This document shows, in pieces, positions 1 through 48,660 of a DNA stretch of 48,660 bases. The notes below the pieces were generated by a model. The model ran no database searches, had not been told where the DNA came from, and was given only the letters and a program-made list of their open reading frames with translations. This DNA is from Bacillota bacterium (GTDB lineage: Bacteria; Bacillota; Limnochordia; Darwinibacteriales; JAAYFS01). The translations under genes and the position numbers were made by a program. Numbering within the stretch: the stretch's first letter is position 1; the number at the start of each line of letters is the position of its first letter. The stretch covers positions 1 through 48,660 of the forward strand of contig JAAYFS010000045.1 of NCBI GenBank assembly GCA_012728115.1, in the 5' to 3' direction.

Positions 1-1
1 C

Positions 2-325
2 CCCTGGGCTGTTCTCGGGAAAATAAAGAATGCTGGTGCTGTATTTATGGGTCAATATTCAACTGAACCGATCGGGGACTACGTTGCAGGACCAAATCAT
101 ATTCTCCCAACAAATGGAACAGCGCGTTTTTCTTCGCCTCTGACCACAGATGATTTTCTGAAGAAAAGCAGCATTATCTTTTACAACGAAGAAGGAATAA
201 GAAAATTCGGACCAGATGCCATTAGAATCGCCGAGTTGGAAGGGTTGGCGGCGCACGCAAACGCTGTTAGATTGCGAGTGAATAATCTGACCAATAATGA
301 TGGTGGGGGGTCTAATGATGACTAG
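2..325 (+). CDS. hisD: Histidinol dehydrogenase, C-terminal part
   Basis: HisD oxidises L-histidinol to L-histidine in two NAD-dependent steps, the last reactions of histidine synthesis. Only the last 107 codons are here; the gene starts before the window. The visible part carries the family's C-terminal signature: GPNHILPT, followed by TARFSSPLTTDDF, then a helical tail rich in Glu and Ala. The stop (TAG at 323-325) lies just inside the start of hisB, so the two genes overlap by a few bases and are probably translationally coupled. First visible gene of a his operon on the plus strand. The identification is firm despite the truncation. Confidence 0.95.
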   Translation, partial: PWAVLGKIKNAGAVFMGQYSTEPIGDYVAGPNHILPTNGTARFSSPLTTDDFLKKSSIIFYNEEGIRKFGPDAIRIAELEGLAAHANAVRLRVNNLTNNDGGGSNDD

Positions 326-923
326 AGGTTCTGGACAGGCACGAGTAGAACGGAGGACCAAGGAAACCGAGATCTTCGTACAACTAAGTATTGAGGGCGA
401 GGGTAATGCTATAATCGATACAGGCATTGGTTTTTTTGACCATATGTTGGATGCCTTTACGAGACACGGAATGTTTGATTTAAAGATTTCATGTCGTGGG
501 GATCGCCATGTCGATGATCACCATAGTGTTGAAGATATCGGCATCTGCTTAGGAAAAGCATTTGCACAGGCAGTTGGTTCAGGGGAAGGTATTATCAGGT
601 TCGGTAATAGCTTTATTCCCATGGATGAGGCGTTAGTACAGGTTGTGGTTGATTACTCTGGTAGACCATTTCTGAACCAAAATTTGCAATTCATCCATCC
701 TTTTGCAGGTTCGTTCGATTGTACCTTGATTAAGGAATTCTTGCGAGCATTTGTTATTCACGCGGGAGTTACTTTACATATTCGTCAACTATCAGGTGAG
801 AATAGCCATCACATCGTCGAAGCGTTGTTTAAGGCCTTGGCGTATGCTTTAAAAGAGGCAACTACGAAGAATGACGGTATTTCGGGAGCAATATCGACCA
901 AAGGATCATTAGACTTAGATTAA
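318..923 (+). CDS. hisB: Imidazoleglycerol-phosphate dehydratase
   Basis: HisB removes water from imidazoleglycerol phosphate to give imidazoleacetol phosphate. This is a monofunctional enzyme of about 201 residues, the usual length. Two metal-binding histidine motifs are visible, DDHHSVED in the first half and ENSHHIVEA in the second, as expected for the duplicated fold. In-frame ATGs occur at 297, 300, 315 and 318. I chose 318 because the G-rich site at 302-310 is best spaced for it and because the protein then begins close to the conserved ARVERRTKET stretch. It overlaps the end of hisD and lies 12 bp before hisA. The hisH gene often found directly after hisB is absent. Confidence 0.95.
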   Translation: MTRGSGQARVERRTKETEIFVQLSIEGEGNAIIDTGIGFFDHMLDAFTRHGMFDLKISCRGDRHVDDHHSVEDIGICLGKAFAQAVGSGEGIIRFGNSFIPMDEALVQVVVDYSGRPFLNQNLQFIHPFAGSFDCTLIKEFLRAFVIHAGVTLHIRQLSGENSHHIVEALFKALAYALKEATTKNDGISGAISTKGSLDLD

Positions 924-935
924 GAGGAGATACTG

Positions 936-1670
936 ATGATTATTATTCCAGCGATTGATATTATTGATGGACAGTGTGTCAGGCTTAAGCAAGGAGATTA
1001 TTCACAAACAACGGTATATCATAGTAACCCTGTAGAGGTAGCACAGGAATTTGAACGGTTAGGAGCCGAATTAATCCACGTGGTTGATCTAGATGGTGCT
1101 AAAGCTGGAACTTTACAAAACCTAGATCTTATTCTCAAAATGGCGGAAGCGCTTTCTATCCCGATCGAATTAGGCGGAGGAATCCGTGATTTTGAGACAG
1201 TCAAAAAGGTTCTCAATTCAGGTGTTCAACGCGTAATTCTCGGAACTGCTGTACTTCATAATCCTCCTTGGTTAAAGGAGGCCATCGATGCTTTTGGTGA
1301 AAGAATTATTATCGGTATTGATGCTAAAGATGGCTACGTAGCGGTCGACGGGTGGTTGGAAACAACGACGGTGCCATCTTTGACACTTGCCGAAACAATG
1401 CATAAAATCGGCGTGCAGGAAATTATCTATACGGATATTGCTCGCGATGGAATGCTTCAAGGACCAAATCTTGAAGGACTAAAAATGATGAGTAAGGCAG
1501 GAGTTAAACTGATCGCTTCAGGGGGAATTTCCACTATCGAAGATGTTCAAAAGGTCAAAGAATTAGAAGAAAGCCATGGAGTGTGTGGAGCAATTATTGG
1601 TAAAGCTCTATACACGGGTGCGATCGATTTAGCAGAAGCGATTGAAGTGGCGAGAGGAGTTGGTAGGTAG
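936..1670 (+). CDS. hisA: ProFAR isomerase (phosphoribosylformimino-AICAR-P isomerase)
   Basis: HisA catalyses the Amadori rearrangement of ProFAR to PRFAR in histidine synthesis. It is a 244-residue TIM barrel. The catalytic aspartates are visible in IPAIDIIDG near the N-terminus and in IIGIDAKDG near residue 129. The phosphate-binding glycines are in LGGGIRD and ASGGIST. The ATG at 936 follows AGAGGAG at a suitable distance, 12 bp after hisB. Its TAG stop shares one base with the GTG start of hisF, which indicates coupled translation with the next enzyme in the pathway. Confidence 0.96.
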
Positions 1671-2419
1671 TGGGAAAACGAATCATTCCCTGCTTAGACG
1701 TAAAGAATGGGCGAGTGGTGAAAGGAACACAGTTTACGGAGCTACGTGATGCAGGCGATCCTGTTGAACTCGCAGCTTTGTACGAACAAATGGGTGCGGA
1801 TGAAATTGTGTTTCTCGATATCTCCGCTTCTGTTGAAGGTCGCAAAACCTTGATCGACATGGTTAAACGAACTGCTGAAAACATTTCTATTCCGTTTATC
1901 GTGGGAGGCGGAATCAAAGAACCAGAGGATATAGAAAAACTCTTGGAAGCTGGTTCAACTAAGGTTTCGATCAATACAGCAGCGGTGGTTAATCCTGAGT
2001 TGATAAAACATGGGGCGAAGATCTTTGGCAGCGAACGCCTAGTTATTGCAATCGACGCCAAGAAAATTCCAGATAGCAACCGCTGGAAGGTTTGTACCCA
2101 TGGAGGAACCAAAGAAACTGATCTCGATGTTGTGGACTGGGCATTGCAGGTTGAAAGCCTAGGAGCAGGTGAAATTCTTTTAACTAGCATGGATGCCGAT
2201 GGTACAAAGGAAGGATTTGATCTAGCGGTAACGCGAAGAGTGGCAGAAGCGGTAAAGATTCCAGTGATTGCCAGCGGAGGAGCAGGAAAATTAGAGCATT
2301 TTCGCGATGCCTTAACCCTTGGAAAGGCTGATGCTGCACTAGCCGCTTCGTTGTTCCATTTCAAAGAGCTTACTATTCAACAAGTGAAACAATACTTAGT
2401 TGAATGTGGCGTGTGGTAG
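1670..2419 (+). CDS. hisF: Imidazole glycerol phosphate synthase, cyclase subunit
   Basis: HisF is the cyclase half of IGP synthase. It turns PRFAR plus ammonia into IGP and AICAR. It is a TIM barrel of 249 residues with the catalytic aspartates in PCLDVKNG (residue 9 or 10) and in IAIDAKK (about residue 130), and phosphate loops VGGGIKE and ASGGAGK. It starts at GTG 1670, overlapping the hisA stop by one base. HisF normally receives ammonia from the glutaminase HisH through the barrel. No hisH lies in this operon and HisF is not fused to a glutaminase domain, so the ammonia supply is not explained by what can be seen here. Confidence 0.96.
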
Positions 2420-2431
2420 GAGGAGTAGTGG

Positions 2432-3049
2432 ATGGATATTAGCAAACTAAATTTCGATCAAAATGGCCTAATTCCTGCAATTGTTCAAGACCTCACTGGT
2501 GAAGTATTGATGTTAGCGTACATGAATAGGGAATCTTTAGAAAAAAGCTTGGAAACAGGTTATACATGGTTTTATAGTCGAAGTAGACAAAAGTTGTGGA
2601 ATAAAGGGGAGACTTCTGGCAATCTCCAGAAGATCTTTCGGATCGTTGCGGATTGTGATTATGATTCGCTCTTGATTACGATTGAACAATTGGGAACTGG
2701 CGCTTGTCATGAGGGCGACCGTTCTTGTTTTCATAAGGAAAGCGTTCAAATAGAACAACCGCCAAAAATAAATAGTGCTATTCTCCAACAGTTATATCAA
2801 ATAGTAAAGGGGCGTAAAGAAAACCCCAAGGAAGGTTCATACACAAATTATTTATTTGAAAAAGGGATCGATAAAATTTTAAAAAAGGTTGGAGAAGAAA
2901 CTGCCGAAGTTATTATCGGTGCCAAGAATGCGGGTAATGATGAGTTGATTTATGAAGTCTCTGATTTGTTGTACCACTTAATTGTGTTATTAGTTGAAAA
3001 AGGAGTTACCTTAGAACAAATCTGGGATGAATTAGATAGTAGGAGATAG
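2432..3049 (+). CDS. hisIE: Bifunctional PR-AMP cyclohydrolase / PR-ATP pyrophosphohydrolase
   Basis: This two-domain enzyme performs steps two and three of histidine synthesis. Residues 1 to about 108 form the HisI cyclohydrolase domain, with [16 protein letters not shown] and the zinc-binding [13 protein letters not shown]. From about residue 112 the HisE pyrophosphohydrolase domain follows, with [11 protein letters not shown] and the acidic metal motif [14 protein letters not shown]. The length of 205 residues is normal for the fusion. ATG 2432 sits after GGAGGAG, 12 bp beyond hisF. It is the last his gene; the next gene encodes a cell-wall enzyme and may still be co-transcribed. Confidence 0.95.
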
Positions 3050-3103
3050 TTTTTAGCAAGAAACTCAAATCCCTTCATATAGTTAATGGGGAGGTGAGTT
3101 TCT

Positions 3104-4036
3104 TTGACTTTTAGATCGTTTTTTTTATTCTTTATCTGCCTTGTTCTGTGCGGTAGTGTATTTGTATCTGCTCAACAACTCACTTATCACGTGGCTTATC
3201 AAGCGCCTGAGCTTTTTTGGCTTCGCTTTGCGCATCCAGTTACAACCCCTGGAATCCAAGCAGAAGCTGCGATTCTTTTGGATCTAGATAGGGATGACAT
3301 CATTTTTGCTCAAAATAGTGAACAAAAGTTACCACCAGCCTCACTAACCAAAATAATGACTATCTTAATCGCTTTAGAAAACCAGGATAAAGTGGATGAA
3401 TATGTCAAAGTTGAGCTTGATTCTATCGAAATTTCTGGCTCCACCCTTGGATTAAAGCACGGGGAGTTAATTCCCTTTAAATCGTTAATAATTGCTACTC
3501 TCTACCGTTCAGGAAATGATGGTGCTCTCGTTTTAGCTCGACATGTCGCAGGAAGTGAAGAGCAATTTGTGGAATTGATGAATGGAAAAGCCGATGTACT
3601 TGGAATGAAAAACACCAACTTTACTAATGTACATGGACTGGATGACGAAGGTCATTACTCAACAGCTTATGACTTGGCGCTACTTACTAAGGCAGCTTTG
3701 GCAAATAATGATTTTGCAACTTTAGTAGCCCAAAGATCGGCAGAGGTTGGTTTAGTTCACCAAACGGACGATGCACAACCCGTTGAATATCTAAGAAAGA
3801 TTAATAATAACAATTCATTTCTTTGGCGGTTTCCTGATGCGACAGGGGTAAAACTAGGATATACTCAAAATGCTGGATTTTGTCTGATCGCTTCAGCTCA
3901 GCGCGATGAGAAAAAGCTACTCTTAGTTTTGCTAGGAGCAAAAACCACTAATCAACGCTGGCTGAATGCTATTGATTTAATGGAATTTGGATTCAGCCAA
4001 ATTCATGAAAAAAACTGCGATAAACTAGCAGACTAG
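3104..4036 (+). CDS. D-alanyl-D-alanine carboxypeptidase (DacF/PBP5-like)
   Basis: Predicted to trim the terminal D-Ala from peptidoglycan stem peptides outside the membrane. A 310-residue peptidase S11 family protein with an N-terminal secretion signal (hydrophobic residues 5-22, cleavage probably after VSA). The catalytic SxxK motif is S80-L-T-K83 and the second motif is S136-G-N138. The third motif, normally KTG, reads K250-L-G252. The long C-terminal beta domain and amphipathic anchor of PBP5 seem largely missing, as the protein ends soon after the catalytic domain. Start TTG 3104 follows GGGGAGGTGAG. It is convergent with the next gene, with only 30 bp between them. The KLG variant makes activity a little less certain. 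Confidence 0.88.
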   Translation: MTFRSFFLFFICLVLCGSVFVSAQQLTYHVAYQAPELFWLRFAHPVTTPGIQAEAAILLDLDRDDIIFAQNSEQKLPPASLTKIMTILIALENQDKVDEYVKVELDSIEISGSTLGLKHGELIPFKSLIIATLYRSGNDGALVLARHVAGSEEQFVELMNGKADVLGMKNTNFTNVHGLDDEGHYSTAYDLALLTKAALANNDFATLVAQRSAEVGLVHQTDDAQPVEYLRKINNNNSFLWRFPDATGVKLGYTQNAGFCLIASAQRDEKKLLLVLLGAKTTNQRWLNAIDLMEFGFSQIHEKNCDKLAD

Positions 4037-4066
4037 TCTACCGCAGAAAATGTTTTTTACTAGATG

Positions 4067-4813
4067 CTATTTAAAAAAGCGATGATCTGCTATTGTCACT
4101 GTAGCAGGTCTCGACCATACCCAAGAAGTTTGCGGTACTTTTTTATAAGCGAAGAAACCTGTGGCACCTTGTGAAGGATCCCAGCCAACTAAGGCATCAT
4201 GTACAGCCGCTTTGGCATTTGCATCTGCGGGTTGTTTAATGGTACCATTAAGGACAGGCTCATATTGGTAGTACTTTTTCCCATTGGCAACTACAACATG
4301 ATTGATTACTCCGCTGATGGAGTTAGGATAATCTGGATGGCGAACCCGATTTAGAACGCTAGCTGCTACGGCAACTTGTCCTATGTATGGTTCTCCTTTA
4401 GACTCCGAATACACTAAGCGAGCAAATAAATCTAATTCGGAGTCGCTTACATTTGTTTTCATCTCTACTTCGACCACGGTTGTTTTGCCTGCGTCGATCT
4501 TAACATTCATAGTTGCATCATGATAAAAATCTTTTGAAACTTTAAGAGTGTAGTTTCCTACAGGGAGATTCTCTAATTGAAAAGCTCCAGATTTAATTTC
4601 AGCTTTTTTATCTCCCACTTGAACTGTTCCGTACCAAAGACCTATTCCTGTATCTTGATCAATTACCGTTCCGCTTAAGGAACCATATTGGGTTTCTGGT
4701 AGCCCTTGATCATCGCTACCTGGATCGATCGTTCCGCCTTGTGAAGGAGATTTGACGAGACATCCAGTAAATGATAAAGAAAAAATAATAAGTAGTAATA
4801 ATAGCTTTTTCAA
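4067..4813 (-). CDS. Lipoprotein with carboxypeptidase-regulatory-like domain and SleB-type cell wall hydrolase domain
   Basis: A predicted exported lipoprotein of 248 residues. The signal peptide ends in the lipobox FTGC, with Cys18 the lipidated residue. Residues about 43-118 look like a beta-sandwich of the carboxypeptidase regulatory-like type (SLSGTVIDQDTG, then LPVGNYTLKV). From about residue 121 follows a SleB/CwlJ (Hydrolase_2) domain, with FARLVYSESKGEPYIGQVAV containing the likely catalytic Glu, then VLNRVRHPDYPNS and GATGFFAY. SleB-type enzymes are lytic transglycosylases acting in spore cortex breakdown or vegetative wall turnover. The start is TTG 4813 behind AAGGATGG. Divergent from pcrA. 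The fusion with a sandwich domain and lipid anchor is less usual than the peptidoglycan-binding fusion of SleB. Confidence 0.88.
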   Translation of the reverse strand: MKKLLLLLIIFSLSFTGCLVKSPSQGGTIDPGSDDQGLPETQYGSLSGTVIDQDTGIGLWYGTVQVGDKKAEIKSGAFQLENLPVGNYTLKVSKDFYHDATMNVKIDAGKTTVVEVEMKTNVSDSELDLFARLVYSESKGEPYIGQVAVAASVLNRVRHPDYPNSISGVINHVVVANGKKYYQYEPVLNGTIKQPADANAKAAVHDALVGWDPSQGATGFFAYKKVPQTSWVWSRPATVTIADHRFFK

Positions 4814-4837
4814 ACAATACCATCCTTTCTTACCAAA

Positions 4838-4865
4838 GATATAAAAAACTGTGTGTAATTGTTAA
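4838..4865 (-). promoter_or_regulatory. Candidate sigma-A promoter of the SleB-type lipoprotein gene
   Basis: On the minus strand TTAACA (4860-4865) and TATATC (4838-4843) are separated by 16 bp, upstream of the TTG start at 4813. Both hexamers deviate from consensus at one or two bases, so this is only a candidate. Confidence 0.35.
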
Positions 4866-4922
4866 TTCTGCATTAAGGGCTGCAAACCTTTAGGTGATTA
4901 TTGGGAAAGGAGAGTCTCTCAT

Positions 4923-9175
<4,253 letters not shown>

Positions 9176-9176
9176 A

Positions 9177-9464
9177 GTGATAACGAAGGATGAAATAATT
9201 AAGATCGCAGAACTAGCTAGATTAGAATTGACTGAAGGCGAAGTAGAGAAGTATCACAAAGATTTAAATGCTATTTTAGCTGGGATGAAAAAGTTAGAGT
9301 CGATCGATACCAGTAATATAGATGGGACTACCCATGCGGTAACGCATTTTAGCGTACTAAGGAGCGATGAGATTGGTGAAAGCCTCCCTCATGAAGAGGT
9401 CTTTAAGAATGCTCCTGAGGAAAGCAACGGATATTTCAGAGTACCGCGAATTATGGAGGAGTAA
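9177..9464 (+). CDS. gatC: Asp-tRNA(Asn)/Glu-tRNA(Gln) amidotransferase subunit C
   Basis: GatC is the small subunit that clamps GatA and GatB in the complex converting misacylated Glu-tRNA(Gln) or Asp-tRNA(Asn) to the correct amide form. Typical length, about 95 residues, with the conserved IAELARLELTE near the start and FRVPRIMEE at the end. GTG 9177 is preferred over GTG 9165 because AGGTGG (9163-9168) then acts as a well-spaced binding site; both are in frame. It begins immediately after the ligA stop and is followed by gatA and gatB, forming the complete gatCAB set. Confidence 0.94.
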   Translation: MITKDEIIKIAELARLELTEGEVEKYHKDLNAILAGMKKLESIDTSNIDGTTHAVTHFSVLRSDEIGESLPHEEVFKNAPEESNGYFRVPRIMEE

Positions 9465-9469
9465 GATTG

Positions 9470-10921
9470 ATGGATAAAATTCTAACTAATACAGCCACTG
9501 AACTAAGTAAGAAATTAGAATCAGGTGAAATTACTAGCGTACAGCTAGTTGCGAAATATCTTGAACATATAGAAGAAATAGAACCCACGATTAAGGCATT
9601 TATTACTATCACCAAAGAACAAGCTTTACGGGATGCTCAAGCATCAGATCAAAGGCGCAAAGAAGGAAAACCGTTATCTAAATGGGATGGAATCCCAATC
9701 GCTCTTAAAGATAATTTGTCCACCAAGGGTGTAAAAACAACCTGTGGTTCCTTAATGTTAGAAAACTATATTCCACCATATGATGCAACGGTTGTTGAGC
9801 GATTAAAAAACAATGGTTTGATCATTCTAGGTAAAACGAATATGGATGAATTTGCGATGGGCTCCTCCACTGAAAGTTCGGCATTTTATCCAACCCGCAA
9901 TCCAAAGAATATCAGTAAAGTTCCAGGAGGATCAAGCGGGGGATCAGCCGCTTGTGTTGCAGCATATGAAGTTCCATGGGCATTAGGCACCGATACTGGT
10001 GGGTCTGTTCGTGGACCAGCATCATTTTGTGGAGTAATAGGATTAAAACCAACTTATGGATCAGTTTCTCGCTACGGAGTAGTTAGTTATGCATCTTCAT
10101 TAGACCAAGTAGGATGGTTTACGCGCTCTGTTGGCGATGCTGCAGCGTTATTTCAGTTAATTAGCGGTTATGATCCAAAGGATTCTACTTCTGTTAAAGT
10201 TGAGGATATTTCAAGTCTAGAGTCTTCGGTAACTGGTGGAGTAGAAGGTTTAACAATAGGAGTCATTAAAGAGTGCTTTGGTGAGGAGCTTAATCCTCAG
10301 GTTTGTAGGTCAGTTAGGGCTAGTGTGGAAAAGTTAAAGGAAGCGGGTGCCAACATCGTCGAAATCTCGCTACCATTTGCAGATATTGCGATCGAAACTT
10401 ACTATATTATCTCCACGGCTGAAGCTAGTTCTAATTTGGCTCGCTTCGATGGAGTGCGTTATGGACTTCGTGTTCCCGCGGAGGACGTGGTTTCAATGTT
10501 TACAAAAACACGCTCACAAGGTTTTGGTGAAGAAGTAAAAAGGCGCATAATCTTAGGCACTCATGTTTTAAGTGCGGGTAATTACGATAAATATTACCGA
10601 AAAGCTCAAAAAATACGTACTGCGATGAAGAAGGAGTTTACCAAAGTTTTTGAGCAAGTTGATCTTTTAATTACCCCAACCACTCCAACTACCGCTTTTG
10701 GGTTTGGTGAAAAACAAGATCCGTTGCACATGTACATAACGGATATTTATACTGTGATCGTTAATTTGATCGGTGCACCAGCGATTAGTTTACCTTGTGG
10801 GCTGGATAAGGAGTCAATGCCAATTGGTCTTCAGATCATTGGTAAGCATTTTGATGAGAAAACCCTATTGCAAGCAGCACATACTCTAGAAAATCTTTTG
10901 GATCAGGAGGTGGAGATGTGA
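9470..10921 (+). CDS. gatA: Glutamyl-tRNA(Gln) amidotransferase subunit A
   Basis: GatA is the amidase of GatCAB. It releases ammonia from glutamine with a Ser-cisSer-Lys triad and passes it to GatB. The triad is visible as the lysine in IALKDNLS and the serines in GGSSGGSAA and TGGSVRGPA. About 483 residues, normal for the family. ATG 9470 is well spaced from GGAGGAG at 9455-9461; a TTG three bases earlier is possible. The stop overlaps the gatB GTG start by four bases, which implies coupled translation. Confidence 0.96.
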   Translation: MDKILTNTATELSKKLESGEITSVQLVAKYLEHIEEIEPTIKAFITITKEQALRDAQASDQRRKEGKPLSKWDGIPIALKDNLSTKGVKTTCGSLMLENYIPPYDATVVERLKNNGLIILGKTNMDEFAMGSSTESSAFYPTRNPKNISKVPGGSSGGSAACVAAYEVPWALGTDTGGSVRGPASFCGVIGLKPTYGSVSRYGVVSYASSLDQVGWFTRSVGDAAALFQLISGYDPKDSTSVKVEDISSLESSVTGGVEGLTIGVIKECFGEELNPQVCRSVRASVEKLKEAGANIVEISLPFADIAIETYYIISTAEASSNLARFDGVRYGLRVPAEDVVSMFTKTRSQGFGEEVKRRIILGTHVLSAGNYDKYYRKAQKIRTAMKKEFTKVFEQVDLLITPTTPTTAFGFGEKQDPLHMYITDIYTVIVNLIGAPAISLPCGLDKESMPIGLQIIGKHFDEKTLLQAAHTLENLLDQEVEM

Positions 10922-12393
10922 GTAGCAAATATGAAGTAATTATCGGTTTAGAAATCCATGTAGAGTTGTTGACCAAGAGTAAGATATTCTGTGGCTGTAA
11001 AACTGATTTTGGAGCTAGTCCAAACTCACAATGTTGTCCTATCTGTTTAGGATTACCGGGTACGCTTCCAGTATTGAATGCAAAAGCAGTTGAGTATGCG
11101 ATCAGGGCAGGCTTAGGGTTGAACTGTGAAATCGCTGAATATAGCGTCTTTGATCGTAAGAATTACTTCTACCCTGACCTTGCTAAAGCATATCAAACGT
11201 CACAATCCGATTATCCGATCTGTGGAAAGGGTCGTGTTTACTACGATCTCGACCAAGAACGTTACTCCTGCGGCATTACAAGAGCACATTTAGAAGAAGA
11301 AGCAGGAAAATTAGTTCACAGTGGGGATAGTATCATTGGCTCAAGCTATTCGCTTGTAGATTACAATCGAGCAGGGATTCCGTTGATCGAAATTGTAACT
11401 GAGCCAGATTTAAGATCCCCGCAACAAGCGAAAGCGTTTTTGGAGCAACTAAAGAACATCCTCCAATATCTTGAAGTCTCGGATTGCAGAATGGAGGAAG
11501 GTTCCTTAAGATGTGATGCAAACATCTCCTTAAGACCATTCGGCGAGCAAGATTTTAGACCGAAAGTGGAGATCAAGAATCTAAACTCATTTAGGGCTGT
11601 TGAGCGTGCCTTGGAATATGAGGTACAAAGACAAACAGCGATTTACGATCAAAATGAGCGAGTTATCCAAGAAACAAGAACATGGGATGAAAACAGAGGG
11701 GTAACCGTATCGATGAGATCAAAGGAAGAAGCGGAGGATTATCGATACTTCCCTGAACCAGACTTAGTTCCATTAATAATCTCCACCGAATGGATCGAAG
11801 AAGTAAAAAAAGATATGCCAGAGTTACCTTTAGCTAAAAAGGATCGTTTAATAGAGCAATATGCCCTCTCAGATTACGATGCCAATTTAATTGTTAGCGA
11901 CAAGAATATTGCAGCGTTTTTTGAAGAAACCCTCACTATTTATGGTGAAAGTGTAGAAAAAGCAAAGACTGTGACTAACTGGCTAACGGGCGAATTTTTC
12001 CGCTTATTAAATAGTGAAGGAATTGAATCAAAGGATAGTAAGGTTACCCCGAAGGCTTTGGGTGACTTATTGAAAGCTGTTGATGAACAAGTTATCAATG
12101 GCAAGATCGCCAAGGAAGTCTTTGAGGAGATGTTCCTGACGGGAAAAGATCCTAGTCAAATAATTGAGGAAAGAGGACTACAACAAATTTCTGATCCAGC
12201 GCAACTCCTAGCAGTTATTGAGAGAATCTTGGAGAGTAACCAAAAGAATGTCGAGGAATATAAGGCTGGTAAGGAGAAAATTTTCGGTTTCTTTGTCGGT
12301 CAGGTGATGAAAGAGACGAAGGGTAAAGCAAACCCTGCACTGGTTAATCAGTTGCTAAAGCAGGCTCTCGATTCTACTGACGGGAGGGCATAG
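10918..12393 (+). CDS. gatB: Asp-tRNA(Asn)/Glu-tRNA(Gln) amidotransferase subunit B
   Basis: GatB is the kinase and tRNA-binding subunit that activates the misacylated residue and amidates it with ammonia from GatA. Its 491 residues include the cradle domain with the motif GLEIHVELLTKSKIFC at the N-terminus, zinc cysteines (CGCKTDFG, CCPICLGLPG), DYNRAGIPLIEIVTEPD, and the C-terminal YqeY-like tRNA-binding helical domain, ending FFVGQVMKETKGKANP. It starts with GTG 10918 inside the gatA stop. Its presence indicates that this organism makes Gln-tRNA and/or Asn-tRNA by the indirect route. Confidence 0.96.
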   Translation: MSSKYEVIIGLEIHVELLTKSKIFCGCKTDFGASPNSQCCPICLGLPGTLPVLNAKAVEYAIRAGLGLNCEIAEYSVFDRKNYFYPDLAKAYQTSQSDYPICGKGRVYYDLDQERYSCGITRAHLEEEAGKLVHSGDSIIGSSYSLVDYNRAGIPLIEIVTEPDLRSPQQAKAFLEQLKNILQYLEVSDCRMEEGSLRCDANISLRPFGEQDFRPKVEIKNLNSFRAVERALEYEVQRQTAIYDQNERVIQETRTWDENRGVTVSMRSKEEAEDYRYFPEPDLVPLIISTEWIEEVKKDMPELPLAKKDRLIEQYALSDYDANLIVSDKNIAAFFEETLTIYGESVEKAKTVTNWLTGEFFRLLNSEGIESKDSKVTPKALGDLLKAVDEQVINGKIAKEVFEEMFLTGKDPSQIIEERGLQQISDPAQLLAVIERILESNQKNVEEYKAGKEKIFGFFVGQVMKETKGKANPALVNQLLKQALDSTDGRA

Positions 12394-12394
12394 T

Positions 12395-13192
12395 GTGGAC
12401 AATATTTTATTCCGTTTTGCAGGATTGCCTGTTTACGCCTATGGATTTACGATTGCTGTTGGTTTGATTCTGGGAATGGTTTTCGCGCTTCCGGAAGCTC
12501 GCAGACATAGGATAAAGACAACACAATTGCTCGATCTTTTTATCGGTGCCTTGGTAGCATTCTTTCTCGTAGGAGGATTAGTTGGCGGTATTCAAAATGT
12601 CGGAGTGAAAATCATTTTACGTCCATGGCTGATTTTAAGTAATGTGCATATGATCGTTGGCATTGTGGCAGCAATTATTTTTATCCTATTCTATCTAGTG
12701 CGCCAGGAGATTGTCTTGGGTGATCTTTTAGATTCTATCGCTCCTTCGTTAGCGCTTGTACATTCATTGGCTAACCTAGGTTCTGATATCTATGGAAATG
12801 TAACAAACGTCCCATGGGGCGTAACTTTTGGGGAGCTTAAATTACATCCCGTTCAGTTGTATGCTTCAATCGGGTATTACTTAATATTTGCTGTTCTTTG
12901 GCGTTACAGACGGTCGAAAAGATACACTGGCCAAAATTTTATCACTTACCTTACTCTAAATGCTTGGTTATTGTTTATCTTAAGTTTCTTCAGTGAAGGA
13001 GGCTTAAGTCCCTGGGTTTACGGAGTGTTAAGTGTTGTGCTAACAGCCTTCTCATTGTTCTTGCTGGCTAATGCACCGCTAAGCCCCTATAGACGTTCAC
13101 ACTCGAATATTCTCACCATCGTCTTGACGCTCTGTGTCCATCTTTTGATGATGTTTTTCATGGTTACGTTTTTCTTGTGGCGGATTCAATGA
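12395..13192 (+). CDS. Divergent Lgt-like (prolipoprotein diacylglyceryl transferase family) membrane protein
   Basis: A 265-residue protein with about seven hydrophobic segments whose layout follows Lgt, the enzyme that adds diacylglycerol to lipoprotein cysteines. The similarity is in the N-terminal GLPVYAYGFTIAVGLILG, in IAPSLALVHSLANLGSDIYG and in HPVQLYASIGYY. Compared with canonical Lgt, the GR(I/W)GN motif is ANLGS, LYE after HP is LYA, the HGG loop is absent (NVHMIVG), and the arginine of the C-terminal IGRFxxE region is missing. From family knowledge these positions are needed for catalysis, so it may be inactive or have another substrate. GTG 12395 lies one base after the gatB stop. 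A true lgt must be elsewhere, since lipoproteins are encoded here. Confidence 0.7.
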   Translation: MDNILFRFAGLPVYAYGFTIAVGLILGMVFALPEARRHRIKTTQLLDLFIGALVAFFLVGGLVGGIQNVGVKIILRPWLILSNVHMIVGIVAAIIFILFYLVRQEIVLGDLLDSIAPSLALVHSLANLGSDIYGNVTNVPWGVTFGELKLHPVQLYASIGYYLIFAVLWRYRRSKRYTGQNFITYLTLNAWLLFILSFFSEGGLSPWVYGVLSVVLTAFSLFLLANAPLSPYRRSHSNILTIVLTLCVHLLMMFFMVTFFLWRIQ

Positions 13193-13224
13193 TCCAATAG
13201 AAAAAAAGCGAGCGAGGGATAGCG

Positions 13225-13680
13225 ATGAAAGAAAAATATCAAAAAGAGATGTTAAGCCATGTGCGGTCGCATCTCGCAGACCATGATCACCGATTGACCC
13301 CGCAAAGGGAGGCTGTGGTTAAAGTATTAATGAATAATCCAGATGCTCATTTGAGTGCTGAAGACATATTTTTAAAGACTAAGGAACTGTTTCCTGACAT
13401 TGGTTTAGCTACTGTGTATCGAACCTTGGAACTATTGGAGAATCTCAATATAGTTCATAGATTACAATATGGCGATAATCAGGGTCGTTATGAATTGAAC
13501 ATGCATAATGATGAACACTATCATCACCACCTAATATGTGTTAAGTGTGGCAGTATAAGTGAATTTAATGATGATTTACTTGAAGATGTTGAGCAAAGAA
13601 TAGAGAAGGAAACAGGGTTTAGAATAACGGATCATTCTTTGCAGTTTTATGGATACTGTAAGTATTGTAATGGTGAATAA
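13225..13680 (+). CDS. Fur-family metal-dependent repressor
   Basis: A 151-residue Fur-family regulator, most like Fur or PerR. The N-terminal winged helix contains RLTPQREAVVKVL and the recognition helix IGLATVYRTLELLE. The dimerisation domain has the histidine-rich metal site EHYHHHLICVKCG and a second CxxC (YCKYC) near the end, giving the structural zinc site with two CxxC pairs. Which metal or signal it senses cannot be told from the sequence. ATG 13225 follows GAGCGAGGG, 32 bp after the Lgt-like gene. A strong promoter for the valS leader starts just after its stop. Confidence 0.9.
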   Translation: MKEKYQKEMLSHVRSHLADHDHRLTPQREAVVKVLMNNPDAHLSAEDIFLKTKELFPDIGLATVYRTLELLENLNIVHRLQYGDNQGRYELNMHNDEHYHHHLICVKCGSISEFNDDLLEDVEQRIEKETGFRITDHSLQFYGYCKYCNGE

Positions 13681-13683
13681 TTG

Positions 13684-13712
13684 TTGACAAATCATGGTTA
13701 GTAGGGTATTAT
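13684..13712 (+). promoter_or_regulatory. Sigma-A promoter of the valS T-box transcript
   Basis: A perfect -35 TTGACA (13684-13689) is followed after 17 bp by TATTAT (13707-13712). Transcription would start near 13719 and cover the whole T-box leader before valS. Confidence 0.8.
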
Positions 13713-13718
13713 TTTAAA

Positions 13719-13994
13719 AAAACAAAAGCTTAGAATAGGAGGAGTAAGCTAGAGGTGCTTCCAGAGAAGGAGATTCTTAGGCTGGAAAATCTCCCAAGAA
13801 TAAGTCTAGCTGAAGGTCGCCTAGGAGCTGCTAAGATGAACTCTTCTTTTTGGAGTCAGTAGTTTTAGCCGGATGGGTGCGTTATAACCCGTGAGATGCC
13901 GATTATCCTATGATTTTTCTATTATAAAGGAGATCGGAATTAAAGGTGGTACCGCGGAGTTAACTCTTTCGTCCTTTGGATGAAGGGGTTTTTT
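13719..13994 (+). ncRNA. T-box riboswitch leader of valS
   Basis: T-box leaders bind uncharged tRNA and then let transcription pass the terminator into a synthetase gene. The T-box sequence AAGGTGGTACCGCGG is at 13943-13957, followed by the terminator stem at 13964-13988. The base of stem I can be drawn by pairing AGGTG (near 13754) with CGCCT (13818-13822), enclosing a loop that ends GAAGGTC. A GUC valine specifier codon can be read at 13816-13818, agreeing with the downstream gene; GGU one base earlier is the alternative reading. The boundaries are inferred from the promoter and the terminator. Confidence 0.93.
13964..13994 (+). terminator. Regulated intrinsic terminator of the T-box leader
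   Basis: An 11-bp stem (13964-13974 with 13978-13988, containing three G-U pairs) with a TTT loop is followed by six T residues. The competing antiterminator would use the T-box sequence at 13943-13957 and the upstream half of this stem. Confidence 0.88.
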
Positions 13995-14019
13995 ATATTT
14001 TAAATGGGAGTGATCAAAA

Positions 14020-16674
14020 TTGACTACAATGGGAAAAGAAATACCCAAAGTTTATAACCCTCAAGAAGTTGAGGATAAATGGTATCGTTTTTGGGAAGAA
14101 AACCGATATTTCCATGCCGAAGTGGATCATAACAAGGAACCATTTTGTATTGTAATTCCACCCCCGAATGTTACTGGGCAGCTCCACATGGGTCATGCGC
14201 TAGATGAGACCTATCAGGATATTTTAATTCGGTGGAAAAGAATGCAAGGCTATTCCGCTCTCTGGCTTCCAGGCACCGATCACGCGGGAATCGCTACCCA
14301 AGCACGAGTAGAGGAGCACATTAGGGAAGAAGAAGGCTTGTCTCGCCATGATCTGGGTAGAGAAAAGTTCTTAGAAAGAGTATGGGCGTGGAAAGAAGAG
14401 TATGGTAATCGCATCATTAATCAATTGAAGAAACTGGGTTCGTCTGCTGATTGGGAACGTGAGCGTTTCACTATGGATGAGGGTTGTTCCAGGGCGGTAC
14501 GCGAAGTATTTGTTCGCTTGTATGAAGAAGGGCTAATCTATCAAGGGCATTATAGCGTTAACTGGTGTCCACGTTGTAGTACTACCCTGTCTGATATTGA
14601 GGTAGAGCACACCGAACGAGCGGGTAAGCTATATCATATAAGATATCCGTTTACTGATGGAAGTGGTTATGCCCAGGTTGCGACTACTAGACCTGAGACA
14701 ATGTTAGGTGATACTGCTATTGCCGTTAATCCTAATGATGAAAGATACAAAGATATTATCGGCAAAACAGTTACTGTTCCGATCGTTGGACGGGTTATCC
14801 CGATCGTTGCAGATGAATATGTTGATCCAGAATTTGGAACGGGAATGGTTAAGATAACGCCTGCTCATGATCCAAATGACTTTGAAATAGGGTTGCGGCA
14901 TGATCTTCCACGTGTAGAAGTTATCGGTTTAGATGCAAAAATGACTGCCGAAGCGGGTAAGTATGAGGGAATGGATCGTTATGAATGTCGTGATCAACTG
15001 ATTGCTGATCTACGCACTGAAGGATTCCTGGTTGATATCGAAGACCATCAACATGCGGTTGGTGAATGCTATCGTTGCGATACCACTGTTGAACCATTGG
15101 TAAGTAAGCAATGGTTTGTAAAAATGAAACCGTTGGCAGAGCCAGCGATCGAGGCTGTTAAAAACGGTACCATCCGATTCGTACCCGAGCGATTTAGTAA
15201 GAACTATCTCCACTGGATGGAAAACATTAGAGACTGGTGTATTTCACGCCAGCTTTGGTGGGGACATCGGATTCCTGTATGGTACTGCGATGATTGTGGT
15301 AAGGCATTTGCTGCTGTGGACGATCCAACTCATTGTAAGTACTGCTCTTCCGAGCGGATTCACCAAGATCCTGATGTACTCGACACCTGGTTTTCCTCGG
15401 CGCTTTGGCCTTTTAGCACACTAGGATGGCCAGAACAAACCGAGGAACTAGCTTACTTTTATCCAACATCTGTCTTGGTTACAGGCTTTGACATTATCCC
15501 ATTCTGGGTAGCGCGGATGATTTTTATGAGTCTACACTTCATGGGAGAAAAACCTTTCAGCGATGTATTGATACATGGACTAGTACGCGATGCTCAAGGC
15601 AGGAAGATGAGTAAGTCTCTCGGTAATGGTGTGGATCCACTCGAAGTAATCGCTGAATATGGTGCAGATGCGCTTCGATTATCGCTAGTTACAGGTGTTG
15701 CACCAGGAAATGATCTAAGATTTAGTGCCGAAAAAGTTGAGGCTTACCGAAATTTTGCGAATAAGATTTGGAATGCTTCGCGGTTTGCCCTGATGAATCT
15801 AGAAGACTTTGAACCACAGAAAGATTTAGCTGAGTTAGAATTGTCCTTAGCAGATCAGTGGATTCTCAGCAGATATTCGTTTGCCGTAACAGAAGTAACC
15901 AGATTCTTAGAAAGATATGATATCGGTGAAGGTGCTCGAGTAATCTACGACTTTATCTGGAGCGAATTATGTGACTGGTATATTGAGATTATTAAACCAC
16001 GTCTCTATGGCAGATATGGTGAGGAATCACGTTTGGCTGCCCAACACGTTCTGTGGTACGTTCTCAAGAATACCTTACAACTGCTTCATCCTTATATGCC
16101 ATTTATTACGGAAGAGATTTGGCAACATTTACCTCATGAGGGCGAGTCGATCATGGTCGCAGCGTGGCCTCAACCCTGGCAAGAACGTGATATCGAAATT
16201 GAGAAAACGATGGGCGTTGTAATGAATGTGATTACCGAGATCAGAACTATTCGGAGCGAAAAACAGGTTCAACCAGGTAGAAGGATTAAAGCGATCATTC
16301 AAGCAGATGCAGAAAAACTTGCACTTCTAAAGAATGCCGAGGACTACATCGTTTCCTTAGCTGGTCTAGAAGAATTAGTTATCGAAGCACCAGGGACTAA
16401 ACCTGAACAGTCTGTCAGTGCTGTAACTGATGGAATTGAAATCTTCTTACCATTAGCGGGATTGGTTGATTTGGAAGAAGAAAAGAAACGTTTAGAAAAA
16501 GAATTAGATACTGCCGAGAAGGAACTTGCTCGCGCCCAAGCGAAATTGGCTAACGAAGGTTTCATTAGTAAAGCTCCTGCACAAGTAGTGGAGAAAGAAC
16601 GTGAAAAGGTCAGGACAATGAGCGAGACTGTGGAAAAGATTAAAAAACTATTAGAAGAAATGCAGGTTGATTAA
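14020..16674 (+). CDS. valS: Valyl-tRNA synthetase
   Basis: ValS charges tRNA(Val) with valine and edits threonine mistakes. 884 residues, a class I synthetase of usual length. The HIGH signature is H56-M-G-H59 within [13 protein letters not shown], and the KMSKS loop is K529-M-S-K-S533. The editing domain carries [17 protein letters not shown], and the C-terminal 60-70 residues form the ValS-specific coiled coil ([19 protein letters not shown]). Start TTG 14020 is nine bases after GGGAG. Expression is controlled by the T-box leader directly upstream. Confidence 0.97.
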
Positions 16675-16677
16675 GGT

Positions 16678-17943
16678 ATGAAGATACTAGATAGCCGGCA
16701 GAAGTTTGGCAGTCATCTTGGTTTAGAGAGAATTTCGTTGATTTGTCGAGAACTCGGCGATCCCCAGAAGCGAGTTAAAGCCGTTCATGTTGCAGGGACA
16801 AATGGTAAAGGGTCCACATCATCATTTATTGCCAGTATTCTTCAAGAAGCTGGGTTGAAGGTGGCCCTTTACACCTCCCCGCATTTAGTGGATTATCGTG
16901 AACGTTTTGCAATTAATGGTTCATTGATTCCGAAAGAAGATCTTGAACGAGTTTTGGCAAAAGTGGAACAAGCCATCGAAGTGGTAGAAAAGGCACATCC
17001 AGAATTTGGGGCAGTCACTGAATTTGAAGTTGCTACGGCTGCAGCGTTTTTGTATTTCGCCGAAGAAAAAGTAGATATTGCAGTAATTGAAACTGGTTTG
17101 GGCGGTAGATTGGATGCCACAAACGTAATTGTACCAGAAGTGTCAGTGATTACACCGATTAGTTTTGACCATGTGGAATGGCTGGGAGATTCTCTTTCTA
17201 GTATTGCCGCGGAAAAGGCTGGAATTATTAAACCTGGAGTTCCAGTAGTAATTGGATATCAGCAAGACGAGGCTGAGAAAACACTTATTACCATCGCCAC
17301 CGAAAAGAATAGCAAGGTGGTGAGCCTAGCTGATAGTGGATTCCAAGTGGTGGACTATGGATTTAACGGTGGCAGTTTTAAGCTTACTGAGATTTCGTCT
17401 GATATTTTCCAAATCCATATCCTCGGTTTGCATCAATTGGAAAATGCCGCAACAGCTCTTTTAGCTGCGACAGTGTTGAAAGAAAGTGGTTGGAAAATCT
17501 CAGATCAAGCGATTTTTCATGGACTTAAAAAGGCTAGGTGGGCTGCACGACTTGAGGTAGTTTCCCCAGAAAAACCATGGATACTACTAGACGCCGCTCA
17601 TAATGAAGCAGGGATCAAAGTGCTTGCCAAATCCTTAACAAAACTGTTCAAAGACCAGCCGACAAAACTTACGTTTGTGATTGGAATGACCGAAAACAAG
17701 GAGCCATCGCTTCTTGATCCTTTGCTTCCACTGGCCAAACGAATGATTTTTGTGAAAGCATCCTCTGGTAGATTACCAGGAAAACAACCCGATGAGTTAA
17801 AAAACTATGTAATGGCCAAAGGGATCGCTGCCGAAGCGTATTCTGATCTCGCGGAAGGTATTAAACAAGCTTATACTGATGAATATGTTTGTATTTGCGG
17901 TTCAATATACTTACTAGGAGAAATAATCCCGATTCTTACCTAG
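16678..17943 (+). CDS. folC: Folylpolyglutamate synthase / dihydrofolate synthase
   Basis: FolC adds glutamate to dihydropteroate and extends folates with further glutamates. It is a Mur-ligase-like protein of 421 residues. The ATP loop is G40-TNGKGS46 (VAGTNGKGSTSSF), followed by the folate-binding region TSPHLVDYRERF, and the central-domain motifs FDHVEWLGD and HQLENAATA. The C-terminal domain includes LLDAAHNEAG. The gene begins three bases after the valS stop, so both are probably on the same T-box-controlled transcript, an arrangement common in Bacillota. Confidence 0.95.
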   Translation: MKILDSRQKFGSHLGLERISLICRELGDPQKRVKAVHVAGTNGKGSTSSFIASILQEAGLKVALYTSPHLVDYRERFAINGSLIPKEDLERVLAKVEQAIEVVEKAHPEFGAVTEFEVATAAAFLYFAEEKVDIAVIETGLGGRLDATNVIVPEVSVITPISFDHVEWLGDSLSSIAAEKAGIIKPGVPVVIGYQQDEAEKTLITIATEKNSKVVSLADSGFQVVDYGFNGGSFKLTEISSDIFQIHILGLHQLENAATALLAATVLKESGWKISDQAIFHGLKKARWAARLEVVSPEKPWILLDAAHNEAGIKVLAKSLTKLFKDQPTKLTFVIGMTENKEPSLLDPLLPLAKRMIFVKASSGRLPGKQPDELKNYVMAKGIAAEAYSDLAEGIKQAYTDEYVCICGSIYLLGEIIPILT

Positions 17944-17964
17944 TCGCCTGAGGAGGGAGTTCGA

Positions 17965-18459
17965 ATGGGTAAGCGGAGTACCAATAAGCGAAGTTCAAAA
18001 GGTTCAGGATTTCGATTGTTCGTTATTTGCCTAATCTTGATGGTGGTGAGTTTCTTTCTTGGTCAATATGCTGTTAAATGGTATGGGCAGCAAAGCGCTA
18101 ACAAGCGTTCTGAACAATCCAAGCAATTAGTGGTGGAGCAACAAACACCATCTTCGCCAAAGGCTCAACAATCTAAATCAGTTGATCTCAATCAGGAAAG
18201 AAATTCAAGCACTGTTCAGAACCAGAGCCAGAGCTTGAATCAGGAGATCAAGTTCCAGGTACAGTTAGGGGCGTTTTCTGTGCTAGAAAATGCCCTTACC
18301 GTTAGAGAACAATTAGAAGCAAAAGGATACGATGCGACTGTGACTGATGGACCCCCATTTAGGGTGCGTTCGGGAGGGTTTGCGACGCGAGAAGCTGCTC
18401 AGGAATATGCTAATAAGTTAGAAAAAGAGGGCTTTGAAGTCGCAATAGTTGCATTATAA
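17965..18459 (+). CDS. SPOR-domain membrane protein
   Basis: A 164-residue bitopic membrane protein. A basic N-terminus is followed by one membrane segment (about residues 17-37), a Gln/Ser-rich linker (40-90), and a C-terminal SPOR domain (about 92-164: KFQVQLGAFSVLENALTVRE, then PPFRVRSGGFATREAA). SPOR domains bind denuded glycan strands at division sites and at sporulation septa, so an envelope role is likely. Start ATG 17965 follows GAGGAGGGAG, 21 bp after folC. No catalytic domain is present. Small SPOR proteins after folC are a recurring clostridial context, but the exact function is unknown. Confidence 0.85.
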   Translation: MGKRSTNKRSSKGSGFRLFVICLILMVVSFFLGQYAVKWYGQQSANKRSEQSKQLVVEQQTPSSPKAQQSKSVDLNQERNSSTVQNQSQSLNQEIKFQVQLGAFSVLENALTVREQLEAKGYDATVTDGPPFRVRSGGFATREAAQEYANKLEKEGFEVAIVAL

Positions 18460-18504
18460 GTGCGTTGTAAACTGTATTATAAGAGGTTTACCTTGAGATT
18501 GATA

Positions 18505-18533
18505 TTGACATAACAAAGTGATTCTGTTATGCT
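18505..18533 (+). promoter_or_regulatory. Sigma-A promoter of the ferredoxin gene
   Basis: TTGACA (18505-18510) and TATGCT (18528-18533) are spaced by 17 bp, 37 bp before the ferredoxin start codon. This gives the ferredoxin its own transcript. Confidence 0.75.
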
Positions 18534-18570
18534 GATTCAGGAGAATTTTTTCTGAAAGGGGAGAGGAGAA

Positions 18571-18741
18571 TTGGCACACGTAATTAGTGAAGAATGCATC
18601 AGCTGCGGAGCATGCCAAGCAGAATGTCCAGTAGAATGTATTAGTGAAGGTGAAGAAAAGTACGAGATTGATGCTGATGAATGCATCGATTGCGGCGCAT
18701 GTGCAAACGTTTGCCCTGTAGAAGCAATTAGTGAAGACTAA
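18571..18741 (+). CDS. 2[4Fe-4S] clostridial-type ferredoxin
   Basis: A 56-residue soluble electron carrier. Two eight-cysteine halves are visible: C9-x2-C12-x2-C15-x3-C19-P and C38-x2-C41-x2-C44-x3-C48-P, the classic pattern for two [4Fe-4S] clusters. The halves, EECISCGACQAECPVECISE and DECIDCGACANVCPVEAISE, are similar enough to show the ancient internal duplication. The first half carries an extra cysteine (C23). The start is TTG 18571 behind GAGAGGAGAA. It is a single-gene unit with a near-consensus promoter and a strong terminator, so expression is probably high. A likely partner for pyruvate or hydrogen metabolism and for the Rnf complex encoded later. Confidence 0.95.
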   Translation: MAHVISEECISCGACQAECPVECISEGEEKYEIDADECIDCGACANVCPVEAISED

Positions 18742-18754
18742 TACATAAAAAATA

Positions 18755-18784
18755 AAAACCAGACAGATGGGTCTGGTTTTTTTA
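18755..18784 (+). terminator. Intrinsic terminator after ferredoxin
   Basis: A perfect 10-bp stem (18755-18764 with 18771-18780), six-base loop, and a T-run reaching 18783. It separates the ferredoxin from the opposing gene. As the stem includes a run of A pairing with the T-run, it may also act in the other direction. Confidence 0.9.
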
Positions 18785-18868
18785 TTATGTTTTTTGCAGC
18801 CATCACTTCATGTCCAATTCGTTCAAGAGTTATAAATGACGGTTTACGATGTTTCCATCTCTAAAAAG

Positions 18869-19849
18869 CTAGTGGGCAATGCGATGTGTTCCCTTTGCAA
18901 ACGGGATCATATTGATAAAGCTTTCTAAACGAGTGATAATGCCACTGTCTCCATTTTTGTCGTCAAGACTAAGGGTCAGAAGGGGTTTAGAATGCTCCTT
19001 AGCTTCAATTTCAAGTATTTTGTTAACAAGAAAATCAGGACCGCAACCAAAGGCAGTTACATGGATCAAGCCTTCAATGTTTGAATCCTGGATGAAGTGC
19101 ATGCCCGCACGTAGAACAGAATCGCTATAATGCCAGAAAGCGTCCTTACGGTCGTAAATATTACGTTTTAGTTTTTGAACTGGTAGTGTGTCTGCTGTAT
19201 GGATCTTTACATCAAGCCCCCGCAATTGAGAAATTAAATTGGAGTTGATATAACTATCATAGAGAGCATAGGGGTAACCAAGTAGAGCAATGTTCATTTT
19301 TCCTTCTAGTTTTTGGGTAGAATTACCAGATGCAAGAATTTGCTCGGCTTCTAGCGGTGTCCAGCCATCTCGTAACAGCTCCTTGTACTTACTAATTGCT
19401 GTCAAACCGCGGCGATACGCATGGATAGCTTTAAACTTCGAAACATTAAGTGTGCGAGCAATATTTTCAATACTCCTCCACGAAGCTCGTAAACTCTTGG
19501 TACTGATTCTTGGGGAAATGATCGGAGGGATACCTTTTATTCCGTGCCTAATCATATCTGGTAGCCCGAGGAATTTTGGACAAAAATTGCTAGTGTTTTC
19601 CCAATTAATAATCCGAGGGATAAAGAGAAAATCGACCTTACTAGCTAGGTTTACCACATGGCCATAGAAAATTTTCAGAGGGATACATGCATCTGTCACC
19701 GCTTCTTTAATACCTTCATCCAATACTTTCTTATTGGTTTCCTCCGAAACCACTACTTCCATACTAAGTTCCTAGAAAAACGTTTTCCACAAAGGAAAAA
19801 TCGCATAGTAATGAAGAGAGCGGGGAAAACCGATTTTGATTCTCTGCAT
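18869..19849 (-). pseudogene. Acyl-CoA dehydratase activase-related protein (DUF2229-like), interrupted by an in-frame TAG
   Basis: Read from ATG 19849 (behind GGAGAGG) the frame begins MQRIKIGFPRSLHYY, the typical start of activase-related proteins linked to 2-hydroxyacyl-CoA dehydratase systems. It meets TAG at 19772-19774 after 25 codons, just after PLWKTFF. The same frame then runs on for 300 codons without a break: EVVVSEETNKKV, CIPLKIFYGH, CPKFLGLPDMIR, FGCGPDFLV, DSGIITRLESF. The family normally reads through with a charged residue at the stop position, so GAG or AAG to TAG is the simplest change. A shorter protein from ATG 19762 would lack the first strand of the fold. Either a recent nonsense mutation, recoding or a sequence error. 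No ATPase or dehydratase partner is adjacent. Confidence 0.8.
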
Positions 19850-19906
19850 ATCAACCTCTCCTAGCACGTTTACAATAAAAACCGAATAGGCACAAATTTC
19901 CTTATA

Positions 19907-19936
19907 ATTATAATAATATTTTGTAGAAACTGTCAA
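19907..19936 (-). promoter_or_regulatory. Sigma-A promoter of the interrupted activase-related gene
   Basis: On the minus strand TTGACA (19931-19936) and TATAAT (19907-19912), both perfect, are separated by 18 bp, some 58 bp before ATG 19849. A good promoter is still present although the reading frame is broken, which fits a recent loss. Confidence 0.7.
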
Positions 19937-19940
19937 GAAT

Positions 19941-19970
19941 TCATAAAACGAGCCTTCCTTCTCATATCTA
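19941..19970 (+). promoter_or_regulatory. Possible sigma-E-like promoter of spoIID
   Basis: TCATAAAA (19941-19948) and CATATCTA (19963-19970), 14 bp apart, loosely resemble sigma-E elements. spoIID is sigma-E controlled in Bacillus, which is the main reason to mention it. The match is partial. Confidence 0.3.
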
Positions 19971-19994
19971 TGTAAAGTAGGGGGAGGGCTGGTA

Positions 19995-20927
19995 GTGAGC
20001 AAGCTCGGAAAACAGGTACTGATCTTACTAGCGCTGTTAGTAATAGGAGTTCCTCTATTAATGGTAAAAACATGTAGTTTGCCTTTTAGGGAAAAACGAG
20101 ATATTCCTTTGGTAAAGGTTTGGGATGAAACTACTCAAAAACTATTGACAATAACGCTGGAAGAATATGTTAAAGGTGTTGTGGCAGCAGAGATGCAAGC
20201 CAGTTTCGAATTAGAAGCTCTAAAAGCCCAGGCAGTCGCCGCGCGGACATATGCCTATCGCAGGATCCAAAAAGGAGAACCGATTCCTGAGCATCCTGAA
20301 GCACATTTGACAACCGATTACCGATCTGGTCAAGCATGGCTTTCCACCGATCAACTCAAAGAACGATGGGGATGGGTGGACTATTTAAGGAACTGGCAGA
20401 AAATATCTCAAGCGATCGAGGAAACAAGTGGAGAAGTAATGTTTTTTAACGGAGAACCAATTTTAGCTGTGTATCATTCCACAAGTGGTGGAAGAACTGA
20501 AAACTCCGAGCACTACTGGAGTGAAAGAGTTCCGTATCTAAGAAGTGTAAGTGATCCTTATGGGAGCCACTCTCCCTATGTTTACTCAACAGCATCATTT
20601 TCCCACTCTCAGCTAGCTAAGTTATTGAATGTTAGTGGTATCAATGACATGCGAATTATTGAACGATATCCTTCAGGAAGAGTAAAAACGGTATCAGTCA
20701 ATGGTACATGGTTTTCGGGTAGAGATATTAGGAGTTTGCTTAATTTGCGATCAACATGGTTTTCCATCACAGTAGAAAATGCTACTGTCGAATTTTCAGT
20801 TTGGGGTTATGGGCATGGGGTGGGAATGCCTCAATATGGCGCTGATGGAATGGCGAAGCAAGGGTATGATTATCAAGAAATTCTCCAATACTATTATCAA
20901 GGAATCGTAATAGAAAAAGTTTATTAA
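19995..20927 (+). CDS. spoIID: Stage II sporulation protein D (SpoIID, lytic transglycosylase)
   Basis: SpoIID, with SpoIIM and SpoIIP, degrades septal peptidoglycan during engulfment of the forespore. A 310-residue protein with one N-terminal membrane anchor (about 7-27) and an extracytoplasmic SpoIID/LytB domain. The diagnostic segments are LEEYVKGVVAAEM with the catalytic Glu in AAEM, LEALKAQAVAARTYAYRR, STSGGRTENSE, and the C-terminal GYGHGVGMPQYGADGMA. GTG 19995 follows GGGGGAGGG. It is transcribed divergently from the interrupted gene at 18869-19849. Its presence supports a spore-forming organism, though homologues in non-spore-formers exist. Confidence 0.93.
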   Translation: MSKLGKQVLILLALLVIGVPLLMVKTCSLPFREKRDIPLVKVWDETTQKLLTITLEEYVKGVVAAEMQASFELEALKAQAVAARTYAYRRIQKGEPIPEHPEAHLTTDYRSGQAWLSTDQLKERWGWVDYLRNWQKISQAIEETSGEVMFFNGEPILAVYHSTSGGRTENSEHYWSERVPYLRSVSDPYGSHSPYVYSTASFSHSQLAKLLNVSGINDMRIIERYPSGRVKTVSVNGTWFSGRDIRSLLNLRSTWFSITVENATVEFSVWGYGHGVGMPQYGADGMAKQGYDYQEILQYYYQGIVIEKVY

Positions 20928-20950
20928 ATCGCTGCTAAGGGAGGATTTCT

Positions 20951-21163
20951 ATGGATCTTGATCGCAAAAGGCGCTGGCTACAACAAGAGTTAGAGGCACT
21001 AGCTGATTACCCTTGGCAAGATTACGTCCAGACCAAAAGTGAGATTGAGCATTGGGAAAGCTATAAAGAAAGTTTGTTTCGCAACCACCATTTGCTAGAT
21101 CTCACCTATGAAATTGGCCCCTCTTCAATCCCTCATCATCACAGGTACAGACTGCGGCAGTAG
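20951..21163 (+). CDS. Small hypothetical protein (70 aa)
   Basis: I do not recognise this protein. It is charged and probably helical (MDLDRKRRWLQQELEAL, then TKSEIEHWESYKESLF), with a histidine-rich stretch near the end (PHHHRYRLRQ) and no membrane segment or cysteine. ATG 20951 is preceded by GGGAGG at good spacing, and the gene lies 23 bp after spoIID, so it is likely co-transcribed and translated. Its TAG stop falls inside the stem of the following terminator. A role in sporulation would be a guess from position only. Confidence 0.65.
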   Translation: MDLDRKRRWLQQELEALADYPWQDYVQTKSEIEHWESYKESLFRNHHLLDLTYEIGPSSIPHHHRYRLRQ

Positions 21164-21183
21164 TGCTTTCACTACTGCCTTTT
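21156..21183 (+). terminator. Intrinsic terminator overlapping the end of the 70-aa gene
   Basis: A perfect 10-bp stem (21156-21165 with 21170-21179), CTTT loop, and four T residues. The stop codon of the upstream gene is inside the first arm, so the spoIID transcript ends right at its last gene. Confidence 0.85.
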
Positions 21184-21199
21184 GCCGTGCTTCTTTTCC

Positions 21200-21228
21200 T
21201 TGACAAACATACTGTTGGTCGATATGAT
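21200..21228 (+). promoter_or_regulatory. Sigma-A promoter of the maf-radC-mre cluster
   Basis: TTGACA (21200-21205) and TATGAT (21223-21228) with exactly 17 bp between, directly after the terminator at 21156-21183 and 38 bp before the maf start. It marks a new transcription unit. Confidence 0.78.
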
Positions 21229-21265
21229 CAAACCCAGGAACTACCTTCCTAGGAGGTTTTTGTTT

Positions 21266-21868
21266 ATGTCTTTCATTCTTGCTTCATCATCACCTAGACG
21301 TCAAGAATTATTGGCACGCTTCGGAATCCAATTTGAAGTGAAAGTAGTACCAGCTCCTGAAAGTGTTAAGGGAGTTCCAGTAAAAGTTGCTGAAAATAAT
21401 GCTTTAGCAAAGGCTTTTGCGGTAGCTAACTCTTTAGATTCATACGATATTATACTTGCTGCTGATACCATCGTGGTGCTAGATAACCAGATTCTAGGTA
21501 AACCCCGAAACGAGTCAGACGCTTATCAAACTCTGCGACTTTTAAGTGGACAAGAACATAGTGTAATAACAGGTGTTGCTTTATTACTTCCGAAGCAGGA
21601 ACCTAGGGTATTCCATGAAGAAACTATAGTTAAGTTTAGGAAGATCAATGACGAAGAAATAAAGACCTATATTAAAACAAAAGAACCATTAGATAAAGCA
21701 GGTTCATATGGAATTCAAGGAATAGGCGGAATGTTTGTCGAATCTATTAATGGTTGTTATTTTAACGTTGTAGGTCTGCCAATGCCACGTTTAGCATTGG
21801 AACTGCGTTCCATTGGCATTGATGTAATCAAATTAGCTGCCCAGGGGAGATTCCAGGAGGTCAACTAA
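21266..21868 (+). CDS. maf: Maf family nucleotide pyrophosphatase
   Basis: Maf proteins hydrolyse non-canonical or excess nucleoside triphosphates (dTTP/UTP type) and affect septum formation. About 200 residues. Family motifs: ILASSSPRRQELL at the N-terminus, IILAADTIVV, ILGKPRNESDA, and DKAGSYGIQGIGGMF. Start ATG 21266 is chosen because AGGAGG lies just upstream (21251-21256) and it begins at the conserved strand. It heads the classic maf-radC-mreBCD cluster of Bacillota, two bases before radC. Confidence 0.94.
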   Translation: MSFILASSSPRRQELLARFGIQFEVKVVPAPESVKGVPVKVAENNALAKAFAVANSLDSYDIILAADTIVVLDNQILGKPRNESDAYQTLRLLSGQEHSVITGVALLLPKQEPRVFHEETIVKFRKINDEEIKTYIKTKEPLDKAGSYGIQGIGGMFVESINGCYFNVVGLPMPRLALELRSIGIDVIKLAAQGRFQEVN

Positions 21869-21869
21869 T

Positions 21870-22556
21870 TTGAGATATGATGTGCTGATTAAGGATTTAC
21901 CAGCCGAGGAACGTCCTCGCGAACGTTTGATTAAGTATGGACCCGAACGATTGTCTAATCGTGAACTACTAGCAATTCTATTGCGGACTGGTACAAAGAA
22001 AACGTCCGCATTCTCATTAGCTGATAAATTGTTGGTGAAATTTGGTTCTTTGCGAGAAATTGCCTGTGCGAGTGTTGAAGAGATCGCAGGGATCAAGGGT
22101 ATTGGGTCTGCTAAAGCAGCATATATCTGCGCAGCTTTTGAATTGGCAAAACGTTTGTCAAATTCCAGTACGGAGTTAAAAGAAGTGGTCAGTAATCCCT
22201 CAGACGTAGCGAATATTGTTATGAATGAGATGCGGTTTTTGGACAAGGAACATTTTGTGATAATTATGCTCGACACCAAGCATCGGATTATTGCAAAGAA
22301 AGTGATCTCGATCGGTCATCTCAATGCTTCGCTTGTTCATCCGCGAGAGATGTTTAAGGAAGTTATCAAACGTAGTAGTGCTGCAGTAATTTTGGTACAT
22401 AATCATCCTTCTGGTGACCCATCACCTAGCTCAGACGATCTGACTGTTACTCGCAGATTGGTTGAGGTAGGGAAACTGTTGGGGATACAAGTACTTGATC
22501 ACCTTATTGTTGGTGATGGAACGTTTGTAAGTTTGAAAGAACAGGGATTAATGTAG
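21870..22556 (+). CDS. radC: DNA repair protein RadC (JAB/MPN domain)
   Basis: A 228-residue RadC. The N-terminal part has a helix-hairpin-helix (IKGIGSAKAAYICAAFEL) and the C-terminal part a JAB/MPN metalloprotease-like domain with the zinc motif HNHPSGDPSPSSDD. The biochemical role of RadC is still unclear; a direct link to repair is disputed. TTG 21870 follows CAGGAGGTC in the last codons of maf. Placed between maf and mreB as in Bacillus subtilis. Confidence 0.94.
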   Translation: MRYDVLIKDLPAEERPRERLIKYGPERLSNRELLAILLRTGTKKTSAFSLADKLLVKFGSLREIACASVEEIAGIKGIGSAKAAYICAAFELAKRLSNSSTELKEVVSNPSDVANIVMNEMRFLDKEHFVIIMLDTKHRIIAKKVISIGHLNASLVHPREMFKEVIKRSSAAVILVHNHPSGDPSPSSDDLTVTRRLVEVGKLLGIQVLDHLIVGDGTFVSLKEQGLM

Positions 22557-22586
22557 ATATTTTTTGGTAAGAAAGGGGCAAACCAC

Positions 22587-23606
22587 ATGTTTGGGCGTTT
22601 TTCACGAGATATTGGAATTGATTTAGGCACCGCTAATACGCTGGTTTATGTTAGAGGAAAAGGAATCATTATCAATGAACCATCAGTCGTTGCTATTAAC
22701 CGCGATACGAAGGAAGTACTGGCAGTAGGAAATAAAGCTAAAGAAATGGTAGGAAGAACACCAGGCAACATAGTAGCAATTCGCCCATTAAAAGACGGGG
22801 TGATTGCCGACTTCGATATTACCGAACGGTTATTAAGGGATTTTATTTCCAAAGCGACACGTCGAACTGGATGGTTCCGCCCACGGGTGGTGGTTGCTGT
22901 TCCTTCGGGGGTGACAGAAGTAGAGGCTAGAGCGGTAACGGATGCAACGCTTTCCGCCGGCGCCAAAGATGCCAGGGTTATTGAAGAACCTATGGCGGCT
23001 GCAATAGGTTCTGGTTTGCCTGTTCAGGAGCCAACAGGAAACATGATCGTTGATATAGGGGGAGGAACAACCGAAGTTGCAGTAATCTCTCTAGGTGGGA
23101 TTGTTGCGCATCGCTCAGTGAGAGTGGGTGGCGATGAGTTGGATGAAGCGATCGTTCAACATATTCGCAGAACATATAATCTCTTAGTTGGTGAACGAAC
23201 CGCTGAAGCGATTAAGCAAACAATCGGTAGTGCTTTCCCAAAAGAGAAAAGCTCGATGGAAGTTAGAGGACGCGATTTAGTAACGGGGTTACCAAAGACG
23301 GTTACTGTTTCTTCCGATGAGATTCATGAAGCTTTAGCTGAACCTGTCTCAACTATTGTTGAGGCGGTCAAGGTAACACTAGAACGTACTCCACCTGAAT
23401 TAGCTGCAGACATTATGGATCGGGGTATAGTATTAGCTGGTGGCGGAGCTTTGCTCTCTGGTTTAGATGAATTATTGAAGAAGGAAACAGGAATGCCGAT
23501 CCATATCACCGATGATCCATTAACAGCTGTGGTAATGGGCACTGGTATTGCCCTTGAGCATTTTAACTTGCTAAAACGCGTTATGATAGGACCAAAGAAA
23601 TACTAG
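22587..23606 (+). CDS. mreB: Rod shape-determining protein MreB
   Basis: MreB is the bacterial actin that positions the cell-wall elongation machinery along the cylinder. 339 residues, normal. Visible actin-fold motifs: phosphate 1 loop [15 protein letters not shown], phosphate 2 loop [18 protein letters not shown], and adenosine loop [18 protein letters not shown] 22587 is preceded by GAAAGGGG. It begins the mreBCD-PBP2 group, indicating a rod-shaped cell. Confidence 0.97.
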
Positions 23607-23631
23607 GTTTGTAGATGGGAAGTGAAGGGGA

Positions 23632-24456
23632 TTGTTACAAACTTTATGGCGCTGGAAATATGTAATTGCAATTGTAATCATTTTTGCTGTCATTGGTACA
23701 ATCCATTTCACTTCCTCTGTTCGCGATCAATTAACGTTTGGCGAAAGAGTAATGCGCGATGTAGTGGCACCAGTGCAACGGTTATTTATGAAAGCTAATC
23801 ATTTTTTTGATAACGTATATTCGTCCTTAGCTGAGTTAGGCAGTATTCGCGAGCGAAACCAAGAGCTTGAAGAACTGGTATTGAGCCTGCAACAGGAAGT
23901 TAATCAGTTAGCAGAATACCGGCGAGAGAATGTCTGGCTAAGAGAGGCTCTTGATTTTAAGGATACTGCTGAATTTGAGTTAATGGTTGCGGAGGTGATT
24001 GGACGCTCGCCAAATAACTGGATGCGTTCAATTACAATAAACAAAGGAAGCAAGCAAGGTGTTAAACAAGGAATGGCTGTAGTTTCAGCTTCTGGAATTG
24101 TTGGCACTGTGCAGGAAGTAACATCTCGAACTGCAACGGTACTGCTTAGTACCGATCCCGCCAGCGCAGTCGGGGGGTTAGTACAGAAAACAGGCGATCT
24201 TTTATTGGTGGAGGGAGATTCGAATCTATCAGGTAGGTTGATCGCTAAGCCACTGAATAGAGATATGAATCTGGCAGTGGGAGACATGGTAGTAACTTCG
24301 GGACTATCTTGGTACTTCCCTAAAGGAATTGCGATTGGGGTGGTAACAGAAGTTGTCGAAGGAAAGTATGAGTATATCGATTATGCAGTGATTGAACCTG
24401 CAGTAGATTTTTCCAGATTAGAATATGTATTTGTGGTTTTACAAGACACTGATTGA
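23632..24456 (+). CDS. mreC: Rod shape-determining protein MreC
   Basis: MreC is the extracytoplasmic scaffold that activates PBP2/RodA. 274 residues, with an N-terminal membrane segment (about 10-28), a coiled coil (about 65-105, RERNQELEELVLSLQQEVNQ), and two beta-barrel domains (VAEVIGRSPNNW onwards, GLSWYFPKGIAIG near the end). Start TTG 23632 follows AAGGGGA. It lies between mreB and mreD as usual. Confidence 0.94.
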   Translation: MLQTLWRWKYVIAIVIIFAVIGTIHFTSSVRDQLTFGERVMRDVVAPVQRLFMKANHFFDNVYSSLAELGSIRERNQELEELVLSLQQEVNQLAEYRRENVWLREALDFKDTAEFELMVAEVIGRSPNNWMRSITINKGSKQGVKQGMAVVSASGIVGTVQEVTSRTATVLLSTDPASAVGGLVQKTGDLLLVEGDSNLSGRLIAKPLNRDMNLAVGDMVVTSGLSWYFPKGIAIGVVTEVVEGKYEYIDYAVIEPAVDFSRLEYVFVVLQDTD

Positions 24457-24471
24457 AGGTAGGAAGAGATT

Positions 24472-24984
24472 ATGGCGTTTATTATCTATGGGGCAATCTT
24501 ATTACTGACCTTGATACTCCAAACGACGCTCTTTCCTGCTTTTCCTTTTTTGGGGGTATATCCTGATCTAATAGTAGTGATTGTAATCATCTTTGCAATT
24601 TTCAATGGTCCAGTCTTTGGTGCGAAATTTGGCTTATTAGCTGGTCTATTACTAGACATTTTGACTGGGCAATTGATCGGACTTGGAGCACTGACCAAGA
24701 TGACCGCGGGGATTGCTAGCGGTTTTGTCGGTCAACGCTTTTTTAAAGAAAACTATTTAATAGCTTTTTCCTCAGTATTAGTGATGTCTTTTGCGGATCA
24801 GCTTCTTTACTTAATCGGAATGTTCATTTTTGGTTTGAGCGTTTCCTGGACAGTTGCTTTTACCAAGATTGTGGTTCCTGTGAGTATTTATAACGCCATT
24901 ATCGGTATCATTATTTATCGTAGATTATATTACTTTAATTTAAAGATCCAATACTGGGATGAGCTTGCGAAGAGAACGGGGTGA
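24472..24984 (+). CDS. mreD: Rod shape-determining protein MreD
   Basis: MreD is a small polytopic membrane protein of the elongasome. 170 residues with about five hydrophobic segments, including the family features QTTLFPAFPFLGVYPDL and GLLAGLLLDILTG. Its identity rests on these and on its position between mreC and the PBP2 gene. Its 3' end overlaps the next reading frame by 26 bases if the ATG at 24959 is used. Confidence 0.93.
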   Translation: MAFIIYGAILLLTLILQTTLFPAFPFLGVYPDLIVVIVIIFAIFNGPVFGAKFGLLAGLLLDILTGQLIGLGALTKMTAGIASGFVGQRFFKENYLIAFSSVLVMSFADQLLYLIGMFIFGLSVSWTVAFTKIVVPVSIYNAIIGIIIYRRLYYFNLKIQYWDELAKRTG

Positions 24985-26824
24985 GTATCACGAATTGGAA
25001 AATCGACTATCTAAGCAGAGAATTCAAATCTTCTATGCTATCGTGATAATATCGCTCTTGGTCATAATAGGTAGGTTATGGTATTTTCAGATTGCGAAAG
25101 GCGAGTACTATGCTCATTTATCTGAAGGAAATAGGATGCGTCAAATTAGGACAAGTCCGAGCAGAGGAATTATTTATGATCGGCACGGCAATCCGCTGAT
25201 CCGTAGTCGCCATGCTTTCACGGTTTCATTAGTGCCAGGTGGTATTCCGCAGAATTCGCAAGCTGTCATGGAACTACTTGGGGAGATCCTCCAGATGTCC
25301 GACGAGGAACTAAAAGAGGCGATCGAACGTGGACGTGGGCATCCTTACGAGTCGGTGCGTTTGGTTAGAGATGTTGACCCAAAGACAGTAATCGCTATTG
25401 AAGAAAACCGTTTTCTGCTTCCAGGTGTTTTCATCGAAGTTGAACCAGTACGAGAATATCTTTGTGGGAATCTTGCTAGCCATTTCCTTGGTTATCTGGG
25501 ATTAATAAGTGCTCAAGAACTCAATCAGTTAAGTGATCAAGGATATCGAAGTTCGGATCTGATCGGTAAATCAGGCTTAGAGCGTTTATATGAGAAAGAA
25601 TTGCGTGGCGAACCAGGGTTTCAGGTTGTTGAGGTGGATGCGCTCAGTAGACCTGTTCAAATCTCTGGTCAAGTTGACCCGATTCCTGGAAGTAATTTAA
25701 TCACGACGATCGATAGTGAATTGCAACTAGCAGCTCAAAATGCAATGCAAGAACATTTGGCTACAATTCGCCAAAACTATCCTGAAGCAACAAGCGGAGC
25801 GATTGTAGTGATAGATCCAAGAACAGGGGAGTTACTTGCAGTAGTAAGTGAACCTGGGTTCGATCCAAGTTTATTTCTAAACGCAAAAGAGAGAAATAAC
25901 TATATTCGTCAATTGAATAATAGCTCAGATTTGCCACTGTTTAATCGAGTAGTTCAAGGGCAGTATGGACCTGGTTCGGTCATTAAACCTTTTATTGCTG
26001 TAGCGATGCTCGAAGAGGGAGTTATTACACCTGACACAGTTTTTAATGCGACTGGAACCTCAAAATATGGTGTTCGGGATTGGGTTATACCGCTAGGTTT
26101 AGCCCCCTTTGGGGAAATTACTTTGACCGATGCTTTAGCTGTATCAAGCAACCATTTCTTTGCCGAGCACGGCGCCCAAGTCGGAATCGATCGGTTATCG
26201 GTGTGGTTACGTAATTTTGGTTTCGGACAACCAACGGGATTGGAAATCGCCCCTGCAGAATCAGCGGGCTTAGTGCCAGATAGAGAATGGAAAAGGGAGC
26301 GTTTCAGTGATCGCCCTAGTTCAGAGCGGGTTTGGTATCCTACTGATACCGAGCAAATCTCAATTGGGCAAGGATTTCTGACAACAACCCCCTTACAATT
26401 AGCGGTTGCTTATTGTGCGATTGCCAATCGAGGGATCGCCTACAAACCAACATTAATTCGCCAAATCGTAGGACCGAGTGGAGAAATTAAATTAGAGAAT
26501 TCGCCTGAAGTCTTGATTGAACTAGATGCAAGCAAGGAGAATTTAGAAGCGGTTATTGAAGGTATGCAGGCGGTTATCACTCATCCACGGGGAACAGCAC
26601 GCAACTCATTCGGTGATTTCCCAATAAAAATTGCTGGTAAAACTGGTAGTTATGAGATTCCAAACCAACCTAATCATGGCCTGTTCGCAGGGTTTGCACC
26701 TGCAGACGATCCAGAAATAGTAGTTGTGGTGATAGTTGAGCATGGAGGTGGCGGTGGTTCAGCCGCAGCGCCGATAGCTCGCAAGGTTTTTGATGCATAT
26801 TTCGGTTTGGGAAAAAATGACTAG
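24959..26824 (+). CDS. mrdA: Penicillin-binding protein 2 (elongation-specific transpeptidase)
   Basis: A class B PBP that cross-links peptidoglycan for cell elongation, with MreC and RodA. 621 residues with a cytoplasmic tail, one membrane segment (about 22-42), the pedestal dimerisation domain (RGIIYDRHGNPLIRS), and the transpeptidase domain. The active-site motifs are S340-VIK343 (PGSVIKPF), SSN (AVSSNHFFA) and K561-TG. The start is uncertain: ATG 24959 is inside mreD, and GTG 24980 or TTG 24995 are alternatives. No rodA follows, although it is often next to this gene. Confidence 0.94.
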   Translation: MSLRRERGEYHELENRLSKQRIQIFYAIVIISLLVIIGRLWYFQIAKGEYYAHLSEGNRMRQIRTSPSRGIIYDRHGNPLIRSRHAFTVSLVPGGIPQNSQAVMELLGEILQMSDEELKEAIERGRGHPYESVRLVRDVDPKTVIAIEENRFLLPGVFIEVEPVREYLCGNLASHFLGYLGLISAQELNQLSDQGYRSSDLIGKSGLERLYEKELRGEPGFQVVEVDALSRPVQISGQVDPIPGSNLITTIDSELQLAAQNAMQEHLATIRQNYPEATSGAIVVIDPRTGELLAVVSEPGFDPSLFLNAKERNNYIRQLNNSSDLPLFNRVVQGQYGPGSVIKPFIAVAMLEEGVITPDTVFNATGTSKYGVRDWVIPLGLAPFGEITLTDALAVSSNHFFAEHGAQVGIDRLSVWLRNFGFGQPTGLEIAPAESAGLVPDREWKRERFSDRPSSERVWYPTDTEQISIGQGFLTTTPLQLAVAYCAIANRGIAYKPTLIRQIVGPSGEIKLENSPEVLIELDASKENLEAVIEGMQAVITHPRGTARNSFGDFPIKIAGKTGSYEIPNQPNHGLFAGFAPADDPEIVVVVIVEHGGGGGSAAAPIARKVFDAYFGLGKND

Positions 26825-26926
26825 AGTGCAGGAATTAGCCAATAAGTGGCGAATTCAACGCTAGGACGTGGACTCGGTTTCATCAGTCCTTATGTTTGTG
26901 AGAAATAATAAGGGGTTGTTTTTTGA

Positions 26927-27541
26927 ATGAGTAAGGAGGCTTGTGTGATAAAGGGAGATAGACATGGACTTTCTCTTAGTATCGCCGAAGACGTAGATAT
27001 CTCCGAAGTAATATCTCAACTTCACAATAAATTGTCTTCTGCTCGCAATTTCTTTTCAGGTGCTTCAGTTCGGCTTATTGCCGATGAAAGAGAAATAAAT
27101 CCGCAAGAAAGAGCTGAGATTCAAAAAGTTGTGCAAGAATATGGGATGAATTTAACGGATGATGTCCCAGAGGAAATTGAACAGCCAGTTGTTGAAACAG
27201 AAATTCAGCCAGATAATACATTGTTAATCAAAAGAACTGTTCGTTCGGGGCAAAAAGTTCATTACGATGGTAATGTGATAATCATGGGTGATGTTAATCC
27301 AGGAGCGGAAATTGCTTGTAGTGGAGATATTCTGGTGCTAGGCTCATTGAGGGGAGTTGCTCATGCTGGTATCAAAGGTGATACCCAAGCTATTGTTTTT
27401 GCTTTTCGTCTAGAGCCAACGCAGTTGAGAATTGCTCATTTTATTTCGAGAGCTCCCGACGGCAAAGTCCCTCATCCGCTTCAACCAGAAATTGCCGAAG
27501 TAAAGGATGGAATCATTCAGATTAAGAAATACAACTTTTAA
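26927..27541 (+). CDS. minC: Septum site-determining protein MinC
   Basis: MinC inhibits FtsZ polymerisation away from midcell. 204 residues in two parts: a divergent N-terminal FtsZ-inhibiting domain (1-100) and the C-terminal beta-helix (about 105-204) with VRSGQKVHYDGNVIIMGDVNPGAE and GDILVLGSLRGVAHAG, which binds MinD. ATG 26927 is 102 bp after the PBP2 stop. The gap has no recognisable regulatory element. First gene of minCDE. Confidence 0.94.
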   Translation: MSKEACVIKGDRHGLSLSIAEDVDISEVISQLHNKLSSARNFFSGASVRLIADEREINPQERAEIQKVVQEYGMNLTDDVPEEIEQPVVETEIQPDNTLLIKRTVRSGQKVHYDGNVIIMGDVNPGAEIACSGDILVLGSLRGVAHAGIKGDTQAIVFAFRLEPTQLRIAHFISRAPDGKVPHPLQPEIAEVKDGIIQIKKYNF

Positions 27542-27560
27542 TATGAGGGGAGGTTTTACT

Positions 27561-28361
27561 TTGGCAAAGGCTATCGTTGTAACTAGTGGCAAAGGTGGAG
27601 TAGGTAAAACAACAACTACAGCAAACTTGGGAACGGGCTTAGCACAATTGGGTCATAAGGTATGTTTGGTCGATGCTGATATTGGGTTACGCAACTTGGA
27701 TGTTGTCTTAGGATTAGAGAACAGAATAGTCTTTGACCTAGTTGATGTAGTGGAAGGGAACTGTCGTGTTCGTCAAGCCTTAATAAAGGATAAACGGTTT
27801 AATAATTTATTTTTACTCCCCGCTGCACAAACTAGAGAAAAAGACGCAGTTGCTCCAGAACAAATGCGAGAATTGATAAAGCAACTTAAGGAAGAATTTG
27901 ATTTCATCTTGGTAGATTGCCCTGCTGGTATCGAACAAGGATTTCGAAATGCGATTTCTGGTGCCGATGATGCCTTGATTGTAACTACACCAGAAGTTTC
28001 TGCTGTTAGGGATGCGGACAGGATTATTGGACTTTTAGAAGCTGCAGAGATTTATGAACCCAAACTAGTTGTCAATCGAATCAGACCTGATATGGTCCGC
28101 AAGGGGGATATGATGAGTATCCAAGATATGATCGATATTCTCGCTATTCCGCTGATCGGTGTTGTTCCTGATGACGAAGTAATCATTATTTCAACAAATA
28201 AAGGAGAGCCTGTAGTTTTAGAGAAAAAATCCAAAGCTGGTCAGGCATATCGCAATATTGTACGCAGATTAGAAGGAGCGGAGGTGCCTTTCCTCGAACT
28301 TGAGGATAAAGGTGTCGTAGGCAGGTTAATGAGTCTATTAGGAATGGGTAACAAACAATAA
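27561..28361 (+). CDS. minD: Septum site-determining ATPase MinD
   Basis: MinD is the membrane-binding ATPase that recruits MinC. About 266 residues. The deviant Walker A is SGKGGVGKTTTTANLG, followed by LVDADIGLRNLD and VDCPAGIEQGF. The C-terminal amphipathic helix (GVVGRLMSLLGMG) is the membrane-targeting sequence. TTG 27561 is selected because GGGGAGG is seven bases upstream and the protein then begins AKAIVVTSGKGG; an earlier ATG at 27507 lies inside minC. Lies between minC and minE. Confidence 0.95.
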   Translation: MAKAIVVTSGKGGVGKTTTTANLGTGLAQLGHKVCLVDADIGLRNLDVVLGLENRIVFDLVDVVEGNCRVRQALIKDKRFNNLFLLPAAQTREKDAVAPEQMRELIKQLKEEFDFILVDCPAGIEQGFRNAISGADDALIVTTPEVSAVRDADRIIGLLEAAEIYEPKLVVNRIRPDMVRKGDMMSIQDMIDILAIPLIGVVPDDEVIIISTNKGEPVVLEKKSKAGQAYRNIVRRLEGAEVPFLELEDKGVVGRLMSLLGMGNKQ

Positions 28362-28374
28362 AGGAGGGCCAGCG

Positions 28375-28638
28375 GTGTTTGACTTTTTAGGAAGACTGCT
28401 TAGAGGCTCCGACAATAGCAAGAATGTGGCTAAGGAGCGGCTACGCCTCGTTTTGATTCACGACCGCTCTAGTCTTTCGCCTGGTTTATTGGACTCACTA
28501 AAAGAAGAGCTGATCGAAGTGCTCTCTAAATACATGGAGATTGATGAATCTGGTCTGGAAGTCAATCTTGATGAAGGCGATGATTCTGTAGCTTTGGTTG
28601 CAAATATTCCTGTGAAACAAATAAAACGAAAAGTGTAG
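28375..28638 (+). CDS. minE: Cell division topological specificity factor MinE
   Basis: MinE stimulates the MinD ATPase and drives pole-to-pole oscillation. 87 residues with the membrane-binding N-terminus (MFDFLGRLLRG), the anti-MinCD helix (AKERLRLVLIHDRSSLSPG) and the topological-specificity domain. GTG 28375 follows AAAGGAGGGCC. The presence of MinE implies an oscillating Min system, as in Clostridium but not Bacillus subtilis. A short GAAA-loop hairpin (28649-28664) and a terminator follow. Confidence 0.95.
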   Translation: MFDFLGRLLRGSDNSKNVAKERLRLVLIHDRSSLSPGLLDSLKEELIEVLSKYMEIDESGLEVNLDEGDDSVALVANIPVKQIKRKV

Positions 28639-28688
28639 TGCAGAAGTGTCGTACGAAAGTACGAATATTAGATAATGCGGTTTGCTCG

Positions 28689-28716
28689 AACCTCTTCCTG
28701 GCGGGAGAGGTTTTTG
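28689..28716 (+). terminator. Intrinsic terminator after minE
   Basis: A 10-bp stem (28689-28698 with 28703-28712, one G-T pair), TGGC loop and a T-rich tail. It ends the maf-to-minE unit, so the sporulation protease pair that follows has separate transcription. Confidence 0.88.
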
Positions 28717-28787
28717 TTATTTATGAATGTTTACGAATACGAATTAATATAGTGTAGACAAAGGGGAACTAAAGGGGAGGTGAGATC

Positions 28788-28964
28788 GTGGGCTGGCGTT
28801 TTTTGCGAAACTTGCTTTTCTCAGGTTTAGTACTTGCCGTGATTACATTATTAGTCCGACTGGATCTACCATATACAAAAAGCATCACCGATTATATCTA
28901 CTATGTGTTAACAACCGACTTTGATCCTCAAGTAATACTCCAAACGATTGGATCAGGATGGTGA
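28788..28964 (+). CDS. 58-aa membrane protein, probable SpoIVFA remnant or minimal form
   Basis: A small protein with a strong binding site (GGGGAGGTGAG) before GTG 28788 and a stop that lies next to the start of the M50 protease gene. It has one membrane segment (about residues 9-24), then DLPYTKSITDYIYYVLTTDFDP. That last part resembles the region just after the membrane segment of SpoIVFA, where a short helix precedes an acidic TxDFD motif. SpoIVFA normally continues into a LytM-type domain of about 120 residues, absent here. In Bacillus SpoIVFA holds and inhibits SpoIVFB, so this stub may be the anchoring part alone. The homology is my inference from a short alignment and from position. 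Confidence 0.6.
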   Translation: MGWRFLRNLLFSGLVLAVITLLVRLDLPYTKSITDYIYYVLTTDFDPQVILQTIGSGW

Positions 28965-28968
28965 ACTT

Positions 28969-29844
28969 ATGCACCTTGGTAGCCTGCTAGGAATTCCAGT
29001 GCTTGTAGATCCACTTTTCTTAGTTATGCTTTTCGGTCTTTCCCTCTTCGGCTTTCTCCCGCAAACCCTGGTGTTATTCTGGGTAGTATTATTACACGAA
29101 TTAGCTCATGTCCTGGTGGCGAAGTATAACGATCTATTTATCGAGGAGATCGAATTGCTTCCCTTCGGTGGGGTAGCACGTATTGATGGCATGCTTCAGC
29201 TAAATCCACCAATTGAAATCAGAGTGGCAATTGCTGGACCCCTTGTGAACCTAATCCTGGCTGGGGTTACTACCTTTTTCTTTGATGATATCCCAGTTTC
29301 GGAACAGTGGTTGCTATTCTTTATCCAGGCGAATTTTGGTATGGCAATATTTAATCTTCTTCCTACTCTTCCGTTGGATGGTGGACGAGTGCTTCGAAGT
29401 ATCTTAACATCCAAAATGGGGTTTAAGCAAGCTACCGAACGGGTGGTCTTTTTTAGTAAATTTCTTGCGATAATAATTGCTCTCTTAGGCGTGGCAATTA
29501 CTTATATTTATGGAAACTTCAATTCTTTAATCTTTTTGGTAATGGGATTTTTTATTTTTACAGCGAGTCATAAAGAAAAACGGGAAGCTACTTATTTGTT
29601 TATGCGGTATTTAACCCGGAAAAAACAGCAACTTAGATTAGCACGAGTAATGGATGTGAGGCAACTTGTTGCCACAGATGAAAGTTCACTAGGTGAAATT
29701 TTACGGAAATTCGTCCCTCCCAACTACCATATAGTTTGGATAGTTGATTTAGAAGGTACAATAATAGGAAAGATCGGTGAGATAGATCTAATTAACGCCC
29801 TATTCGACAAAGGGTTGACAACTAAGATTGGTGATTTAATATAG
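28969..29844 (+). CDS. spoIVFB: Stage IV sporulation intramembrane metalloprotease SpoIVFB (peptidase M50)
   Basis: SpoIVFB cuts pro-sigma-K in the mother-cell membrane in Bacillus. 291 residues with about six membrane segments. The zinc motif is H43-ELAH47 and the second metal site is in LPTLPLDGGRVLRS. The C-terminal 90 residues form a soluble CBS-like half (VMDVRQLVATDESS, IVDLEGTIIGKIGEIDL), which in the Bacillus protein binds ATP. ATG 28969 follows GGATGGTG and lies four bases after the stub gene. Location after minCDE is common in Clostridia. Confidence 0.92.
   Translation: MHLGSLLGIPVLVDPLFLVMLFGLSLFGFLPQTLVLFWVVLLHELAHVLVAKYNDLFIEEIELLPFGGVARIDGMLQLNPPIEIRVAIAGPLVNLILAGVTTFFFDDIPVSEQWLLFFIQANFGMAIFNLLPTLPLDGGRVLRSILTSKMGFKQATERVVFFSKFLAIIIALLGVAITYIYGNFNSLIFLVMGFFIFTASHKEKREATYLFMRYLTRKKQQLRLARVMDVRQLVATDESSLGEILRKFVPPNYHIVWIVDLEGTIIGKIGEIDLINALFDKGLTTKIGDLI
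29815..29842 (+). promoter_or_regulatory. Candidate promoter of the radical SAM gene pair
   Basis: TTGACA (29815-29820) lies in the last codons of spoIVFB and TAATAT (29837-29842) follows after 16 bp. A perfect TATAAT at 29852-29857 is an alternative -10, with a poor -35 (TTGGTG) 18 bp before it. One of the two probably drives the downstream genes. Confidence 0.5.
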
Positions 29845-29884
29845 GATGGGGTATAATTAGAACTGCAATCGTTTAAATAGTTTG

Positions 29885-31780
29885 ATGGAGGGAAGACTAA
29901 CTAAATTGGACAAGAAATTGGGAGAAATTTTACCTTTAGTAAGTAAACCTGCTCGCTATACTAATAACGAGCTTAATTCAATTCATAAAAATTGGGATGA
30001 GATTGCTATTAAAATGGCATTGGCTTTCCCTGATGTTTATGAAGTTGGCATGGCAAATCTAGGCTATAAAATTCTTTATCATATTATTAATGAGCGCGAA
30101 GACGCACTTGCTGAAAGAGCTTATGCACCTTGGTTGGATATGGAAGAAAAGATGGAAGAGTACGATTTGCCATTGTTTGCACTCGAGTCGCGTAAATCCC
30201 TAAAAGAATTCGATGTGGTAGGATTTACGTTGCAATATGAACTAAGCTATTCAAATATCCTTAATATGCTTGATTTAGCTAAGATTCCGAGGCTCGTCAC
30301 CGAAAGAACAGAGGATGATCCTTTGATTTGTGTCGGTGGTCCTTGTGTCTTTAATATGGAGCCTTTAGCGGACTTTGTCGATTTTGCTGTGGTTGGTGAG
30401 GCAGAGGAAGCTATCCATGAAGTCTTGGATGTACTAGTGACCGCTAAAAAAGAAGGGTTGGACAAAGAGGCAACGTTGTTAAAACTAATGCCTATTCCTG
30501 GAGTATATATTCCTAAATTCTATGAACCCGTCTATAACGAAGATCAAACTTTGAAAGAGCTTCGACCTTTAGTAGAAGGTGCTCCGAAAAAGATTATTAA
30601 GAGAGTAGTAGAGGATCTGGATCAGGCTATGTTTCCTGATAAATTCATAGTACCTTTCATGGATGTGGTTCACGACAGGGTAGTGGTCGAAGTATTACGT
30701 GGCTGTACCAGAGGTTGCCGTTTTTGTCAGGCAGGCATGATCTATCGCCCAGTACGGGAGCGAAGCCCTGAAGTATTAAAAGAACAGATTGCTAAACTAG
30801 TTAAGAGTTCAGGATATGAAGAGATTTCACTTACTTCTTTATCAAGCGGCGATTACACTTATATCAGAGAGTTAGTGATGGACTTAGTTGAAGAGTATAA
30901 GGAGAAGGGAGTAGCGGTTTCTCTACCTTCTTTAAGAGTGGACTCTTTCTCGGTTCAACTAGCTTCTGAGATTCAAAAATTCCGGAAAACGGGTCTTACC
31001 TTTGCTCCCGAAGCGGGAACCCAAAGGTTAAGAGATGTGATCAATAAAAACGTAACCGAAGAAGATCTATATGAAACCGTACGCGGAGCTTTTGCTGCTG
31101 GTTGGCATTCGATCAAACTGTATTTCATGATTGGATTGCCGACTGAAACGATGGATGATGTGGCGGGAATTGCGGAGTTAGCTAAAAAGGTCTTAGCGAT
31201 CGGAAAAGAAGAACTCAAAAAGACTCAGATCAAAAGACGGCCAACCGTTTCGGTGAGTGTTTCTTCCTTTGTTCCCAAACCTCATACTCCTTTCCAATGG
31301 GAATCACAAGATTCAATCGAGTTAATTAGAGAAAAACAAAACCTGCTAAAGGACTTACTAAAAGTCCCTGGCATCAATTTCCAGTACCATGATGTGAGGA
31401 CAAGCTTTTTAGAGGGTGTGTTTTCACGTGGTGATCGCCGCTTAGGTAGAGTTTTAGCTAAAGCAGTTGATTTGGGCTGTCGGTTCGATGGATGGACAGA
31501 ACATTTTAAATATGAAACTTGGTTAGAAGCCTTTGAGTTATGTGGTGTGGATCCTCATTGGTATGCAAATAGAGTGCGAGAATACCCAGAAGTTTTCCCA
31601 TGGGATCACATGGATACGGGAGTAAGTAAGAGATTCCTCTGGAGAGAGAAAGAACAAGCGTATGCGGAAGTTACTACTCCAGATTGTCGCTTTGAAGATT
31701 GTACTGGTTGTGCCCTTTGTTCAGGCTTACAGGTGAAAAACATTTTAAAAAAACAAGAGGGTGCTGGCGATGAATACTAA
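29885..31780 (+). CDS. TIGR03960-type radical SAM protein with B12-binding-like domain
   Basis: About 631 residues. The N-terminal part is a B12-binding-like Rossmann domain (ALAFPDVYEVGMANLGYKIL, FTLQYELSYSNILNML, ICVGGPCVFNMEPLADFVD). The radical SAM core follows, with the cluster motif CxxxCxxC in RGCTRGCRFCQAG and LTSLSSGDYTYI. The end carries a cysteine group (CRFEDCTGCALCSGL). The reaction of this conserved family is not established. It is nearly always next to the DUF2344 partner gene, as here, and near rng and rplU. The start is uncertain: ATG 29885 lacks a clear binding site, while TTG 29906 has GGAGGG upstream but 13 bases away. Confidence 0.88.
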   Translation: MEGRLTKLDKKLGEILPLVSKPARYTNNELNSIHKNWDEIAIKMALAFPDVYEVGMANLGYKILYHIINEREDALAERAYAPWLDMEEKMEEYDLPLFALESRKSLKEFDVVGFTLQYELSYSNILNMLDLAKIPRLVTERTEDDPLICVGGPCVFNMEPLADFVDFAVVGEAEEAIHEVLDVLVTAKKEGLDKEATLLKLMPIPGVYIPKFYEPVYNEDQTLKELRPLVEGAPKKIIKRVVEDLDQAMFPDKFIVPFMDVVHDRVVVEVLRGCTRGCRFCQAGMIYRPVRERSPEVLKEQIAKLVKSSGYEEISLTSLSSGDYTYIRELVMDLVEEYKEKGVAVSLPSLRVDSFSVQLASEIQKFRKTGLTFAPEAGTQRLRDVINKNVTEEDLYETVRGAFAAGWHSIKLYFMIGLPTETMDDVAGIAELAKKVLAIGKEELKKTQIKRRPTVSVSVSSFVPKPHTPFQWESQDSIELIREKQNLLKDLLKVPGINFQYHDVRTSFLEGVFSRGDRRLGRVLAKAVDLGCRFDGWTEHFKYETWLEAFELCGVDPHWYANRVREYPEVFPWDHMDTGVSKRFLWREKEQAYAEVTTPDCRFEDCTGCALCSGLQVKNILKKQEGAGDEY

Positions 31781-32462
31781 AATACGGATTAAGTTTTCGA
31801 AAGGTGATGAAGTACGCTTTTTATCTCACCTCGATTTGATGCGTACCGTGGAAAGAGCGGTTAGGCGTGCAGAAATCCCAATTGCTTTTAGTGAAGGTTT
31901 TCATCCAAAACCTAGATTCAGTTTTGCTTCAGCCTTAGCAACGGGCATAACTAGTGATGGAGAGTATGCAGATTTTATCCTTGAGGAGAAACTTAAACCT
32001 GAACAGTTTAAACAAAAGCTAAACGAACAATTACCGACAGGTATCCGCGTTCTGGAGGCGGTTGAAGTTCCAATGGCAACGTCTTCCTTGATGGCAGCAG
32101 TGAATTTAGCAAAAAATCTAGTAACTGTTAGGAATCTTCCTGAGACAGTAGCGAGTAACGTCTCTACCTTAATCGACACTTTTATTACTAAGGAAAGTAG
32201 CTTGGTGCAAAGAACGAATAAAGGTGGAGAAATCAGGACGGTGGATATTCGCCCATTAGTGTATCAAATTGTTGGTCATCAGGAGGATAATACTACTCTT
32301 TCACTAAACTTTAGTTGTGCGACAGGAAGTAAGCACAATGTCCGACCAGAGGAAGTAGTTCAGGCAATCCTTGGTTCTGATGGGCAATTCGTGTTCCATA
32401 GAGAAGGCTTGTATATTTTGAATCCAGATAGAACAGTTGTAAGTCCATTGGAGGCTTATTAA
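31770..32462 (+). CDS. Radical SAM-linked protein, TIGR03936 / DUF2344
   Basis: About 230 residues. In some bacteria this domain is fused to the C-terminus of the upstream radical SAM protein, which suggests they act together. The conserved start is KIRIKFSKGDEVRFLSHLDL, followed by PIAFSEGFHPKPRFSFA. It may bind a nucleic acid or a protein substrate, but no activity is known. ATG 31770 is in the last codons of the upstream gene, so the two overlap by 11 bases; GAGGG at 31758-31762 is the likely binding site. Confidence 0.88.
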   Translation: MNTKIRIKFSKGDEVRFLSHLDLMRTVERAVRRAEIPIAFSEGFHPKPRFSFASALATGITSDGEYADFILEEKLKPEQFKQKLNEQLPTGIRVLEAVEVPMATSSLMAAVNLAKNLVTVRNLPETVASNVSTLIDTFITKESSLVQRTNKGGEIRTVDIRPLVYQIVGHQEDNTTLSLNFSCATGSKHNVRPEEVVQAILGSDGQFVFHREGLYILNPDRTVVSPLEAY

Positions 32463-32474
32463 GAAGGTGTAAAA

Positions 32475-33707
32475 ATGGGACGTAAGATTATTATCTCCTC
32501 AACTGCGCAAGATGTGAGGATTGGGATTCTCAAAGATGGCATTTTAGATGAATTATATATTGAAAACAAAGTGGAGCACAATATAGTTGGGAGTATTTAT
32601 AAAGGAAGAGTTAAAGAGATTCTTCCTGGCATGTCGGCTGCCTTTATTGATATTGGTTTAGATAAGAACGCTTATCTGGCGATTAATGAAAATGATATTG
32701 CTACTAAATCTCTAAAGGTTAGGCAAGAGATCTTAGTTAAAGTTGTAAAAGAGGCTTCAGGGAAGAAAGGCGCGAGAGTAACCCAAGAACTTTCTATCCC
32801 AGGTAGATACCTGGTACTTATGCCTCATTTCGATCACGTTAGTTTTTCGCGCAATATTGTGGAACTAGAGGAGATAAACCGCTTAAGCAAGATCATTGAG
32901 ACCCTTAAGGATGAAAAAACTCTTCCAGAAGGTTTTGGTGTGATTTTACGAACCGCGGCGATGGATTCTAGTGACGACGAGTTAAAGGCTGATTTGGAGT
33001 TTCTGTTAGAACTCTGGGAAAAGATTGAGCAAAAGGCAAGAAAATACTCGGCTCCTTGTGTGCTTTACACCGATCATGATTTAGTATTTCGAGTAATTCG
33101 CGATGTTTTGTCAGATGATGTTAAAGAAATAATAGTTGATGATGCCAACGTCTATCAAAGGATTTTGGAAATGAGTGACTCTTTCCCATTTCCTCGTGGT
33201 TCGATAATAGATTTTTTTCAAAAAGAAATCCCTATTTTTGCCTACTATGGAATCGATAATCAGATTGAGAGTGCCCTACGCAGGAAAGTCTGGCTTGATT
33301 GCGGTGGTTACTTGATTTTTGATCACACTGAAGCTTTTTTGAGCATTGACGTAAATACTGGAAAGTATGTTGGTAAGACCAACTTTGCTGAAACAATACT
33401 CAAGACCAATCTGGAAGCGGCTTTCGAAATCGCTCGCCAACTTCGGCTTAGAAATATTGGTGGGATCATCATCATCGATTTTATCGACATGCAAGATCCG
33501 AAGGATAAAGAGAGAGTGCTTGCTGCTCTCAAAGAAGCCTTAGCGAAGGATCGCGTCAAGAGTCGGGTGATTGGATTCACCGAACTAGGGTTGGTGGAAA
33601 TGACGCGTAAAAAGTCTGGAAAGTCGTTACCAGAGCTATTTGAAACCCAGTGCAATGCCTGCAAAGGGAAGGGGCGCGTTTTAGCAAAATCAATTGACAA
33701 CAGTTGA
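32475..33707 (+). CDS. rng: Ribonuclease G/E family endonuclease
   Basis: A single-strand-specific endoribonuclease acting in rRNA and mRNA processing. 410 residues: N-terminal S1-like domain (GSIYKGRVKEILPGMSAAFIDIG, GARVTQELSIPGRYLVLMP), 5'-sensor and DNase I-like catalytic domain with the metal-binding aspartates in LSIDVNTGKYVG and IIIIDFIDM, and the zinc-link CNACKGKG. The protein stops about ten residues after the zinc-link. E. coli RNase G (489 residues) continues with a small dimerisation domain, so this is a short form. Start ATG 32475 follows AAGAAGGTG. The rplU promoter overlaps its last codons. Confidence 0.93.
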   Translation: MGRKIIISSTAQDVRIGILKDGILDELYIENKVEHNIVGSIYKGRVKEILPGMSAAFIDIGLDKNAYLAINENDIATKSLKVRQEILVKVVKEASGKKGARVTQELSIPGRYLVLMPHFDHVSFSRNIVELEEINRLSKIIETLKDEKTLPEGFGVILRTAAMDSSDDELKADLEFLLELWEKIEQKARKYSAPCVLYTDHDLVFRVIRDVLSDDVKEIIVDDANVYQRILEMSDSFPFPRGSIIDFFQKEIPIFAYYGIDNQIESALRRKVWLDCGGYLIFDHTEAFLSIDVNTGKYVGKTNFAETILKTNLEAAFEIARQLRLRNIGGIIIIDFIDMQDPKDKERVLAALKEALAKDRVKSRVIGFTELGLVEMTRKKSGKSLPELFETQCNACKGKGRVLAKSIDNS

Positions 33708-33722
33708 TTTAGGTGATAAAAT
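33694..33722 (+). promoter_or_regulatory. Sigma-A promoter of the rplU-prp-rpmA operon
   Basis: TTGACA (33694-33699), perfect, and TAAAAT (33717-33722), with 17 bp between. The -35 box is inside the last codons of rng. Transcription would begin near 33729, leaving a leader of about 100 bases before rplU. Confidence 0.8.
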
Positions 33723-33728
33723 CTTTTT

Positions 33729-33820
33729 TGTAGGTTCATGAAAATGGACCGAAAACCGCACAAAACAGGCTTGAATTAAAACACGTAGGTGTGCCTGAAT
33801 TTGGCGAGTCCAAAAGTAGG
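33729..33820 (+). ncRNA. Probable ribosomal protein L21 leader RNA
   Basis: Leaders before rplU in Bacillota often fold into a conserved structure bound by the ribosomal protein product. Here about 90 bases lie between the promoter and the binding site. A hairpin can be drawn: CAGGC (33766-33770) pairs with GCCTG (33793-33797), and ACAC (33781-33784) with GTGT (33789-33792) above it, across a one-sided internal loop. Assignment rests on position and this fold; I could not compare it with a covariance model. Confidence 0.5.
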
Positions 33821-33831
33821 AGGTGCTGGCA

Positions 33832-34143
33832 ATGTATGCCGTAGTTGAAACTGGTGGAAAACAGTATAGAGTCAGCGAAGGAAGCGCAATTTTCGTAGAA
33901 AAATTGGATGTCGCTGAAGGTGACCAAGTTGTATTGGACAAGGTTCTTTTGTTCAATAACGGTGAAGAGACCAAGATCGGTACTCCATTCATCGAAGGAG
34001 CTAAGGTAGTTGCAAAGGTTGATAAACAAACAAAAGGCAAGAAAATTATTGTCTTTAAGTACAAGCCTAAGAAAAACTACCGTAAGAAAACTGGTCATCG
34101 CCAACCATATACAAAGCTAATTATTGAAAAGATTGAGGCGTAA
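33832..34143 (+). CDS. rplU: 50S ribosomal protein L21
   Basis: L21 binds 23S rRNA in the large subunit. 103 residues, the usual size. [17 protein letters not shown] at the start and [22 protein letters not shown] near the end are diagnostic. ATG 33832 follows AGGAGGTG. Its last base is the first base of the prp start, and the order rplU-prp-rpmA is that of Bacillus and Staphylococcus. Confidence 0.97.
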
Positions 34144-34475
34144 TGACTAAGGTTGATATTTTTATCAATCAAGATGGATATATTCATGGCTTTCAAGCGA
34201 AAGGTCATAGTGGGTATGCGGTTCATGGCGAAGATATCGTTTGCGCTGCCATTTCAGCTCTTACACAGGCAACTGTAATTGGATTAACAGAAGTGCTTAA
34301 GCTTGAGGTAGAATTTAGCCGAAAAGATCAGTTCCTAAGCTGTTATTTACCAAAGGATTTAAGTACGAAACAACGCGAAGGCGCTCAAATCCTGTTACAA
34401 ACTTTGCGTAGATCGTTGGAAGCCATTTGCAAAGACTATGACCAATATTTAAAGATAAGGGAGGTACGACAATGA
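34143..34475 (+). CDS. prp: Ribosomal-processing cysteine protease Prp
   Basis: Prp removes the N-terminal extension of ribosomal protein L27 before or during ribosome assembly. 110 residues. The catalytic pair is visible as H22 and C34 in [18 protein letters not shown]. The gene overlaps rplU by one base and rpmA by four bases, so all three are translated together. Its substrate sequence is present in the downstream L27. Confidence 0.94.
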
Positions 34476-34756
34476 GAATAGATCTTCAACTATTTGCTTC
34501 GAAAAAGGGAGTAGGTAGTACTAAGAATGGACGTGACTCGATTGCCAAGAGACTTGGTGTAAAACGTCATGATGGACAATTCGTTACTGCTGGTTCCATT
34601 CTTGTTCGTCAAAGAGGCACTAGAATTAAGCCAGGTGCAAACGTTGGAGTAGGCAAAGACGATACTCTATTTGCCAAGGCAGATGGGTACGTATCCTTCC
34701 ATAGAAAAGGTAAGAATTCCACATGCGTAAGCATTGTAGAGACAGTTACTGCATAA
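34472..34756 (+). CDS. rpmA: 50S ribosomal protein L27 (precursor)
   Basis: L27 reaches the peptidyl transferase centre with its N-terminus. 94 residues. The protein begins [17 protein letters not shown]: the extra nine residues with the LQLFA motif are the Prp cleavage site known from Staphylococcus, and the mature protein starts [14 protein letters not shown]. Cleavage is essential in that organism because the extension would block the active centre. ATG 34472 overlaps the prp stop (ATGA). A terminator follows. Confidence 0.96.
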
Positions 34757-34773
34757 ATTAGTCATGTCTGATG

Positions 34774-34808
34774 ATCCCTTTTGTGCTATTGGTACAAAAG
34801 GGATTTTT
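34774..34808 (+). terminator. Intrinsic terminator after rpmA
   Basis: A perfect 11-bp stem (34774-34784 with 34794-34804), nine-base loop and a T-run at 34804-34808. It ends the rplU-prp-rpmA operon. Confidence 0.88.
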
Positions 34809-34851
34809 ACTAGATGTGATTTGAGATACTAAAGGAAAAAGAGGTATTACT

Positions 34852-36138
34852 ATGTTTTTTGATAGTGTACGCATTTTTATCAAAGCTGGTGATGGGGGCG
34901 ACGGTGTTGTGCGGTTTCGCCGTGAAAAATATATTCCCGCTGGTGGGCCAGCTGGTGGTGACGGCGGAAATGGTGGCAGTATCTACTTTGAAGTAGATCG
35001 AAACAAATCTACGCTGATCGATTTTAAATATCGAAGAAAATTCGTCGCGGAAAGTGGAGAGGCAGGTCAATCCTCAAAGAAAAACGGCAAGGATGGGGAG
35101 GATTTGATCATTAAAGTTCCTCCTGGTACGATTGTAAAAGATAGCGAAACTGGAGAGGTTCTGATCGATTTAACCCACGAAAACCAACGCGTTATGATCG
35201 CTAAAGGTGGTCGTGGAGGGCGTGGCAATACTCATTTTGCAACTGCAACTAGACAAGCTCCAGGTTTTGCCGAACGGGGTGAACCTGGCGAAGAGATCAC
35301 TGTTGAACTAGAGCTTAAACTTATCGCCGATGTCGGATTAGTAGGCTACCCAAATGCTGGTAAATCGTCATTACTCTCAGTAGTTTCAGCTGCCAAGCCA
35401 AAGATTGCCAATTATCCTTTTACCACTCTTGTGCCAAATTTAGGAGTGGTTTCCTTAGGTGAAGATCATTCGTTCGTTTTGGCAGATATACCTGGGCTGA
35501 TCGAGGGCGCTCATGCGGGTGTGGGTTTAGGTACCGAGTTTTTAAAACATATTGAACGAACCCGAGTACTTATTCACGTGATCGATGCTTCGGGGCTTGA
35601 AGGTCGTGACCCAGTTGAGGATTATTACAATATCAATAAGGAGTTGGAGTTGTATAATCCCTCCTTGGTTAAATGTCCGCAGATAATTGCCGCAAACAAA
35701 ATGGATTTACCCGACGCCGAAGAGAACTATCTACGGCTCGTTGAGGTTGCTGAGAAAGAAGGAAGGCAAATCTTTCCGATCTCGGCTGCGACTACTAAAG
35801 GGACCAAAGAATTGATGCATGCGGTGGCACAAGTGTTGGCCGAGATTAAAGCCAATGAAGAAGTTGTTCCGCCACCTGTGGAACTTAGAATTATGCGTCC
35901 CAAACCTAGAGTGCATGTTCGGGACTTTACCATTAGAAAAGAAAACGAAGATTACGTGGTTGAAGGTGCAGGCTTGGCCCGCTTGATGCGAAAGATTGAT
36001 TTGAATAATGAAGAAGCGATTAAGTACCTGCAAAGGTTGTTCCAAAAAATCGGCTTGTATGACAGACTAGCGGAGATGAATGTTCCCGAAGGAGCAACCG
36101 TTCGTGTCGAAGAATTGGAATTTGAATACATTGAGTAG
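34852..36138 (+). CDS. obg: GTPase Obg (CgtA)
   Basis: Obg is an essential GTPase in large-subunit assembly and stress control. 428 residues in three domains: the glycine-rich Obg fold (about 1-158, GGDGGNGGSIYF), the G domain (about 159-330) with GYPNAGKSSLL, DIPGLIEGAH and NKMDLP, and the C-terminal OCT domain (EDYVVEGAGLARLMRKID, GATVRVEELEFEY). The long form with OCT is typical for Bacillota. ATG 34852 follows AAAGAGG. It follows rpmA as in many genomes. Confidence 0.96.
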   Translation: MFFDSVRIFIKAGDGGDGVVRFRREKYIPAGGPAGGDGGNGGSIYFEVDRNKSTLIDFKYRRKFVAESGEAGQSSKKNGKDGEDLIIKVPPGTIVKDSETGEVLIDLTHENQRVMIAKGGRGGRGNTHFATATRQAPGFAERGEPGEEITVELELKLIADVGLVGYPNAGKSSLLSVVSAAKPKIANYPFTTLVPNLGVVSLGEDHSFVLADIPGLIEGAHAGVGLGTEFLKHIERTRVLIHVIDASGLEGRDPVEDYYNINKELELYNPSLVKCPQIIAANKMDLPDAEENYLRLVEVAEKEGRQIFPISAATTKGTKELMHAVAQVLAEIKANEEVVPPPVELRIMRPKPRVHVRDFTIRKENEDYVVEGAGLARLMRKIDLNNEEAIKYLQRLFQKIGLYDRLAEMNVPEGATVRVEELEFEYIE

Positions 36139-36148
36139 AGGTGAATTG

Positions 36149-36439
36149 ATGTTAACGAGTAAGCAACGTGCCTATTTACGTTCGTTAGGAAACGAATTAG
36201 AGCCAATTTTTCAAGTAGGCAAAGGAGGATTAACAGCGGAGTCACTTTTTCAAATCGGCGAAGCGTTAAAAGCGCGCGAATTAGTTAAAGTGCGTGTTTT
36301 AAAAAACTGCTTAGACGAACCGCGGGAAGTGGCAGAGGAAATCGCTGGTTCATTGGAAGCGGATTTAGTCCAAGTGATCGGCAGAAATTTCCTCTTATAC
36401 AAGCGTTCTGAAGATAAAGCAAAAATCGAATTACCATAG
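36149..36439 (+). CDS. yhbY: YhbY/CRS1-type RNA-binding protein
   Basis: A 96-residue single-domain protein linked to ribosome assembly. The conserved elements are LTSKQRAYLRSLGNELEPIFQVGKGGLT at the N-terminus, LKARELVKVRVLKNC and the final VIGRNFLLYKRS. ATG 36149 is chosen because AGAGGTG lies just upstream and the family starts here; a longer frame would overlap obg. Located 10 bp after obg. In many Bacillota yhbY is followed by nadD and yqeK, which here come later. Confidence 0.92.
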   Translation: MLTSKQRAYLRSLGNELEPIFQVGKGGLTAESLFQIGEALKARELVKVRVLKNCLDEPREVAEEIAGSLEADLVQVIGRNFLLYKRSEDKAKIELP

Positions 36440-36518
36440 GGGATTTTCTTAATTTAGCAGGATTTGCGGAGTAAACCTTAGAATAATTTACCTGATAAAT
36501 AGTAAAGGGGTGTTTTGT

Positions 36519-37163
36519 TTGAAGTTTTTTATTGATACAGCTAATCTTGATGAAATTAGAAAAGCTGCCAGTATTGGCGTTATTGATGGAGTGACAACAA
36601 ACCCTTCATTGGTGGCAAAAGAAGGGAATATTGATTTCCATACGCGCATTAAAGAGATCTGCGAGATCGTCGATGGTCCAGTGAGTGCCGAAGTGATTTC
36701 CTTAGACACCGAAGGTATGGTTAAGGAAGCACGGGAATTAGCGAAAATCGCTTCCAATGTAGTTATCAAAATTCCTATGACAATTGAAGGATTAAAGGCT
36801 GTTAAAATTCTCAGTGCGGAAGGAATTAAAACAAACGTAACCTTAATCTTTACAGCAAACCAAGCATTATTAGCAGCCAAAGCAGGTGCTACATACGCAA
36901 GTCCTTTCGTTGGACGACTCGATGATATTTCCAACTATGGTATGGATCTTATCGAAGAAATCGTAACAATCTATGATAACTATGGCTATGACACAGAGAT
37001 CATTGTAGCCAGTATTCGTAATCCTTTACACGTTAAAGACGCTGCTTTACTAGGAGCGCATATCGCTACAATCCCATACAGCGTTATCGAACAGTTAGTA
37101 AAACATCCTCTGACAGACATCGGAATCGAAAGATTCCTAGCTGACTGGGAAAAAAACAAATAG
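36519..37163 (+). CDS. Transaldolase / fructose-6-phosphate aldolase family protein
   Basis: About 214 residues, the short TalC/MipB type. It is a class I aldolase of the TIM-barrel fold with the Schiff-base lysine in VVIKIPMT and the conserved start [17 protein letters not shown] and [12 protein letters not shown]. Short members are either transaldolases of the pentose phosphate pathway or fructose-6-phosphate aldolases; Bacillota examples next to central metabolism are mostly transaldolases, but sequence alone does not decide. TTG 36519 follows AAAGGGG. Single gene with its own terminator. Confidence 0.92.
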
Positions 37164-37187
37164 TTAAAGGATGGTATTTCCTTTCAG

Positions 37188-37222
37188 AGTGGTGCAACCG
37201 TTAAGCCTTGCACCACTTTAAT
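37188..37222 (+). terminator. Intrinsic terminator after the transaldolase-like gene
   Basis: A perfect 10-bp stem (37188-37197 with 37208-37217) with a ten-base loop, followed by a moderately T-rich tail. It separates this gene from recD2. Confidence 0.75.
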
Positions 37223-37247
37223 TATTTAGAAGTATTAGATAGAAAAG

Positions 37248-39467
37248 TTGGTGAAAACGGTGAGCAGTGATCGGTTGGTTGATTTGCAGGGGCAAATCGA
37301 ACGAGTAACTTATCATAACGAGGAGAATAACTACGCCGTAGTGCGTCTAAAAGTTTCAGGGAGACAAACTCTGGTAACTGTAACAGGAAATATTATCAAC
37401 CCTACTCCTGGAGAAGTAGTTCAATTGCGCGGCGAATGGGTTAATCATCCTAAGTATGGGGAACAGTTCAAGGCGGTTTACTGCAATTCAATTATGCCTG
37501 CTAGTCTCACTGGAATTGAGAAATACCTTGGTTCAGGCTTGATCAAAGGAATCGGTCCAGTGATGGCCAAAAGAATTGTGAAAAAGTTTAAGACCGATAC
37601 GCTAGATATAATCGAAAACGATATCGAGCGGTTGCAAGAAGTAGAAGGGATCGGACAAGTACGGATAAAGATGATCAAGCAAGCCTGGGAAGAGCAAAAA
37701 GAGATTAGAAGTGTGATGATGTTTCTGCAAGCTCATGGGGTGAGTGTTGCTTATGCTAGTAAGATCTATAAGCAATACCAAGATCGGGCGATCGAAGTAG
37801 TGACCCAAAACCCCTATCAATTAGCAAGAGATATTTTTGGCATCGGTTTTATCACCGCAGACAAAATTGCCGAAAAATTAGGATTCGCTAAAGACAGCGA
37901 TGTTCGGGTAGAAGCTGGGATTCTCTATGTTCTCCATCAACTTGCCGAGGATGGTCATGTTTGCTATCCTTTAAGCCAATTGATTGATGAATGTGTTAAA
38001 GTCTTAGAAGTTGATAGGGAATTAGTAACAAGGTCGCTAACCAAAACTCGGGCTGAAGGTCAAGTAATTGTTGAAGAACTTTCTTTAGAAGATAAGATGC
38101 TTTATGGTTTAGAAGAGAATAGCTTAGTATATTTGGCTCAGTACCATGTGTGTGAAACCAGCATCGCCGCCCGTTTAGCGATGTTTGCCCAACAGAAAGA
38201 TTTCTTACCCGAAATCGATTGCAGCAGTGCGGTCGAGTGGGTGGAAAAGCAGTTAGCGATCAAACTTGCCCCAAAGCAAAAAGAAGCGATTGAACAAGCG
38301 GTTACGAACAAAGTAATGGTAATCACGGGAGGACCTGGTACTGGTAAGACTACGATCATTAATGCGATTTTAAAGGTCTTAGCTGCCAAGAGACTTAAAG
38401 TACTACTTGCTGCTCCAACTGGACGAGCGGCCAAAAGGATGAATGAGGCGACTGGACACGAAGCCAAAACCATTCATCGCCTTTTGGAATACAGCATGCA
38501 AAAAGGCGGTTTTCAGAGAGACGATCGCAATCCCTTGAAATGCGATTTTCTAATTATTGACGAAGCTTCGATGATCGATACAATCCTCATGCATCATTTG
38601 TTGAAGGCTGTACCACTCCATGCTCATATAGTATTTGTTGGTGACGTTAACCAATTGCCATCGGTTGGCGCGGGCAGTGTTTTTAACGATATTATTCAGT
38701 CAGGAGTAATTCCAGTTGTAGAATTAAATGAAATCTTTCGCCAGGCCAAACAAAGTACGATCGTGGTCAATGCACATCGCATAAATAGTGGTGAATTTCC
38801 TTATCTAAGGCCAACTAGTAATAGTCTAAACGATTTTTACTTTATTGAAAAAGAAGATCCCAATGAAGCTTTGCAAACCATACTGTACTTAGTTAACGAA
38901 CGAATTCCAAAACGGTTTGGTTTTAACCCAATCGACGATGTGCAAGTGTTAACACCGATGCATCGGGGGGTAATTGGGGCAGGAAATCTAAACCTTGAGC
39001 TCCAAAACGCACTGAATCACCAAAAAGAATATGTGGCAAGGGGAGGCATCACTTTTAAGAAGGGCGATAAAGTGATGCAGATCCGCAATAACTACGATAA
39101 AGACGTGTTCAATGGTGATATCGGTAGAATCGTCAGGATCGATTCGGAAGAACAAGAGGTAACAATCAATTTCGATGGTAGGTACGTCAATTATGATTAT
39201 TCAAATCTTGATGAGGTAGTTTTAGCTTATGCTATTTCGGTACATAAATCGCAAGGATCCGAGTATCCAGTGGTAGTTATTCCTGTTTTGACCCAACATT
39301 TCATAATGCTTCAACGCAATCTAATTTATACTGGTGTAACCAGAGGTAAGAAGTTAGTAATAATCGTTGGAACTAAGAAGGCGATGGCGATAGCGGTGAA
39401 GAACAATAAAACTCAAAAACGTTATACTTTGCTTAATGCCCGTTTACAAAAACGGATAACGAAATGA
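37248..39467 (+). CDS. recD2: RecD2-type ATP-dependent DNA helicase
   Basis: RecD2 is a 5'-3' superfamily 1B helicase that works without RecBC in Gram-positive repair. About 739 residues: N-terminal OB-like region, helix-hairpin-helix repeats (YLGSGLIKGIGPVMAKRIV, EVEGIGQVRIKMI), then the motor with Walker A GGPGTGKTT, LAAPTGRAAKRM, Walker B DEASMID, GDVNQLPSVGAG and the C-terminal AISVHKSQGSEYPVVV. Start is uncertain among TTG 37248, GTG 37251 and GTG 37260, none with a strong binding site. Confidence 0.94.
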   Translation: MVKTVSSDRLVDLQGQIERVTYHNEENNYAVVRLKVSGRQTLVTVTGNIINPTPGEVVQLRGEWVNHPKYGEQFKAVYCNSIMPASLTGIEKYLGSGLIKGIGPVMAKRIVKKFKTDTLDIIENDIERLQEVEGIGQVRIKMIKQAWEEQKEIRSVMMFLQAHGVSVAYASKIYKQYQDRAIEVVTQNPYQLARDIFGIGFITADKIAEKLGFAKDSDVRVEAGILYVLHQLAEDGHVCYPLSQLIDECVKVLEVDRELVTRSLTKTRAEGQVIVEELSLEDKMLYGLEENSLVYLAQYHVCETSIAARLAMFAQQKDFLPEIDCSSAVEWVEKQLAIKLAPKQKEAIEQAVTNKVMVITGGPGTGKTTIINAILKVLAAKRLKVLLAAPTGRAAKRMNEATGHEAKTIHRLLEYSMQKGGFQRDDRNPLKCDFLIIDEASMIDTILMHHLLKAVPLHAHIVFVGDVNQLPSVGAGSVFNDIIQSGVIPVVELNEIFRQAKQSTIVVNAHRINSGEFPYLRPTSNSLNDFYFIEKEDPNEALQTILYLVNERIPKRFGFNPIDDVQVLTPMHRGVIGAGNLNLELQNALNHQKEYVARGGITFKKGDKVMQIRNNYDKDVFNGDIGRIVRIDSEEQEVTINFDGRYVNYDYSNLDEVVLAYAISVHKSQGSEYPVVVIPVLTQHFIMLQRNLIYTGVTRGKKLVIIVGTKKAMAIAVKNNKTQKRYTLLNARLQKRITK

Positions 39468-39483
39468 GAGGATGGATAGGAAA

Positions 39484-40227
39484 ATGTTAAGAAGTGAAAT
39501 TGATGCGTATATTCAAAAACACGGCCGTGTAATTACACCGCCACCAGAATTAGGACTTCATGAGTTTTATAAAAAATACTATAAATCCGCTTCGGGTATC
39601 CATATCTGCTCTAGTGAAAAAGTTAAAGACGATACCTTTATCGTTGTAGCGAGTGTAGCGGATGTTATGCTTTCAAAAAGAGAGGACATTAGACAAGCAC
39701 TGATTGAACAAAAATGCCGAATTGGAATTATGGCAGCTGATGAGATTACAACAGACATTCCAGAACACTCGCGTTTTCCTCAACTTAATTGGGCAAGAGG
39801 TTTAGGCGGCTACAAGGGTAATGCCTTTTCAACTTGTGGTGAAGAAAACATTTGGCGTGAGGAAAATGATCGCTACAAGAGAGAATATATTCTTCCTCAT
39901 GAATTTGGGCATACCATCCACTTAGCTGGTATTCAAGTCGGTGCTCCCGATCTTTTTGAAGAAATCAAGGATGCCTATCAAGAAGCAGTATCCAAAGGGC
40001 TCTGGCAAAATACCTATGCGGGTTCGAATGAAGCAGAATATTTTGCCGAAGGAGTTCAGTTCTGGTTTAATGTCGGGAATTATACTTTAGATGGTAAACC
40101 TAATGGAGTACATAACCATGTTCATAATCGTAAACTTTTGAAAGAATACGATATTCGCCTGTACAATATTATGGCAGATGTTTTCCCAGAGACTTTATTA
40201 CCAAAGCCATGGGATATTGATTCATAG
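39484..40227 (+). CDS. Uncharacterised HExxH metalloprotein
   Basis: About 247 residues with no signal peptide or membrane segment. A zinc-metallopeptidase-like motif is visible as H139-EFGH143 (LPHEFGHTIHLAG), and about 40 residues later NEAEYFAEGVQFWF, whose E185 or E189 could be the third zinc ligand of a gluzincin-type site. I cannot assign a named family with certainty. ATG 39484 is well spaced from AGGATGG; ATG 39472 is an alternative. It lies 16 bp after recD2 and 19 bp before nadD on the same strand, so it is likely co-transcribed. The lack of an export signal is unusual for such enzymes; substrate unknown. Confidence 0.75.
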   Translation: MLRSEIDAYIQKHGRVITPPPELGLHEFYKKYYKSASGIHICSSEKVKDDTFIVVASVADVMLSKREDIRQALIEQKCRIGIMAADEITTDIPEHSRFPQLNWARGLGGYKGNAFSTCGEENIWREENDRYKREYILPHEFGHTIHLAGIQVGAPDLFEEIKDAYQEAVSKGLWQNTYAGSNEAEYFAEGVQFWFNVGNYTLDGKPNGVHNHVHNRKLLKEYDIRLYNIMADVFPETLLPKPWDIDS

Positions 40228-40246
40228 CATTTGGAAAGTAGGTGCA

Positions 40247-40894
40247 ATGGTGGCCAGGAAACGAAGAATCGGTATTATGGGAGGAACATTCGATCCAATT
40301 CACTATGGACATCTGGTCACTGCAGAGCGGGCTCGCGGTGACTATGAGCTTGATCAGGTTCTTTTTCTCCCATCAGGTACTCCTCCGCATAAACCTTTGG
40401 ACCAGGTAACGGATGTGAAACATCGTTATATGATGACGGTATTAGCTACTTTAACAAATCCGTATTTTGAGGTATCGCGTGTCGATATCGATCGGGAAGG
40501 AAAAAGCTATACCATCGATACTCTACGAATTCTTAAAAGCATTTACCCAGAATCGGAGCTATTCTTTATTACTGGTGCCGATGCGATCTTAGAGATAATG
40601 AGTTGGAAAAATCCAGAACGCTTGTTGGAGTTAAGTGAGTTTATTGCCGCTACTCGACCTGGTTTTTGTCTGGAAAACAGTAGCCAACAGGTCGTGGAAT
40701 GGTTTAAGCGAAACAATAAACGATTACATCTTCTCCAAGTTCCAGCGATGGCGATTTCTTCTACGGATATTAGAAGTAGAGTTGCTCAAGGTCAATCGAT
40801 CCGTTACTTAGTTCCAGAAGTGGTAGAACACTACATTAAAAAGAATAGGTTGTACCATTCTCAACACCCAGATAGAGAAGGTTGCGACGAATGA
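40247..40894 (+). CDS. nadD: Nicotinate-nucleotide adenylyltransferase
   Basis: NadD adenylates nicotinate mononucleotide in NAD synthesis. 215 residues. The nucleotidyltransferase motif is GIMGGTFDPIHYGHLVTAE and the second signature ISSTDIRSRVAQGQSIRYLVP. The usual ATG is 40247, behind AGTAGGTG; a longer frame overlaps the upstream gene. The stop overlaps the start of yqeK by four bases. The nadD-yqeK-LCP-rsfS order is typical for Bacillota. Confidence 0.95.
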   Translation: MVARKRRIGIMGGTFDPIHYGHLVTAERARGDYELDQVLFLPSGTPPHKPLDQVTDVKHRYMMTVLATLTNPYFEVSRVDIDREGKSYTIDTLRILKSIYPESELFFITGADAILEIMSWKNPERLLELSEFIAATRPGFCLENSSQQVVEWFKRNNKRLHLLQVPAMAISSTDIRSRVAQGQSIRYLVPEVVEHYIKKNRLYHSQHPDREGCDE

Positions 40895-41445
40895 ATGTAA
40901 TCGATTGGGTTAAATCAATGGTAACTTCCGAACGCTGGAAGCACATAGAAAGTGTTAGGAAAATGGCGGTCTCCCTTGCCTCGAAATGGGATGTTGATCA
41001 AAAACAAGCTGATTTAGCTGGGCTGATCCATGATGTGGCAAGGGATTTTTCCAATGATGATTTATTGAAAATGGCCAACGAGTTTGATATAGTGATAGAC
41101 GAATTTAGCCGTCAATCTCCTATCCTGCTCCACGGGCCCGTGGGAGCTATATTAGCACAAAAAAAGTTTTCATTGACTCGTGATGTCTTTAACAGTGTGT
41201 ATTATCACACCACTGGCTGGAAGAACATGTCTTTTCTCGAAAAAATAGTGTATATAGCAGATAAAATCGAAGACAATAGAACATTTCCAGGGGTTGAAGT
41301 ATTACGCGAAGAAGCGTTTTTGGATCTAGATCGAGCACTCATCTTAGTCTTAGAAAACTCGCTAAGATATCAATTGTCCAAGCATGCTCCTATTCATCCG
41401 TTAACAATTGAAGCTTGGAACAGTGTAGTTACTCATATGCAATAG
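40891..41445 (+). CDS. yqeK: YqeK family HD-domain hydrolase (diadenosine tetraphosphatase type)
   Basis: About 184 residues, an HD-domain metalloenzyme. The metal site is seen as the first H of WKHIESVRKMA, HD in AGLIHDVARD, and YIADKIEDNR in the second half. Characterised Gram-positive members cleave Ap4A symmetrically to ADP. ATG 40891 overlaps the nadD stop (ATGA), showing coupling. Confidence 0.92.
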   Translation: MNVIDWVKSMVTSERWKHIESVRKMAVSLASKWDVDQKQADLAGLIHDVARDFSNDDLLKMANEFDIVIDEFSRQSPILLHGPVGAILAQKKFSLTRDVFNSVYYHTTGWKNMSFLEKIVYIADKIEDNRTFPGVEVLREEAFLDLDRALILVLENSLRYQLSKHAPIHPLTIEAWNSVVTHMQ

Positions 41446-41483
41446 ACGGCGAACAATAGGGCCAATAGGAGGTGAGTTAAGGA

Positions 41484-42740
41484 ATGTTAACTCCAGAAGA
41501 AGTTGCAAAACAAAGAGCAGAAATCGAAGAACGAAAAATACTCAGGCGGAAAATGCGTCGCAAAAGGATATTTACCAATATTTTGATCACAATAGTAGGT
41601 ATGCTCCTCCTATTTGGAACAGTAACCTATAGCTATCTAACTAGCCAGAAACGGTTGAGACCATCCGCAAGTGGATCTCAACGCTTAAACGTACTTTTCT
41701 TAGGGACTGATGCTGCACTCGCTAAGACGAATCGAACTGATACTATCATCTTAGTATCGGTTGATTTGTCGACAGAAAAGGTGACGCTATTATCTATTCC
41801 TCGAGATACGCGCGTGTATATTAAGGATCTCGATCGCTACGATCGGATCAACGCTGTTTTCGCTCATGGTGGTCCAGAATTAACTGTTAAAACTGTTTCG
41901 GATTTTCTAGGTGTTGATATCGATTACTATGTTAAGACCGACTTTGCTGGGTTTAGTAAGATTATTGACATCCTCGGCGGGATCGAAATCGAAATAACCA
42001 AAGAAATGTACTATGTGGATACTGCTCAAAATTTAGAGATCCATTTATTGCCTGGATTGCAAAGACTTGATGGTGAAAAAGCTTTGCAATATGTCCGTTA
42101 TCGTGATGATTTGGGAGACGTAGCCCTGGTTGATCCTGTGTACCAACAGTATGGTGGAAGAGTGGAACGGCAACGAAAATTTATCAGCGCGTTGATCCAA
42201 CAAGTGCTCCAGCCAAGTACAATCTGGCGTATTCCTCAACTCATCAACGAGGTTTGGAAGATAGTGGATACTAATATGCCTTGGACAGAAGTGCTTTCTT
42301 ACGGAATGGCATTAAGTGATTTCACTCCCGATAATATTGAGACTGCTGTTATTCCTGGCACCTCGGGTACAATCAATGGAGCATCATACTGGCTAGTAGA
42401 TGAAGGGCGAACGCAGCAAATCGTTAGGTCAATGATCTCGGGATCTAATTTACCTCTAAGAATTCAGGTTCTTAACGGAACAGGAAAATCGGGATTAGCA
42501 GGGGAAGTAGCAGAAATGATACGCAGTAAAGGTTATGATGTTCTAGCAGTTAGAAATGCGGATCATTTCAATTATCCTTTTACGCTTATTTATGTGATCG
42601 ATGATGCTGCTAAGCAACAGGCTCAACCTTTAGCAGAGATTTTTGGTAAACAGATCGAAGTCGCTCCCGAAAAAATCGACCGACCTGTGGATGTAACGAT
42701 CATAGTCGGGAGAGATTATTTCTCAGGTTCTAGCTCATAA
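41484..42740 (+). CDS. LytR-CpsA-Psr (LCP) family protein with LytR C-terminal domain
   Basis: LCP enzymes transfer teichoic acids or other glycopolymers from lipid carriers to peptidoglycan. 418 residues: basic cytoplasmic tail, one membrane segment (about 28-48), the LCP domain (NVLFLGTDA, TDTIILVSVD, LLSIPRDTRVYI with the arginine of the active site, ALQYVRYRDD), and a C-terminal LytR_C domain (LRIQVLNGTGKSGLAGEVAEM). ATG 41484 follows AGGAGGTGAG. Between yqeK and rsfS, as often seen. Confidence 0.93.
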   Translation: MLTPEEVAKQRAEIEERKILRRKMRRKRIFTNILITIVGMLLLFGTVTYSYLTSQKRLRPSASGSQRLNVLFLGTDAALAKTNRTDTIILVSVDLSTEKVTLLSIPRDTRVYIKDLDRYDRINAVFAHGGPELTVKTVSDFLGVDIDYYVKTDFAGFSKIIDILGGIEIEITKEMYYVDTAQNLEIHLLPGLQRLDGEKALQYVRYRDDLGDVALVDPVYQQYGGRVERQRKFISALIQQVLQPSTIWRIPQLINEVWKIVDTNMPWTEVLSYGMALSDFTPDNIETAVIPGTSGTINGASYWLVDEGRTQQIVRSMISGSNLPLRIQVLNGTGKSGLAGEVAEMIRSKGYDVLAVRNADHFNYPFTLIYVIDDAAKQQAQPLAEIFGKQIEVAPEKIDRPVDVTIIVGRDYFSGSSS

Positions 42741-42766
42741 AAATTTAAATTAAAGAGGTGAATTCA

Positions 42767-43117
42767 TTGTCTGAAAGAGAAAGCTTAAAGATTGCGACTC
42801 TTGCTGCTCAAGCAGCAGATGATAAAAAAGCAGAAGATGTAGTTGTTCTTGATATGCGCGACCTGACAGCAGAATTTGATTATCTTACAATTTGTAGTGT
42901 TCCAACCAGTACTCAACTGCGAGCTGTTATTGATGAAATACTGGAAAGACTTGAAGAGGAAGGTATCTCTCCCGCTAGACAAGAGGGTCGGAATAGAGAT
43001 AGTTGGGTGCTCCTTGATTATCGAAGCGTGATCGTGCATGTCTTTTTGACAGAAGAGCGTACCTATTATAGTCTGGAAAAGCTTTGGGCAGATGCTAAGC
43101 AAGTAGCTTGGCAGTAG
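42767..43117 (+). CDS. rsfS: Ribosomal silencing factor RsfS
   Basis: RsfS binds L14 and blocks subunit joining when nutrients are low. About 116 residues. Motifs: DVVVLDMRDLTAEFDYLTICS-like core (here VVVLDMRDLT and FDYLTICSVPT), WVLLDYRSVIVHVFLTEERTYYSLEKLW. TTG 42767 is chosen for its spacing to AGAGGTG; GTG 42758 is in frame but too close. It follows the LCP gene. Confidence 0.94.
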   Translation: MSERESLKIATLAAQAADDKKAEDVVVLDMRDLTAEFDYLTICSVPTSTQLRAVIDEILERLEEEGISPARQEGRNRDSWVLLDYRSVIVHVFLTEERTYYSLEKLWADAKQVAWQ

Positions 43118-43133
43118 AGGAGGGGTATAGTCG

Positions 43134-43892
43134 ATGAACTCTAATCACTCTTATGCGCACTTGGCCCAGTACTATGATCGCTTAATGGATCAGGATTATC
43201 ACCAGTGGTGTGATTACCTCTTAAAGCTATGTCAGCGGATAGACTATTGCCCAAAAACTGTGCTAGAACTAGGTTGTGGTACGGGCAATATTTCTATCCT
43301 CCTAGCTACGAGGGGCTTGAAAGTGACTGGAGTAGATTTTTCTGAGGCGATGCTGGAACATGCGTATAGAAAAGCCTTAGTCACGGATTTTGACATTGTC
43401 TTTGAAAGGCAGGATATTCGTGAGTTAAACGTTCCTGGCGAATATGATTTAGTTGTAGCCGCATGTGATACCTTAAACTACATCACTATGGAAGAACACT
43501 TAGCAAGTGTTTTTTTAAGCGTACATAAACACTGTAGAAAAGACGGTGTTTTTCTTTTTGATCTCAATTCAGAAATGAAACTGCGTGAGATTTACGGAAA
43601 TGAATCATACTCGGAACTTCATTCGGATTTTGCTTACTTTTGGGATAATAGTTTTGATGAAGACGAAAAAATTTGTGACATGGAACTAACCTTTTTTGTT
43701 CAAGAGCAAGATGGAGTTTATAAAAGGGTAACGGAACACCATCAACAAAAACTTTGGCGACCCGAGACTATTTTTAAATTAGCAAATAAAACTGGATGGG
43801 AGATAATCAATTATTTTGGTTTCCTAACGTTCGCGGAACCTAACTTGGATACTGAAAGATGGCAGTTTGTGGCTCGGAAAATAACTATTTGA
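43134..43892 (+). CDS. Class I SAM-dependent methyltransferase
   Basis: 252 residues with a Rossmann SAM-binding site: motif I VLELGCGTGNISI, then TGVDFSEAMLEHA, and DLVVAACDTLNYI. The opening YAHLAQYYDRLMDQDYHQW is typical of a methyltransferase commonly found right after rsfS in Clostridia. The substrate is not known. ATG 43134 follows GAGGAGGGG, 16 bp after rsfS. Last intact gene of this plus-strand series. Confidence 0.88.
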   Translation: MNSNHSYAHLAQYYDRLMDQDYHQWCDYLLKLCQRIDYCPKTVLELGCGTGNISILLATRGLKVTGVDFSEAMLEHAYRKALVTDFDIVFERQDIRELNVPGEYDLVVAACDTLNYITMEEHLASVFLSVHKHCRKDGVFLFDLNSEMKLREIYGNESYSELHSDFAYFWDNSFDEDEKICDMELTFFVQEQDGVYKRVTEHHQQKLWRPETIFKLANKTGWEIINYFGFLTFAEPNLDTERWQFVARKITI

Positions 43893-44077
43893 TGATGAAA
43901 AGATCGATATTTGAGTGACGAACATTCCAGATAGCTAAGGATCATTCTTATCAGCATGAATTTAGCAAAATTGTTCTGTTTTAATACAATGAACCTTTAA
44001 ATTAGATAGTTATATCTAGATTATTCCACATTCTTAGTTAGAAAGCTTGAGGGCGACGGGAATCTAGGTGGGGAGAG
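43893..44077. other. Intergenic region before the ABC exporter remnant
   Basis: 185 bp, A+T rich, without a gene. TTAGCA (43962-43967) and TACAAT (43985-43990) with 17 bp between could be an old promoter of the decayed exporter. No terminator stem is evident after the methyltransferase gene. Confidence 0.4.
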
Positions 44078-44822
44078 ATGGCTAGCGTAACTGATAACCT
44101 CTTTAGAGTTTCATTTCGAACACTTATATTGATGTGGGTTTTATTCCCCTTCACTCTAATTGGATTAATTACTTTGGTCATCTTTCGTGATATTTATCCA
44201 CCGTTAGAACTAAATATTTTTCGTCACCTGATCGATTTATTAAGCACAAATTAGGATGCTTTATCTGTGGTATATAAATTAATTGCGGTAATGCTAATTG
44301 GACGAGTTCTTGGGTATTTAGAATTGAATTTGATGCATATCCCAGAAATTAAGTTAAAACATACGCTCAATGAAAAGTTAATGGATTTATCGTCGCGTAC
44401 TCCTCTTATTTATCTGGAGGATATGATTTATTACGATCGTTTACATAAAGCGAAACAAATAGTTGACGGTGATGTTTTGCATTCATTACTTTATGATTTT
44501 GTGGTGTGCTTCAAAGTATAATTTCTTTAGGTATCTATATCGGCATTCTATCTGTTTTAGGATGGCCGATTATTTTTTTCGCTTTAACCGTTATCCCCAA
44601 AGTTTGGGTTCAAGTTAGAATGAACCAGATGAAATATGGATACTATCTGCAATCCACATTAGCGGAACGACGGGCATGGTGCTTATTAGAACTCCTTGCG
44701 TTATGATGGTTTTCTATGCGCGTAAAATAGTTGAAGTTGGTACATATCAAGAGCTGATGGCGAATAACGGATTATATGCCGAAATGTTTAGGAGCCAGGC
44801 TCAGTGGTATAGTTCAAGTTAA
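44078..44822 (+). pseudogene. Decayed ABC exporter (membrane plus ATPase type)
   Basis: ATG 44078, with GGTGGGGAGAG before it, opens a membrane-domain start (TDNLFRVSFRTLILMWVLFP, then FRHLIDLLSTN). TAG at 44252-44254 stops it, but the same frame goes on: VVYKLIAVMLIGRVLGYLEL, LNEKLMDLSSRTPLIYLED and YYDRLHKAKQ, as in ABC exporters. Near 44505 the frame shifts by one base and continues as LQSIISLGIYIGILSVLGWP and YYLQSTLAERRA. Then almost the whole ATP-binding domain is missing: after 44706 only its very end remains (KIVEVGTYQELMANNGLYAE, stop 44820-44822). So there is one nonsense codon, one frameshift and one large internal deletion. No Walker A, signature or Walker B motif remains; it cannot work as a transporter. 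Confidence 0.85.
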
Positions 44823-45193
44823 CTTGATGGGACTTTTTAAGAAAGCAGTGAATGGGAAGGGTCGGTTTTGTGAACAAAGGAATTACGAATTTCATAATGA
44901 TGTTCTTCGCGAAGCGCACTAAGCATTAAGTTCAATTTGATTATGGAGTGAAAGCGTCAAAAAACTCAACTTTTGAGAAAAACGGGATTTTTTAACGCAT
45001 AAATTTTTCAATAATATAACCTGATAGCTCGTACCTTTTTGAGGATGTGAGAAGGAATTCACATATATTCTGTGGAATGATAAAAAAGATTTAATGCAAA
45101 TATTTTGCCAGCGGGCATTTTGCTCCAACTTGTTATTTTGTTTGTGAAAATTCCCCTAAGTGTTAATTAGGGATTCCTGGGAGGGTGATAATT
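44823..45193. other. 371-bp gap between the ABC remnant and rnfC
   Basis: No convincing gene. A 19-codon frame starts at GTG near 44871, but nothing supports it. A CCCTAA/TTAGGG hairpin (45154-45159 with 45167-45172) lies just before the rnfC binding site, and a short stem followed on the minus strand by T residues lies near 44960-44975. I see no near-consensus promoter for the rnf operon, although one must lie here or upstream. Confidence 0.5.
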
Positions 45194-46519
45194 TTGAAAG
45201 CTGTAACGTTTCCTCGTGGTGGTAGTGATATTCCCCATCGAAAGGGAGCTACGGATAAAAAACCGATCGTAGTCTTGGATGCACCAGAAGAAGTGGTAAT
45301 TCCGCTTCAACAACATATCGGTGCACCTTGCGAACCAGTTGTATCCGTGGGGGATCGAGTTAAGCTCGGTCAAAAAATCGGCGAAAGTAGCGCTTTTGTT
45401 AGCGCTCCTATTCATGCAAGTGTTTCTGGAGAAGTGATTGGTGTTGAGGAAAGAACCTTGCTTGATGGTCGAAAAGTAAGATGTGTTGTGATTAAGAATG
45501 ATTTCAAGGATGAGTTGATCGAGGGCGGACAAAAAAGACGACTCGACCAAGTCAGCGCCGAAGAAATCCGTGCGATTGTGAAGGAAGCTGGGATAGTGGG
45601 AATGGGAGGCGCTGGGTTCCCAACGCATGTGAAGATTGCTCCTCCTAAGCCTGTCGATACAGTAATCATTAATGGCGCCGAGTGCGAACCTTACTTAACT
45701 GTAGATCATCGCTTAATGGTTGAACGGGCTGAAGAAATGATCTTTGGCTTGCGGGCAATTATGAAAGCCGTAGGTGCTAATACTGGAGTAATTGGCATCG
45801 AGGTTAATAAACCAGATGCAATTGCGAAAATGAAAGAGTTAATTAATTTGGATCAGCGTCTAAAGGTGGTTCCTTTAAAGGTCAGATATCCACAGGGTGC
45901 TGAAAAACAACTTATTAAAGCAGTTAATGGTAGAGAAGTTCCTTCGGGAGCGTTGCCCTTAGAAGTTGGATGTATCGTTAGTAATGTTCATACAGCTATT
46001 GCTATTAGCGAGGCGATTACGAACGGTATTCCTTTGTATCAAAGGGTAGTTACTGTGAGCGGTAAATGTGTTGCCGATCCACGTAATATCCTAGTGAGAA
46101 TTGGAACTCCATTAAAGAACTTGCTAGATTTTTGTGGAGGTTTACTGGCCGAACCAGCTGTGATCGTTGGTGGTGGACCAATGACTGGACCAGCGGTAAC
46201 AACTCTTGATTCTCCAGTAGTGAAGAATCTATCGGGAGTTTTATTCCTAGCGGAAGATGAGATCGCTCTCGATGAGAACAGACCGTGCATTAAGTGTGCC
46301 CGTTGCGTAGATGTTTGCCCAATGGGACTTACCCCGAATATGCTTGGACTATTAAGTAGTCTCGGCAAGGTTGAGCAGGCCCAGAAGATCCACCTGATGG
46401 ATTGCATCGAATGTGGTCTTTGTTCCTACATTTGCCCTTCACGTCGAGGCTTAGTAAATTGGATCAAGGCGGGTAAGCAAGAACTAAATGCTAGAAGAGC
46501 GAAAGAAAGAGCGGTTTAG
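45194..46519 (+). CDS. rnfC: Rnf complex subunit C
   Basis: RnfC is a peripheral subunit of the ion-pumping ferredoxin:NAD oxidoreductase; it binds FMN and NADH and carries two [4Fe-4S] clusters. About 441 residues. The N-terminal barrel-like part (FPRGGSDIPHRKGATDKKP) is followed by the flavin and NADH region (GMGGAGFPTHVKI, INGAECEPYLTVDHRLM, GAEKQLIKA) and two cluster motifs, CIKCARCVDVCP and CIECGLCSYICP. TTG 45194 follows GGGAGGGTGAT. The next gene begins 11 bp later. Usual order is rnfCDGEAB; the E, A and B genes would be beyond the window. Confidence 0.95.
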   Translation: MKAVTFPRGGSDIPHRKGATDKKPIVVLDAPEEVVIPLQQHIGAPCEPVVSVGDRVKLGQKIGESSAFVSAPIHASVSGEVIGVEERTLLDGRKVRCVVIKNDFKDELIEGGQKRRLDQVSAEEIRAIVKEAGIVGMGGAGFPTHVKIAPPKPVDTVIINGAECEPYLTVDHRLMVERAEEMIFGLRAIMKAVGANTGVIGIEVNKPDAIAKMKELINLDQRLKVVPLKVRYPQGAEKQLIKAVNGREVPSGALPLEVGCIVSNVHTAIAISEAITNGIPLYQRVVTVSGKCVADPRNILVRIGTPLKNLLDFCGGLLAEPAVIVGGGPMTGPAVTTLDSPVVKNLSGVLFLAEDEIALDENRPCIKCARCVDVCPMGLTPNMLGLLSSLGKVEQAQKIHLMDCIECGLCSYICPSRRGLVNWIKAGKQELNARRAKERAV

Positions 46520-46530
46520 GGGGGAGAAAC

Positions 46531-48660
46531 ATGGCGAAATTAGCAGGGCCGTTTTTAAGGACTGATGATACTATTGAACGAATTATGCGCGATGTCCTAA
46601 TTGCCTTAGTTCCAGCCTTAATTGCAGGAATCATTTTCTTTGGACTTCGGGCGTTGCTTGTTGTTTTGATAGCTACTGTTTCAGCAATTGTTTGTGAAGG
46701 AATTTTACTTAGAAAGAAACTTACTCTTAAAGATTTCTTTGGTGATGGAAGTGCCGCGGTTACTGGGGTATTACTTGGCTTAATTCTACCTCCAGGTGTA
46801 GCTTGGTGGGTACCAGTGGTCGGTTCTGTGCTAGCAATAGCATTGGGCAAATTGGCCTTTGGTGGATTAGGTAGTAATATCTTTAACCCAGCACTAGTGG
46901 GTCGGGCAATTTTATTACTAGGTTTCACTGCTTCGATGGTAGTTTTTACTCAACCATTTGATACAGTTACTACTGCAACACCACTCTTTACGATGCGGAA
47001 TTTTGATTGGTCTTTAGTATGGGGAAATGTTGCTGGAAGTATCGGCGAAACATCGGTGATCGCTATCTTACTAGGTGCCATTTTCCTCTTTATCAGAGGA
47101 CATATTGAGTGGAGAATTCCCGTTGGTTACATCGGTGCAGCATTTGTATCAGCCCTTCTTTGGGGACTGGATCCATGGTTTACCATTACCGCAGGAGGTC
47201 TTTTGTTTGCAGCTTTCTTCATGGCGACAGACATGGTAACCTCGCCAGTTACACCAATGGGAAGATTACTTTTCGGTATTGGTTGTGGCTTCTTAACAGT
47301 TTTTATTCGTCAGTTCACCGTTTTCCCTGAGGGTGTGACTTTTGCCATTCTAGTGATGAATGCGGTTGTCCCACTTCTTGATAAATTAACCATACCTTTA
47401 AAATTTGGATTTGGTGCAGCAAGAGAAGTCCGTTTTAGAACCACCGTAGTTGCAGTGGTAATCATTGCCCTCACATGGGGTGCTTCTGCGCTAATCGGTA
47501 AGTATACTGATGATGGAAAGCCAGTGGTTGCATTAGGAACAGTTCTTCCAATAGCTGAGTATTTAGGAACTGTTGATTATGTCGTTGAGCAATTTAAAGA
47601 TGTCACATACTATGTGGCTTATCAAGACGATGCAATAGTTAAAGCTGCCTTTACTGGTCAGTCAACAGGATTTAATGGTCCGATTCATTTCTTCCTTGTT
47701 GTCGATGGTGATGGAGTAATTGAACATGTGTCAGTACTAGCTCATAAGGAAGACCCAGGTTTAGGCGCTAGAATTACTCAAGTTGGATTCCTCGAACAGT
47801 TCATTGATAAAGATGTTAATAGTGCATTAGTGATATCAGATGATATCGAAGGTTTAACAGGTGCAACTATCTCGTCAAGAGCTTTTGCAAGTGGTGTTAG
47901 ACGTTCGTTAGAGAACTTCTATTCCGCGTTTTACGGCAGTGATGAAGAAGTTGGTGGATGGGCAGATGGAAATTATACTGCAACCGTTCAAAGCTTTGGT
48001 GGACCTTTGACTGTTGAAGTTGAGGTAACCAACGGCGCAATTTCTTCGGTTACTGTGGTAGAAAATAGTGATACTCCAGTGATCGCAGGACCTGCAATTG
48101 ACACTATTCCTAAACGGATAGTTGAGGCTAATTCTTATGAAGTGGAAGCGATCAGTGGTGCAACTGTTACTTCTGAAGCGATTATGAAAGCTGTGAAGAA
48201 TGCTTTAACAACACAATCTGACGATAATGCAGAAGTAGCTGAAGAATTAGCTGAAGGAAAGAAGCCATTTGATGTTCAAGTAGGCGATGGCGAGTATGAA
48301 GGAGTTGCTGATAGCTTTGGCGGTCAAATGACAGTTAAAGTAAAGGTAGAAGGTGGTAAGGTAGTAGATATCACTGTAGACCATACCGATACTCCATTTG
48401 TCGCTGATCCAGCCATCAAACGTCTTGTTCCAGCTCTAATCGAAGAACAAGGTTATGTAGATGCAATTTCGCAAGCGACTGTAACCTCAACTGCATTATT
48501 TAACGCAGTTGAAGATGCATTAACAGCAAAAGACAGCGGCTCCAAGCCATTTGATGTTCAAGTAGGCGATGGCGAGTATGAAGGAGTTGCTGATAGCTTT
48601 GGCGGTCAAATGACAGTTAAAGTAAAGGTAGAAGGTGGTAAGGTAGTAGATATCACTGTA
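46531..48660 (+). CDS. RnfD-RnfG fusion with tandem FMN-binding domains (partial, runs off window)
   Basis: From ATG 46531 (AGGGGGGAG before it) the frame is open for 710 codons to the window end. Residues 1 to about 297 are RnfD, a polytopic subunit (SNIFNPALVGRAILLLGF, FMATDMVTSPVTPMGR, VVPLLDKLTIPLKFG). Without a stop it enters RnfG: membrane segment about 306-323, then an FMN-binding domain with KEDPGLGARI and LTGAT446-ISS, whose Thr is the expected covalent FMN site. A second, short FMN_bind domain follows (about 475-560, ISGAT545-VTS), a third (about 578-662, ISQAT650-VTS, with Gln in place of Gly), and the start of a fourth at 672. RnfD and RnfG are normally separate, and RnfG has one flavin domain. 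In Rnf the G domain faces outward, so the extra domains should too. Confidence 0.9.
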   Translation, partial: MAKLAGPFLRTDDTIERIMRDVLIALVPALIAGIIFFGLRALLVVLIATVSAIVCEGILLRKKLTLKDFFGDGSAAVTGVLLGLILPPGVAWWVPVVGSVLAIALGKLAFGGLGSNIFNPALVGRAILLLGFTASMVVFTQPFDTVTTATPLFTMRNFDWSLVWGNVAGSIGETSVIAILLGAIFLFIRGHIEWRIPVGYIGAAFVSALLWGLDPWFTITAGGLLFAAFFMATDMVTSPVTPMGRLLFGIGCGFLTVFIRQFTVFPEGVTFAILVMNAVVPLLDKLTIPLKFGFGAAREVRFRTTVVAVVIIALTWGASALIGKYTDDGKPVVALGTVLPIAEYLGTVDYVVEQFKDVTYYVAYQDDAIVKAAFTGQSTGFNGPIHFFLVVDGDGVIEHVSVLAHKEDPGLGARITQVGFLEQFIDKDVNSALVISDDIEGLTGATISSRAFASGVRRSLENFYSAFYGSDEEVGGWADGNYTATVQSFGGPLTVEVEVTNGAISSVTVVENSDTPVIAGPAIDTIPKRIVEANSYEVEAISGATVTSEAIMKAVKNALTTQSDDNAEVAEELAEGKKPFDVQVGDGEYEGVADSFGGQMTVKVKVEGGKVVDITVDHTDTPFVADPAIKRLVPALIEEQGYVDAISQATVTSTALFNAVEDALTAKDSGSKPFDVQVGDGEYEGVADSFGGQMTVKVKVEGGKVVDITV
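48262..48378 (+). repeat. Tandem repeat copy 1 (FMN_bind domain 3)
   Basis: This 117-bp segment is identical, base for base, to 48544-48660. The distance between copies is 282 bp, or 94 codons, so the frame is kept. It encodes the start of an FMN_bind domain (KPFDVQVGDGEYEGVADSFG). Identity at silent positions points to a recent duplication or to gene conversion. Confidence 0.97.
48544..48660 (+). repeat. Tandem repeat copy 2 (FMN_bind domain 4), cut by window end
   Basis: Identical to 48262-48378 over all 117 visible bases, and still identical where the window ends, so the true repeat is longer and there may be more copies. See the fusion gene starting at 46531. Confidence 0.97.

Follow-up and report, generated by a model that had tools for sequence, protein, structure and literature searches.

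The window, i.e. the whole 48660-nt stretch of DNA that was analysed (the entire contig C35 of a genome of 1.95 Mb in 66 contigs), ends inside a gene of a second, paralogous Rnf cluster, which the genome carries beside a canonical copy. The unusual part of this second Rnf is the absence of rnfB, together with the loss from its RnfE and RnfA of all four cysteines that bind the membrane [2Fe-2S]. As far as the residues lost and kept can tell, one half of the Rnf electron path is removed and the RnfC-RnfD-RnfG half is intact. The best explanation, and one that we hold to be probable, is that deletion of the ferredoxin branch left a one-way path from NADH through RnfC, RnfD and RnfG into a periplasmic chain of flavins.

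The fused gene and its continuation

The features found at the right end of the window are listed in Table 1. The product of rnfC scored 527 bits against TIGR01945 (cut-off 246). The fused frame starts after a gap of 11 nt; its product matched PF03116 over residues 6-293 (E 1e-99), FMN_bind (PF04205) in three stretches (E 1.6e-44) and the rnfD model TIGR01946 (272 versus a cut-off of 207), while the rnfG model TIGR01947 gave 100.4, just below its cut-off of 102. These matches bear out the initial annotation, which had read RnfD, RnfG and further FMN_bind domains in one frame, and the motif sites that it had picked out (TGAT with T446, SGAT with T545, SQAT with T650, then the start of another domain) were all recovered. 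The Pfam search did not find the NqrF-type NAD-binding domain PF00175 in the fused protein. The predicted structure of the RnfD-RnfG part had a mean pLDDT of 61 and was left out as evidence on domain contacts. The ~1.2 kb 5' of rnfC (43900-45150) held no clear gene, but short overlapping frames resembling a broken ABC-exporter gene.

Table 1. Features of the divergent Rnf cluster at the right end of the window
Feature	Coordinates	Strand	Remarks
rnfC of the divergent cluster	45185..46519	+	Complex1_51K (NADH/FMN), RnfC_N, SLBB, two 4Fe-4S sites; Pfam
Fused rnfD-rnfG-(FMN_bind)n	46531..48660	+	ATG start, stop-free to contig end, 710 aa
RnfD part, residues 6-293	46546..47409	+	PF03116; best solved relative 7zc6 chain D, E 5e-72
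Thr174 codon in GSIGETS, expected covalent FMN site of RnfD	47050..47052	+	invariant 15/15 in the order
RnfG membrane helix, residues 298-325, abutting the RnfD C-terminus	47422..47505	+	hydropathy peak 305-323; low-confidence model helix 298-325
RnfG FMN domain, residues 363-463	47617..47919	+	expected flavin threonine T446 in TGAT, 47866-47868; T446 invariant
Added FMN_bind domain 1, residues 471-561	47941..48213	+	SGAT, T545 at 48163-48165
Added FMN_bind domain 2, residues 579-669	48265..48537	+	SQAT, T650 at 48478-48480; best solved relative 8p2b (covalent-FMN domain)
Added FMN_bind domain 3, start only, residues 673-710	48547..48660	+	interrupted by contig end
117-nt exact direct repeat	48262..48378 and 48544-48660	+	assembly breaks in second copy

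The contig stops at 48660 because its last 117 nt duplicate 48262-48378 exactly. Contig C1, read on its reverse strand, starts within this terminal repeat (exact overlap of 24 nt) and carries, in order, a partial FMN_bind domain, a full one, a stop codon, rnfE (198 aa) and rnfA (184 aa), followed by comEA-, comEC- and holA-like genes. From the 24-nt overlap, the shared repeats and the gene order seen across the order, C35 and C1 most likely adjoin. The initial annotation had left open what lies past the window: most likely the gene runs on through two further FMN_bind domains to its stop codon, with rnfE and rnfA behind it. The joined gene would therefore encode at least five FMN_bind domains (that of RnfG and at least four further ones), with the repeats between the contigs uncounted. 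In relatives with unbroken contigs, rnfC is followed by fused rnfDG with its repeats, rnfE, rnfA and then similar downstream genes. A cluster devoid of rnfE and rnfA, considered for a time, was rejected when the divergent pair was found on C1.

The RnfD-RnfG junction was found in a single stop-free frame in 29 of the 37 genomes of the order, that of the window included; of the other eight, one is truncated by the end of its contig, four contain fragments and three lack it altogether. An assembly error as the source of the fusion was rejected on this count: the stop codon or frameshift between RnfD and RnfG that, in the initial annotation, would have exposed such an error did not appear in these 29 genomes. 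The dN/dS values of rnfE and rnfA, computed for pairs allowing a dS estimate, were 0.04-0.17, i.e. similar to or slightly above those of rnfC and rnfDG. Being below 0.2, they led us to reject a pseudogene as well. Throughout the order, the divergent cluster is conserved, and purifying selection acts on it.

The relatives have one to five FMN_bind domains beyond that of RnfG, with a total of six in one unbroken frame in G033; a 1289-aa frame in G032 was left out of the domain counts for the run of N within it. Most relatives have SGAT throughout. In the window's genome, added domain 1 has SGAT, and added domain 2 and both domains on C1 have SQAT. In their aligned parts, the SQAT repeats share 84-94% of their DNA letters with one another, but only 54% with added domain 1, which suggests that one SQAT unit was copied recently. 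ApbE recognises D-x-x-[S/T]-G-A-[S/T], and a Gly to Ala change lowered flavinylation to about half (PMC12052999); since the repeats have SQAT rather than SGAT, their flavinylation is uncertain in this genome. Of the several covalent flavins foreseen by the initial annotation, the motifs thus give good support only to those on RnfD, RnfG and a single added SGAT domain.

Two other kinds of multi-flavin protein were noticed. On contig C22 of the same genome, a gene resembling two-flavin PplA (L086:2320-3918) encodes one FMN_bind domain and, after it, two long repeats that end in TAAT and SGAT motifs; its N-terminus is broken by stops in the assembly, and counterparts with 76-78% identity occur in 3 of 44 relatives. 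In L215 (G119) and L120, where the cluster includes RnfB, RnfG is a protein of its own, 469-485 aa long and carrying roughly four flavin motifs, which is the multi-flavinylated kind already published.

Losses and retentions in the divergent cluster

In the standard Rnf, electrons pass from ferredoxin to RnfB, to the [2Fe-2S] of RnfA-E, to the FMN of RnfG, to the FMN and riboflavin of RnfD, to RnfC and finally to NAD+. In the solved complex, RnfA and RnfE give two cysteines each to one membrane [2Fe-2S], which is reduced by RnfB (PMC12174285). Cysteine positions were set by alignment to the solved chains 7zc6_E (RnfE) and 9eri_A (RnfA). None of these cysteines was present in any of the 17 RnfE and 16 RnfA readable in fused RnfB-less clusters; among RnfB-containing clusters, both were present in 43 of 47 RnfE (a single one in the remaining four) and in 45 of 45 RnfA. 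Where the canonical RnfE has IGLCPVLG and AVNCIVLG, the divergent one has IGLVPAIG and VVYGFGLL; for RnfA, LGICPFIG and TTNCAILG are replaced by LGLFALTR and LLNTAIVG. Both divergent proteins exceed the PF02508 cut-off and fall short of the NCBIfam ones (90.6 versus 213.4 for rnfE, 78.2 versus 229.3 for rnfA). The rnfB gene was missing from the fused cluster in all 15 intact loci examined. 

A lesser loss was observed in Clostridium magnum, C. luticellarii, Acetobacterium paludosum and Ca. Dichloromethanomonas (L099, L122, L142 and L145): there the second [2Fe-2S] cysteine of RnfE is gone (IVVFAIIL for VNC), the cluster has RnfB, and three of the four ligands are left.

The other half of the path is retained. 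All eight Fe-S cysteines are present in 30 of 30 RnfC of the fused type, as are the NADH/FMN motifs GMGGAGFPTH and INGAECEPYLT; T174 of RnfD and T446 of RnfG are invariant within the order, where the gene order rnfC-rnfDG-rnfE-rnfA is also conserved. Outside the order, one RnfB-less member from a Spirochaetaceae MAG (L098) has GEVS for the GETS of RnfD, and with this Val the covalent FMN site seems lost.

The canonical copy lies on contig C12, as a normal rnfCDGEAB cluster followed by apbE; the sole RnfB and the sole ApbE found in the genome are both there. The initial annotation had raised the question of whether rnfE, rnfA, rnfB and an ApbE gene accompany the fused gene: the first two most likely do, on C1, and the last two occur only at the canonical cluster.

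Distribution, phylogeny and cell envelope

The order is common in biogas plants and has been proposed to include syntrophic acetate oxidisers (PMC11932165, PMC11844248). The rnfCDGEAB operon has been reported as the Rnf of one such species, and the part of that report consulted (PMC11844248) does not mention a second Rnf. Another relative in the order, Peptococcaceae bacterium 1109, is assigned by GTDB to family DTU010 of class Limnochordia (PMC8225771). 

The RnfB-less type extends to other phyla. Halanaerobium saccharolyticum (L091) has a fused RnfDG, RnfE and RnfA without any Cys, and no RnfB in this cluster; its genome additionally has a strong canonical-type RnfE/A pair. Two spirochaete MAGs (L093 and L098) have RnfC and fused RnfDG, with, in L093, a barely recognisable, very divergent RnfE-like gene. 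The genome of L093 (G062) also has two divergent RnfE/RnfA-like pairs, on contigs C27 and C185, but lacks a strong canonical one. Quick trees of RnfC and of RnfD, with SH-aLRT values and no bootstrap, each separate the fused RnfB-less type from the rest by a single branch (SH-aLRT 95). Two origins of this type (two changes, with an AU rejection) were discarded, since that result came from counting a gene cut at a contig end (L123) as canonical.

The fusion has a different distribution from the loss. Among the matches listed in an even sample of 299 genomes of the phylum, single-frame RnfD-RnfG was present in the window's order and in one other family (G103), the latter with RnfB present and the cysteines intact. 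RnfB-associated fusions were also found in the same class (L079 and L083, and L080 with an rnfB gene nearby). The RnfD-RnfG fusion probably arose several times; the loss of RnfB and of the [2Fe-2S] ligands is seen in one clade only. Yet another divergent Rnf type was met in L080 and L081, from single-contig genomes of the same class, in which RnfD and RnfG are fused, the NADH domain of RnfC is degraded and RnfD is without GETS.

Omp85/BamA was above its cut-off in 13 of 13 genomes tested, and the cells very probably have an outer membrane. Halanaerobium and the spirochaetes have one too. The Omp85 result implies that the added FMN_bind domains should lie in the periplasm, so that the flavin chain, which the initial annotation had put outside the membrane, is probably periplasmic and not outside the cell.

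Electron path, alternatives and relation to known systems

With RnfB and the [2Fe-2S] ligands gone, only the NADH-RnfC-RnfD-RnfG arm would be able to carry electrons. They would pass from NADH to RnfC, to the riboflavin and FMN of RnfD, to the FMN of RnfG and then, along one to five further periplasmic FMN_bind domains, to an acceptor; the cofactor-less RnfE and RnfA would be retained as structural, possibly ion-conducting, subunits. The outward electron conduit suggested from the letters alone is therefore the best reading, RnfB being absent, the [2Fe-2S] ligands gone and RnfC and RnfD intact. The fusion suits it. RnfD has ten membrane helices and its N-terminus is taken as cytoplasmic; its C-terminus would lie on the same side and the RnfG helix would lead outward, so that the fusion should be topologically sound. 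In a normal Rnf, the gap of some 35 A that separates RnfA-E from RnfD is crossed by movement of RnfG (PMC12174285); tethering RnfG to RnfD makes sense because, without the [2Fe-2S], it would not need to swing to RnfA-E. Electron export from NADH would be downhill, given the midpoint of -184 mV of a comparable, triple-FMN protein (PMC10339131).

As to the acceptor, no gene for one is present in the fused cluster, where the neighbours are housekeeping genes. Searches of the window's own genome found no FMN-linked fumarate-reductase-like (FAD_binding_2) enzyme and no clusters of CXXCH motifs, and a candidate carrier, the PplA-like protein, was present in no more than 4 of 45 genomes. Counting against the outward NADH path, electron transfer alone does not explain why RnfE and RnfA are kept under selection. 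A bolder version, possible but doubtful, would make the complex a heme-free, NADH-driven exporter, a stripped Rnf core whose flavin string bridges the diderm periplasm to the outer membrane or beyond, possibly ion-coupled via RnfD alone.

The anatomy of the complex is direction-neutral and Rnf is reversible (PMC12174285). Electrons could flow inward, driven by an ion gradient, from a reduced periplasmic or extracellular donor (e.g. a syntrophic partner) through the flavin chain, RnfD and RnfC to NAD+; the proposal that relatives within the order oxidise acetate in syntrophy (PMC11932165, PMC11844248) would fit. We consider this unlikely: reducing NAD+ with a flavin near -184 mV runs uphill, and a donor-oxidising partner is not encoded nearby. 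A little harder to accept is that the flavin string is a buffer storing electrons, or a sink reducing O2 at the periplasmic face and so protecting an anaerobe. A reduced multi-FMN protein does react readily with O2, its domains sharing one potential without directionality (PMC10339131), the repeat number is freely variable among relatives, and the acceptor searches were negative; however, neither role gives an obvious reason for an entire Rnf core to be conserved, SGAT persists in the domain strings of relatives, and purifying selection acts on the gene. 

It is very improbable that the fused cluster uses ferredoxin through an RnfB, or RnfA/E plus RnfB, borrowed from the canonical complex in mixed assemblies. 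A separate canonical RnfD does exist in most genomes of the order, and the window's own genome has the full canonical cluster, but the divergent clusters have their own RnfE and RnfA under purifying selection, these are without the [2Fe-2S] ligands that would take electrons from RnfB, and the canonical set already has an RnfD and an RnfG. Finally, a decaying duplicate or assembly artefact, to which frequent contig breaks within the repeats and the RnfE and RnfA scores far under the curated cut-offs might point, has next to no chance of being right and is already contradicted by the in-frame fusion in 29 genomes, the conserved synteny, the dN/dS below 0.2 and the single clade across phyla.

If the outward NADH path is correct, it suggests a haem-free electron route across the periplasm in uncultured bacteria of a biogas-plant order. 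The clade is a natural dissection of Rnf, with RnfC-RnfD-RnfG kept and the ferredoxin branch and [2Fe-2S] ligands removed, and shows in nature which Rnf parts are dispensable. Which subunit of Rnf/NQR moves ions is disputed, the candidates being RnfD/NqrB and an RnfA-E pair driven by the [2Fe-2S] (PMC12174285); whether the divergent complex pumps bears directly on this dispute.

No description of an RnfB-less fused Rnf type was found in the open-licence literature searched. The fusion itself was rejected as the novelty: the initial annotation had taken a modified Rnf acting as an outward conduit to be new, but by themselves the fusion and the added FMN domains are not, since RnfB-associated fusions exist in other lineages and multi-flavinylated RnfG has been published (PMC8238504). 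Fusions of the same kind, some with extra FMN domains, sit in otherwise canonical operons at L079, L083, L212 and L080; unlike the window type, the first three keep RnfB and the RnfE/A cysteines and L080 adjoins an RnfB gene, and L079 and L083 are on a separate branch of the RnfD tree. Compared with Rnf RnfABCDGE (7zc6, 9eri, 8ahx), the window type has homologous RnfC, D, G, E and A in the order C-D-G-E-A and keeps the RnfC and RnfD cofactor sites; it differs in being without RnfB and without the RnfE/A [2Fe-2S] ligands, in the fusion of RnfD to RnfG and in the extra FMN_bind domains. 

The tandem FMN_bind domains are similar to those of SaFMN3 and CbFMN4 (8p2a, 8p2b; PMC10339131), 8p2b being the nearest solved domain to the repeats; those two, however, are stand-alone membrane-anchored proteins, whereas the repeats of the window gene are part of an Rnf subunit. 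With multi-flavinylated RnfG and related proteins (PMC8238504, PMC10339131) the window type shares more than one FMN_bind domain on RnfG and a proposed side path to extracytosolic acceptors. In the published multi-flavinylated RNF class, RnfB is required in the cluster and the semicircular path is kept beside the outward one (PMC8238504); in the window type the semicircular path is broken and RnfD and RnfG form one protein. The Nqr/Rnf-like two-subunit systems (PMC8238504, PMC10979944) likewise have a proposed one-way path from NAD(P)H to an extracytosolic flavin and an RnfD-like next to an RnfG-like protein. In those systems RnfD carries a fused NqrF-like domain as the entry point of NAD(P)H and has lost its flavin Thr, and there is no RnfE/A, whereas the window type uses RnfC as its NADH module and keeps both the cofactor-less RnfE/A and the RnfD Thr.
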